A stretch of DNA of 64,000 bases, taken from NCBI GenBank assembly GCA_004369085.1, contig ML210221.1:1-64000 (forward strand), written 5' to 3'. The position numbers and the translations under genes were made by a program. This document shows, in pieces, positions 1-64,000 of the stretch (the stretch's first letter is position 1; each line of letters opens with the position of its first letter). The DNA comes from Coprinopsis marcescibilis. Its lineage: Eukaryota; Basidiomycota; Agaricomycetes; Agaricales; Psathyrellaceae. Under the pieces are notes generated by a model. It ran no database searches. It worked only from the letters and a program-made list of their open reading frames with translations, and was not told the origin of the DNA.

Positions 1-929
1 TATGAGAATAAGTGTATGGGTGCAACAGTAACGGTACCTGATGATACCGGAGAGCGCAGACGATAACGTCTAGCTATAGAGATAGTGGAATAGACTGCAG
101 AGGCAGTAAAGACAATTGGATAGCTCTATAGAATACAGAGTAAGGATACCAGTATTTATACTGTGTAGGAGAGGCTATGTAAAGTGTTCATGTGCAGTCG
201 TATCACATGTAGATAAGAGTATCAGTAAGTGTATAGCAACGTCTGACTAGATATGAGTCACATAGAGTCATAAGAGATAAGGATGAGTAAGACTGAAGGC
301 ATAGCTGTATGGCTGCGTACATAGCATATGATATGGAATGGAGAGACAAGTAAACAAGTATGCAATATAGAATTCCAACATGCATTTGTCTTGATGTTCC
401 ACTGTCAGAGATGGTGTAACAAGTAGATTGAATATTTTTAGGTAAATTATATAATTAATTCCAATTTCAGTATCAGTAGCAATAACTGCTACCATACCAA
501 CACTTGCAGCAAGCCAAAGATTGTAGAGTAATCAATTTCAATCAAGTTTGTTGTTTTCATACTACACTGTGTTAGAAATCTTGTTTAGGCAGTCCACCAG
601 TGTGCAATAGCTTGCAACGGAAGGCGGCCTTCTCGGTGTAGTTATAAAAGGCAATTCCGTGGAACGGAGCCCCCAACATTACCCAACGACCCGGGAACGC
701 CGCCGAGAACTTCGGGAGGATGCCATCCAACGGGGCACGACACCACCAAGATCAAGAGAATAGCCTGCAACGGTGATCCGTTGCCGGCGATTTCTGACAT
801 GGGTTGAATCTCCGCTCGGGAAGTTAGTTCTTCCCACGGTATGGTAGCTTGGCGCTCGCGTGCAGAGTTGAGCAACGCCTTACAATCTTTTACGAGGTCA
901 AGTTTCCGTTACATTTCATACATGTTCTT
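1..929. other. Non-coding flank upstream of the kinase gene
   Basis: I see no convincing gene here. The first 600 bases are A+T-rich with many short TAG/ATAG-like words and only short, stop-bounded reading frames. The last part is the presumed promoter and 5' leader of the kinase gene. A frame continuous with the first kinase exon extends upstream to about 849 but has no ATG before 930. Confidence 0.5.
643..650 (+). promoter_or_regulatory. TATA-box-like element of the kinase gene
   Basis: The sequence TATAAAAG lies about 280 nt upstream of the kinase ATG, inside otherwise featureless DNA. Position and orientation suit a core promoter with a long 5' leader. It rests on sequence match only. 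Confidence 0.35.
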
Positions 930-3900
930 ATGCCCTCTCTTCACGGTCACAAGCACTCAGAATCCGTCAACCAAAACCGAAAAGCTCAATTAGCGAACGC
1001 TTACAATGAATTGGGCAAGGAGTTGGCTTCACAGAAGGTGCGGGTCGTCGGGAATTACACGTTGGGCAAAGTTATAGGCGAAGGTGAGTCGGAACGTTCG
1101 TCATATCTCCCGCTCCCTTTAATACCTGGTGGCAGGTGCTTATGGCAAAGTTCGCTTGGGGACACATCGTCTCACCTCAACTCGTGTCGCAATCAAGCAA
1201 ATCCCGAAGGCAATGTCGGCGGCGCTCACTCGGGAAATTCACCACCATCGACAGCTACATCATCCTCATATCACGCAGATGTACGAAGTCATTGCCACAG
1301 AGTCCTCGATTTGGATCGTCACGGAGCTCTGTTGCGGGGGCGAGCTCTTTGACTACCTTGTGGAAAAGGGCCGCTTATCGGAGGAGGAGACGAAGGTTCT
1401 GTTTGGTCAACTATGTCTTGCCGTGGCATATCTACATGAAACCGGTATCGTACATCGGGATCTCAAACTCGAGAATGTGCTGTTGGACGAGCGTTGCCGT
1501 GTCAAGTTGGGGGATTTTGGGTTCACTCGCGAATACGAACGCGGAACTTTCATGGAGACGTTCTGTGGTACGACCGGCTATGCAGCTCCGGAGATGCTAC
1601 AAGGAAAGAAGTATCAGGGGCCTGGTGAGTTATTCTGTGTCCTAGGAGTGCCATGGAACTGATGTGTCGCAGAGGTCGACGTTTGGTCTTTGGGTGTGAT
1701 CCTTTACTGCTTACTCACTGGAACTCTCCCGTTCGATGACGATGACGAAGAGGTTATGAAGCAGAAAATCATCCAAGGGGACTTCGAGGACGCTGCTTGG
1801 CTTTCCTTGGGTGGGTTCACAACGAATCTAGTTGCTATCGAGACTAATTCGCAGTAGAATCACGGGATCTCCTCAAGAATATCCTGGTTAGAGACCCATT
1901 AAAACGATACACGATTCCCCAAATACTTGCACATCCCTGGTTCACACTTAAGGAACTCACGTATGAGCCCGATTCTCCCCTATCTCTTGATGACAACCTA
2001 TTACAAATTCCACGGCCCTCAACCCCTGACAATTCGTCCAGCACCATACCAGCGCAAACGGGAGAGCACAGCACAGGAAATGGCCTAACGAATGGGCGAC
2101 ATGGCGGGCTTCTTAAACTCGGCACAGAAATTGCTGGGTCAGATCCCTTCAACAGCTCTGCGAACCCGGTCGGAGGGGATATAGCACAAACACCTACCAA
2201 CCGGCGATTTTCCACTTCAGATAGCGAATCGCTCCTCCCAGCGACCCCAATCGAAGAAGATATTCCTGAAGCGAAATCAGTCAGGATACGACCGGTGTCT
2301 TGGTCTAACTCGTCCGGGTCGAAGGCACCTCCTGCAAAAATCCGCACTCCCGCACGCACCAAACGGCGTTCCGTTTCATCCGTCATGTCACTTACCGCAG
2401 AGGCAAGTCAACAAAGTGACGAGGATCCCACACTGACACCCCTCCCGCCACCGACATCACGCGACTTGGATTTCGCGTCGCTTTTGACTACTCCGACTCC
2501 CATCATTTTCTCAACCACCCTCGAAAGGGAGCTCTTGAATACGCTCAGCACTTTGGGCTTAGATACGGCCCAGATAGTGCACTCCGTTTTGACCGATGCG
2601 TGTGACTCGGCAGGGGCACTCTGGTGGATATTAAGGAAGAAGGCAGAGCAGCGTAAACTGGACGAAGGTGATAATATTGGACTCATAACTTCCCCGATTG
2701 CGACTGAGGTGCCTAAACGACTCACCACTAAAGGCATCGAATGGGAAGACGACGGTGGCTCTCCACAACAGGCCAAGAAGGCGCGCAATAAAACCCATTT
2801 TGGAATTCAGACAGACCCAACGGACGAGTATCAACAGATCCATTTGTTCAACAACAAGCCCACTCCTCAGCTTGCGTTTGTACCTCCTACCCCTACATTT
2901 GCTAGACCGACCACACCTCCCCGCACAGTTTCTCCCACTAGGTATCCTATGCTCTCCCCCTCTTCATCAACAATCACAACCGAAATGGGTCCACGGTCAT
3001 ATCCCTCGACTCCTGGAAGCAGCATGAAGGACAAAGACGGTTCTAAAGGAAGGAAGAATCGTTCAGGAAGTGTCAGCATTATGCAGCGAGCGACAACTGC
3101 CTTGGAAGCAGCGGGGTTGGTTCGCAAAAAGTCTTCAGAGGCTGTACGCGAGGAACGAGAGCGGGAAAGGGAGAGAGAGAGGGAAAAGTCTCGAGAGCAC
3201 GAGCGACGTGGAACAAGTGGAGAAGAGTCACGCTCCTCCCATTCCAACGAGTTCCGACATGGACCATCGAAGCTGACAAAGTCGCCCCCTCTTAAACCGC
3301 GGGACAACGCTGTTCCAGCGACGCCTCCACCCAGCGAGACCCATGGGTCGAATCAGATAGGTTCGCCGTGGGTTATAGCAGACCGAGAAGCGTCACACAC
3401 AGCCGGCCCATCGTATCCAGTCAGCGCCATACGTGGAGAAATGGTGCATTCACATAGCGCTCCTAATTTGGACAGTGTTCTTCCAGCAGTCAAACCACCG
3501 ACATTAAGGAACAGAGCAAATATTTTAACTTCGCTCAGACTTTGGTTTAACGAGGATAAGAAAGGGAAACGGAAGGACCCCGACCGCTCAGGTCGCGTTC
3601 CGTCTACTCCTCAAACACCCTACACCCGGCCCACATCGGTCCCTGGAACAGGCAAGCGACGAGGAAGCAATGCAAGCACCAAGGTTGGAAGAAGCAACAC
3701 TCACCGTGCAAAGCGGCCCTCTATGTCATCTCGCCGGTCCAGCAGCGTCAACTCCAGGCGATCATCCGTCGCATCGATGCAGATTCCGAACCTTGATTCC
3801 CCCCAGCAACTATCAACCGTTCGCGCGATGGAGACTCACACTCCAAATTCAGAGCGTGACCAATCTTCAAGGCCGTCATCCATTCATAGTATATCCAACA

Positions 3901-4814
3901 GGCCAAGACACCGTAAATCACCGTCCGTTAGTTCTACCGGATCGTTGCACCTGAGAGCCGCATCACCCATAGGAAAGTACCATCGACGAGCTGGATCTGG
4001 ATCCTCTACTCGCGTTATTCGACAATCAGTAGCGAGGCCACCTCACGCTCGCTCCAATTCTGCGACATCTTCCATTCATTCCCCACCGTCATCACGTCCA
4101 ACATCGTTCTATGAACAATCCGAAACCGAGGCACCTCGCAACTCTTCCCCTTACCGCAGCCGCAGGCAACTAGACGAGAGCACACCTCGTCGCCCGGGCA
4201 GCGCAAACGGTGGCACGACCTTCATCGCTCAGAAGCGTCCTGGACCATTCAACAGTCCGGCGTTTGGAGGTGGTACACTTGGGAAATCAAGTTGGAAGAA
4301 ATCATGGGGATTAGAACCACCAGGCTGGCAAACCAGGACCGCGCAGCTTCCTGTTGAGGTTCTCGTCATATCAACCCCGTCTAATGAGCCTGTCATGCTG
4401 CGCGACGTCTTTTCCGGCCGCAACTCTCTCAGCCAAGCGGGGGACGATAGCGATTGGATTGATGAAGATGACGATATCCCATTTGCAGGTGGACTGGGGC
4501 AGCAAGGAGCGTCCATTTCGTCTTCTTCAACTTCGAGTGTGCAGGCGAATCCTGAGCCTGTTGTAACACTTTCTCCTGCGCCAAGAGGGAACCGCAGCAA
4601 CAAACGTAACACCAAAGCTGGCTCTGCGACTGGGACGGTGCTGAGTGGCCGCTCCAAACCTAGTCAATCACCGGCCGGAAGACATTCGCCACTTCCCCCT
4701 GAGAGCACTGCAGTGGAGAATAGAGGCGGTCGGAGACAACTGCCGGCAGGACGCGCGGGTCCTGCTTTTAAACATGCAATTCAAGAAGAAGACGAAGACG
4801 AAGAAGAAGATTAA
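930..4814 (+). CDS. CAMK-family Ser/Thr protein kinase, Kin4-like
   Basis: Exons 930-1083, 1136-1624, 1673-1810 and 1855-4814 give about 1246 aa. The N-terminal kinase domain (roughly residues 35-320) shows the glycine loop ending GEGAYGKV, the VAIK lysine, the HRDLKLEN catalytic loop, DFG, and the activation segment FCGTTGYAAPE. The first ATG in frame is 930. The remaining 900 or so residues are low-complexity Ser/Pro/Arg-rich sequence, with an Arg/Glu-rich stretch near 3150-3190 and a short conserved-looking patch around 2520-2660 (LERELLNTL to ALWWILRKK). The protein ends in an acidic Glu/Asp tail. Domain order and activation loop fit the basidiomycete CAMKL/Kin4 group. In yeast, Kin4 guards spindle position; the role here is inferred. 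The third intron is short (44 nt) and its boundaries are the least certain. Confidence 0.85.
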
Positions 4815-5298
4815 TCTCGTATCTTTCTTATCTACAAGCATATGGTTTATATCTGGGATTTAGATTTAGTTACTAATCGGTGAACGTTGAACGTTGAACA
4901 TTCAACCTTATTGCTGGGTTTTTTCTCTTTTTTTTGCCTTCTTTTTTGTTACGAAGAACACTTGGATTCCATTAGTTTGCGATATACCCCATATCTCTGT
5001 ATTATCTGTTTTTTCTTATATATTTGTACGAATAGGGCAAAGCAAGGCGATGTGAGAATCTTGCACAGGTATGGTCGCAGTCTTTGGTCACGAGAGTGTT
5101 GACGATGGCTGTGTCACGCAGGGCCAAACATGGATACCTGTGACGCTGGCGGGAGCATGCTCGCCTGCGGCTTGCCAAAGACTTTGTTAACGAGCTCTTC
5201 ATTTATCGCAACGGTACGCTGAAAATCCTTTGAAACTTGGTTATTACCATCCTAATGCTATTGCTTGGACGATTCCGACAGACTTCTACCTCCACGTC
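4815..5298. other. Intergenic: kinase 3' end and v-SNARE promoter
   Basis: No gene seen. It holds a T-rich stretch near 4918-4950 that suits the kinase 3' UTR, then the presumed promoter and leader of the synaptobrevin gene. Confidence 0.4.
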
Positions 5299-5950
5299 AT
5301 GTTTGTAACGTCCCCGCCACCTCCGAACAGATATTAATGCAATTACCCATCGCAGGTCCGAGCCTTACGACCCTTATCTCCCTCGCGCTGGTTCATCGAG
5401 TGGAAATGGCGCCCCTCCTGTTCCAGGAGCAGGCAATGCAAAGACTGCTGCTATCCAAGCGCAAATAGACGACACAGTCGGTATCATGCGAGAGAACATC
5501 ACCAAAGTGGCGGAGAGAGGAGAGCGACTCGACTCATTACAAGACAAGACTGGTACGCACCCGGCGTGTCTGCTGCTCCTATTTTGACAAAGTTGGCTGA
5601 CCGTATTTCACAGACAACCTGGCTGTTTCAGCTCAAGGATTTCGACGGGGAGCAAACAGGGTACGAAAGGTATGTAACATGGTCCATGCACCGCCAAGTT
5701 CGCTTGCTAATTCCATCGACTCTTTTCAGAACATGTGGTAAGCGACCAGTTGCAAGCCTACCTAGTCCTTTTACTAAGATACTGTTGCTCTTGTTACAAG
5801 GTGGAAGGATATGAAGGTGCGTTGCATCAAAGTCGATGATGTCTTGACAATGACCTTGGCCCTTAGATGCGAATCATCATCGGCGTCGCCATCGCAGTCA
5901 TTATCGTTATTATTGTAGTCTCGATCGTGAAAACAGTCAAGAAAGACTAG
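5299..5950 (+). CDS. Synaptobrevin/VAMP v-SNARE, Snc1/Snc2-like
   Basis: Six exons (5299-5300, 5356-5552, 5614-5669, 5730-5737, 5801-5816, 5867-5950) give about 120 aa starting [14 protein letters not shown] Pro/Gly-rich N-terminus is followed by the R-SNARE motif ([16 protein letters not shown] through [10 protein letters not shown] to GFRRGANRV, with the central arginine in AERGERL), then the juxtamembrane NMWWKDMK and a C-terminal membrane anchor of Ile/Val. This is the exocytic v-SNARE that pairs with plasma-membrane t-SNAREs. The ATG appears to be split by a 55-nt intron (AT in exon 1, G in exon 2), because no in-frame ATG precedes TCCGAGCCT in exon 2. Two exons are very small, 8 and 16 nt. 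The identity is firm; the split start is inferred from splice signals. Confidence 0.88.
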
Positions 5951-6275
5951 ACGCTAGTCTTCACTTGGGATTGCGATGTTCGATATTACCCGCCTCTGGC
6001 ATTACCCCGGACAGGTTGTTGTATCTATGTTTTATTAATTTCTCCTTCGCGCGATTTGCTGTTTGCGTGGGTGTATCAGTAGTGAGGCACATATGCTATA
6101 TTGGAATAGGACTATGTGATGGTGCACAAACGGACCCTTTATCTATACCCTACCGTTTTCGATGATAGTATTTCTCTTAGACCGCGGCGCAAGGTCGAAA
6201 GAAAAATGGTCGTATAAAATCGTGTGCAGGCCATATGACATAGGGAACCAGTAAGTAACAACAAGCGGTTTAGAT
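5951..6275. other. Intergenic between convergent v-SNARE and RPL24 genes
   Basis: Convergent 3' ends meet here. I see only presumed 3' UTRs and no additional gene. Confidence 0.4.
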
Positions 6276-6907
6276 TTATCGTCCAGCCTTGCCGCCCTTC
6301 ATCTGCTGCTTCGACACCTTGGGTCCGCTGGGGATGTTTTGTCTCGTAGCAGGCTGCATAGGGAATCAACGCAAGAAGCCATGACAGAACCGCTCTACAC
6401 ACCTTTGCCTTCTTTGCCTCCTTGTCCCGCTTCTCGGTCTTTGCCTTGGCAATGGCAGCCAATCGCTGTTGCGTCCTCACGGCAGCGGTCTGGTTTCGCT
6501 TGGCCTGGATGGCACCGAGGTCAGCACCGACGATACCACGCTGGTGCTTGACGGTGCGGCGGGACCTCTTCTTGGCAACCTCCTCAGTGATACCCTTCTT
6601 GTGCATGCGGCGGTAGACGACAGTCCATGCAATCTTGCGGGGATTTTTACGTTGGAGGAAGAGGGAGGCGGATTTCGAGCCTGCGAAGCGGAAGACCTAT
6701 ATTTCCCCATAGCCTTCAGACACTACACTGGCATAATCGACGAGAGGGCCAGTCCGCACCTTGCTGTCACCCCGGACAAAGAGTTTGCCCTTGCTGGGGT
6801 AGATTCGGTAGCCGGAGAACGAATCGATTTCGACCTTCTATTAACATTAAAGAACAAGACATTCAGTCATTTGCAGCAGGCAGCAAAGACACAGAGACAC
6901 GCACCAT
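6276..6907 (-). CDS. RPL24: 60S ribosomal protein L24 (eL24)
   Basis: Exons 6907-6905 (the ATG alone), 6837-6760, 6696-6403 and 6353-6276 give about 150 aa. The start reads MKVEIDSFSGYRIYPSKG and continues through LFVRGDSKVFRF, NPRKIAWTVVYRRMHKKG and a Lys/Arg-rich helix (VRTQQRLAAIAKAKTEKRDKE) to a short tail ending KVSKQQMKGGKAGR. This matches eukaryotic eL24, a component of the large ribosomal subunit near the intersubunit face. The coding part of exon 1 is only the start codon, immediately followed by gtgcgt. Family N-terminal identity (MKVEIDSFSGY) makes this assignment secure. Confidence 0.95.
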
Positions 6908-7290
6908 CTATATTTGCAGAGTTCAGAGGGGAACCGCAATCAGCCAATGAATTCCAAGGGGACATCAGAACGTCATCCAAGCCCCAAGACCAGCATCCAG
7001 CCTCAGTTCCAGCGAATTTGACGATAAGACCGCCGTTTTGGTGCAGAGACGTGCAGGATCGAGAGTTCTGGAGGCCTGGAGACGCATAGGGACAGAATTT
7101 GGGCTCACCTTGGCGGTTTTTGTCGGGGTGTCTTCGTCGTTGGTCCTCTTGCAGAGCGAGGCGACGAACCTGGCCGGCAAGTGCCGACAATTCCCCACGT
7201 GACTTTAATTCTGCCGCGCTTCAACTCGGAATTTGTCGCGTCACTGTCCTTGTTTCATTCACTACGAAAAAAAATACAGAAAGGTATATC
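6908..7290. other. RPL24 promoter and 5' leader; F-box gene 3' flank
   Basis: This stretch is upstream of RPL24 on the minus strand and downstream of the F-box gene. It contains splice-like signals on the minus strand (for example aaggtgagccc near 7106 and an AG just before the RPL24 ATG), so a 5' UTR intron is possible. No separate gene is supported. Confidence 0.35.
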
Positions 7291-8520
7291 TTAAGCTGAT
7301 ACAGGGAACTCCTTTGTCCAGGGCTTTCCGCCGTATCTTTCATTCCAGGGAATATGTGCCATGGTCACCATTCCTGTTCCAACAGAACTCTTCCTCACTA
7401 TGTCCTTGGCTACCTTTACTACCTCTATCATCACGAGAGAATCCTTGGCTAGGTCTTGCTGATGGACGGCAGACAGGACCTGGATTCTCGATAGGTTTTT
7501 ACACGTCAAAAGGACCTTTAATGTCTCCTTGAAATCTGTATTAGCCTCGGGTAACGTCTCGACAACCTAGCCTGCACTCACGGACTCTGCCCAGGCGGTC
7601 AACCGTAGCTCGCGAAGATTAGGAGTTGCCTTGACAATCCCTAGCAAGGCTAAGCCCCAACTGCAACGACTTGACTATTGAACTTACTCTGCAAAACATT
7701 CTTCGAGCCAAATCTTCCTTCCAACACTTCCACATGCTTACAACAGTCCCGAATGGCAGTAACCAACTGGCTGCCGTCCCCATGATTGCAGATCACAGTC
7801 CTTGCCGAAGGACATGCACGCAACACAGGATACGCCTGGGTTGGCAGGATGACTGTCTCAATCGAGGGAAATGACTTTCCCTCAAACCCTTTCTTGAACA
7901 TGTTCATCATCTCTGTGTGGGCGAAATGTATGTTCAACGTCTTGAGGCTCGTAAGTGCCTTCAAACCCTCTGCAAATGCTGGCATAACAGTGTTCACCGA
8001 ACACCTCGACAACACCACCCTCATATTCCTGTTGAGTGCCAAGTCAGCACCATCCTTGTATACCAAAACACACTAACCTGACCAAACCTGCAACCTTATC
8101 CATCTCCGGATCCGCCACACCCAGGCACTTTCTCTGCAACGCTTCAGAAATCCCCTTGTACCAGTGTCCCCCCGGGTTCCTCAGCACCGAAACCTCCATT
8201 GTCTCCCATAACATTGGCAAAAACACGATTCTCCACCGAGTGCACGTCTGCGATAACGCCCTCAACGCATCGGTTCTCTCCAGAATCCATGGAGGAAGCA
8301 AACGATGATTCGGTGTCTCCATCTTCAGAGTCGTCATCGTAATCGGACTCTTATACCATCCCACAACCTCCATCAGCAACTCTAGCGGCAGCTCTAAAGC
8401 AAGCGACCTTCCCTGCACCGACGGCGACGCTGTCGTCTTCTGTGCAGATGAAGAGTTAGCATTTGCACTGGGATTGCCACGTCGTTGTTGTTTAGCAGGA
8501 CGAGAGTTCGGGTTGGCCAT
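7291..8520 (-). CDS. F-box domain protein
   Basis: Exons 8520-8078, 8028-7688, 7640-7582 and 7527-7291 give about 359 aa. After a polar N-terminus, an F-box-like segment starts near residue 42 (LALELPLELLMEVVGWY) and runs to LRALSQTCTRWRIVFLPMLWETMEV. The C-terminal half has weak leucine-rich character (LKTLNIHFAH, PNLRELRLTAW, KNLSRIQVLS). F-box proteins recruit substrates to SCF ubiquitin ligases through Skp1; such genes are abundant and fast-evolving in agaricomycetes. The target is unknown. The last intron is taken as 54 nt ending ttcaag, which keeps frame; a much shorter alternative was rejected. Confidence 0.75.
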
Positions 8521-8782
8521 ATTTCGAGTGGGCTTAACCAGCAGGTTCAGGTCGATGCTCTTTTCAATACATCGACATCTTTCGAGTCAACAGCCTCGCT
8601 ACCCCAGGTGCGATCGGAACCTTTAGACAATCACCGCCTTTTATTCTAAAGAGGCAAGCCCGCCAACAGATATGAGTCGGGAGGGCGCAGGCTCGAGTCA
8701 ATCAATTTCGAAAGGCATTCATGTGTTGCCGGCACAATAGTAGTATTATCAACAGGTCGAGTCACAATTACAGCATCTTCAA

Positions 8783-9142
8783 TCACCTCCCATCCGCCTG
8801 CCTCCTATTTATCTCGTCCTGCCTCTTCTGCAACTCTTCACGACTCTACAAATAGCGTCAATTCACACCATCATTACAGCAAATCACCCGACGTACGGTC
8901 GCAGGTGGCAGATTCTCCAAGATCTTGGGATCCGGAACATAAGGGTCCCTTGCATGAAAAGCTTGGACAGGGTCACTCCTCAGCTGCTCTCGTTGTTCAG
9001 GCTGCAAGTCCGCAGGGTTGTTGGTTTTCTACACAATGAATTAAATCATCACCTTCCCGCGGAAGCAGATGTCACGTACAGCAGGGTGCGGCAAGATATG
9101 AAACGACTGCTCCTTTCCTTTCTTGTTCTGTTGGCTTGACAT
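8783..9142 (-). CDS. Small protein of 85 aa, function unknown
   Basis: A short three-exon gene: 9142-9080, 9028-8897 and 8845-8783. Both introns are 51 nt and start GTACGT, with TAG acceptors in phase 0. The protein starts MSSQQNKKGKEQSFHILPHPA, continues with a Pro/Asp-rich middle (FHARDPYVPDPKILENLPPAT) and ends in a charged helix (SREELQKRQDEINRRQADGR). There is no signal peptide, membrane segment or recognised domain. The clean exon structure and even composition support a real gene. Its 3' end points toward the F-box gene start, with about 260 bases between. Confidence 0.6.
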
Positions 9143-9895
9143 GACGATCGTAGTGAATGCAAGTATCACAAAGAGAAACCTGAAGCTGTTTAACGGAATC
9201 ACTTTGTTAACTTTTGGGCTTTATAGTAGGGCTGGTGGTGGTCCTGGCTCAAGAAGGGGATTCATGACGAACCGTTGGCTGCTGGGCTCCATGACGATCG
9301 AGCTCCTCGTTCCAACTCATACGACGTACTTGGCGCTGCGGATACATTACAATCCCCAAATGACATCATTGATTTAATGTGGATTCAGGGGACTTGTGCT
9401 TCCCGTAGGCAGTCACACGGAGTCGTATCACTTGCGGAATATATCACACTGACTGGTATTAGATGGTCCAACCACTGGTGTGGTAGGGCGTCAGAAATAC
9501 TGGCGAGGGCCACGTACGCAAAAGGCCCCAGGTATTTGGAGCGTGACCGTTAGGGGCAAATGACCGGATAAACCGCAGCACTTTGGATGTGATTTCTCTG
9601 CCTGGAGCCAGTGATGGGCGCCTATTAAATATGTGATAGCAGTGGATGTGACAGCGGTAGAAGAGAAATCTCTGTCTGAAATAACAAAGGGCAAGATGAA
9701 TGTCTGGTTATTCAGGTAATCGATGTGACTGATGCCTTAGTTTGGCTGTTGATGGTTGTCGGGAGCAATAATTTATTGTCATCCTTCTTGCTTTCCGACT
9801 GTCATGATCTGAGCTTCAAGTCGAATACATTCAACCAACAGCCAACAATCTACTACTGCCTATCTGACTGTCTCCACCGTCTCCAACCAGCTCAC
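9143..9895. other. Intergenic, divergent promoter region
   Basis: This lies between the divergent 85-aa gene and the C2H2 gene, so it presumably carries both promoters. Short open frames are present on both strands but none has plausible splice structure. I see no gene. Confidence 0.4.
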
Positions 9896-11822
9896 ATGTT
9901 GACTGTAGGTGCTGCTGCACTTTCCTGCTATTGTATTCATCCATTGTCCAACAGCAATCAGACGCCATAGCCAGCCTGCTTTCACTGGCAATCGAGGGAG
10001 GTGGCCCAGCTCTGTCGACATCGCCAGGGTCGGCCCCTGTAAAGGTCGAGTCGTCTCTCTCGACAAGCCTCAGCAACGGCGGAAAGCACCACCGGCGTCT
10101 TTCATCAACAGGGAAGACCAGGAGACGACTCAGCGATGCCAGGGAAGCCGCAAATCGCCCGTCGTAAGTTCACAGAACTTTATTTGTCTATTTTTGCTAA
10201 CCGAGGTCTACATGATCTAGACCAGCGTTGCTGCAGTCTAACCCTGCGGCCCTGTCGCTCGCTTCATTGACCCTCTCATCCTCTCCTCCAATTTCAACTT
10301 CCCGCACACTCGCCCCAGCACCTCCAAAGGGTATGTCTACGTTGCTGCGCCTTTACCACAATCTGACATCTCGTTATCTCAGGCAGCAACATTCCTGTCA
10401 CTTTGTCCCAGCAAGGCTCCATTACCGTGCACGTTAGCAGCGACCAAGACGACCACACAGCACCAATCTCCATACCTTCAAATGCCAGATCAGGCAAGAA
10501 ACGCGGCATGGACCACAAGTGCGAAAGCTGCTCGAAGGCACGTCCACCTTTTCGCCAATTCCACTAATCCTTCTAAACATGGCACTTTTAGATCTACCGC
10601 CACCCTTCTTGCCTCATTAAGCACCGCTGGGAACACACGCCTCATTGGCGGGAGGCTTCCAAATTCGTCCTAAGCAAGCATCAACAAGTTCAATTACTAG
10701 AGGTACTTTCCACCAGACTTCACAAGTCAAAAATTTCAACCTATCCTCTAGGCAGCTGCAATCCTGTCTCACATGTCCCCAGCCGCCAGCGGGGGGAGAT
10801 CACTTCCTGAAGATCGTTCCCTCTGGCCCTCCTTCCTCTCTGGGGGTTCATTACCCCCACCAGAGCCTCCCATCCCAACAAGCAGGATGTCAGCAACCGC
10901 AACCGAGTCTTCATCCCACAGTCAATCCAACACTTCATACCCCTCTCACCCAGCGTCAAGCTCAGTCCCCGCACGTGCCCTCTCATCCGGTCCACGCCTC
11001 CATGATTACGGCGTCGGACCAGGCGTCGTGACCCAAGTGCGTCCCGGCCTGATTGGTGTCACAAACTCGAACGGAGGTGTCGCAATCATCCCGGATAGAG
11101 CAGCCAGCACCGGCCCCTCCGAACCTCGTACCGTCCGCGGCACCACGCCCAGCCAGCCCGTCCCAGTTCCCGGCGGTCGCAACCCGCCTCACGGCGACAC
11201 CTACAGCGGAGGAGGACGAGCATACCGCCAACGCGTACCACACGAAGACTTTGAGTCCTCCTGGGGCGGCTCGTTCGGCTACGGCTCCTCTCTCCGCTCA
11301 GGAGGCGGCCTCTCCCTTCCAAACAGCTCAATCAGAAGCAGCGGAAGCAGCCCAGACGAAAGCCTTAGCCGATCGCGGAGTGGTTCCATCGAGGGGGCGA
11401 CCGGACGACGTAAAGAAAGCAGCGACAGTCCACCAAGTGAAGACGGGATCGAACTCGACTTGGATGGGATCTCAATGGACGAGGATCGCGACGACAGTGC
11501 CATCCGTATCATCGGAGGGGAGAATGGTTACAGTGCCAGGAAGGATCCCTCCAAGTACGGACTTGGTATTAAAGGTCGCTATTCCACCAGGTCCTCTGAT
11601 CATCACACACCCATTGGCTACTCGCCCGGGTATGGGCGTGGGCATTCCGGCAGACACATGTCCAGGAAGGATGATGATGATTTGGACCCTGAATTCTCAG
11701 TCCGGGAAGAAGACGAGGACATGGACGACATGGATGTGGTGGGAAGGCTGCGCAGGCCGGTCCCTATCACCAAGAGGGAGGAAGAGTGGGATGGGATGGA
11801 CATGGAAATGGATATGGATTAG
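9896..11822 (+). CDS. Single C2H2 zinc-finger protein, putative transcription factor
   Basis: Exons 9896-9904, 9955-10163, 10221-10330, 10383-10537, 10592-10702 and 10752-11822 give about 554 aa. One canonical finger, C-x2-C-x12-H-x3-H, spans the exon 4/5 junction (CESCSK then IYRHPSCLIKHRWEH), followed by HWREASKFVLSKHQQVQLLEA. The N-terminus is Ser/Pro-rich. The long C-terminus is Ser/Pro/Gly-rich and ends with acidic Asp/Met repeats. These features suit a DNA-binding regulator, though target and role are unknown. The exon 4 donor reads AAG followed by gcacgt, so this intron is GC-AG; only this junction restores the finger. The three-codon first exon is plausible but uncertain. Confidence 0.75.
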
Positions 11823-12506
11823 TTCCGAAGCCCTTCCTTCCAGTTCGACCACATTGACCTCTCATGTCACCGTAGAAAGAACCTCGATGTTTCTTTCCGT
11901 TTCAGAGCCACATTCATTGTTAAATAACACTTCAACTTTCATCGACCCATGTATTACTATTACTACTACTTTCCACCGTCATCTTTCCCTTTCATCCTTG
12001 TACTCCTGCATCGATCTTTCATTTCTGGTGTATCATCATCTACGTCAATGTATATTTCTCCGACAACACTCTGTACAATATATGGACATTCTCTCTGTAC
12101 ACTACAACGTCATTCTTTCCTCGCTCGCTCTCTGTGTTATGAATGTATGCTTGATGAATGTTAGCTCTACACGCAACGTTAACCTCTCACTTAGATCTAT
12201 GCTCCATCTATGGCCTCTACCTTGTACTAATAAACTTAGGCTTCAACTACCAACACAATAGACTGAGAACCGAGAAGGAGAGAGGCCTTTCTCTCGGATC
12301 CACAGGTACACCAAGCGGAGTAACAAAGATCAAACGTTCTTCACCCTTCTCCAACACCTGGTAAGCAAAGCCAAGTCCAAGGTAAGCACACGTACGTACA
12401 CAGGCTACCGCGAAGATGACACTGCGCAGATCATAATCATAATCATAAATATAAATACTTTATATTAAAAACGAGAATTACAATTTGGTGCTCAAGCATA
12501 GCATAC
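11823..12506. other. Intergenic between convergent genes
   Basis: A pyrimidine-rich 3' flank with an AATAAA-type signal near 12227 on the plus strand suits the C2H2 gene 3' UTR. A short (AATCAT)n-like A/T-rich stretch occurs near 12433-12470. No gene is seen. Confidence 0.4.
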
Positions 12507-14180
12507 TCAAGTATCTAACCAAGATCCGACGGTCGAATAGAAGCCAAACGCATGATAGGGAAACATACCACGGACAGCAACAATATCCCTATACCATTCC
12601 AGCAAGAACAGCGTGAAAATCACCCCGAGAAGGAACGACAACACATATCCGAGGAAAGGTGGGAACGTAACCGCACAGATTCCTTGACACCAGGCCGCCG
12701 GTCCTGGTTCGTCTGCCACCACAAGCACCGATTCTTTCCCTTCCCTACCAGCCAGCTTCCCATTCGCAGCTATACCACCCACCGTCGTAATTCCACCAGT
12801 CACTGCCCTCCTCACCGTCACACTCCTCTTATCCCAGACACCAGCAGACTCCCCACCCGAATTCGGAAACGACCTCACCCCAAAAACCACATTCTTCGGC
12901 CAAAGCCCCTCAAAAATGGGGGACAACCGTCCCTTGGCCCGATTAGCCAACAAACCCGCACACGCAACCGCCGTTCCCCCAATCACCGTAACCGTCACCC
13001 AAACGATCCACATCCAACTCGTTCTCAGCCAATCGAGAACGGCCTGCTGATCACAACCACCTGGCCCTACCAGTCGTCCTGTAACTCCTACCCCCCGAGT
13101 CTGGTCATGTGCAGGTCCAGCAACTTGAATGTCCGAGGTCTCTCGGAAATCCATAGGGCCAGAGTTTGATTCTGAAGGTGTCACCAGCTTCTTCGACTGC
13201 GAATTCGATGACGATGGGGGCGCCAACCCAGCAAGATGCGCACTCTGCACCGGGCGTGTCAAACCCTTGGGTATGGATTTATGGGAACCGATACCCAGTG
13301 TCGATCGCATGGGCAAACCGAGCGCAGGTAGACCGTCTAGACTGAACACATTACGCGCTCGCCACCACGATACCATCCCATTCGGGTGCACAGTGTCCGC
13401 GGTCGTACGAGCACCCCCTCCAAAGGAAGTAGTAGGGCCATCTTGCGTCGGAAACCCGCAAGTTTCATCAGGCTTGGGCAAGTTGGAGGCACAATACTCC
13501 AAATCCATCTTCTCCTTCTTCGCGGCCCAATCGAGAAGGCGAACACGATGCCCGGAGAACTTGTAATACGGAACAGAGTATCCACAGGTCTAATGAAAGT
13601 AGATTGAAGAACAAGCGAGATAAGCAAGCGGATCCGGTTACGTTGTTCTGAACACTTACTGTTCCAACTTTGTACACGTCTACGACAATCACTGCTCGCG
13701 ATCCTGGTTGACGTGTGCCTGGCGGAAGAAGCCTGTCGTACTCCTCGCTCCCAAATTCATGGAAGGACCCTGATGTAATGTTCAACACCTGTATTTCCAA
13801 CAGTCAACATGAAGACAACAAGGCAACATACCATGACCATAGAGCCTGGCAATTCGTGGGGGGCCTTCAAAGGCGTTGAACAGGATGGTTACCCGTCGAT
13901 TCTCGCGAATGTGCGCGATAGTCTCTGCCCCTACGCAAGATCAACGCGGGCGATTAGCTTTGAACTATAACAGGACGGGCGAGAGCGACTCACCTGAACC
14001 ACTTAGGTCTTCATACCAGACCTTTGTTGGACTGGCAACATGAAAGGTGTTCGCAACGCCCTTGGGGGATATGTTGATATGGCCATCCATCGAGAGAGGT
14101 GCAGATGCGACCCAGAACATATGCTGGGCCCTGATCCACTCGATGAGGTATTCTGGAATCTCGCTGTAGGTTTCACCCAT
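12507..14180 (-). CDS. PNPOx-like FMN split-barrel protein with two C-terminal membrane segments
   Basis: Exons 14180-13994, 13930-13832, 13769-13660 and 13589-12507 give about 492 aa. The N-terminal 190 residues match the pyridoxamine 5'-phosphate oxidase-like family (MFWVASAPLSMDGHINISPKG, VWYEDLSGSG, AFEGPPRIARLYG, LLPPGTRQPGSRAVIVVD). They share exon structure with the three tandem genes at 55.6-59.8 kb. The C-terminal 300 residues are unlike those genes: a polar linker, then two hydrophobic segments (SWMWIVWVTVTVIGGTAVACAGLL and, near the end, PPFLGYVLSFLLGVIFTLFLLEW). Family members bind flavin or related cofactors; the substrate here is unknown. The tail could place the split barrel on a membrane. 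Confidence 0.75.
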
Positions 14181-16036
14181 TGGAAAATTGGTGGAAAGTC
14201 GTGGACAAGGGTAAAGAGTAGGCAAGAGTAGGAAAAGGCGGAAGCAACGAGTGGCGGAGGGAAAGGGAAGCTGAGAATAAATAGAGGAACTACCGCTGAT
14301 GGCCCGGATACACAAAAAATCGCGATCTAGGAATGGAGATGAAACCTACAGCAAAAGCGGATGGTACCTGGATGGCCTACTTATGGCTTCGTCATCACGA
14401 TGGTAAATTTGCTGCCCGGCCGAGGTCATAACCTTGAAAGAAACGCTTGGGGATCCATTATCGAACTCTTCCTCCGGAATAACGTGCTGGGAGCTGTTGT
14501 GGTTCGTATGGAAGAGCCGGTTTGTGGGCTGCAGAACCGAACGGACCCAACAGTTCAGGAAGAAGCAATGACTTCATTCTAATTTCATTTGGCACCGAAA
14601 CACACGTGGACCTGGCATGTCGAGGTGTATGTTTTTCTGCAGACCTGCAGATAATCGATACCACCAAAAAACTACGAGTTTAATTCCGAAGAACCTGAGG
14701 CTTCGAAAGGTTAGAAAGGGAATAGATTCTCCGGAAATCGTGCGATAGGAGAAGAAACTATACATCCACGTACTGAGATGAGAGCCTCGGCTATGACCTT
14801 GTCCAAGAGATAGAGGAGCATTTGGCGCATATGGGGAGCTCTCCGCTGGTCACGCGCAATAGCGTTTCGTAAAAGATGCCAGATGAAGAAGTCATCAGAA
14901 GGGTGGATTAAGTTCGCCGGCGGCAAGGTACCACCCGTGGCACCGTGATCCTCCATCTGGTCATCCGTAACACTTTGAGCATGAGTTCTGATGCCGCCTG
15001 GTCATTTGAATCAACATTCGTGAGTATGCCTCCGGACTGCAGCCGCAAGCTTGACTATTTAGCAAAAAGTCCGATTCCATCGTGACAAAAGAATCTATCC
15101 AACTGTCAGCAGGACCAAAGTTAGCATGGATAGGTGTTGAATTGAGAAGAAAAAGCGCACTGGCTGCTTATCAGGGTCGCTCGCCTGTCAGGCGTTACAT
15201 TAGCGTGCAGGGTCGACGGAATGGATCGATTTGCATGGGAATTCAGGAGAACCAAGAATGCAATGAAACAAACATACGCGACCCAAGAGGACGGTTCTGT
15301 TGTGCTGAACATCAAGAAGGTCATGGGCCGCAGTGGCGTGCAGGTCGCCTTGAGGTGCTGGGACGGTTTGTGGGCGAAGCTGGACACTTCCTACGGATCA
15401 CCATAGTGCATATGGCAGTATCTGGCTTCTGCTAGGCCTTCCGCCCACCTCGTTGCTTGCTGACAGCCAATTATGAAAGGTCACTTAACCCTCCAAATGG
15501 GGTGCTGTGGTCAAAACTGAACTAAAATAGACGCGGCTAGAACGTATCAGCGCTCAGAACGGGTAGCAGATGGTGTTACGCTTACCGCTATTAGCCTGGC
15601 ACGGTGAGATAGTGTTGGCTAAAGCCCGAATCTGCTTGTGGTCATGCAAGGGGTGGAAGAAGGAAGGCGTCAGTTACTTCAAGCAACTGTTCCCGCTATT
15701 GCACTGCCACCCTTCACTGAAATAGATTGTGATCCGGACGGCGGCTGCTCATAAGGGGCAGGCCTCCGATAGACAGCATGCAATAGTAATATCACTGGTA
15801 ATAGACAATACGTATCCTGAACTCCAGCATAAAGAAAAGATGGCTCATCGATCTCTCAGCAAGCTTTGGAGCTTCAATGCTTCCAGATTGAAGCGAAATT
15901 CAGCGTGCGTTGGCCAACTTAAAGGCTCATCAGGTTCTTTGATTGAGTAAATAGGGGCACTGATGGCCATTAATTAAGCCAAGCTCTGGATGAAAGCACA
16001 ACCACAACTCGTCTCTAACTATCACCTTCACATACA
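14181..16036. other. Gene-poor interval
   Basis: About 1.9 kb with no gene I can support. Several short open frames overlap on both strands. The frame at 15221-15406 (+) has fairly protein-like composition but no start context, domain or splice pattern to back it. Confidence 0.4.
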
Positions 16037-17346
16037 ATGGCACCACGCCTTTCTCCACCTCCTCACAGAATTGAAAATTGGAAAGATGAGGCAGCTACGA
16101 ACGACGAAACACACCCAGAGTACTGGCTGTACGGACAAACCGCTGGTGGAATGCGCTATTACTATGGCGACGAGCGATATAACGGCAAGCAAATCCGCGA
16201 ATTAGGGCACGACTACATTAGGAGAAACTCCAACGTATCGGTCAGTTCCAATGGTCCATCCGAATTCAAAACAAGAGTTCTAATTACTTGCAAACAGCCC
16301 CAGATTAGACAAGCTTTTCTGCGCTACGATGCTGGTCTCCGAGAATGGATCAAGGAAAACTATATGGATGTTGTAATTCCAGTTGGGGTGCCTTCAAGCG
16401 AAAACAGCAACTCGCATCGCGGAGAGACCTTGGGCTTTGTCGCATCTCAAAGAGATTTTGGCTGGATGAGATGGATGGTCGACCCAGATCAGTCATGGCA
16501 GCGCGACCGGGTACGTCCGTAAATGCCAATGGAAGTCCATCTCTCTCATGCTATTTCAACACATAGCACTATATCTTCTGGGACGCCTTGGACCACTTCG
16601 TGTCCCTAATCGATTCTTACCAACAAGAAGGCAACCCGGAAAATTTTTGGGAGATAAAGAATATTCCTACTGCCTCTCAAACAAGGGCTCCAAAATATCC
16701 GGCAACACCTCAGTCTCAAGGCTCGTCTGGACAGCAAAACCAACTGGAAGTATTCAGCAGCGCAGTTCGAATCAAATTGGAAGAGAGGAATATCGATATT
16801 AATACATCCAGCGCTCCCCAAAGTACCTTCCTTCCTTCTACCTCTTCCTTCCACCTTCACCACAGAAACTGACACAAACTTTTGTAGCCCCAAAGAGGAA
16901 GCGAACCCAAGGCAATGATGGTACGCAACATTCGCATCGTTCTGGGTTCATGCTTCCTCATTGTCCACACATGGGAAGACAAGAATCCTGTACATCTTCC
17001 GTCCCCACGTCCCACTCCAAATCGCAACAATAGCTCCGCTCGAGTTCGTGGCTGCGATGCTGTTTTGGCACCTCCCACCACGCCAGTAAAAAAGCGAGAA
17101 ACATCTCCCACTTTGCCCCGTATGTTCTCATTCTCAGCTGAATCCAGCTTATATTCACAGCATGTCTCAACCAGCGTCACCACCGCCCTCTCCGTCAAAG
17201 CGGGGTAGAGTAGCTCGACCAATGTCACGGGGGTCTGACAACAAACCGACGAAACGCCAAACATCAGAAGGGCAGCTTGAAAGTGAGTTCGGCAGTGTTA
17301 TGCTTGGGTTATGTTATGTGTCTGAACGAATGGCACAGATAGGTAG
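16037..17346 (+). CDS. Unknown protein with basic nuclear-localisation-like tail
   Basis: Proposed exons 16037-16510, 16567-16822, 16888-16920, 16979-17119, 17175-17282 and 17339-17346 give about 339 aa. Exons 1-2 form the clear part: HPEYWLYGQTAGGMRYYYGD, a basic/aromatic stretch, then FLRYDAGLREWIKENYMDVVIPVG and, after the first intron, HYIFWDALDHFVSLIDSY. I recognise no named domain. The tail is Pro/Ser-rich with basic clusters (PKRKR, PVKKRE, PSKRGRVARP) that resemble nuclear localisation signals. A minus-strand relative at 19.3-19.95 kb shares the YWLYG, YD-x-GL and ALD motifs, so this is a small local family. The last three introns are the least certain. Confidence 0.5.
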
Positions 17347-19272
17347 AATAAGATTCGGCGTCTTCAAGCAGATTAATTGGTCCGTTTAGCCTTCGGTTTT
17401 GTTCCTTGAATTCACATTTTTGGATTATGTTCACCACTCAGGTTCATCCCTTCATATCTATTGCCTAGCTCTGTTTGTACTTGATTATTTATTTTTCCGT
17501 TTGGACCACTTTCTTCATTCCTTTGATACTGTTTCTGAGACTTCTCGGTCCACTGCAGGGCCAGTGTGCGAGTCAAGGCTCTTCTCGTCGCACCGCTCTA
17601 TCTTATCGCAGTGAAGCGTGTGCACCTTTGCCTTTTCCCACAGTTTCTTCTTCCAACATGTACTTTCTAGCAAGTTACAATGTTATTGTACACGCGGAAA
17701 TTTCCGAAGTCTGTTGTGGGTAACGCCGAAATGGATTTCCTCAATTCCTGGATATCGTAGCGAAGCAAGGCGGTTCTTGTTCTTATTATTATTCTCTCAC
17801 GCATCTGTCTTACATATGACTTACTTGGCGTGAAAGCCACGTAACAGGCGGTAGGGATCTCTAAGTAACATCCTCTCAAAAATAAATTTCTCCTTGCTAG
17901 ACTCAGTTCCTATCAGTCGATCATCTATGCATGTAGCATAGACTATCCTCATTAGCGGAGACGCCACTAGACGCGCCCCCGAGTTATGCAAACGATTTGC
18001 GAACGATTTCAACCTTTTCTTGGAGGCTTTCAACGCACTGCGTAGCTTGATGGAACACTATTGTGTTCAGCCTTGTTCACCTCAACTCTGGCCGTTGGGC
18101 TCGATTCGTATCTTGCATGCTGGTCATCGAGGCAGAAATTTGCACAGGTGCCCAAGAGCGAGGGCAAGTTATAAAATACAAAAATATACACATGTGTATG
18201 GTATTACACAAGGTACCTGTCGACTTGAATTATGTTATACCACAGTGGCAAATCATCCATAATGGAGCATTGTCCGGCAATGACTCCACAAATTTGCCAT
18301 CGACGAAGGTCTTGGGGTTATGGTTGTCATATCGTTTGTTCTAAAAAAAGAAAAAGCATCTATGTCATTGGGCAGTCGAAGATCTCAAATGGGTTTAAGA
18401 ATCTAGAATGCGGTGGATTTAGACAAAACGCACAGTTGTTACAGGCTGAGAACAGCATACTCAAAGCATTTGAGATTTCCATACAGACAGTACATCATAT
18501 GTCCTGGGAAAAGGAGGCTGACTGGAGAGCAAGTACTAGGTATCAAGAAATGAGAGTTCGCGGCTGCCGATAATCGGAGAAAAAGGTCGTTCAAGCGGAG
18601 GGCGATCAGGTAGAGAACCCCATCATCAAGGGAGCAGCAGTCACTGACGCTTAATAGTCACTCGTTCAAGATTATGCTGTTTCTCCACCCCCGGCGTGCA
18701 AGCAGAATATCCTCGAGAGCATTTGCCCCGGCCGCTTAACTTCCGCCTTGCAATACAACACATATCGCGGGACTGGAAATCCACTGGTTTACTCAAGTAT
18801 TGAGAGGCACTGCCGATGGTCATGAAACACCACCCTTCAAGCACAGAGACGATTGAGTACAACAGAGTCTGCCTGACAAACGCACAATTCCCTCAGAGAT
18901 GGAGATGCAGTCCGCGGTGATATCAAAGGCAGTACGAGCGTCTACTAGTTTACCTGACCGAAATAAGCTCTTGTGGCGCCGCAATGAGAACTATCCTCAA
19001 GCTTCACGAATGGATGAATATTGAGGGACTTAACAATCATTCATCTTGTGAAATCCAACAAGGCGATGGGAGTACCGTCCATAACTATTCTTCCCAGCCC
19101 AGAACTAAGAGTAGGCCGGGGTGAAGATACGCAATCTAGAAACGCGCTGCGTTTTGGCTTACTGTGAGTATCCAAGCTTCAAGGCTAGGCCTGTGGATCC
19201 AGAGCCGAGAATGGATTGAAGAAATGGTACGCTAATACGGCACAAATCTTTGTATCAGCGTAAGGAGCAGAT
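17347..19272. other. Gene-poor interval containing a dispersed repeat copy
   Basis: No supported gene. It includes a repeat unit (17602-17782) that recurs at 54.75 kb. The rest consists of short open frames without domain or splice logic. Confidence 0.4.
17602..17782 (+). repeat. Dispersed repeat, copy 1
   Basis: About 180 bp that reappears in the same orientation at 54753-54930 with scattered substitutions. Shared blocks include cccacagtttcttcttccaa, tactttctagcaagttacaa, gcggaaatttccgaagtctg and tcctcaattcctgga followed by cgtagcgaagcaaggc. It shows no coding potential or terminal structure that I can see, so it may be a fragment of a transposable element. Confidence 0.7.
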
Positions 19273-19955
19273 TTACAAGTCTCCAAAAGACCTGGCTCCA
19301 TCCCGCCACACGTGTTGCAAGTCTTGAGCCAAGGGGTTGTCTCGAGGCCCAGTGGCCTCAGACGCAAGATATTTGTCCAGAGCGGTGTAAAAGTGTGGGT
19401 GCTTACCAGTACAAATCAGTCTTTGCGGCGAGAGCATAGGCGGTTAAGCGCACCTTATTCCGTAAATACTTGTCATAGGATAAAGCGACCAAGTGCTCTC
19501 TGGAATTAGCACATTCAACAAGTCGTTTTCCTTTGTTGATGCCAAACACGACGATGAAGTCATTGAAGTTGGTCTGAGTGTGCGCTTCGAGCCCTTCATC
19601 GTATTTCCGGAATGACTCTTTCAGCCAGGGCTGGCGGGCATCAAGCTTGGTTAGCTTCTGGGCATCCAATATGGCGAGTAGACTACATACATTGTTATCT
19701 CCAATAGTGTCATAGCAATACTTTACGTAGGAGTAATCGACATCGCAGATGCGTTCTCCTACATGCTTCGAGCCAAATTTAATCACCATCCCACCTGCCC
19801 GTCACCATATAGCCAGTAGAGTTCATGCGACTGGCATAACGGATCTCGGCGTCAGCAGGTTTGGTCTGCAGGGGTGGGGGGTAGTCAAATTCGCGTTGGG
19901 AAGAGCGTATGGGACTCCTGCTAGGAGATGTAGGTGTTGGGTGTACCGAAGACAT
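19273..19955 (-). pseudogene. Frame-disrupted relative of the 16.0-17.3 kb unknown gene
   Basis: A minus-strand region starting MSSVHPTPTSPSRSP carries, in shifting frames, motifs in the same order as the plus-strand gene: HELYWLYGDG, GGMVIKFGSKHVGERICDVDYSYVKYC, SFRKYDEGLEAHTQTNFNDFIVVFG. After a 52-nt intron-like segment (about 19434-19383) comes a block containing FYTALDKYLASEATG and ending RDGARSFGDL with a stop at 19273. Aligning YWLYGDG to GGM needs a one-base shift near 19800, exactly where the relative reads YWLYGQTAGGM, and the N-terminus is in yet another frame. I find no intron that repairs both. It is either decayed or a sequencing error. Confidence 0.5.
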
Positions 19956-22298
19956 GGGAGTCGGGGTAACAAGTAGTGGGGCGTTGCAGGGGTGCTGTGG
20001 ATGAAAGGTTGTGAATAGTGATATGGAGAAGCGGCTAAGCCAGCTCGACCTGATTAAATACTCAAGGAAGCCCCGAGTCAAGTTATTTCCGTTGGGAGCT
20101 ATGCCGCTAGTAAAATTCAGGCCGAGAGAGTGCTCAAGCCGCCTCCATATTCCATCGACCTCGAGGCAAAATATGTGACACAAATGGTATTTAAGCGCCG
20201 GCTGTGCAGCCCATATGACGTCGTTGGTATACCGACGAGTTCGTCGCAAAACCTCCTTCAGGATTGAGAGTGTATGTGATTGCCTTCAAACCTGCAGAAA
20301 CTGATACCAATCATTTGAGGCTGATGCTGTGTAAGGCTCAATCTAGGCTTGTTGGGACGGTTCTTGAGCATCCGGGCGCCTAGAGTTCCAGGTAGCCTGA
20401 GGTAAAATAAACCCGTTAAGTGTACTCTAGCTGTAAAGAGGCATAAGACTACAAGGGAAATTCGGTTTCCAATGTAGGTGAATGGTACCCATCTACAACC
20501 TGGTAATCATCTCGAAAATCCATCGCCAATGCAACCGATGAACCGCACAAGGCTTAACAACGCGTCTATCAAGCGCGGCGGGTTCTTCCTCTCGAGTCCA
20601 TATCCCATGATTGACATTTCCCGTCGATCTAAGCTCACTTATCAACTTTATACCGCAGAAAGGCAGAGACCAGAGTACATTTTACTCAATTCCATTTCGA
20701 CGTGTATTTGGACGGCCTCGGAGTCTCTCAACAAGAGATGGCGAGTTCACCGTGGGCTACCCACAGTAGCCGATCATGTTTCCCCCGCATTAATGCACCT
20801 TCTGGAACTCGAGGCTGGATACCCTTTCGTAGAATGCTGCACATAGGAATATCCAATTGGATTGTCGCGAGCTGCCTCAGCCAACTCAACTAATTACAAG
20901 CGCCGCTTGATCTCAGCTCAAACGCGTTTGCTCGGCTTCAATCGGTGATTTCAATCCTTTCCGGATGATTGAGCGCTAAGTGCTAAAGTCTAATGTGCGT
21001 AGTCAATTCCATCATGTTTTATAGCCATCTGAACGGTGTAGACTCTGTTGAGGCATGGAAAAGGCGAGGAAAGATGGTCGCGGGTTGAACGCCGTTAAAA
21101 CTACCAGACATTGCGTAACCTTGTGTGTAACCGCTCTGGAAACCTTTCATCCATCCACTTGCGACAGGTGAGCTGAGAATGGTGGCGCCACCGTGACTGG
21201 CATGTGCATTTGACAATGACGAATGTCATGATGTGATTGTTCGACAAAACGACATTACGCACTGCGCAGGGGAAGGTACCACGACCAAGGGGCCAACGCA
21301 ACAATCGTCACGGACGACAACCAGTCGGCCCTGTTCCCTTGCCTCCCAATCACTGGACAAATGGGGACACAATTCTCCTCGTCAATGCATGGAACTTCGA
21401 GCGGTTGACAGTCATCGAACACCGACCTACACCACCGACCGCCGAAGTTAAAAGGTTCGGTCTGAAAGTGCATTATGAGGGAATCATACGAGGTTGTGAA
21501 GCAGCCCCAGACGGAACAAGATTTCTCGACCTGGCGTGGGTCCCCACGGAGCTTGTACAAACCCCGACGCTGAAATATCTCCGGGCAATGGTTGAGGGCA
21601 TGTAATAGTTTTGCTCCACAAAGATGTAGTAATGCATCGGACAGCGGTGTGAATAAGTGGCTCCTAGGCTGGGCATTTCTATCCCACTCTGCTAACAGAG
21701 GGAAGACTTTCAACGCTGAGTTGTTGCTCGACTCGATCCCCGGCAACCCGGCTATGTGCAGCAATTGGAGGTGATCAATGGTAAGTAACTCCGTGTCGCA
21801 CTTCATATACGCTAATTCGCTTCGTTAGTCGGCTTGCAACAAGCTTTGAAGTTCGGATTGGATCAAGGCCCTTCTCAAGAGAATCATTCAAGTTCAAAGC
21901 TTGGCAGGGGTCTCTGGAATGCCCTTTTGTCTACCTTCACATTTACTTTTGCGAAAATGACCGTGGATTATTGTTAGAATAGGCACGGGATACGATGCCC
22001 CAAGCACTCACCAGCACAAACTTCTGTTTGACCAGGTGGCCGACGATTATTCCGCGTGGACTTGGGTCTCTTGGGTCTATATGATGGAACCTCCTGGGAC
22101 CTTCTATCCCACAGGGGTATCACAGCCAGGCACGCCAAGAGTTGTATGACCAATTGTCGAAATGCTGGAAAGAGCAACCATGCTCGTGAAAAACTATATA
22201 TAAAAGATTCCCACCTCTCAGGTTCTCCAGTTACCGTCGCTTTGTTCTTCCCCTCCGTTGACCCTCAACCCACCTCCGCGCACCCTCCCTTCCCAGCA
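19956..22298. other. Gene-poor interval upstream of the repeat precursor
   Basis: No supported gene. A 122-codon frame at 21237-21605 (+) has protein-like composition (for example LVNAWNFERLTVIEHRP and DLAWVPTELVQTPTLKYL) but is antisense to an equally long frame, and I could assign neither. The last 150 bases form the precursor gene promoter. Confidence 0.35.
22195..22204 (+). promoter_or_regulatory. TATA box of the repeat-precursor gene
   Basis: TATATATAAA lies 104 nt upstream of the ATG at 22299, with a CCAAT element about 45 nt further upstream (near 22150, in accaattg). A strong TATA at this spacing suits a regulated or highly expressed secreted-protein gene. Confidence 0.55.
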
Positions 22299-22838
22299 AT
22301 GCGATTCTCCACCACAGTTATGCTCTTGACCTCACTGCTTGCAGTCAGTGCGCTCCCCATCGTGAGTTCTGTCGGGTGTCATATTTCCGGAGAGCTCTCA
22401 CTCACTGCTCCCGTTTCATCTGTTGTCAGAGCGGAGAGGGAGTTGTTGCTGTACGTTCTCCTGCCCTTTAAGCTAGCGGACCAGCCGATTGACATTATAC
22501 TTCAGAGAGATGGCGCGCTAGTGGAACGAGACCCCATCTTCAAGTCGAGCTCTTGGAGACGGGAGGCTGATCCTCAGGGTGGACGACCCAACCAAGGAAG
22601 GCCCTGGAGGCGCGAACCCGAAGCCGATCCGCAGGGTGGACGACCCAACCAAGGAAGGCCCTGGAGGCGCGAGCCCGAAGCTAATCCACAGGGCGGACGA
22701 CCCAACCAGGGAAGGCCATGGAGGCGCGAGCCTGAGGCTGATCCCCAGGGTGGACGGCCCAACCAGGGAAGGCCCTGGAGGCGCGAGCCTGAAGCTGCTC
22801 CCCAGGGTGGACGGCCCAACCAAGGAAGACCTTGGTAA
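22299..22838 (+). CDS. Secreted precursor with five Kex2-type peptide repeats
   Basis: Exons 22299-22361, 22430-22450 and 22506-22838 give about 138 aa. The signal peptide is MRFSTTVMLLTSLLAVSALP. A short pro-segment (SGEGVVARDGALVERDPIFKSSSW) leads to five tandem units. Each unit is Arg-Arg, then two or three dipeptides of X-Pro/X-Ala form (EP, EA, DP/NP/AP), then the core QGGRPNQGRPW. Unit 1 lacks the EP pair; units 2-5 are 19 residues each. Arg-Arg is a Kex2 site, and X-Pro/X-Ala dipeptides are the kind trimmed by Ste13-type dipeptidyl aminopeptidase, as in yeast alpha-factor precursor. By inference the product is a secreted 11-mer, five per precursor. Core and repeats match no peptide I know. 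No tailoring oxidase gene is next to it, so chemical modification is undetermined. Confidence 0.8.
   Translation: MRFSTTVMLLTSLLAVSALPIVSSVGCHISGELSLTAPVSSVVRAERELLLYVLLPFKLADQPIDIILQRDGALVERDPIFKSSSWRREADPQGGRPNQGRPWRREPEADPQGGRPNQGRPWRREPEANPQGGRPNQGRPWRREPEADPQGGRPNQGRPWRREPEAAPQGGRPNQGRPW
22556..22835 (+). repeat. Tandem coding repeat, 51 bp plus four units of 57 bp
   Basis: Five in-frame units within the precursor gene. Unit 1 is 51 bp and units 2-5 are 57 bp each. Codons of the 11-residue core differ among units only at synonymous positions (GGT/GGC, CGA/CGG, CAA/CAG, AGG/AGA, CCC/CCA/CCT). The codon before the last spacer Pro changes the residue (Asp, Asp, Asn, Asp, Ala). Confidence 0.92.
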
Positions 22839-23599
22839 AACAGTCAATTCCTCTCAGATCGCACCCGTCGACTTTGCCCGCAAAACCCACCGTCTTAGTT
22901 CGACTTCGGATGTCCTTCACCCAACTTATACCAAGACCAAGGGTGTTCCTCACCCTCGCGACCACTCCTCCTGCCTCGACATCTCCATCCCTGCAATAAC
23001 TCTACGTCACGCCTCCGGAATGAACTTTAGTCACTGTATCACCTCGCTCTTTAACTCTCGAAGGTTCTCTTCTCGTTGCAACACAGTCTATATCCTTATC
23101 CGTTCATTATTCATATCCTAGTAGTATACCGCAGCCTGTATTAAGCCAATTGTATTCGCTCAAACTTGCGTAATCTCTGCCAGCTACCGTCATCTGCGTT
23201 GGATCGCTCCGCAAGCACTTCCCGCCACCAATAGCAATGAGCATTGCGGATCAGCGATATATACATTGGATTTACCTTTCGACTCACGGCTAACCGGAAA
23301 ACCTGTCTCGATTCTCTTGACTTTCAAATGCTCTCGTGTCACGGTAACGCTGCACAGTGCCATCACTCTCTAACACCTTTGATCTGGGACCCAGTTGATG
23401 AACAGCTGGGTCAGCGCCCATCATCACCGGTCGGCGCGGATGATGAAACTGTAATGGCAGCGGGCGGTGTCCTTGTCCACCACAAGTCGCGTTTTCCTCG
23501 CAACTGTCCATATCAAGAGCAGGATCCGAATTACGAGTTGAAGCGCTGACGTCTCGATCTTTGACACTCAACCTCATCCCGTTCTGAGGCCTTGGAATC
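22839..23599. other. Intergenic
   Basis: This is the 3' flank of the precursor gene and the presumed bestrophin promoter. An open frame continues past the precursor stop in another phase (to 23121) but is a shadow of the repeat. I see no gene. Confidence 0.4.
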
Positions 23600-25965
23600 A
23601 TGAGCCAGCCAGTTCCACCGTCTCCCGCAGTAAGCAATACAGTCACGATCTGAATAAGGCAGGCGAGAGACTAACGACTGCGCTCCGGCGCTTTGTTGCA
23701 TAGAGGAGCAATACCTTCTCGCACACCGAATATCGAGGACCCGACCCGTAAGTCTTACGAGCTACAGAGCCGAAAACGACAGCGCGACTGAACTGTCTTT
23801 GCTTCCGCCAGCTTCGCGCCGCGCCGTCGCCCAGGCGGAGCCTTGCTCGACGCTGTGTTAGCGACCGCCCTCTTCCGTTGCTGGCACCATCTTCTCTTCT
23901 TTGGCGCATGGGCCACTCTCATAACCGTCCTGAACCACAATGGTCACGAACTCTGGATTGAGACCACCCTTTTGACGGTGTAAGTTGTCCATTTATCCGA
24001 TCGCGAGCCACTCCAGGCTCTTGGCAACGAAGCCAATTAACCATTTACCCCACATAGTCTTGGTACAGTCCTCGGTTTTGTCATTTCATACAGGACGACT
24101 GCCTCTTTCGAGCGATACAATGAAGGAAGAAAGTTTTGGTCGCATATCATTCTTGCTTCACGAAACATGGCTCGCCTGATTTGGTTCCATATCCCAGGTC
24201 TGCAATTATTCATTACTTGCTGACAGTTTCCTCGATTTGTATTGACCCCCAGATGATAGATGCTGTGGGACGCACCCCAGAGGAAACCGAAGAACTCAAA
24301 GCTAGAGCCTACATTGAGAAGAAGACGGTCATCAACCTCCTAGAGGCCTACGCTGTCGCCGTCAAGCACTATCTCCGTGGAGAGGATGGGATTTACTACC
24401 AGTAAGTTCGCCATCACCGTCCGCCAAGGATGCTGTGTGACTTAGGTGTCCGTTTCTTCTCAAGGGATCTCTATCATCTCGTCAAGTTCTTGCCTGCTTA
24501 CGCCCTACCCGCCGGTCTTCCATCTCAAACTGACCTCAGCAATATCGGAGTCGAGCCTGCCTCTCCCAACGGTCACGATGATGACGACGACGACGACGAT
24601 AACGAGAAAGGTGTCTCCACCTCCAATAGGCCAAGCAACGATGGCTCGCAACTGCACCAACGACATGCAGGTGGCGGCAATGCCCCAAACCTGCCCTTGC
24701 CTATTTCGTCTCCTTCGACCAAGTCCAACAAGCGTTCTTCAGTTATTGGAGGTGCCAGCATGAAGTCCCCCACCTCTCGTGTCAGCTTTGCCATAGATCC
24801 TGTCAAGAGAACCATCATCGCTCCTGCAGACGAAGCATTCCTCTTGCCAGCCCATATGCCCCCGAAATACACCATCTTTGATCTTTTCCCGTTCTCGTTG
24901 TTGATCAAGCATTTCTCCAAGGGCGGTCATGAGGTTAAAGGCAAGAAGGCAGCTCGCATTCGGGCAAAAATGCGCAAGAATACCGTTTCTCACAATTTGC
25001 CTTTGGAAATCTCACTCTACCTGGTACGTCCCTTAACACACGATTGACGTAGTCGACTAACCAAGCTTTGTTCAGAGTTCTTATGTCGCTACGATCCAAG
25101 AAAGAAAGCTCTGCGATGTACCGACCTACAGTCAGTACCTCCAGAATCTGTTACTTCTTGTTGCGCTAATATAATTCAAGGCAACCTTCACTCTAACTTG
25201 ACTATGTTGGTCGACAGCTTGACTGGTCTCGAGAGAATCCTCACCACTCCGGTTCCATTCTCGTTAGTTTTCTTTCTCGCACTACAATTCATTTGCTGAT
25301 ATAGTACTTCCAGGTACTCCATCCACTTGTGGGTCACGACAATCATTTACTGCCTGGCCCTGGTTAGTCCCTCACCCCTCAATGTCTGGCTGAACTAAAC
25401 TAGGATTTCCGTTTAGCCATTTCAAATCTGGAAACCTCTCAAGTGGATTACCATCCCGGCCACAGCCATCTCGGTACGCCTCATTTTTAGATTCATGGTT
25501 TTCTGATTTCTCACCACGGTCTTTGATCCAGAGTTTTATCTTCTTTGGATTCCTGGTCGCCGGAGAGGAGATTGAGAGTAAGCGCCAAACACAATTTCGG
25601 CTAAAATCTTTCTGATTCACTCCTTCTTAGACCCTTTCGGCTATGATAAAAATGATTTGGTGCGTATTGCGTAGAATAAACCAAGTAATGTTACTGACAC
25701 GAGTGACCGACTATAGAACCTGGATCATTTCACGTCGGAGATTATCCGTAAGTTTTACAAATTGGTTCCAAAGCACGATGCTGAGTTCCTCCTAGGTAAT
25801 GAGCTCAAAGCAGTTACCTCTGCGCCAAGGCCCAACCCAGAGAAATGGGCATTCTCTCCAGAGAACAACACATTGTTCGGCGAGCACCGCGGCGAACGTA
25901 CTGGGCCGGAGGAGTGGGTTTCTAAAGGGCCTGCGGCGATCGTCGCGTCAATGTCCAACTATTGA
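23600..25965 (+). CDS. Bestrophin/UPF0187-family membrane protein
   Basis: Fourteen exons give about 533 aa: 23600-23629, 23704-23747, 23812-23979, 24058-24197, 24260-24401, 24465-25023, 25076-25130, 25181-25262, 25314-25362, 25417-25473, 25532-25577, 25631-25659, 25717-25747 and 25796-25965. The start is MSQPVPPSPARSNTF. Family landmarks include TVLGFVISYRTTASFERYNEG, FWSHIILASRNMARLIWFH, AVAVKHYLRGEDG and GEEIENPFGYDKNDLNLDHF near the end. Several hydrophobic segments are present. A low-complexity insertion with an Asp run (24577-24603) and Ser-rich stretches lies in exon 6. Relatives are anion channels or putative transporters; the location is inferred to be a membrane. The exon 5 acceptor is ambiguous: ending the intron at the AG before ATGCTGTGG keeps frame. 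Confidence 0.85.
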
Positions 25966-26177
25966 TCTTGTTCACTTCAAAGTTTCGGTTTTGTCCACGT
26001 ATACTACGCTTTATGCGCGTCCGTTAGCTTTCTTTACATATGGGTTTATATTTAATGGGGCTCAATCAATGAGGATGTTATTTATCTTGAAAATGATGGT
26101 CGTGAGTGCGCCGGAGAAACTGAGTGGTCCCAGGATGACTCGACACCGTGACCACCTGCCTATCTGGAAAACTTTTC

Positions 26178-29010
26178 ATGCGGCTTGGACTTATCTTGCG
26201 CTTGGGCATCCATATCAGACCCAGATCTTATCCTCAAGTTCATCGTTTCCGATATTCGTCCACCATGGCTTCGACAGTGAACAAGACAACTCACACATTC
26301 GATAAATCTAGGCTCGATGCCTTGCTCAACCGTCGCTTTTTCTACGCTCCGGCCTTTGAAATCTACGGGGGTGAGCACCTGCAAGTCCATCGGACCAAAA
26401 CAGTAGAACCCTGATCAATTTCACTTGCCAGGTGTCGCTGGTCTGTACGACTATGGCCCAGCTGGCTCTACGCTGCAAGCCAACATCATCGCGGAATGGA
26501 GGAAGCATTTTATCATCGAAGACGGCATGCTCGAGCTCGACACTACCATAATGACTCCGTCTGCAGTCTTTGAAACGTCTGGACACGTCGCACGCTTCGC
26601 TGACTGGATGGTGAAGGATGTGAAGACAGGCGATGTTCTTCGTGCTGACCATCTGGTGAAAAGTGTGCTTGAGGCTCGATTGGCAGGAGACAAGGAGGCA
26701 CGGGGCCAGGAGGCTGCTCCACCCACGGAGGACAAGAAGAGGAAGAAGAAAGCCGCAAAGGTCACAGTTGTGAAATTGGAGGATGCTGTTGTCCAACAAT
26801 ATGAAACAATCCTCGCCCAGGTAATGTGTTACACGCCGTCACTTTGCCTGTCACTAATCCCAGACCGGTTGGGAAACAGTTGGACAACTATGGTGGACCT
26901 GAAATCGGGGAACTCTGCAGGAAGTATGATATCCGCAACCCTGACACAGACAACGAGGTTGGAGAGCCACAACAGTTCAACCTCATGTTCCAGAGTAGTA
27001 TTGGCCCCACCGGTCAACACAAGGGGTATGCATTATCACAGTACACCATTTCCTTGTCACATTAACCTGTCTTTCATCTAGATTTTTGCGTCCTGAAACT
27101 GCTCAGGGCCACTTCCTCAACTTCAATCGGCTACTTGACTACAATAATGGCCGTGTTCCATTCGCATCAGCCCAGATTGGCAGATCCTTCCGCAATGAAA
27201 TTTCGCCCCGTGCCGGTCTCCTTCGCGTCCGAGAGTTCACCATGGCCGAAATCGAACACTTTGTTGACCCAGAGGACAAGAGCCATACTCGTTTCAAGGA
27301 AGTCAGAGATGTAGAAATCGTCGCTCTTGACCGTCATACCCAAGAAGCCGGCAACTCCGAGACGCGACGAATCACTGTTGGAGAGGCTGTCGATAAAGGG
27401 ATCATCGCCAACGAGACCCTCGGGTATTTCGTTGCTCGCATTTACCAGTTCCTTGTCAACATTGGTATCGACCCCGCACGCCTCCGGTTCCGCCAGCATA
27501 TGGGTAATGAAATGGCCCACTACGCCACTGATTGCTGGGATGCTGAAATTCAAAACACCACCGGCTGGACGGAGTGCGTTGGTTGCGCAGATCGCGCTGC
27601 GTATGATTTGAGTGTCCACTCAGCGAAGACCGGCACCCCATTGGTCGTCCGACAGGCATTGAAAGAGCCGATCGTCACCGAGAAGGAAGCCGCTGAATGG
27701 AACAAGAAGGCTCTCGGAAAGACCTTCAAGCAGGATGCGGGCACCATCCAGAAGATTGTGGAGGGCTTGGACGAGACTGGCCTCATCAAGCTCAAAGGAG
27801 AGCTCTCTCAGGGGTACGTTGAAATTCGTTTACCTGTCATCACCTCTTTTTTACTACAATCACGCTGACTTCTATGATGTAGATCCACCACGCTCAAATC
27901 CGAGGAGGGCAAGGAGTTCACTCTCACTCCGGAAGTCCTTACCATCGAACGCAAGACCTTGAAGCAATCAAGTAAGCACTGTGTGCTTTATCTGACTGTC
28001 GTCAAGCCTCTTTGGATTCGCGCTTAGGGTATTCTCCTTCCAGTCCGCGAATTCACCCCGAACGTCATCGAACCTTCATTCGGCTTGGGCCGTATATTGT
28101 ATTGTCTCCTTGAGCATAGTTTCTGGGCTAGAGAACAAGATGTGGAGCGTGGCGTAAGTTACTTCAACTGTGAAAGACTAACCTTCATGTTTTCTGACAA
28201 CCTCGGCCATATGTCCTCTAGGTTCTCTCTCTTCCTCCCCTCGTGGCTCCTACCAAAGTTCTCATTGTGCCCTTGAGTGCCCGAGAGGAATTCGACCCTA
28301 TCGTTGCAGAGATAAGTGCGTCATTAATTCCTCGTTGCACCGTCCATCCTTATTGATTCCTGATCTCCGCCCTTTCTTTTTGGTCGATAACCAACGCTGC
28401 TTCCTGTTCCTGCGCCCTTCATTTCCATAGCTGCTAAACTTCGCAGAGCTGGTGTATTCTCTCGCATAGATGACTCAAACACCTCAATCGGCAAGCGATA
28501 CGCGCGGAATGACGAGTTGGGCACTCCTTATGGTCTAACAATTGACTTTGCTTGTACGTTAACTTTACCTCTGTTATCTCGTCCCCCCGTTGCCCATCTG
28601 CCTCCTGGTGTGCTGGGTTTATCGACATCACCAATACACCTGTCAACAATCACTTTCGTTTACTCTCATCTGCTTTTGGGGATGACGAATGATCCTTTCT
28701 ATACGTCTTTTGCTTTACTATTTCTGACCTTTGCATCAAACAGCTGTTCAAAACCGGACCGTAACTATTCGGTAAGTCCCGAATTCCTTCAACTTCTCCG
28801 TCCATCTTTTGGGAAAGATGTAGCGTGGAGTGGACTTGTTCGAACCTGCCGGCTGACTATTGTTGCAGGGAGCGGGATACTATGGATCAAAGAATAGGCA
28901 AGATTGATGATGTTATTGCGACAGTCACGGAACTCGTCTTCGGAAATATTGACTGGGCGGAGGCTTGCAACCGTCTTCCCAAGTACGACGGCGTTCAGGC
29001 CGTAGAGTAG
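26178..29010 (+). CDS. GRS1: Glycyl-tRNA synthetase, probably dual mitochondrial/cytosolic
   Basis: Exons 26178-26370, 26432-26820, 26880-27025, 27082-27813, 27883-27971, 28044-28153, 28222-28315, 28431-28553, 28744-28771 and 28869-29010. The class II core is complete: [26 protein letters not shown], the motif 2 region [21 protein letters not shown], and motif 3 [19 protein letters not shown]-terminal anticodon-binding domain follows ([27 protein letters not shown]). A Lys/Arg-rich insertion ([10 protein letters not shown]) follows the first block. Two in-frame ATGs exist. The one at 26265 sits in CACCATGG and yields 652 aa. The one at 26178 adds 29 residues that are Arg-rich and lack acidic residues ([19 protein letters not shown]), like a mitochondrial presequence. 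Dual targeting is inferred. Confidence 0.93.
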
Positions 29011-32000
29011 ACGCTCCTTGCACGCCGGACGGATAAATGGCGACAGTAAATTCGCGATGGTGTTGGAATGCGATGTGACAGGCGATATGCTTTCCTCGCA
29101 TCCTGCGCTAGCCCTTTTACCAGCGATACCTCGAAATAAAAGAAGTTCTAGATCTGGGAATTGGATGTACTACCTGGTAATTTCATGTTTTCCACTGCTT
29201 GTCAAACTGTCAATAGAAGCTTTACGGCTCGTACGAGCACGTTTCATCGAATTTCAATATCACTGGGGCGTCATCTCTTCACGCATTCACGGCTTGGCCT
29301 CACAGCCGCTTAACTCTTGGCCGATGACCGATTGACCTGGGGATCGGCAACTTCATTTCCAGTGGACGATTACGACGAGATGGGACCCAATGAGCGAATG
29401 GATTCTGTCATATCCAATATCATTCGAACTAAACCATACACTAGGTATATTTAGCGACGGCGAACTCTACAACGATCAAGAAAATTTCTGTTGTTGAGTC
29501 CTTCTCCGTCGCCTTCTTTTGCAGCTTGAAATTCTCGTTCCACCGTGTTACTGACTGTGATATTGTGAAGACAGAACAGCAAAGGTTCCTTCACAGCATT
29601 TGGGTCCCTAGATCTTGCAGGGCCTATCCGAGACACCAGAATCGCAACCCCACGTCAACAAACCACAAATCTGCAGGGCTTGGTATAGTACCCTGAGCTC
29701 GAGGGGGAGGTAACTTCATCAGAAAGTGTGATATTCTCCTTCTGAGCGGTTCCATTAGTCTAAAACAAGACGGGCGGATCTTGGCCCAAATGTCTGCTGG
29801 GGACCGTGACCACAGAACCGCCCTCCCGCCTCGTGTCTGGGTCGGCACAAGGAAGGTGCAGTTCTTATTAGTTGGGTTGAATACGATTCAAGATCACCCG
29901 AGTTCTCGACTCTTGTCACCTGCCCGCATCAAGGTTTGGCGGGGAGCTACTGTGGTCATCTGTTGCAATAGATCGTTTCGACTGTATTGTGATGCTGATA
30001 ATTCTCGATAGCCGCCGGGTTGTGGGGAAGATTTGTGTACCTGCGGGATGTCATATGGTCTCGAAGGAAGATGATAAGGTATACGTTATCAGTCGTAAAA
30101 GGTCGTTAGATGCGCACAAGAAGTTCGGGGCACCGAGGCCGACGAGCTGAGGTCTGCAGGCGTCTCTGCGCAGTCGGTGTTCTCGCCACAGTAAATTGGA
30201 CATTATCTCTGGCCAATACCCGCCCCGCAACCTATCTCATACGTCGGACAGCCTAGGAACACAAAGGCGGAGGCAGATTAGTGTGTCTTTAGTCGAATGT
30301 GGGGGAGGCACCATCACGAGTGTTGACTCCGCAGCAAAGCATCAAAAACGACCTCGCCGACTTGTCCATCCAGGTCCATCCCCGGTCGAATGAAGATGCA
30401 ACGCAGCATGCTCCCAACATCATGTGCACAACGCCGCACCCAAGATTGCGAACTGCGTTGTCGCCCTGGGCGTCACCCCGGTTCTTATCTTCCAGCACTT
30501 TCTCTACGTAACATTGGCTTTAGTCCTGCGGGAGCCACTCGAGGCCTTGCGTAACGAATAAATCTGTTCATCCAATATATACAAATTTGATTTTCTGATG
30601 ACGATTCTGCAAGGGTGGTGACACCATGTCCAAGATGGAACACTCCACGTTTATTTACATTCAATTCAAACACCTGGAGAGACCAAGTAGGAATTATGAC
30701 TTTTTGTCGTCACTGAGCCCAACTTACTGGCGCAGAGGGGCGCATAGAACACATCTGACTCTACGCCACCGTAAACACACCTCAACGACGACGGGTTGAT
30801 ACCTTACCCGGCTACTTCACGAGTTATTCATCTGACCGTTATCATCAATATCACCGCCTTCGTCGCACTCGCCGTACCCTCGTCCTCCGAGTCACGGTGG
30901 CGGGCTCGAGTTCATATCACCTCCCCGAAGCCTCATTCCCATTTCCTTATCTCACATTTATGCACCACCACTACATATGTTTGAAATAGCAATCCAACAA
31001 CCCAAATATTCCGACTCGTGAAAGTGACTTTGGCTTTCACACACCGATTCGGAGATTTTTTTTTCTTTCTGTGAACGTCGTGAACTAGCAAAGGGAGCTC
31101 CGAGGGCAGGTAGTAGTAAATCATCGACCCTGCACGGCGCACACTCCGAGCGGATGCGGCGCAGTGGATCAATCACCATTTAAGTCGCGGGAGTGGCGAA
31201 ACCCTGACTTGCGGTTGGCTTGGGCGCTCTTGGCTCTCCAAACAATTTTCCCCCCGTCACTCGCTTGTCACAAGGATCGTTGTTAGCCTTGCTTATACCC
31301 AAAAGCAGCTCTATCATTATCCCACCCATAATATGCACGTTCGCTCTAGTATTAAATTCCATGTACTTCATAGTTTTCACCATCCCTTGCTTTCGATCGA
31401 GCGCGCAGGTAAACCCCACACTTGGCGTCGCGCCTTTACCCCACATTTTAATAACGACCGCCCGAAGTGAGCTTCTATTTCCACCCTTCACTGTACTCAC
31501 AAACGCTTACATACGAGAAACAAATACATACCCATAGTTACCCCGCGGTTCGCGTTTAATCACAGCTGTCAAAAATGGAGGGAAAACCACCCCTCAAGGC
31601 CTCACCCTGTGCAAGACCCGAAAGAGTAAACTGGCACGTATCATCATCACACACCTGTCTGGCCCCAGCGGATCTCTAACAAACCATCGTCCCACCAAGC
31701 AAGGAACGCGAACCTGTCCCGGAGTCGCACACCCCCCCACGCCACGACAACACCGGTCACGGCCCTGCCTAAAACTTCAGGAACGGGAAAACGGTGCGAT
31801 CCGTCCTGATTTAAACGAAACACGAAGTAACTGTGCAGTGTCATCTATTCGTGATCCCTAATTATTTTGTTCTCAGGAAATACCGGTGGTAAGAGGTCAC
31901 TGGACCAAGGCTTTACCGTCACTAGTGCAACATGTTGATATATGCAATCAGTGTGCCGTATGTCCCACTAGCAGTATGTTGAAAGGCGCCGCCAAAACCC

Positions 32001-33263
32001 GTGCCGTCTGGGCTCGTTAATAGTGAAGTTGGTCGGTCCTCCAATGACAGCGGATAATATACACATTTCCTCCTCCATTAATGCGTGACCGCTTGATGCA
32101 CGGGATCCGAATACTTGTCCTCATGTGCACCAATATTCATACCAGGTACAACTGCGACATTCGCCACATTAAATCGGACGAGACCAATTAACAGCATGTA
32201 GAGCGATTTGAATGTGACAGAGAAAGCCAGGAATATTTATTATCTTTTTTCTTCCGAATTGCGTTGAACGGTCCCCCATTAAGATGCGAGCAAGGCAAAC
32301 AGCTATACCGGACCCGACCTTTACTGATTGGCCAGCAGGAGCGACCCTGAGCCTCTCCTACCAAGGCCCGCCCCAGCCGCCCCCGGAGATTCTCCTTCCG
32401 CAGCGTTGACGAGCTGCACATTGCTCAGCAATTTATCCATGTCTTTTCCTTTGCACATCAGAGGGTATATGCGGCAAGTCCAGTCCAAGAAGTAAAAGAA
32501 GACGGACAAACAAGGTAATAAACGCGACTGTTCCGGCGAGACCTGCGTCCCGGCGAAAATCCAGTATCGAGCACGCAGAGAGCCTCTGATCACGAACGTT
32601 GGGTGGGCAAGGCGTCTCCCGCGACACATGCTCGAGTCAGAGAAGCGCCTACCACTATGGCAAGTCCACGCAAGAAGACAAGAGTCGAAACGATGGTCTC
32701 CTTGCTGGCTGCACAACGCGTAGGTATACGGATCGCTGTGTTGTCACCAGACCCGTCCAGATTTCCCCAATATTCCTCCCTGGCAAGGAACAAGGAGACG
32801 CGGATCACCTGGCACGATCCTCCAGTGAAAAAGGCGGGCGATATGCTTCCGAGGAATAGTTTTTGTGAGCAGCGCCTGATCCGGTTGCAAGTCATGCACA
32901 GGGCGCTCGACGAGCTCCCAAGGCAACACGTGCAGCGGTCGCACGAAAGAGTGCTGGACAATGGCCAGACCAGTGGTTTGTGCGAAGAGCGAATGCAGTT
33001 CACCGATCAAGTCAGGGATGAGAAAACCCCAAATTTGAGAGGAGGCAATAGGCCAAATTGGGCAGGCTGGCCGGAAAGAACCGCCGGATAAGTCGAATCT
33101 CGATTTGGAGGTGGATCTGGATCTGGAGATCTAGGACTGCGATTGGTCCGGTCACGCGTTCGCATGTGGATGGGACTTGTTGGTCGGGTATAAATGCGCC
33201 AACTCGAGTAGCCTCAAATCATCCGTCCCATCCCAAGTAATTCGACCAAGTTCAATCAGTCCA
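29011..33263. other. Long interval without a supported gene
   Basis: About 4.2 kb. Frames with some protein-like character include 31180-31500 (-), 31647-31844 (-), 32603-33091 (+) and a cluster of minus-strand frames at 32321-33003 with hydrophobic stretches (for example AGLAGTVAFITLFVRLLLLLGL). None gives a coherent start, splice pattern and stop that I could defend. A small membrane-protein gene on the minus strand around 32.3-33.0 kb remains possible. Confidence 0.35.
33189..33195 (+). promoter_or_regulatory. TATA box of the 92-aa gene
   Basis: TATAAAT lies 75 nt upstream of the ATG at 33264, at a spacing that suits a core promoter with a short leader. Confidence 0.45.
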
Positions 33264-33700
33264 ATGGCCCAACACCTCGTCTCCCTCCCCAGTCTCTCCT
33301 CCTCCCTCCACGCCCTGCCCCAGGCAACCAGCCTCGACGGAGTTAACCTGCACCCCAGCATGTACGCAAACAGGGCAAAGGAGAGCGAAGCAAAGGTACT
33401 ACTACTCTCTACCTCCTATTCGCTTTTTCTGACTCCAGTTCAGCTCCAGAAAGCCCTATCAAAGCAGGCGGCCAATCAGCAGCAGCAGCAGAGACCTGTC
33501 ATCCCCGGATACGCACAGCCAGTAAGTCTCATTCGTCTCCTGTCAGCGATCGACACGTCCTGACGGCTTCCCCAGTCCGCTGCCCAGCAACAACATGACC
33601 CCTCTTCGCCATTGATGATGCGCAAAGTGAGTTGGATACTACCCTGCCATCGCCACAGTCCTAATCGCATCCCTTTGTGCAGAAAAAATTCACAACATAA
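33264..33700 (+). CDS. Small Gln-rich protein of 92 aa, function unknown
   Basis: Exons 33264-33395, 33444-33521, 33576-33626 and 33683-33700, with all junctions in phase 0 and introns of 48-56 nt. The protein starts MAQHLVSLPSLSSSLHALPQ, continues with VNLHPSMYANRAKESEAKLQKALSKQ across the first junction, then a run of five Gln, RPVIPGYAQP, and SPLMMRKKKFTT at the C-terminus. There is no signal peptide, membrane segment or domain that I recognise. The regular exon structure and the TATA box upstream support a real gene. The neighbours on both sides are long non-coding stretches, so context gives no hint of function. Confidence 0.6.
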
Positions 33701-36700
33701 ACATTGAAATGAAACCTTTCTTCCTGGGTTAATCGGTCATCTTTTCCTCTTTGGGCCTTTGTGTCTGTTTCCCGCCACCCCCGTCCTCCTAGAACTCGCC
33801 CAACCACAACCGCCATTCACCCCGGTTCAAAAAAAGACACGATCGTCTTCGCATCTTTCTCTCGCTTTCCCGTCATCGCTTTCGATCATGCATTTCCATC
33901 ACAGATAGAGCTTTCCTCCTTTTTCTTTTGGGCATTTTTCGGTCAAACAGCACATCCTTGTATATCCGTAGCATCTCATACCAGTCTTACTCATATTCAC
34001 CTCCACCTAGCGCCGTCGTTTCTTTTGGGTTTCCAGTGGTTTAATCTTATATATTATCCTTTCCCTCGGGCTTTACATAGACAATCTTGTATATCTATAT
34101 TCAAAGTGCTCAATCTAGCTTTGCTCTCTATCATCCAATCCTGTGCCGTCCTTTGCCTTTCCCCGACCTCATCGCCCGCTCAATGAGTCAACCAAAGTCA
34201 AACCCGCAGTCAATAGTAACAGAACCTGTCAAATGAACTTTACGCAGGACTCAAGGAGCACACGCTCCCCACACCCTCGATTCATTAATTTGCATTCTTT
34301 GGGCCAACATCATTCATCAGGATCGAGGGGTACTTAATCGATCGATGCCTCGAGCTGTGCAAGCGCAGAAAGCTCGCAAACTCATCGATGTTTGACTTCA
34401 TAAGTGAATACAATCTGACAGTTGCAGTTCACAGTAATACAGCCCATGCATCCCATGTCCTCATACTAGTGTTGTGCCTAGCGCCCGCACTCGAAACTCG
34501 CCGGAGAGTCCATGTCAGTCTTCCATTCATTCATTCCCGCCACTGTTACAGTTGCATCATATCTACTCTATCTTGTGCTTAAATATCGTCACTACTCACG
34601 GAAAATATTCATTACATTATTCATCTCGTAGTTTCAGCCATGTGCCACAATGGCACTTCATTCATGCGTCTTCGCATCCCAGTCTGCTTCTCACATCCCC
34701 CGCCGACGACCATAGCGGACTTGTTAGCTCTTCCAATCATACATCCTCAAACATAGCCAGAGAGTGACGGCTGCCATACTAAGCAGCAGCTAAGGAGTAT
34801 CCACGGCGACCTCCATACATACCTGGTGTCGATCGATACCCTCTAACTACCTTTGACACACACCCCAGTCAGAGTGGCTGTTAAGTAACTATCTTTAATG
34901 CACACATGTTCCACCGTGGCCCATGCACTTATCACAGCACGCGTGGTACAAGCCAACCCCCGTCCAAATTCCAACACCAACCTTCCCTCGAGCGTCAAGA
35001 TCCACAGCAAATCTCACCAAACCAACTGGCAATTCAATTCAATTCACCTGTCATACCCGTCAAACAATCGTCGGACTATTGATTTCCTACTGATTTGACA
35101 AGCCAAACATCCAAAAATCACTCAGTCACACCACAATCATTTGACCGACGTCGAACAACGCACGCGAGCACTGACTGGCTCCTTGACCTGTTGTGCGGAT
35201 TTTACCTTTCTCCTCCCTCACTCCTTCCTCCGCACCAGTTAAATTCACCTCACGATCTATCATTCAATGACAGGCAGGGCTGGGGCGGATTTACATCGCA
35301 GATTGCATTCGCAGTCCGTTCCCAGACCATAGCCCACAACCCATCCACACAACCCATCCCTCCACACGTCAGCCCCCGCGCAAGATCCCCACCTACACCC
35401 AAATCTGTCCCTCTAAAATCCCAGCTCGCGTGGCATAGTCACCGAGACAGTACTGTGACTTGCTTTCCGACATTAGCACATACAAGTTATGTACTCATGT
35501 ACGTATATTTCTCCGAGGAATATCAAGCCTTACCCGGCCAGGGTGCGTTGAAACTCGAACTTTCCCCCGACGTATCCTCGCTCTCGGGAAATGCCATGGA
35601 CCCATGCGCGCAATGTCGCGTGGGACGGGCGCTTGCCTTTCGTCCACACGCACACCCCTTTCGGCAACTCGCCCACAATCTCGCAATTTTCACAGAGGCA
35701 GCTGTGTATTTAACGCGGTGACAGCCACGACGCGACTCACGCTCTCGTGTATGCCCTCATGTGATACGCCCTCCGAGTCCTATGTAATTCCCCGCTGCAG
35801 CGCCCCCCTCTTTCGCCTTATCCCCAAACACATAAACTGATAGTTTTGTCAAGGTGAATACGGATCAGCCTACTTTACGCGAGGTACAGATGGTGGAGTA
35901 GGCTAACGAATCGAGATGGGGTCGGCAAGGACGACGACGACCGTCAACAAGTTGCGCCCGTTGATTTCGCTAATCCAAGGACGCACTAGCGGCCAACTGC
36001 AGTGATCAAGCAGTGATGCTCCAATTTACTACCGTTGGCACTGTACGGCATTACGAGAAAGGCTCGTTTCAGCGAACGGAGAGCGACAGGTACGTACGTA
36101 CAAAGATCTGGTAATGAGGGAACGGAACCCGGTACGGAAAGAAAGCTACATAGAGTCTTCGACAGAAGTCCAGGGCCAGCATGAGCTGCCTCGACAGCGG
36201 GAACGCCTCATTTTAATGCGCCTTCAATCGACCACGGGAGATGACTGGCGTAGTAGTCCACTGCACAGAGTGCATACGTGTGGCCCGTCTCAGGCAAGCC
36301 GTACATTAGCACACACTCTCGTTACATCTAATTTGGTCTCCCATGGGGCGAAACATTCCGCATCATCAACCGACAGTAGACACAAACGTTCAAAAACTCA
36401 AGGGTTTGTGGATATAGCCTGGGAGCGACGAGAGCCGATCTGCGCCTCCTATACATCCAAAGGGCTAAAATTTGAATAAAGGAAGAGAATACGGCGCGCT
36501 GAGTTTTTGCAAGTTGTGCCTAGCGACAGAATTGAAGATCTCTGCGATGCAAAGCAATAAATGTCGAAACACCGCAAGAGGGACCCCGATTCGCATCTGT
36601 GCCGGCCAAAAATCAGCACTGGCGAGTTTCTACGAGGCTTCAGCGCAACCCGTTGTCCAATGACCGTCGGCAAGCAAAAAGGAGTCTCGGGCTCGCCGCC

Positions 36701-39700
36701 TTGACGAACGTTGTTCCAACGGGACCCCTCGCAACAACTCATGATTTACCAAGATTATGATTATTTTCCACTCGGAAAATCCCGCACAAACGCATGCTTT
36801 CTGAATACCACCTGCTCCAACCCCGTTGCTCCCGCTGTTCTCGAGACGTTCGAGCGAGTTCGCCCTTTTCGTCTTCTCCATAAGCAACCGCAAAAGGCTC
36901 GGCGCGGAACCAAACGGCGGAATCGGGCACGGCGCATCAAAGCGCTTTGCCACGTGGGCCCGGAGCAACCCGATCGCGATTGGGTCAAACATCTCCATCT
37001 TGATTCAACTTGCCCGTACTGCCCTTACTTTTTCGTCCAGTATAAACCTTTGAATCTTCGCGGGTAACCTGACACGCATTCTCAAGGGCGATCAACTGAT
37101 TTCTCGTGCGGTTTCAGGTAAATTTACTCGACCATCTGTTACATCTCTTGCTTCCTGTTTAGAGAAAACTTACCGTGTGTAGGTTTTGGCTAGGATCTAA
37201 GCGAGGAGTAAGCCGGAAGATAATCAGCGTTGGAGCATGCAGCGCTTGGAAACAGCTGATGATCACATACGGTCGCATCGTATGGCAAGTCCAGTAGCGT
37301 GGCAAAAGTTCGGTAAATCCCAGCCAATCTGCAAAGGACATATGCACCTTCTGGAGGTTGTGCCTGCGGTAGATGGGACACCGTTAACAGCACCCCGTGA
37401 TCAACTGTATGCAACGTCGGCGTCAAACCAATCTTGTCGCCAAGCCTCTAGGACAAGCAAAATCTATCATTGCGGAGAAACTCAGCAACATTGGCCTAGA
37501 CAGACCGCGAGCAGCAGTTTATCCGGAACTAAAAGTCATGGTTTACTATGCTGAAAATGAACTGTCTATCGCTCTCCATGCAGAAAAGTTGGATCACGAT
37601 GGTCATCTCATCCTGACGTTTCTGGCATGTTCTCGCTTTCCCTCATTTCTCAACATTCAGCCAGTAACATTCAGCTTGCCAAAATAAATCCGGACCATCT
37701 CCTGGCTAAACTATGCACAACCAACACGCGACGCGTTTCGGAGCCATTCAATTTCTCCAGGTGCTGACGTCGTCCACCTTCGGTAGGCCAACAACATTCA
37801 CTTTTGCTCCGACCGTCATCTGCCACCGCGGTGCACTTCAGCTCTGGCAATTCAACTCCGAGAATCGACGTTGATCCCCAAGATGAAGACTGCTCAAAGC
37901 AGTAAGTACTTATCATGTCCTATCTGAATTCAATTCAGCGCGTTTACTCGGTCTTCTCGATTCTAAAACCCCCTTGTCGTTCTTGGGGTATCAATGGGAG
38001 TTTAAGGAACCACTGCCACGCCCCTCCCCATACCTCGATCAAGCCAGTCCGACCAAGTCCATGTTAGCCGGAAGATACGAAAAAGAAGCTCTTACCTCTT
38101 TCGTCGCGAAAACAGAGTATAGACTGGACAGCCGCCCTGCAGCTTATTGCCACAAATGACGGCATTATGCCTTCTTATCCACCTATCGCTTTACGATAGG
38201 CTCTTGTGAGTCTCATGTGTGGTCTCGTGGGTTCTGTACATATTCAAATCGTCTCACATGGCCACTCTAGGATTCTTGATAATACAACGATGGCAAGAAC
38301 TAGCTCTCATCAAGTCTTTCCAATACGGGAAATTGGGATGGCAGCGGCGCGATAAGACTTTTCGCATCGAAAAACCGTGCGTTTCTCGAGATTATGACGC
38401 ACCCCCTGTATCTGGCATCTCGAACGTGGTGCGCCTCATTCCCTGTCGACTTGCCCTAGATGGCAGGAGCGAAACAGAATCTAAACTATCTACCCACTGG
38501 CCGAAGCCTTTCCCAAGGGCAAATACTCGGAAATGGGGATGTCAACGAATGTTTAAGCCACATAGCCTGTCATCCCACACCACCGCTGCCAACATACCCG
38601 GATATCGTAGCGACCCGGGCGTCCACAGGCCAATATCTCTCCTTCCATTTTGCGTAGTCTGTTCAATGAATTGCAGATGCATAGTCCCAATGGTTTTACT
38701 CGGACATACAGGCAACGCGGTCCGTTACGTCGCTATAGCATACTCGCCTTCTTCAGTATGTGCTCTCGCCTCAGAATTGTGTGAGAGCATGGCGCTCAGG
38801 GAACTCCCCTTTGACATGATTGCCGCGGTCCTCGAAATCCACCATCCCTCTCAGCCCGCGCGTCAAGGATCCTACCCTCAAGGGCGCTAAGGACATACGC
38901 AACCATCACGCCTCAAGGCTATCTCTCCCAAATCATTCCGCTGGACAAAATCTTTTTTTACGGATGCAACCCCTCTTCCGGGTGCGCCCTTCCATTTTAG
39001 TCCAAGCTCATGATGAATTGAACGATGCGATAGGACTCTGCGATTGCGATTTTTTGCACACACTCACATATCATCGCGTTGCACTGCCATCTATCACTCG
39101 TTTTTATCTCCGCCACGGATGCACGGGTGGCTCTGGGACGATGACTGTGCCTTCTAGCCAAACTTTTGCGCCGGGCTTGCCTCTTTTGGTTTGAGTTGGA
39201 GGAACGAATCCAGTATCCATAATCAAACTTGCCATATGTTCCGCCCTCGACGTGTTCGGGGACTCGGAGTGCGATTTTCATCGCTTGCTATACCCGTGTT
39301 CTTGTCGGTGGCTTTTCTAAAACGAACGCTGGCTGTTCTTCGCCTTCCTCGCTGGATGGAATTCGATGGATGGATTCCAATTTCACCTGCTGCTGCTATA
39401 GATATCACGGCACTACGTAACAACCTCCCCATTTTTAATCTCCGAGAACACTGAGACACAACGGATCCAGACGGAATGACCAAGGAATGACGCATCTGGC
39501 CCCGTCTCTCACGAGTTCTATAGAAAGGCGCACACTTAAATAACTTTTAGCAAACGAATGGTTCACTCTTTCTTTTTCAGTCCCCAGTCTGTTGTCTCAG
39601 CAGACCACAGATGAATTGATCCTAAATCTGCCAGAGATATTTCTGTCCAGCCGAGTACCTATGAATAACACAAACTTCATCACCGCGAATAATCCACGCA

Positions 39701-40668
39701 TCCAGCAATTCCAAAAGGAAAGAAGCGCCCGTAAAGGTCGCCAATCCGGGTTGACTCGGCGGTCTGCTCCTGAAAGCTCCTCGGCTAATGTCTTATCTTT
39801 GACTCAACTGGCGTTTTTATCTCCACAGCCAGCGCAACGAGGCATTCCAGGACGTCTTCTATCAGTCCCCCTCCCGGTTCTTCCAACCAATCGTCCTGCA
39901 CTCGAATGATCGCCGCGCAACCAATCCAAGCCACAGGCCTGTCTGGGCTTCGGTCGATCGACCAACCCCCTTTTTGGGTGCCTCGTTGCCTTACCAGGCT
40001 CCTTCAATTCAAGTCCTTGGACTAACCACGATGTACAGACTGAAACAGAACCCTCTGCCCACAGCGAGCACCAGGCTTCCGCAGCGCGTGGCTCTACGCT
40101 GTGGCATGCCTATGTCCCTCACAGGCTTTAACGCCACCGCAGATGCCAGTGATGCGGCCGTGCAAAAGTAGTGAATACCTTTCCCGAGATTACCTGTGAG
40201 TAGACACGGACGCTGATGGGCTTCTATTTTAACTTGGTTCGTTCCCATGTTGCACATACCACCGCTCTAAGTTGATCATTAAATTGGGGGCACATACGTG
40301 TGGGCTTCATGGTATGTCATGCTCGGGTCGCGACGGAGGATCGAAGTACACGGAGGCAGACCGAAGCTTACAGCAGCCTTACTGATGCAGCATCAGTGTA
40401 TTATTTTCACACTAGTCCCAACGACAATCGCCATGCATCACTAGGGAGATCCACAGTGGCCCCATGACAAAGTAGGCAAGGTTTGCTATTGAATTTAACA
40501 ACATCTCCTATGAGATCGGCTCTGTCTCGTCGTTAGCTTCCGCAGCGGCACACACATCGGACTTCCGACTTGGACTAGACTAAGCGCCCAAACACAAAAA
40601 GTAAAGCCAGTCTGCATGCCTCCTTTAGTGCTTACGTGCCACTAGTATACATTTGTGCTTAAACTAAT
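33701..40668. other. Longest gene-poor stretch of the window
   Basis: Almost 7 kb. Short open frames occur throughout but nearly all lack domain or splice support. Part of 37.4-38.9 kb resembles a decayed WD40 gene and is listed separately. A 105-codon frame at 39592-39909 (+) is unassigned. No tRNA, terminal repeats or transposase motifs were recognised. Confidence 0.4.
37397..38890 (+). pseudogene. Possible WD40-repeat gene remnant
   Basis: Adjacent segments in different frames resemble a WD40 protein. One frame (38460-38657) reads ILGNGDVNECLSHIACHP then PDIVATRASTGQYLSFHFA. Just downstream, another frame reads MVLLGHTGNAVRYVAIAYSPSSVCALASE, close to a GH...SP...LAS repeat core, but the expected WD end is degraded. 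Upstream, 37409-37625 has protein-like sequence (AKSIIAEKLSNIGLDRPRAAVYPELKVMVYY). Stops and frame changes between the segments are not explained by normal introns. The resemblance is by eye only. Confidence 0.25.
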
Positions 40669-41573
40669 TCATTTCCTTCCTCGAGGTTTCATTGTGGACC
40701 TAATCGCGGGTCGGCGTGTGTTTGGTTTGGCGCGCCGTTGACTCGGACCCGTTTTGGGTGGTGGATTGCCTTTCTTAGCCACTGCAGAACCCTTCTTCCC
40801 AGCTTTGCGCACGCATGTCGTCCTAGAATCATGTAAGTCAACATGAGAAAGTAAAAAGTTATAGACACACTTTTTACCGCCAAGTGCCCTCGTCGTGACA
40901 CTAGAGGACCCCGGCTCGCAAAACACTCCTACCGACGTGTCTAGTAATAAATAGTAAGCAAGGAAGCAGCAAATGCACAATTGGAATCGACTAACCGCTC
41001 ATATCTTTGACTAATTGTGCCAACTTGGCCGCGGTGACTCGAGGAACTGCCACTTCTGGCTGCCCTGCTTTACGCACCGTCCACCGCTTTAAATGTGTTC
41101 CGGATACGGTAGCAGGGGTTTCCAGAGAGATATCCCCGGCAACATCTGGAGCATAGTTTGACGCTGGAAGACGGCGCCCATTCCCCAACAGCTTATTGCT
41201 GATCATGGCAACTCTGTACGTGTTGTCCCCATTGGAACCAAGGACGATGCCTGGGTGGATTAGCGAGCTTTTCTGCAAAGATCCATAAGTAAATGTGCGT
41301 GAAAACAAGTAACTAGCGACTCACGCTTCCGGGCTGGAAATGTTTCGACCGGCCGCCGACGACATCTCCTGCCTGGAACACTATCGCAGCTGGTGCTGGC
41401 GGGACCGTAACAGCGTTGGTTCTCGGAGACGATCGAGGTTTGGTCTTTCCATTGGAGGAACGAGATGTAAAGCCTGAAGCTGCAACGGGTCTTGCAGCTA
41501 CTAGCTGGGCAAAGGAAGAAAGCTCAAGGATGAAGAGCAGAACTATCGGGATTTTGAGGTTCATGAGACGCAT
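40669..41573 (-). CDS. Secreted protein with basic C-terminal tail, function unknown
   Basis: Exons 41573-41325, 41272-40996, 40940-40871 and 40822-40669 give about 249 aa. The signal peptide is MRLMNLKIPIVLLFILELSSFAQLVAA, followed by a basic Ser-rich stretch. The globular part spans the first junction: IVFQAGDVVGGRSKHFQPGS, KSSLIHPGIVLGSNGDNTYRVAMISN, then NYAPDVAGDISLETPATVSGTHLKRW. This looks like a small beta-rich domain common in secreted proteins of agaricomycetes, but I cannot name it. The tail is strongly basic (KKGSAVAKKGNPPPK to MKPRGRK). Exon 3 donor choice (AAAAA then gtgtgt) was made because it keeps the basic tail in frame; the alternative gives an unrelated tail. Confidence 0.6.
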
Positions 41574-42067
41574 GGCTTCGGCTTATTGATTGATGCTTTG
41601 GGATATGATTGATGGAGGAGACTCGGAACGAGAATGGCGACGCCTGTGCCACGAGATTCGACCAGCGAATTCCTAGGGATGAGGAGACCAGCTCCAAGGT
41701 AAGTGAGTCTTGCTCTGAATGGGATGAGCTCAACCCTCCTGCCACTTTATACCGTACATCATTATTGCAATGATCAGCTACAGTACAGCCCGTTCCCACA
41801 GGCTCCGTCACTGATTCAAATATCAGCTTCTTCCGATTTTCCAGATGAACATAAGAATACCGTATATTCTCTATCATAGTCTACATACCTATTTTACACT
41901 CAACTCCTTCAGATGTACTGCCCAAGCGCTCAAGTGCACACAATTGCCTAGTAGCGAAAGTGTGTGGGTTACTAGGATGCCATCAAACATTGCCATCAAT
42001 AACGGTGTAAACAGTATGTAATCCAATTCTGTGACAAGGTTGACCTCAACTTTATGGCCTAGCCGCG
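41574..42067. other. Intergenic, divergent promoter region
   Basis: Shared upstream region of the divergent secreted-protein gene and ATG12. No gene is seen. Confidence 0.45.
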
Positions 42068-42664
42068 ATGGCGACCTCAAATACCACATCTCGAGCGACA
42101 AATCACACGATGGGAGAACATTCAGAACAATTTGAAGAAGCCCTCAAGGCTCTGGACGTTTACAAGAACAAGGATGTCTCGAAAGGTACACACATGATCG
42201 CCCTGGCCAAGCATCCGAAGAAACTGACCCAAATCTCCAGTCGTTGTCAGGTTCAAAGCAGTGGGGAACGCTCCTATCATGAAGCAGAACTTCTACAAGA
42301 TTACAGCTTCGAATCGCTTTCAAGCTGTGATACATTTCCTGCGGAAGGAGCTGGGTTGGACTTCTGGGGAACCCTTGGTGCGTGTCTGTCCTTCTTTGCG
42401 ACTGGGTACCACTGACTCCAGTGTGTTTGCACAGTTCACGTACATCAATCTATCGTTTTCACCGGCCCCTGACGATACGGTAGCCAACCTGTTCAAAGTA
42501 GATCTTCAGTTGTTGTGCCGGTTGATTTACTGACTGTGGTCGCACCATAGGCATGCGGTACGGATGGGCATTTAATTGTGAATTACAGGTATGTTTGACC
42601 GCTTGTGTATCTTCCGTTCGCCAGCGCTGATCTTCGAGATAGTACAACCCAAGCATGGGGCTGA
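42068..42664 (+). CDS. ATG12: Ubiquitin-like autophagy protein Atg12
   Basis: Exons 42068-42185, 42241-42377, 42435-42497, 42551-42588 and 42643-42664 give about 125 aa. The N-terminal 40 residues are polar. The ubiquitin-like fold then reads [75 protein letters not shown]. The protein ends directly at the conserved glycine used for conjugation to a lysine of Atg5, so no protease maturation is needed, as is known for Atg12. It acts in the Atg12-Atg5-Atg16 E3-like complex in autophagosome formation. The final exon has only 22 nt and encodes the critical C-terminus. Confidence 0.95.
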
Positions 42665-43053
42665 GAAGCTGTTGAAGAACCTTTGGCAATATATATAACA
42701 TAGAGCCGACCACAGTAATCCAAGCCGCATCGTACGTCTCCACACATTTGTGCCTGTTCGAAGCTGACAATACAATGCAGCGCCGAGAATAGGCTTATGT
42801 GAGAGCCTCAAGGCTTCATGTGTCTTTGTTTAAGGCTTCGGCAAGATTCATAGGCGATGTCGTTGTGTATTCTCGAGCGGGCATCGGAGCTATGGTTGTC
42901 TGATCTCTATCCACCAACATATTTACCTCAAATCGTATCAGCTACTCTGAGGAGCGTCCGGGTCGTACCGATCAACCAAAGCGAACAGAAAGCTTCTGAT
43001 GAAAGTATTTATTCGTTTATCAACACAGCCGAGATACACACATCCATGTTTGT
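42665..43053. other. Intergenic between convergent ATG12 and TMA22
   Basis: Presumed 3' UTRs of the two convergent genes. No further gene is seen. Confidence 0.4.
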
Positions 43054-43883
43054 CTATTCCCCCTTCTTCTTCTTGACCTCCACAATCTCGACGTTGTCGA
43101 TCGGGATCCCCTTCAACACACCAGCACCAGCCTCAATCAGATCATATATCTCGTCTGCTACATCTCCTTGCACCGTGATCTCATCTTCCCCTGCCGGACT
43201 TTTCGTGACTGAGGAACCAGTTGCGAATTTAGAAGCGAACTGCTTTGCAGCCTTCTTGAGCTCGATGGAGAACTTTTCAAGGCCGTGGATCACCGTAACG
43301 TGCTTTCGCTTCGTCCGCTCAATTCGCTTGATTGTCACCTACATCCCCGTTAATCCAATTGTTCATTCTGCGAAGAGAGTAACAAGCACACCTGAGAAGA
43401 TAGTTTTTTCTTCAAGTCTGCCTCTGCCTTAGCTTCAGCCTTTGCCTCTTTCTTTGCAATGTCCTTCTCCAATTTAGCCTGAGCTTCCAGGCTTATCGTG
43501 CCCAATCTGGCAGCGAGTCCCTCTACACAGGCATAGCCGAGGGTCAGTTATCCATATTACAAGGTTTTGGGGTTTCGGGCCAATCAAAAGGATCCAGTGC
43601 TTACCTTCTGAATAGAACTTGTTAAATAGATCAGGATGAGCTTCCTTCAGCCACTCCTTGCATCGTGTAATATGGGATCCAAATTCGCAATATTCAGGCG
43701 GCCACGAGCATACTAGATCGCTGCATGTAATTGGCCATGGTCTGTTAATTGCAAGAGTTGTTGAAGCCCACCTCCACAGTACAGAAGTTCTACTGGTTGC
43801 CTTGGTTCAACAATAGGGGCAGTTTCAGCCTCTGGAGCACTGGCGGCTGGCGGTGGGGGAGATGCTGCTCGCTTCTTAGGCAT
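43054..43883 (-). CDS. TMA22: Tma22/DENR-type translation factor with SUI1 domain
   Basis: Exons 43883-43772, 43712-43605, 43522-43392 and 43338-43054 give about 211 aa. The N-terminus contains the cysteine-rich DENR segment across the first junction (VELLYCGVCSWPPEYCEFG) and CKEWLKEAHPDLFNKFYSE. The middle is a charged Lys/Ala/Glu helix (IAKKEAKAEAKAEADLKKK). The C-terminal SUI1/eIF1-like domain covers exon 4 (KRKHVTVIHGLEKFSIELKKAAKQFASKFATG and GDVADEIYDLI). DENR/Tma22 pairs with MCT-1/Tma20 to recycle 40S subunits and assist reinitiation. The family match is complete along the protein. Confidence 0.92.
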
Positions 43884-46800
43884 GTCGTGATGACCGTTCT
43901 GGTCAAGGCGTATGGAGCCCGATAAGATAAGATTTCACTAATCAGTTATCTGCTTTATTTGGCAACACCGTTGGATCCAAAGAAGTGGAGCCAAAGCCCC
44001 TATTCACTGCTCTTGACCACCCTCTCCGTCGTTCGCGAGACAGAGCCTGCCGCAGTTCTTGTACAATCCCCAGGTTTCCCCAAGCTTGGGACAACTGTGA
44101 CCCTACGGTCGAATGACACCGTAAACCTTATCAAAGGCCGCAAGCTGCAATCTCTATTATAACAGAGATATTTGATTATGGGGGATGGCTACCGTTCTAA
44201 TCATGACTCGGCAGCGTCAAATTCGAGGGTGGCTTTGGACTCTGTCAACAAAGGAATTTACCGGGGACATGGCTAGTGGTACAAAGTATCTAGGAACTCA
44301 TACAAATGGGCTTCAGGCAACCCCTTTCGACTTGTGCCTTCTTCCCGGGAAAAAACGCATACTGGGTGCATCACGATCGCCGCTGGCGAACATACACACT
44401 ACCTCGAAGCAAGCAGCAAGAGAATCGTCGGAGAGGCTCAATGATTACCCTCGCTTAACTGATTTATATCTCGAAATTCCCTCACTCCGAGTGGAATCAT
44501 GCTTTCCCCAACGCCTTTCAAGTCAGGTAATTGACTGTCCTAATGCATGTCTTGAGAAGGAATAACACGAAGGCTAATTGCACCACAGCACTGGTTAAAC
44601 TCTGGGGTGCTAACCAATAACTCGGCGTTCTGTGGCGATGGCACCGCACACGACATGTGTTGCATGCCCTGAGTCCATTGTACAACCGTAGGTGACTTTC
44701 AGCACCTCTCTATCCTTTCAAGGACATTAACCCTTCTCCGTGTGTCTCCAGGGAATCTCGCAGCATATACAAGCATCGATTGACGGCAACTAAACGAGGA
44801 ATCCAAAAGGCAATCAACGATGGATCTCTCATCTGACGATGTGACGTCGCGAAGAATTCGTACATGGGTGATCAGCGCTCAGCAATGGCTTCTTCCAATA
44901 TCACGATTAGACGCATGTTGGCGTCAACTGACATTAATTGTGTGAGGACAAAGAACCCAAAGAAATGCTTATGTGCTCTCCAAATAACACTTTCTTTTCT
45001 TTCCAGACTATATAGGCTTCTATCCTCTTTCTCTGAACGGACGATATCTTCATCCATCATACGATTCATTTGAAGGTGGCATTCCACGTTCTTTATCGCG
45101 AAAGAGAATTGTCAAGACAAACGAATCGGCCTACACGGTGCTGTCTTCTGATCATTCTAGGGTAGTTCTTGCAATGGCAGCAACACGGACGCGTGCATTC
45201 CAGGCGACAGAAGCCCATGTCGGTCTTCGAATCGACAAAGGAAGCCCTTGACAGCTCAATTCTAGGGTCAGTGACACAGAATGGGCACCGAGCGGCTCGG
45301 AGCCGCTCTGCTTTGTCCCGCTTCACACCCAAACGGTCTTCTCGACTCTAGTCAAGTCACTTCCTGATTATGCTCTAGGGCAAGCCCCGGCATGCAAACG
45401 CATGTAATGTGGAGTCTGAAAGTATGTTTCTCGTGATCAATTCAATCCGGAACCACGCCTGCACTGCGAAGCAGAACGCGAAACAATTCGAATCGCTTGG
45501 CCAGGGGCACCCGCTAATAAACAATATAAACGCGGTAAATCAACTTCGATATGCCTTGGACAGCGGCACGCTGAAAGTGCATGTTTGATATGATCGATCC
45601 CTCCCATGTTCGTCCCGCTATGAAGAAGACGGTCACGGACAACGGTAACTGTGCGTCGAGGTCCTGCCGAGCTCGGAATATGAAGGTGGCAGTGGGCTTG
45701 GGAAAGATCGCAGCCTTGGTTGTCCCTAATTAGTCCCTCCTGCCTATAATTCCAGAGGGGTACAACTGATGAGGTTAGGACGGCTGATACAAGTTTCGAA
45801 TGCTAATCGATTGCCCACTGGTCTGCGTAGCGCCCTTCTCGCATGGTCTGGATGGGTCCTTCTGATCATCAAGAATCTGAAAGCACTCCTCGCACGAGTC
45901 TTACTACCAAAGCAGTTCCCCGCCTGTGATTAAAGGAGACGGGCATAGGGCATAGTAATTGACGATTGTTATGGCGTCAGCTCTGAAAATCCCAATTAAT
46001 TCGATGGAAAGAGAAGAGTGCCCGGGCTATATAACTCCGATAACGTTCGCTTTCTTATCTAACTTCAACAAGATACAATCCATAATCTATCTCACAATAA
46101 GTGAAGCAGGAAACTGTCGAGACATTGCAAGGAGACTCCAAATACATGCGATGCGTATACCGTAGCCGGGACCCGTTCGATTTATCGTGAATTGACTTCG
46201 CTCGCTCCAACATACGAAATCTGGGGTTAGAAATAACCTATTGGGATGTATGAAAGAGCTGCACAGCACATTCCGAGTCGCAGGTAACGTTTCGGAAGAG
46301 TTAATCAAGAAGGAAAATGCGATTTATTACCGGCAAGCTGCGTGAAACTGGACAGAGTTGGGTACCCAAGAGAAACCACGGCAAACGGCCCTTGAACGCG
46401 GATAGGCGACGGAGGGTTTAACGCTTAACAGTAGTCCGGTCTGGAATTGAATACCGACGCAACGCTGGGAGAGTTGCAGGGTCAACTACATGTCCCAGCC
46501 AATTGAGTGTTGGGGAGCTTATACGATGTGAAAAGGTACTTTCTATGCGCGAGCAATTAATCTGTGTGACCGACGACAACTCGTAGGACACCCGTTGTCG
46601 GGTACATACCACAGATCACCGTAAGGAACCTATATGCTGGATACATTTGTTGGCAGCCAATTCACTCATCCCATGATGATCGAGCAGTGAGAGGAATCTG
46701 ATGGGTTGAGATGGTGGATACAGTAAACAAGTCCATCTCCTCTCGAAGGCTGAGAAACGATTTATATCACCGCCGGAGGAGTAGGACACATGATAGATCC

Positions 46801-48086
46801 CAATGCTGAACAGTTTAAGGGAGGATGCGCTGTCTGGTAATTGGCCTGCCCATTTAGCCACGCGATGTCAATTACCATAACCCCAGACAGAAAGCTCGCG
46901 TGGATAGCCGCAACTTGTTTCGGAGATTTCCAGCACATCCAGACGGTCTACATTACCACCGAGTACATCCAGCATCGGTGAGAAAGACGAGGGCAGAGCG
47001 GTGGGCAAGTTTACAGTCGTTAGTCTAGGCAACAATTAATGCGAGCGCAAAACTCCGGGAACTTATGCTCTCTCACTGGGTTGTCGTTGCCAGGTCGTGA
47101 GCGTTCACACTGGGCCAGATTGAGTGAGGTCTTGACCAAAGAATAGTCCGGAGAGGGAGAAAATACGGGCAGAACCGTACCGGAGGATTACACCGACGGT
47201 TCCGAGACTCAGAGAATCTACTAAGTATGAAGCCGACACCAAGAAGCGGAAAAACTACACATTCAAGCAACCAGAACTGTTCATGGGGCGGATGAGACAT
47301 ATTCGGAATGTGTGGCGGATGTAAACCAAACTTTAGAGTTTCAAGGTTGTGAAAAATCATTGGATTGAAACAGATTGTAACTTGGTGGCTGATGCGTGTG
47401 AGCCTGTATGGAGGAAAGGTGCCCCATGAAGGGAAGTACCGATACCGGGGTAAAGATTCCCTCGCGTTAAACAAGAGCGCCGTTTTCCAAGTACGCCCTT
47501 GCCAAAAGGAGCCAGACTTTAGAAGGAGAAGGTTGGAACTTGCTCCCAGTGGAACTCGGGAGAATATTGCGAGATAGGAAAACAAAAAGGGATATGCATC
47601 CGTAGAATGTACGAACCGGGGTTATTGGGGTGCAGTACCGAATGCCCTCTGCATCCAGGGACTCCACTTAATTCAACATTTAAAGCTTGCGCGACCAATC
47701 GCAACAGATAACCGAGGAATATTTCCAACAGAAGTTCGTAAACCCATCCATCACAGTACCAGGATGCCCGTTGGGCTCCTTCGCTGATGGAAATTCAATA
47801 AAGGGCACAATTGAGTCCATGATTACTCACCACATCGCCTCATGGCTCGAGGGCAACTCAATGGAACGAGAGAAGGGAATAGCGACACGAGTGAAAGGTG
47901 GACTGACCGGCTATTGTTCCGAGACGAAGGTCTTGCGAACCAGAGTTGAAGTAAATCCGATGCCATTATCAATGATTCAGAAAAGACCTGGGATTCAACT
48001 AAACGCGAACCAAACATAAAGTCAAACCGAGTTGCAATAAATAAGAACTATGGTCTGTTGAAGACGATCCTAGCTATTGCAGAAGC
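43884..48086. other. Gene-poor interval
   Basis: About 4.2 kb with no supported gene. A minus-strand frame at 45093-45332 is Cys-rich (AARCPFCVTDP, CTRPCCCHCKNYPR) and could be a relic of a zinc-binding protein, but it lacks context. Other frames look random. Confidence 0.4.
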
Positions 48087-51000
48087 CTACCAGCTAGCAG
48101 CTTCAACCATTTGCTTGGCGAATTGTTCCAGAAATATAATGCGGAAAAGTCCTTTCTTGCCCCATTCACTGCTCTCTCCAAATTCTCGTTTCCATGACTT
48201 GCCTGAAAATGTACCAGTAAGAGGAGATGTTCTGGAACAAGCAGGAATGACACTCACTGAGCCCATCCTCCCAGGCATAGAGTTCCACTTTCCAACCTCG
48301 CTTCAGGGCCGTTCGAACAGGGCCTGAACCCTTGGTGAGGCGAGACGGCAAATGAGAGTGCAATATCACTGACCTAGAAATCCGTCTTCGTTGAATTGCC
48401 CGACGTTTCCGTCCCCGGTCGCCAACACAATGGTAGACCCTTTCGGGACTTTGTCGACGTCTGCCAAAGCTTGGTGAAGTTTGAGTTGGAGTAGTTCGTC
48501 TACACCTTGCTCCCTATACTTGACTTTGCCGGACGTTGCTATAGAGCCGACATGTCAACCACTAGCCACAAGAAACAAGATTAACAATTTTACCTTGACC
48601 AGAGTTCAGACCACCAGAAGGTCCCCCAATCGGTTTACTCGACCCGCTTCCACTTTCGGTACTGGTATACCCAGAGAGGTGTCTAACATGGCCATTCTTC
48701 GCACCAGGAGTCGAGAAAGAAGCATTTGAAGCACTGTTCGAGCCTGCTTTGCTCGCGCTAGATTGTGCTCCTGCCTTCCCGACTCCACTGGGTTTACTCG
48801 AAGAATACTTGGCTTCCTTCTCTTTGCGGTCCATACCATCGCCTAGGACAAGATGTTTCAGGATCGTTTCTCCCTTGAACAAGAAGAGTCTGTCACTCAC
48901 CTAGGTCGGGAACCCGGATATAGACCCTGACTTCATAGCCTAGTTGCTCGATTTTGCCCATTGGTTGATAAAGAGGGCTTGAGGTAACAACAACTCGACC
49001 TGCAGTCCGAGTAAGCATATCAACTCAACACGAAGATGACAGCACGTACGAGAAACAGGCCTACCGCGCTCTAGGATAAGCGCGAGGGCAGCATGCCACA
49101 AATGTCTCGGGAACCGCTTCTCCTTCCTGTCAGAGAATCCGTCCCTCTTTTCGTCCGCTTCATCGTACCCATCTGAGGCACCATCCTCTGGCTTCTTGTT
49201 AGACCGCCTTGCCGCCATCTGTGCATCAAGCCCTGATTCCGACGGCAAGGACTTAGACAACTCCATCGAATGTTGCTGCGACTTTGAATGAGACGTGCCA
49301 AATGGCAACTGGCCAGAGTTGTCGCTTCCATTAGCAGACGATTCCACAATCGGGATAGCTGCTGGTCTCTTCCGCTTTCCGGATTCCGGAATCGCGATGG
49401 GAGCAGACCCATGTGTGGTTGTGGTGGTCGAGAATGAGCTGGACGCCAAATAAGCGTCAACGACGCTTTGTGGAGGGGGATGTCGTTTCAGATAGTTTAA
49501 AAGACCGATAAGGATGTTCGAACTGAAAAGAGTATTCAGTTTAAGTTCAAGCACACGACCAAACGAAATAAAACATACTGATCGATGAAGACATGAATGA
49601 GGCTTGCCCCCGCCGTGGGCGCCGCTCCTAGAATGTCGAATTCCGCAGGATCTTGCGGCTCTTCATCGGGAAAGGCGAACGCCAAAGACGATGACGAAAA
49701 ACTTCCGCTGCCCTTGCTTCCACCTCTGACATGGCCTTTCTTCTTCCCAACGGACGCGGGCAGCGTCACCTTGGCTATATTTTCGTTCTTCTCCCCTGCT
49801 TGCAACCGATTTATGACCTTGCCCAATTCCTTCTTCTGGTCTGGGTGCATGCGAAGCAACGTGCAAGAAAGATGGATCAACCGACTGCGTTTGTGTTGGT
49901 CGAGTTGTGCGTCCCGATCTTCGTCATCGTCAAGAGGTCCGGCCACGATGCGAACCCTCTTTCCACCAGCTGTCACTGCCTCTGCATCCAATGCAGCTTC
50001 GGCGCGTAGATTCGGGTAGGACTTGGAGTGGGCGAGCGGCTTTGCGCGCTTTGGTCGGGATTTCTTCTTAGCCTTGGCCGCCTTTGGCGTAACAGCAGGA
50101 TCAACCGCATGTCCATTGTCATGTTTCACCAATAGCTCTTCGCTGGCCCCCGCCTCATCAACGGGCCCTACAGCCCTTGGTGTTCGCGCACCAGGGGACC
50201 CAGGGCGTGGTTTCTTCTCCAATGAGATATTGGAAAGTGCATGAGATAGCCTTTCCCCCGCACTCGACGAAGAAAAGTCGAAAACACCGCTCTCGTCCGC
50301 GTTCTCTTCATCATCCCGACCCTTATCGACATCCTCGCTTTCCGTTTCTTCGCTCTCATCTACATCGCCCTTCGCTTCTACCTCTTTCACGGCCTGTTCT
50401 CTATCAAGCTTTGCTTTCTCCCGCTCGCGTTCGCGGCGACCAACCCTCTTTCCCTTCTTCCCCGCCAAGCTAAACGATGGGTCGCCCTCAACAGTATCGG
50501 TTGTCCCAGTGGCTGATACATCCGTAACAGTTGCAACCGCAACTTTCGGTCTCGTTAAAATCGTAATAGGTTTGATCGTAGCTGTCTTGTCTGCTTTCTT
50601 TGTCGTACTCTCTGTCGCCTTGCTCTTCCTCTTCTTCTGGGGCGATGATTGGTTGGAACCATTGCCTGCGCTTTGAAATTCGCCATTCTCCGCATTTTGG
50701 TCAGTATCCGGTGCTGCAGCCAACAGAAGCGGTCGTGTTGGTGTCTGCACCGAGACATTGGTACTGCTTATAGAATCTATCTCCGATACAGCAACAGCGG
50801 CCTTCTTCCGTCTCCTCTTGCGTTGTTTCGGTTCTGTCAGGTAGGGTTTATCATTCAACTGAGGTCCAAAAAGATACGAAATGCAACGCAGCATCAGACC
50901 GTGACAACCGGGGAGGGGAAGGAGGGTGGATACGAGGCGAAAGGATAGATGACTTACCGACGGCCGTGTTATCCCAATCCTCCAAATCATCTGGAGCCTC

Positions 51001-52494
51001 CGCGGTTTCCGACCGCTGTTTCTCCCTAGTAGCAGCCTGCAAACGCACCCGTTGAAGTTGCTCAGCGACGTAGCTTAATGTTGCATCCAGGTAGCCCAAC
51101 GTTGCAGGCTCCGCGTCCTCTCCATTGTTATCCATATGCCAATCGGCTGACCCTGCATCGGAGCCCGTATGTGGATGATATTGGATGCTGTCGTTGTCTT
51201 CGTTGTCTTTATCGTAACCGCGCTGCGGCTGTGTGGTCGCGTTGTGATATCGAGGTTCTGGATGGGTTTGTCGGTAGTTATTTGGTAAACCGTGAATTCC
51301 ACGCAAAGTGTGCGGGTAATAGTGGCCAGACATGGCGTGTTGGGGCCGCGTTGGGGTGCGGACGTCATCGTCCATCTCCTCGAGGGGAAAGGTCTCAGAC
51401 CCGTCGTCTGTTGGTGTAGGTAGCGGGGAGGGTGGCTCCACCTGAGGCAAAAACCCTGGAGGAGACCGTCCCAAAACAACCTCTCCATTATCTGATAGAG
51501 AAGTTGTATAGTTCGGCTGGGGTTTCAATGGACGCGGTCGCGAAAGCGAGTGGTCTGTCGAATCTGGAGTTGGTCGAGAGGACCGATCGTAACGCTCGTT
51601 GCTTGACGCCGATATAGAAGAAGAGTCGTTGACCACAGACCGTGTCCGTGTCGCCTCATGCAGCATCGACTGGACAGCAGCCTCTGAATCTTCCGACCTG
51701 TGAAGCACGGGGAGAAAACTCCGCTCAGTATGTGAGGTGAAGGTGTGGAAATTGTTGTAGTGTGGGACATTGGCGGGCGAAGAAACGCCCGACCAATAGG
51801 ATGGGGCACGAGAGCCGATCGTCGACATCTCATGGATTGGGAAATCCAATCGACCGTGGCGAAGAGTTGGCTGAGAAGATAACCTTTGCGAGCTATCGTC
51901 ATCCAGCGTGCTCAACGCTTGATTATCTTGGTTTGGCGAGAAAACGGTGACAGGGAGGGCGATTTCTGTGGATTCTGTGGATGATCCTTGGTTCTGGGAC
52001 CCTTCTAGGGACTCTCCGTCTTGGTTATCGGTGTCTGAGGTGATTTCTACCGTTCTGGACCCATCAGACGCTGGAGAACCTCTATCGTGCTCGTCGTCGA
52101 CAGCTGAGGATACAATGCTGTTGCTGCGTTGGTTAAGGTAGGACTGCCAGATCGGTTGCTGTGCCCAAACTGTTTCTGGTTCGTCCTGTGGCTCCTCTGT
52201 CGCAGAAACCGTGGCACTGCTGAGTCCCGGATGGGTAAACGACGAGATCGAAGAACTTGTATCCAAGTTAAGGCTGCTTCCCACAGACGACGACAAGTGG
52301 ATCCCGATAGGAATTCTTGGTGGTGGTGGTTGTAGGCCTGGTAGAGCCCAAAATACAGTCCTGAAGGCTCCAAGATCAGGTTCTTCGTCCGACGTTGCCT
52401 GTGAAGCTGGCCCGCTCGAGCTAGTCGTGGAAAAACATGGCGAGATGGGTATCGTTTGTCGAGAGCTTGTAGATGATGAAGTATCACTGATCAT
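48087..52494 (-). CDS. Large NYN-domain (putative RNase) protein
   Basis: Exons 52494-50958, 50833-49579, 49522-49050, 48999-48901, 48842-48594, 48538-48374, 48323-48258 and 48202-48087 give about 1319 aa. The first 850 residues are disordered: Ser/Thr/Pro-rich, then a Lys/Arg-rich region (PKQRKRRRKKAAVAV). The conserved part is C-terminal: IHVFIDHSNILIGLLNYLK, RRVVVTSSPLYQPM, GYEVRVYIRVPDLGDGMDRKEK, a Ser-rich insertion, then GSTIVLATGDGNVGQF, LKRGWKVELYAWEDGLSKSWKREF and FRIIFLEQFA. The two aspartate motifs (FIDHSN, ATGDGN) fit a NYN/PIN-like nuclease fold split by the insertion. An upstream in-frame ATG at 52593 would add 33 residues including a hydrophobic stretch (PFLFSLLFLILIHSVIY); I chose 52494 because that leader looks like translated UTR. 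Confidence 0.8.
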
Positions 52495-52614
52495 TTCATA
52501 TATTACAGAATGGATTAGAATAAGAAATAAAAGAGAGAATAAGAAAGGAACGTGGAGGCAACGACTCAAATGAGCTTGACTTGAGGCAACCATTATGTCA
52601 AATCAAGGTACATC

Positions 52615-52626
52615 GGGTTAGGGTTA
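52615..52626. promoter_or_regulatory. Telomere-repeat-like element upstream of the NYN gene
   Basis: GGGTTAGGGTTA on the plus strand, so the NYN gene reads it as TAACCCTAACCC about 120 nt upstream of its chosen ATG. Telobox-like motifs can act as regulatory sites in fungal promoters. It is a sequence match only and could be chance. Confidence 0.3.
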
Positions 52627-52710
52627 CCGCCCATCCATATCTTTGATCCAAGCAAGCAACAACATTATTTCTAGTAGTACAGTTTACGCTTTTCCTTGAC
52701 GATAGATATC

Positions 52711-53913
52711 TTATTCCCTCCTGTATCCAACTCTCGACACTGCCAACCAAAATTCTGAACCGCCTTCAACGCACCAACCGAGTGGTCCGAGATCACATTC
52801 AGCACAAATGAGCAATTTCGTTCGCTCTCCAGGAATGATTGGAATAGCTTCCACAGGTCGAGTAAACCCGATGTTCTCAAAAGTCATGGGCGATCCTGAA
52901 ACCAACCACCAATTGGCAGTTTCTGGCGGAGGAGGAAGAGCAGCGAGCAGGGGGTTGCGACGCGAGGTTTCTGGCTCCATCTAACAAGAGCAAAATCAGC
53001 CCAACAAAGATGCTCTAGGAGGAAAAGACTCACAATTACGCTTGTTCTCTCGACGATCCTTGCACTGCCGCTTTTTAAGATGATGCTCCTGCACCCACGG
53101 GGACAGAGAAAATCGTATTTGTTCACAGAAGATCCAAGTTCGTTGGGATCGGGCACAACAAGATCATCAATGCCACCCTGGAAATCCGGGACGAACTCTG
53201 GTGACCGCGTCTGGCTCGAAGGCTGAAGCAGTGCCCGTAACGCTTCTGGGCTAATCTGTGGCGCTCCATCACCCGCTGACGCCACACCCTCGCCGCTCAA
53301 CACAATCCGCATCTCATACCAAGGCTTCGATCCATGAATAACGGGACTCTCTCCAACCCACTCGAACCCAGCTTTCTCGTAGAATTCCCGTAGATCATCA
53401 TGAGTGATCAACAAAATTCGTTCATACGGATTTCCCTCCGCAGATCGGACGCGCTTGACGTACTCTTTCAAGAGTTGGAGACCAACCCCCTGGCCTTTGA
53501 ACTCCTTCGCGATGCACACGGAATGGATGCAGATGGAGCTTGATTCAGGGACGTGGTGCGACATAGAGTCATGTGTCAACGTCTTGTCCGGGGAGAGAGT
53601 CGAGCAGACATATCCAATCAGCTTCCGTCCGCCTTCTGTGCTCGGAAGAAAGGCCCCTAAGAACAAGGATCCTGCTTGAGATTGGCGAAGGCTGATATGT
53701 CGATTGTGAATTAGGTTCGCATCGGCAAATCAGGAGTAAAACAGCATACCTAAAGCTTTCCAGAGTCCCAGCTTCGTCCGCAGGATATCCTATTCACCAA
53801 TGTCAGATAGTGGGAGGACTAAAACCACAAATATGACCTTCTTGCTCTATTTCTAGCGCAATTTTCACTTCATCGGACTTGATCAGGTCAAAAAGGATAT
53901 CAGGTGTTGCCAT
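52711..53913 (-). CDS. GNAT acetyltransferase fused to an Mss4/Dss4-like domain
   Basis: Exons 53913-53838, 53789-53750, 53691-53034 and 52980-52711 give about 347 aa. The N-terminal half looks like an AANAT-type GNAT: EGYPADEAGTLESF, QAGSLFLGAFLP, LIGYVCSTL, the acetyl-CoA region SVCIAKEFKGQGVGLQLLKEYV and LREFYEKAGFEWVGE. The C-terminal half looks like the Mss4/Dss4 zinc domain of Rab guanine-nucleotide-release factors: YDFLCPRGCRSIILKSG, WWLVSGSPMTFENIGFTRP, KLLICAECDLGPLGW and FWLAVSRVGY, with paired cysteines (CPRGC, CAEC) as the zinc ligands. One continuous exon spans the join, so the fusion is not a splicing artefact. Substrate and GTPase partner are unknown. Confidence 0.85.
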
Positions 53914-54525
53914 GATAAAGGATAAGTGGGTTTCGAATGAGGTTGTGGTCGAACTTGAAGGAGAGGTTGGCGTGAAGCTGCTACAGGCCTGCTACTACTG
54001 TTCTGTTGATCGAGTGATCGGCATTTCCCGAACCCCTATCTGCTTTCTTGGAGAAGCGCAGTGCGCAGGCGAACACCACCGAGAAGGCAGAGGATCCATA
54101 AGTAGTCAATAGAAGGTTCCTCAACATGCGCGCGGAACGCTGCGAGCCTTACGTCTTAACGACTGTGGATGGCCGTGGTCAAGGGCAATGTCGCCAATGA
54201 GTAACAAGTCTGTTACACAACTGATACCGGGTTCGTCGGTAAGTTATTTCCATGGGCACGTATGGACAATATACTAAGGCATCTAGCCCTTCAAAGGTGA
54301 AACTGGAGTGTTTATGGCTGCCAATGGCCGCAGTGGCTCGAAACAAGTTTGCAACATAAGGCTCCGAGTCACACCTGCTCCCTCATACTATTTACACATC
54401 CCCAGCGAATATCTTTGCAGTGCATTCAGTGTATATTCCTGGAGACTTTGTCTCTAGGTTTTACTACGCGAAATAGATCATCCCACGCAACTTTCTTGCT
54501 ATGTATAGTAACGCCCGGTCTAGAA

Positions 54526-54735
54526 NNNNNNNNNNNNNNNNNNNNNNNNNNNNNNNNNNNNNNNNNNNNNNNNNNNNNNNNNNNNNNNNNNNNNNNNNNN
54601 NNNNNNNNNNNNNNNNNNNNNNNNNNNNNNNNNNNNNNNNNNNNNNNNNNNNNNNNNNNNNNNNNNNNNNNNNNNNNNNNNNNNNNNNNNNNNNNNNNNN
54701 NNNNNNNNNNNNNNNNNNNNNNNNNNNNNNNNNNN
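54526..54735. other. Assembly gap (210 N)
   Basis: All bases are N. The gap starts after tctagaa and ends about 18 bases before a copy of the dispersed repeat, so repetitive DNA probably caused it. True length is unknown, and any reading frame drawn through it is meaningless. Confidence 0.98.
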
Positions 54736-54752
54736 CTTTATCTGGAGCCTGC

Positions 54753-54930
54753 TGTTATCGCAGTTTAGCATGCTCACCTTTGCCTTTACCCACAGTTTCT
54801 TCTTCCAACATTTACTTTCTAGCAAGTTACAATGGTATCGTATACGCGGAAATTTCCGAAGTCTGTTGTAAGCAACGAAATATATTTCCTCAATTCCTGG
54901 ATGCCGTAGCGAAGCAAGGCAGTTCTTGTA
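54753..54930 (+). repeat. Dispersed repeat, copy 2
   Basis: Same unit and orientation as 17602-17782, with substitutions and small indels. It follows closely on the N run, so the full element may extend into the gap. Confidence 0.7.
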
Positions 54931-55640
54931 CAAAGATATTCGATCGCTGGAAACTCAAGTCACGTTAGTCAGCACTTCAGTTGTTCCTGCGAGGGCGCTC
55001 GCCACCGTATCATGAACATTTGGAAGGTTGCTGAATTGTGACGGACAGTGTCCTAATCACATTGGTCTCCAGGTCTGCCCGGAGGGCCTTACCTATATCA
55101 TTCAGGACCCCTTTTTGTTTCAGCGCTCACTCTTAAGCCAGCCAATGATCAAAACTCATGCATCTCAAGTACCCAAGCAATACGTCATGGAGTGTAGACG
55201 CCCGCGATAATCGGCTTCGCATGCCTTATCAGATAACGGGCATCTATGGCAAAGAACTGTCAGGAATTACGTCGCCTTCGTCGAATGTTATTCGCATTAC
55301 GCTATCTTCATGTTCAAATGTGTTTCACAGAGTCAGCATCTCCCCAACGATTGGAGCTTCCGCAGCGCGCAGCTCTGACGAGAACTTATAATCCCACCAC
55401 TAAACCATGCCGTCTTATAAGAGTCCGGACATCCATACAGCGCATGCACTTCATCGGCCCCCCTTCTTCTGCCCACACACGTTAGCGTTCGCGGCTACAT
55501 ATAAGCAACATCGATACACCATAAACGACCCATAAGTCTTCTTTTCCCCTCCTGTAAATCCCACCTAGTCAATCAGGTATGTTGTCCATCATACAACGAG
55601 TTATGAAAACCGTCGTTGACGAGTGGACTAGATACCTAGA

Positions 55641-56763
55641 ATGGGCCAAGTCTTCGACGAAATCCCAGGCAACCTCATCCCTTGGATCCTAGCCCAAAAA
55701 CTGTTTTGGGTAGCAACCGCTCCGCTGGCAGAAGATGGCCACGTCAACGTCTCCCCCAAAGGGTGCTTTGACAAAACACTTAACATCATCCGTGAGGAGC
55801 GCGGCGCCGACGGAAAAGAACCCAACGCCAGAGCCGTGTGGTACGAAGACTTCACTGGAAGCGGTGAGTCAACCCTTCCCCCTACACCTACCCGCCGTCC
55901 GCCTGTAGAACGATTGTTACTGACTTGGACATTTCACGGAAAATTGCAACAGGCGTAGAGACCATCTCACATCTCTACGAGAATGGCCGCATCACGATGA
56001 TGTTTGTGGCTTTCGAAGGACCCCCGCAAATTATAAGACTGTATGGAACAGGTGAGCGCAGATTCAGCTACTTTCAAGGCTGTAAAAGGATGTTAACACC
56101 CTACTATAGGCAAGGTATATGAGTACGGAACGCCAGAGTACGCCAAGCTTCTTCCATCGGAACAAAGGCAGCCAGGCTCTCGAGCAGCCATCTGGATTGA
56201 CGTCCACAGAGTTAGCACAGTACGTACCTTCCACCCACATTTTCACCGAATAATGAGCCTGATGTTACCTCAAGTCCTGTGGCTTCTCCATTCCCTTCTT
56301 CGAGTACAAAGCACCCCGCATCAAACTACACAAAGTCGCAATGACTTTCGAGCAAAACGAACTGGACCCTCCTGCTGACGACAGCGCCCAAGAGGTCGCA
56401 GGGTTCAAGCTTGACAAGAGCATGAAAGCAATGTGGAGAATCATGAACCTCAAGAGCATCGACGGGCTTCCCGGCCTAGCATATGCATTTGACTCCCCAG
56501 AGCCCCTGACCAACTGGAAGAAGGACCCAAAAGGAATTGAATACCGAGCCATGAAGGACGACGAGAGTGTGTCCAAGCCAAAGCTCTCGCAAGTCAAAGC
56601 TCGATCTGAAGCGGACGCAAAACCGATCAGCCCGAGCCCTTCATCGAGTAAAATGGATATGGCATTTGGAATCGCGTTTGGCGTTCTCATTGGAATATTT
56701 GCTTCCAGGCAATGGGAGTCTCGGGTATTACCTATGCTTTGTGCATACTTACAATGGTCATAG
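55641..56763 (+). CDS. PNPOx-like FMN split-barrel protein, tandem copy A
   Basis: Exons 55641-55863, 55953-56051, 56110-56219 and 56275-56763 give about 306 aa. Landmarks are KLFWVATAPLAEDGHVNVSPKG, WYEDFTGSG, AFEGPPQIIRLYGTG, KVYEYGTPEYAKLLP, RQPGSRAAIWIDVH and SCGFSIPFFEYKAPRIKLHK. A Ser/Lys linker then leads to one Gly-rich hydrophobic segment (MAFGIAFGVLIGIFASRQW), probably a membrane anchor. The N-terminal part belongs to the pyridoxamine 5'-phosphate oxidase-like fold. The physiological substrate is unknown and no catalytic claim is made. It is first of three head-to-tail paralogues with the same intron positions. Confidence 0.82.
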
Positions 56764-57153
56764 CGCCTCCTCCTACCATAATTGTGACACCTCCTCTTCC
56801 ATTTTTCGCTAATGTACTATTTTAATTAATGATCGAGTCCTAATTCTGCTAAACCCTATCCGGCAGCATCGTGCCAGTTAGACGCCCGTGGATCCCATGA
56901 TGAGGCCCTCTGCCGATGGCCCAATTTGGTATTCTACGGAATCGTGTCGAGTGCATGTCAATGCATCATGCTCACTACGTGGTATCTTTCATTTAAACCC
57001 TTAGTGGTTCGAGTGTCTCCGCTAACCATCCCCCTTCTCTTTCTCTCTCAACCCCACCTCAGTCTGATTATCCCCCATTCACTGTGCTAGTGATTAATCC
57101 CTCAAGCCCTCTGATATTCCTATCCTCACTGGAGACAAATTATCAACTCCGAG
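56764..57153. other. Spacer between tandem copies A and B
   Basis: Pyrimidine-rich in its second half, matching the promoter and leader of copy B. No gene is seen. Confidence 0.4.
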
Positions 57154-58212
57154 ATGGGTCAAAGCTTTGACGAAATTCCTGCAAACCTCATCCCCTGGAT
57201 TCTGTCCCAGAAGCTTTTCTGGGTCGCCACCGCCCCTATCGCAGAGGACGGCCACGTCAACGTCTCTCCCAAAGGGTGCTTTGATAAAACAATCAACATC
57301 ATTCGCGAAGAGAGAGAGCCAGGCGGAAAAGAGCCCAACGCAAGGGCAATCTGGTATGAAGATCTGACCGGAAGTGGTGAGAACTTTTCGAGATTCGACA
57401 ACTCGTTGTCAGTACATGGTGTATTTCATTGCTAAACCATCCCTTCATTAAATTTGTCCAGGAGTAGAAACTATTTCTCACATTTACGAGAATGGGAGGA
57501 TTACCCTCATGTTCTCAGCGTTTGAGGGGCCTCCTCAAATCGTTAGAGTGTATGGAACAGGTGTGGACCCTTTTTAAGAATGGCCAAGCGTACCACTGTA
57601 ACTCGCAATTCAGGGAAGGTCTACGAATATGGAACTCCACAGTACAAGGAACTACTTCCACACGATCGTCGCGAGCCGGGTTCCAGAGCAGCTATATGGA
57701 TCGACATCCATAGAGTCAGCACAGTGAGTACTTTCTTGTTGTCCCAATCTCCTTAAACTCCTCTAACAAAACGCGACTACCAGTCGTGCGGGTACTCAAT
57801 CCCATTTTTCACCTACAAAGCCCCTCGCATCAAGCTTCACAAAATGTCAATGGTATTCGAACAGAACGAGTACGGGCTCTCTGAAGAATCATCAGCAGTC
57901 ATCGACGGCTACGTCATGGACAAAACCTCGTCAACAATGTGGACGCTTTTGAATCTCAAAAGCATCGACGGCCTACCCGCCATGACGTCCGCTTATGCAT
58001 GTGGCGAACTTCCGACCAATTGGAATGAAAGCCCAAAAGCCATAGTGTACCGTGCAATGAAGGACGACGAAACCAGACCAAAAACAAAGACCCAGGTCAG
58101 CGATGCGGATACTACCACCAACTTATTTGCAGCAGGTAGAATAGACCGCTGGTTTGGGATAGCCATTGGGATCGTCATTGGAGTTTTCATTACGAGGCAA
58201 TGGGGACTGTAA
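57154..58212 (+). CDS. PNPOx-like FMN split-barrel protein, tandem copy B
   Basis: Exons 57154-57376, 57462-57560, 57614-57723 and 57784-58212 give about 286 aa. The first two exons are nearly identical to copy A at protein level (KLFWVATAPIAEDGHVNVSPKG, WYEDLTGSG, AFEGPPQIVRVYGTG). The linker is shorter, and the final hydrophobic segment reads WFGIAIGIVIGVFITRQWGL, ending the protein two residues after RQW. This C-terminal position fits a tail anchor. The exon phases match copies A and C. The duplication seems recent relative to the diverged family member at 12.5 kb. Confidence 0.82.
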
Positions 58213-58802
58213 TTTTTTTTATTTTTTATGTTTCTACATATGCATTAGTTGCTCTACATTAGCTTTAGAAGTAACCACATTCTGTGCCTCGACTGTACGC
58301 TCTTAGTTATTGCCGAAAATAACTTATAACTAAAGATCGGACCTGTGTCAACACCCAATGCAGCCCAATCGACGAAGTATCGTATTTCGATTGGGCAGAA
58401 GTTTCTATCCAAGGTGATGAGCTAGAGATTTTAAGTCAAAGTTAATCATTTCTGAGTACTAATAAGTCGATCCCAAAGAGCTTACATTCTTTCCTGTTTA
58501 AGCCGATTTCGGCCGAACACGAGATTTCGGCGGATATAAATCTTATCACCCCCTATCACATCGTGCCGAACGGAGTCACTTTTGGATTACCAAGAGCCTC
58601 AATTGACCCTTCTCATGGCGTTTCATGTGGGCCTCCATGACTGTTCACCCAAAATGTCAGGCTACTGTTGTTGTTAGTCTTCTCTCTCCTCATCCGGTGA
58701 AACTCAGCTGCATAGCCCAGCGTAACATTTCTGTGGAGACAAGGTTTGTTTGCAGCTTTACTGCCAATGCAAGAACTACCCTCGAGCTTCAATCATTAAG
58801 GA
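58213..58802. other. Spacer between tandem copies B and C
   Basis: No gene is seen. A TATAAA at 58535-58540 lies 263 nt upstream of copy C and could be its core promoter element. Confidence 0.35.
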
Positions 58803-59813
58803 ATGCAGATCTTCGACAGCATACCAGCCTCTCTTATTCCCTGGATAGACTCTCAAAAGGTCTTCTGGGTCGCAACCGCTCCCTTATCCGAAGATGGCCA
58901 TGTCAACGTCTCTCCAAAGGGCTGCTTTGACAAGACCATGAACGTTATACCCGACAACGAAAGCGACGCCAGAAAACCGACTTCAAGGGCGGTTTGGTAC
59001 GAAGACTTCACTGGAAGTGGTATGTGCTCCACTTCGAGGTCCTCCTCATATAATTTCCTATGTTGAGTATCCAGGGAACGAAACTATCTCGCATCTTCGC
59101 GAGAACGGGCGGATCACAGTTATGTTCACCGCCTTCGAAGGGCCTCCCCAAATCTTGCGGTTGTACGGGACCGGTGCGTTCTCCTCAGCAGAGGCCCCGA
59201 CTTCTTCAGCTCTCACAATTCAGCACAGGAAAGGTCTATGAATTTGGCACTCCAGAGTATAGAGGCCTGCTCCCTCCAGAGCGCAGACAGCCAGGCTCAC
59301 GAGCCGTCATCTGGGTAGACATCCACAAGGTCATAACAGTGCGCCACCTCTCCCCCTATCTACCTCGTGCTGCCATTTCCAACTCAACACCACCAGTCAT
59401 GCGGTTACTCCATCCCCTTCTTCACATACAAGGCCCCCCGCGTGAGATTACACAAATTTGCCATACCACGCGAGCAAGCGGATTACGACGCCTCTTCTGA
59501 ATCAACCTTAGAATTATCTCGACCAGAGAAGGGAATAAAAAGCTACTGGAAGGTCAAGAACATCAAGAGCATTGACGGCCTTCCCGGGCTTTCGTCCGCC
59601 TTCGAATCCCCAGACCCTCCAACTAATTGGAACTCGAGCTCAAAGGCACCCGAAATCGTAGCAACGCAGGACGACGAGACTCTGCCGACACCTGTTGTAC
59701 AGGGTAGTACTCCGTCGCCTGAGCTAGGGAGCTCAGGATTGGGGAACCTTCTGTTTGGCTTCGGCTTTGGCGTCCTAGTTGGAGGAATAGCTGTGCGATA
59801 CGCAACTCGATGA
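58803..59813 (+). CDS. PNPOx-like FMN split-barrel protein, tandem copy C
   Basis: Exons 58803-59019, 59075-59173, 59229-59338 and 59397-59813 give about 280 aa. The start MQIFDSIPASLIPWIDSQ lacks the MGQ opening of copies A and B. The family motifs KVFWVATAPLSEDGHVNVSPKG, WYEDFTGSG, AFEGPPQILRLYGTG, RQPGSRAVIWVDIHK and SCGYSIPFFTYKAPRVRLHK are intact. The tail has a Pro/Ser linker and a Gly-rich hydrophobic segment (LLFGFGFGVLVGGIAV) near the C-terminus. It is the most diverged of the three tandem copies. Confidence 0.82.
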
Positions 59814-60298
59814 CTTCGTTACTTGCAAACCAATCTAATTTGGCGAATAAATTATTGGCGCTGGAGAATGAGACGGGAGGTTTCCCGCCATTACCTCCAA
59901 TACAAACAGTTGTTTTGGGGTAGACGCGATGAGATTCAAGTTTCGTGTTGGGAGTTACTGCGAAAGCCATGTAAAACGACATGTCGGTCAGGTTGTTTTC
60001 GGAGGCTCCGGCCCACTGGGAGCCGAGAGTAGGCGCCCAAAGTCCAAGTTGTGTTCTCTGTTCGTCTTGGGTTCATATCCGCTGAGAATTATTTGCGACT
60101 CTATCTTTTGCCCTACTATGACCCGAGAAACCTAACGAATCCAACCATATTCCATTGCTTCAAAGTATCCAATATCCATGCGATGCTAATAGTATGAATG
60201 AAACCCGAGATAAATACTAAAATAGGTTCTAAAGCCATAAAATCAATAAAAATGCAACAAAACAGACAAGGTATCGCAATATCCACGTTCCAAACCAA
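59814..60298. other. Intergenic between convergent PNPOx copy C and Dna2 gene
   Basis: A+T-rich with A-rich stretches near 60215-60260 that suit converging 3' UTRs. No gene is seen. Confidence 0.4.
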
Positions 60299-63200
60299 TC
60301 AAGTTTCATTCCTAACCAAATCCTGGAGAATAGGCCGACCCTTCAACAGCCCATTCACCTTCTTAACCTTGCCCTCATCCGCCACATTCGATCCTCTCTT
60401 AAACAACACCGCCTTGCCCTTCTTCACAGGTCCCTGTTCTTCCTCCACCGCCTTGCCCTTCTTTTGGATTTTCCTCGGTCGCTCTTCTTCCGCTTTCCGA
60501 GCTACACCCAAGGCAGACGCACCACCTCCAGGCGCCTTGCGGAACCATCCATCAAGTTTGGATTGCGTTCCACTCCCCTTCAACTCGGACGATTCCGAAG
60601 AACCCGCTTGAGGAACGGCGGCCTTGCTCTTCGTCTTCACCTCCGTCCCCTTGGCCTTTGAGCCAGATCCCTTCGCCTTGGCCTTGGCCTTCGAACTCGA
60701 AGCAACAACAACTTCCGACTTGGACTCCGAAACCCTATCCCCCTTACTCTTCTTCTTCCCACACGACGGCAAAGACTTGACCGACTTGACCGACGCAGTG
60801 CTCGAAGACTTTGAGGACTGGGTATTGCCAGCAAGCGACACCCTCGACCTTGACGGAGCCCCAGCCGCAGGCCCATCATACACCACAATATCCTCATCGT
60901 CATCAATGACAATATAGGCCGGGTCAAGCTTCTCGAAGACTTCGACAACCTCCACCTCATCATCGTCCATATCCTCCACATGTCTCTTTCTCGAATTCGG
61001 AGAAGCCGAGCTGGAGGTTGACGGTGAAGGAGGGTGGCTGACAGTCTCCAAACCAACGTCGACCTTCATCATCCCCTCCTCCACATCCTCAACGACGGCA
61101 AATTCCTGATCCTGCCTGTCTTCGGCTTCACCAGCATCCTTTCCATCCACACTCCCATGCATCAAATGCGCATCCCTCGGCAACTCATAACACCAACCCT
61201 TCCCCTCCATCAACTCGAAAAACTGACTCAACAACACCTCCTGCCTCAACGTACTCCGACTCCCAAAAATCACCAACTTGCTCCTTGCCCTCGTGAACGA
61301 CACATTCATCCTCCTCCAGTCCTTCACAAGCTCCCCAATCTACACACACCAAAACAATCAGCATTCATTCGCAAGGCAAAATCGCAGTTACCACCCACCT
61401 GATTCTCAACATTGCTCCTCACAAGCGAAACAACAATGCAATCCTTGTCCCGTCCCTGACTCTTATCCGCAGTCATAACCTCAACACCACCCAACCCAAC
61501 CCCATCCTCTTCCCCACCCCTCTCCGCCAACTTTCTCGCCAACACCTTGACTTGCTGCCTATACAGCGTGATAACCCCAACACTCGAACCGTCAACTCCA
61601 CACCTCACAAGCGTCTCCACAAACTGCGCAACAAGCTCAGCTTCAACAACGTTCTGCACCAGATCCCCAGACCGCGAATCATGCGCAACATCTCCAAGCG
61701 GGTCAGTATCCACAAACACAGCTTTCGTCCTGCGACAAACCGATCAGCGACCGAACACCTTTGACTTTGCAAAACAGACTCACTTGGGGTCAACTAGATG
61801 CTCAAGCCAGCACTTTTTCACCCCCATCCCACCGCACGGATTGCTGACCCGTCTCCTTGCCCCCTCATGCATCCCCTGCAGCACCTTCACCGCACCCTCC
61901 GCCAACTCCAGCCTCCTTTCCTTCACACTCTCATTCCCACACCTCAACCGATCGTCATAAATCAGCTTATTCGAAAGCAACATGATATCCTCGTTCATCC
62001 TATACTGCTGGTTCAAATCAACCACACTATTCGGATGCGCATCCGAAAGGCGGCGGAAAAGCGACACATCCAGCCCGCCCGACCGTGCGTCAGGATTCTT
62101 AACCTACACAACCAGTCAGTTCTTCCCAATAACAACACCACACCACCAAAAAAAAAACGCACCAGAGGCGGCAACTGGAAATGATCCCCCACGAGCACAA
62201 ACTTGTCCGCATACCTCAACGGGCCCAAACACGTCGGCAACGTTATCTGCGATGCCTCATCCACAATGCAATAATCAAACCTCCTCTTACTGAACAGCAG
62301 ACTAAAAGAAACCCCATCAGCCAAGTACACCGAAATTGAAAGGGCAAGACTCACTGATCAACACCCAGACACGTAGCAGCCACCACACTCGGAGCCATCC
62401 ACTGCTTCTCCAGCTCTTCCACACTCTTCGCCTCAGGCCTCGCACCAAGCAAGTACTTTTTCGCATCCTCATGCACCTTGTCCGCATTACCCAACCTCAA
62501 CACCTTGTTCTTCCACTCATCTTCACCCCCCTCCCCAAGCTTCCTCAAAATACTATCCACAGCCGAATGCGTATAGCTCGCCAACAACACACTCTTCCCC
62601 CTCGCCACCAAAACCCTAATCAAAGCAGCCACAACCGTAGTCTTGCCCGTCCCAGGCATACCAAGCACAAGCGCATAATCCTCCGCACCCAGCACCTTTT
62701 CAATCGCCCCTTTCTGCGAATCATTCAGGTGCGTCGTAGCTTCCATGCCCAACGCAGAACTACGATTCTCGAGGTTGAATCGCGGTTCACGAAGATCAAC
62801 AACAAGCTCCCTCCGCCTGAAATCCCCATCAACATAAAACAACTGCGCCAAATTGTTCCTCATCCTCCCCATACCCCCAAACAGCTCGTCCTTGTCGATC
62901 CTAAACACCACCTCCTCTTCGCACACACCCACCCTCCGCCTAAGAATCTCCACCCTCTCCCTAATGGCTTGCATATCCACTTGATGGTCCACACCAACCC
63001 TCACCTCCTCCCCCCCAATATCCAAAATATACCCCTGGACAAACGCCAGCAAATACGGCTCAACGCTAACCGTAATGGCATCCCCAACCGACAAATGGCC
63101 ATTCAATAGACTCGCCCCATCCGACCTCGCAAACGTATACACAAACTTGTGCATCTTCCCCCCACTCTTCACCTGCACCTGGTCCCGATCCCCATCGTCC

Positions 63201-64000
63201 TTCATGACCATCCCCGCCAAACACCGTCCCCTCTTCTCCCTCTCGGCAGCCCCAAGCCTCCACAGCTCGCTCTTGAACTTGACAAGGTCCCGCTCTTCCA
63301 GCGACAGCAGCCTCTCCCACTTTCTAAAAAACTCGGCATGCTCCTTGGTCAGATGCCCCGTCTTGGACTCGTAGGTCTCTGCCAATTTCGGGTCTGTGGG
63401 TGGTGCCTCGATGGGATTCAGCGCGAATCTATACAGCATACAGCTGTCGACGACATAGCACCTCTTGCACGCATGCTCCCTGTCAATCGGGGGCGGGAGG
63501 AACGCTTCCTCAATATCCGGATTGTCCACCTCCATTCGCGTATCCACCTTTTTCCGCATCCTCTTCATCATCCAAGCAGCGAGCTCATTCCTCATTATAA
63601 TAAGACCACGAATCTCGTTTCTGCCTCTCGGTACCTATACACCAATTAATAAACCTGCATTAAATATAAATGTTCCACTTGCCTGCACAACGTCCCCGCT
63701 CTCGCTAGAGCTGTAGAACAGCAGCCCCTTCTCAACCTCTACCCCATACCGCTCGCTAGCAAGAAGGGTATACAGCATAGTCTGCGCACGATGCTCCATG
63801 CCCCCAATCATCTTCCCCGTCTTGATTTCAAACGGTCTAGGACCAGTCGTCGTCGGAGACGGGAACAACGCCGGCGCACCCCCCTCCCTAACCACAGCTT
63901 CAACCGTAACATCCAACTTGCCCTTCAACCCATACTTGGGCGACCAAATATCCTCCTCCACCTCATGCACGCGCGTGATCGCCAACAGCTCAGTCCGAGC
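60299..64000 (-). CDS. DNA2: Dna2 nuclease-helicase, 5' end outside the window
   Basis: Exons 64000(partial)-63683, 63634-62355, 62301-62163, 62103-61784, 61729-61399 and 61339-60299 give 1142 residues plus a missing N-terminus. The nuclease part shows [12 protein letters not shown] and PFEIKTGK (the acidic ...E-x-K site) and the iron-sulphur cysteines C-x2-C-x5-C in [10 protein letters not shown]. The superfamily 1 helicase follows: Walker [10 protein letters not shown], Walker [48 protein letters not shown] and [15 protein letters not shown]. Dna2 trims Okazaki flaps and resects DNA ends. The last 230 residues are disordered, Ser/Lys-rich, and contain QSKLDGWF (60565-60542), a PCNA-binding-like motif. 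The first intron visible here is GC-AG (CAG then gcaagt). Confidence 0.93.

Follow-up and report, generated by a model that had tools for sequence, protein, structure and literature searches.

A predicted alpha-type KEX2-processed repeat protein with five identical 11-residue cores, and a second precursor with different cores, in Coprinopsis marcescibilis

KEX2-processed repeat proteins (KEPs) were defined by Le Marquer et al. (2019), with a minimum of three near-identical repeats; these authors reported alpha-type KEPs in Basidiomycota and proposed them as non-mating signals (PMC6339444). A later survey of 1461 strains found 7878 KEPs, distributed over 1345 of them (Umemura 2020). In agarics, KEP processing was shown by mass spectrometry by Vogt et al. 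(2022), according to whom many basidiomycete KEPs have STE13 motifs and a C-terminal Trp (PMC9769878). Peptides ending in AADW were found in fruiting bodies of Lentinula and Pleurotus, and expression of Coprinopsis cinerea KEP 490115 in Pichia gave QMRPPSW, QYKAPSW, and pyro-QYKAPSW; in the passages cited here, the peptides confirmed from C. cinerea itself do not include those of 490115 (PMC9769878). The same authors deduced cuts after a single Arg in several Pichia-made KEPs, including 490115, saw no visible phenotype in six kep knockouts of C. cinerea, one of them in 490115, and described three KEX2 genes in that species (PMC9769878). Mushrooms use lipidated a-type pheromones for mating, which raises the question of what their alpha-factor-style peptides do (PMC6339444, PMC9769878).

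We analyzed a gene, here called KEP1, in the genome of C. marcescibilis (36.3 Mb, 448 contigs), where it lies on a contig of 134 kb (C76); the window is the whole stretch of 64,000 nt of this contig. KEP1 has five near-identical repeats at dibasic sites (KEPs have at least three) in a genome that encodes KEX2. X-Ala/X-Pro dipeptides stand before each core, and a STE13/DPPIV peptidase is also encoded, as in the alpha (STE13) type. We regard KEP1 as an alpha-type KEP that would release five linear pyroGlu-GGRPNQGRPW peptides (probability roughly 0.8). Its features are as follows (window positions).

22299..22838, plus strand: KEP1 gene from ATG to stop; three-exon model with a predicted precursor of 138 aa
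22299..22361, plus strand: exon 1, MRFSTTVMLLTSLLAVSALPI, predicted signal peptide (translation and hydropathy)
22362..22429, plus strand: putative intron 1, 68 nt, GTGAGT..CAG (predicted splicing)
22430..22450, plus strand: exon 2, SGEGVVA (translation)
22451..22505, plus strand: putative intron 2, 55 nt, GTACGT..CAG (predicted splicing)
22506..22838, plus strand: exon 3, remaining pro-region and every repeat unit (translation)
22527..22562, plus strand: unit 0, R-DP-IFKSSSW-RR, a divergent 7-mer unit (post hoc reading, aligned with the KEP2 unit KR-DPEP-QFRSKAW-RR)
22575..22607, plus strand: core 1, QGGRPNQGRPW, preceded by RR (22557-22562) and EADP (22563-22574)
22632..22664, plus strand: core 2, QGGRPNQGRPW, preceded by RR (22608-22613) and EPEADP
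22689..22721, plus strand: core 3, QGGRPNQGRPW, preceded by RR (22665-22670) and EPEANP
22746..22778, plus strand: core 4, QGGRPNQGRPW, preceded by RR (22722-22727) and EPEADP
22803..22835, plus strand: core 5, QGGRPNQGRPW, preceded by RR (22779-22784) and EPEAAP; the stop codon follows directly

An earlier note on this DNA had placed a three-exon gene at 22299-22838, with a signal peptide, a short pro-region, and five RR-led units carrying one exact core. The coordinates were exact, running from the start ATG at 22299 to the stop codon at 22836-22838, and all five cores were identical, with RR opening each unit. The three-exon model translates to 138 aa and both putative introns have GT..AG ends, but the introns total 123 nt (a multiple of three) and contain no in-frame stop, so that the gene would be open without splicing too (179 aa, ending in the same repeats); thus, the splicing is predicted. 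The signal peptide, described as seen directly, is predicted here from a hydropathy profile with a hydrophobic N-terminus (9-residue windows starting at residues 5-14 average at least 1.6), and its cleavage was placed by eye near the AVSA-LP junction. The pro-region, described simply as short, contains a sixth, divergent unit (DP-IFKSSSW-RR, unit 0). This unit and a second precursor, KEP2, go beyond the earlier note.

The five spacers of KEP1, in the order listed, consist of two or three dipeptides each; no spacer has an odd length, and all 14 dipeptides have A or P as their second residue. TRF described the array as a 57-nt unit in 4.7 copies (90% matches, score 414), and the runner-up among the 10 rows in the window scored 61. 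The 91-aa repeat stretch was found at one place in a search of the genome. When the four full units were compared, 37 of 42 pairwise codon differences kept the amino acid in the proposed frame, vs. 28 of 40 in the antisense frame that shares its third positions and 0 to 6 of 40-42 in the four other frames. The openness of the frame alone means little, because four of the six frames lack stops across the array. Between the five cores, all six changes were synonymous; under random and independent change, this has a P of about 3e-4 to 5e-4, a value to be taken as a guide because repeats may exchange sequence and synonymous changes are not fully independent. The only amino-acid variation among the four full units is in the first residue of the final X-Pro pair (D, N, D, A), a dipeptide that Ste13 would discard; the first unit is shorter by one dipeptide. 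The KEP1 frame is under selection; the array is coding and its core is constrained.

These data bear on the reading of KEP1 as a silent relic gene or as a Rep1-like repeat protein that stays intact in the wall or at the surface; the open unspliced frame and the absence of an annotated copy among the protein-database results could be cited in its favor. We consider this very unlikely: in both KEP1 and KEP2 the cores retain their amino acids while codons drift, the KEP1 core (no Tyr, no Cys, two Arg-Pro pairs) is hydrophilic, with a GRAVY of -2.25, and Rep1 is described by Le Marquer et al. as having no STE13 signature (PMC6339444).

Besides the KEP1 gene, its frame, the selection on its core, and its processing signals, we found enzyme genes of the right families. 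Kex2 P-domains were present at three loci, two on contig C6 and one on C2, a number in line with the three KEX2 genes of C. cinerea. In the PDB comparison, a C6 P-domain frame best matched kexin (E 4e-47). The second P-domain locus on C6 (L033, C6:318037-318297, minus strand) has two in-frame TGA codons in the matched stretch and is either interrupted by an intron or a decayed copy. One DPPIV/Ste13-type locus lies on C197, with DPP4 as its best PDB match (E 2.4e-24). S10 carboxypeptidases matched on five contigs, and all except the one on C3 were compared with the PDB; among these four, only the C98 locus was closest to KEX1 (E 8e-6 vs. 6e-4 for carboxypeptidase Y), which makes it a weak Kex1 candidate. 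The first M28 matches looked like aminopeptidases by eye, and the one on C2, near 1.006 Mb, is a glutaminyl cyclase gene.

We infer that KEP1 is expressed and spliced and that its product is cleaved and acquires pyroglutamate. The precursor would enter the secretory pathway, and Kex2-type proteases would cleave after every RR; a Kex1-type carboxypeptidase would then strip the C-terminal RR from cores 1-4, core 5 already ending at the stop. A Ste13/DPPIV-type peptidase would take off the X-P/X-A pairs and halt at Gln, and this N-terminal Gln would cyclize, either spontaneously or via the encoded glutaminyl cyclase, giving five linear pyroGlu-GGRPNQGRPW per precursor. The Kex2/Ste13 reading, already proposed in the earlier note, is well supported by the sequence (RR sites, 14 of 14 dipeptides, 37 of 42 in the frame test). 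Both internal Arg residues of the core stand directly before Pro, and Arg-Pro should protect a peptide from cleavage at basic sites. The computed [M+H]+ values are 1235.603 for pyroGlu-GGRPNQGRPW (618.305 when doubly charged) and 1252.629 for unmodified QGGRPNQGRPW; the predicted KEP2 product with pyroGlu would have 905.463, and a free IFKSSSW 854.441. Exact peptide masses are thus predicted for a congener of the model fungus C. cinerea.

A DNA pattern for W-RR-E[AP]-E[AP] had 11 matches in the whole genome, four in KEP1 and seven in the second precursor, and none in the reversed control.

C84:52574-53065, minus strand: KEP2 (L021), 163 residues with eight QFRSKAW cores and the C-terminal tail RREFDA (DNA pattern search and translation)

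The KEP2 spacers have 4, 6, or 8 residues, 24 of 24 dipeptides are X-Ala/X-Pro, and the cores showed six synonymous and no amino-acid changes. A fixed core length combined with spacers that vary by whole dipeptides is what is expected if a dipeptidyl peptidase removes the spacers. KEP1 and KEP2 matched each other in blastp with an E of 1.5e-22 (no filter or composition correction), a value inflated by the repeats, and no DNA similarity was seen beyond short repeat stretches. When looser patterns for alpha-type layouts were run on the whole genome, a third gene of this layout was not found: RR-[ED][AP][ED][AP] had 89 matches (12 of them in KEP1 and KEP2) vs. 70 in the reversed control, with no other cluster, and W-KR-[ED][AP] had 55 vs. 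37, with no cluster. The protein database search with KEP2 returned no fungal copy; of the 7989 candidates scored, a single protein of an ascomycete, Immersiella caudata, matched weakly (P0002, E 2.1e-3). This protein has RREPEPAP-like spacers and different cores, and the match was taken as shared spacer composition. In the family libraries, KEP2 had low-complexity matches below the cut-off only. Contig C84 also carries an S10 carboxypeptidase gene (L053, C84:77854-79511, minus strand), at a distance of approximately 25 kb from KEP2; in the PDB, it matched lysosomal protective protein and carboxypeptidase Y best, rather than KEX1.

In a local alignment, the KEP1 segment LVER-DP-IFKSSSW-RR-EADP paired with the first unit of KEP2, NLKR-DPEP-QFRSKAW-RR-EPEP. 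This comparison was post hoc, having been made after the sequence was seen. The 7-mer IFKSSSW scored 21 against QFRSKAW, 20 against QYKAPSW, and 12 against QMRPPSW; a random W-ending 7-mer would reach these scores with a chance of 0.004, 0.010, and 0.12, respectively (best of three, 0.016), and the likeness to QMRPPSW was thus no better than chance. Among 799 real W-ending 7-mers from 120 fetched proteins, the scores were reached by 2, 0, and 111, respectively. Unit 0 begins with I, not Q, and it is preceded by a single Arg (ER), after which cleavage is uncertain. The pattern [FY][KR][AS]x[AS]W-[KR]R had six matches, one of them unit 0, vs. seven in the control and gives the link of unit 0 to the 7-mer cores no support; it is blind to KEP2, whose Ser codon is AGY.

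We read unit 0, with moderate confidence, as an earlier core in decayed form. KEP1 probably, though by no means surely, descends from a type of precursor with 7-mer cores like QFRSKAW, of which unit 0 would be the persisting decayed copy. Taken with KEP2, unit 0 suggests that an existing scaffold has received a different core, and the genome suggests that the signals for processing are kept when the message is exchanged. A more far-reaching version is doubtful, namely a core-swapped signal gene whose scaffold was refitted with the 11-mer and which may still release IFKSSSW, so that one precursor would yield two messages, received by receptors outside the STE2/STE3 mating system. The genome offers a compact test case: two precursors with unlike cores, processing-enzyme genes, and, in KEP1, a possible fossil of an older core.

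The precursor layout of KEP1 is that of ascomycete alpha pheromones (PMC6339444), which could make KEP1 a true alpha mating pheromone acting via a Ste2 receptor. This is the least probable of the readings considered. The STE3 profile had 18 exon matches at about six loci on contigs C24, C40, and C210, none of them on C76, the KEP1 contig, vs. no match for STE2 (PF02116) in the genome; the STE2 profile was silent in all 14 genomes, controls included, so that absence is not proven. With this reservation, the absence of a detected STE2 argues against a Ste2 mating pheromone, and the core QGGRPNQGRPW, which has no Cys, lies outside the WCXXGXXCW consensus (PMC3068285). Some ascomycete alpha pheromones also deviate from this consensus (PMC6339444). 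KEP1 had no match to an alpha-factor family in Pfam. The location of the STE3 loci off C76 and the lack of a STE2 match, with the same silent control, fit the earlier view that KEP1 is not a lipidated mating pheromone.

A RiPP-like product had also been offered. In this reading, KEP1 would be a dikaritin-like precursor, and a UstYa-type enzyme would cyclize or oxidize its core prior to release. At least eight UstYa matches (PF11807) were found in the genome. Of 76 KEPs with homology to putative Basidiomycota pheromones, 17 were reported to have UstYa genes close by, and in one UstYa-associated KEP type, P-3, W occurs with P and Y is not emphasized (Umemura 2020). All eight UstYa (DUF3328) matches lie on C59, C72, and C280, however, and none on the 134-kb C76 or on C84. 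The KEP1 core lacks Tyr, the residue cyclized in ustiloxins, asperipin-2a, and phomopsins; Tyr occurs in 65.6% of the repeats of UstYa-associated KEPs and is usual, not strict (Umemura 2020). Six-frame Pfam scans of 8-38 kb showed no tailoring enzyme, these scans being not fully sensitive, as they missed an F-box-like match. The absence of a nearby UstYa argues against a cyclized RiPP, which we consider highly improbable. The UstYa loci (L002-L009) form pairs with spacings of about 1-7 kb, two of the pairs on C59 being mirrored, and are candidate dikaritin-type RiPP clusters.

In the same six-frame scans (E ≤ 0.01), the only families detected were bestrophin and class II aminoacyl-tRNA synthetase, on the right of KEP1 in either case; ten long frames, of the 125 listed, were also scanned singly and added an F-box-like match and a Dna2-like helicase. 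Two bestrophin-family stretches (PF25539; one above and one below the cut-off) lie downstream of KEP1 at 23963-25275 (plus strand), and the synthetase core and anticodon-binding domain at 27083-28549 (plus strand). In the otherwise unrecognized left flank, the F-box-like match (8047-8586, minus strand) was below the cut-off. A Dna2-like helicase exon (AAA_11, Dna2_Rift; 62354-63634, minus strand) spans part of a stretch, 60001-64000, in which GC skew was -0.40 in both 2-kb windows vs. -0.27 to 0.11 in the other 30. No tRNA or Rfam matches were found in the window.

The most likely function of the KEP1 product is that of a secreted peptide signal, addressed to the producer or to other organisms and outside the CaaX/STE3 mating system; we infer this function and hold it tentatively, at slightly below even odds. 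The main rival is an antimicrobial multipeptide precursor, in which, as with insect apidaecin and hymenoptaecin precursors, a cationic Arg/Pro peptide would hit competing microbes and the copies would amplify the dose. It ranks as such because ant hymenoptaecin precursors share the layout, with RR followed by EAEP or EANP and a Gln-starting peptide, and a divergent first unit (PMC3415428); the authors of that work assume maturation by Kex2, Kex1, and a dipeptidyl-aminopeptidase (PMC3415428). The two Arg-Pro pairs and the very hydrophilic core would also suit such a role. We nevertheless consider it unlikely, since the RR-dipeptide layout is a processing signal and says nothing on function, the Pfam apidaecin family had no match to KEP1 up to E 10, and synthetic KEP peptides, among which the KEP1 peptide is not named, inhibited none of five bacterial strains in the passages cited here (PMC9769878).

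A search for relatives, a check put forward in the earlier note, was run with KEP1 on the protein database and gave no relative at E ≤ 10 among 5267 candidates; the database includes at least one C. marcescibilis protein (P0038). In the family libraries, KEP1 had only a Pro-rich match below the cut-off, and the PDB search of the precursors gave two matches that were not meaningful (E 0.9 and 1.8). Full-text searches of the literature found neither QGGRPNQGRPW or three of its fragments nor QFRSKAW, FRSKAW, or IFKSSSW; the supplementary tables of the KEP papers lie beyond this search and might list the gene. C. marcescibilis is not named in the main text of these papers, and the literature search showed no more recent study of alpha-type agaric KEPs. 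The novelty implied by the earlier note was not supported, since alpha-type KEPs of Basidiomycota were reported in 2019 (PMC6339444) and processing in agarics was shown in 2022 (PMC9769878). The class being already known, KEP1 adds a member, not a new kind.

Among the known systems, ascomycete alpha precursors share with KEP1 a secretion signal (predicted here), cores of 9-24 residues, and Kex2 and Ste13 signals (PMC6339444), whereas the KEP1 core falls outside WCXXGXXCW and STE2 was not matched (control silent). Ant hymenoptaecin and bee apidaecin precursors resemble KEP1 in the RR-EAEP/EANP-Q layout and the divergent first unit, but they belong to another kingdom and have other cores; the layout is convergent, with no homology shown (PMC3415428). 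The alpha-type KEPs of Basidiomycota, a phylum whose mating pheromones are a-type, have the canonical alpha-precursor layout, as does KEP1, which differs from those of Le Marquer et al. in its core sequence (PMC6339444). KEP 490115, from the same genus, resembles KEP1 in its RR sites, X-A/X-P spacers, and Q...W cores; its cores, however, are 7-mers, and the 11-mer of KEP1 has no evident similarity to them (PMC9769878). KEP2, with its QFRSKAW cores, looks like a closer counterpart of KEP 490115 than KEP1 does.
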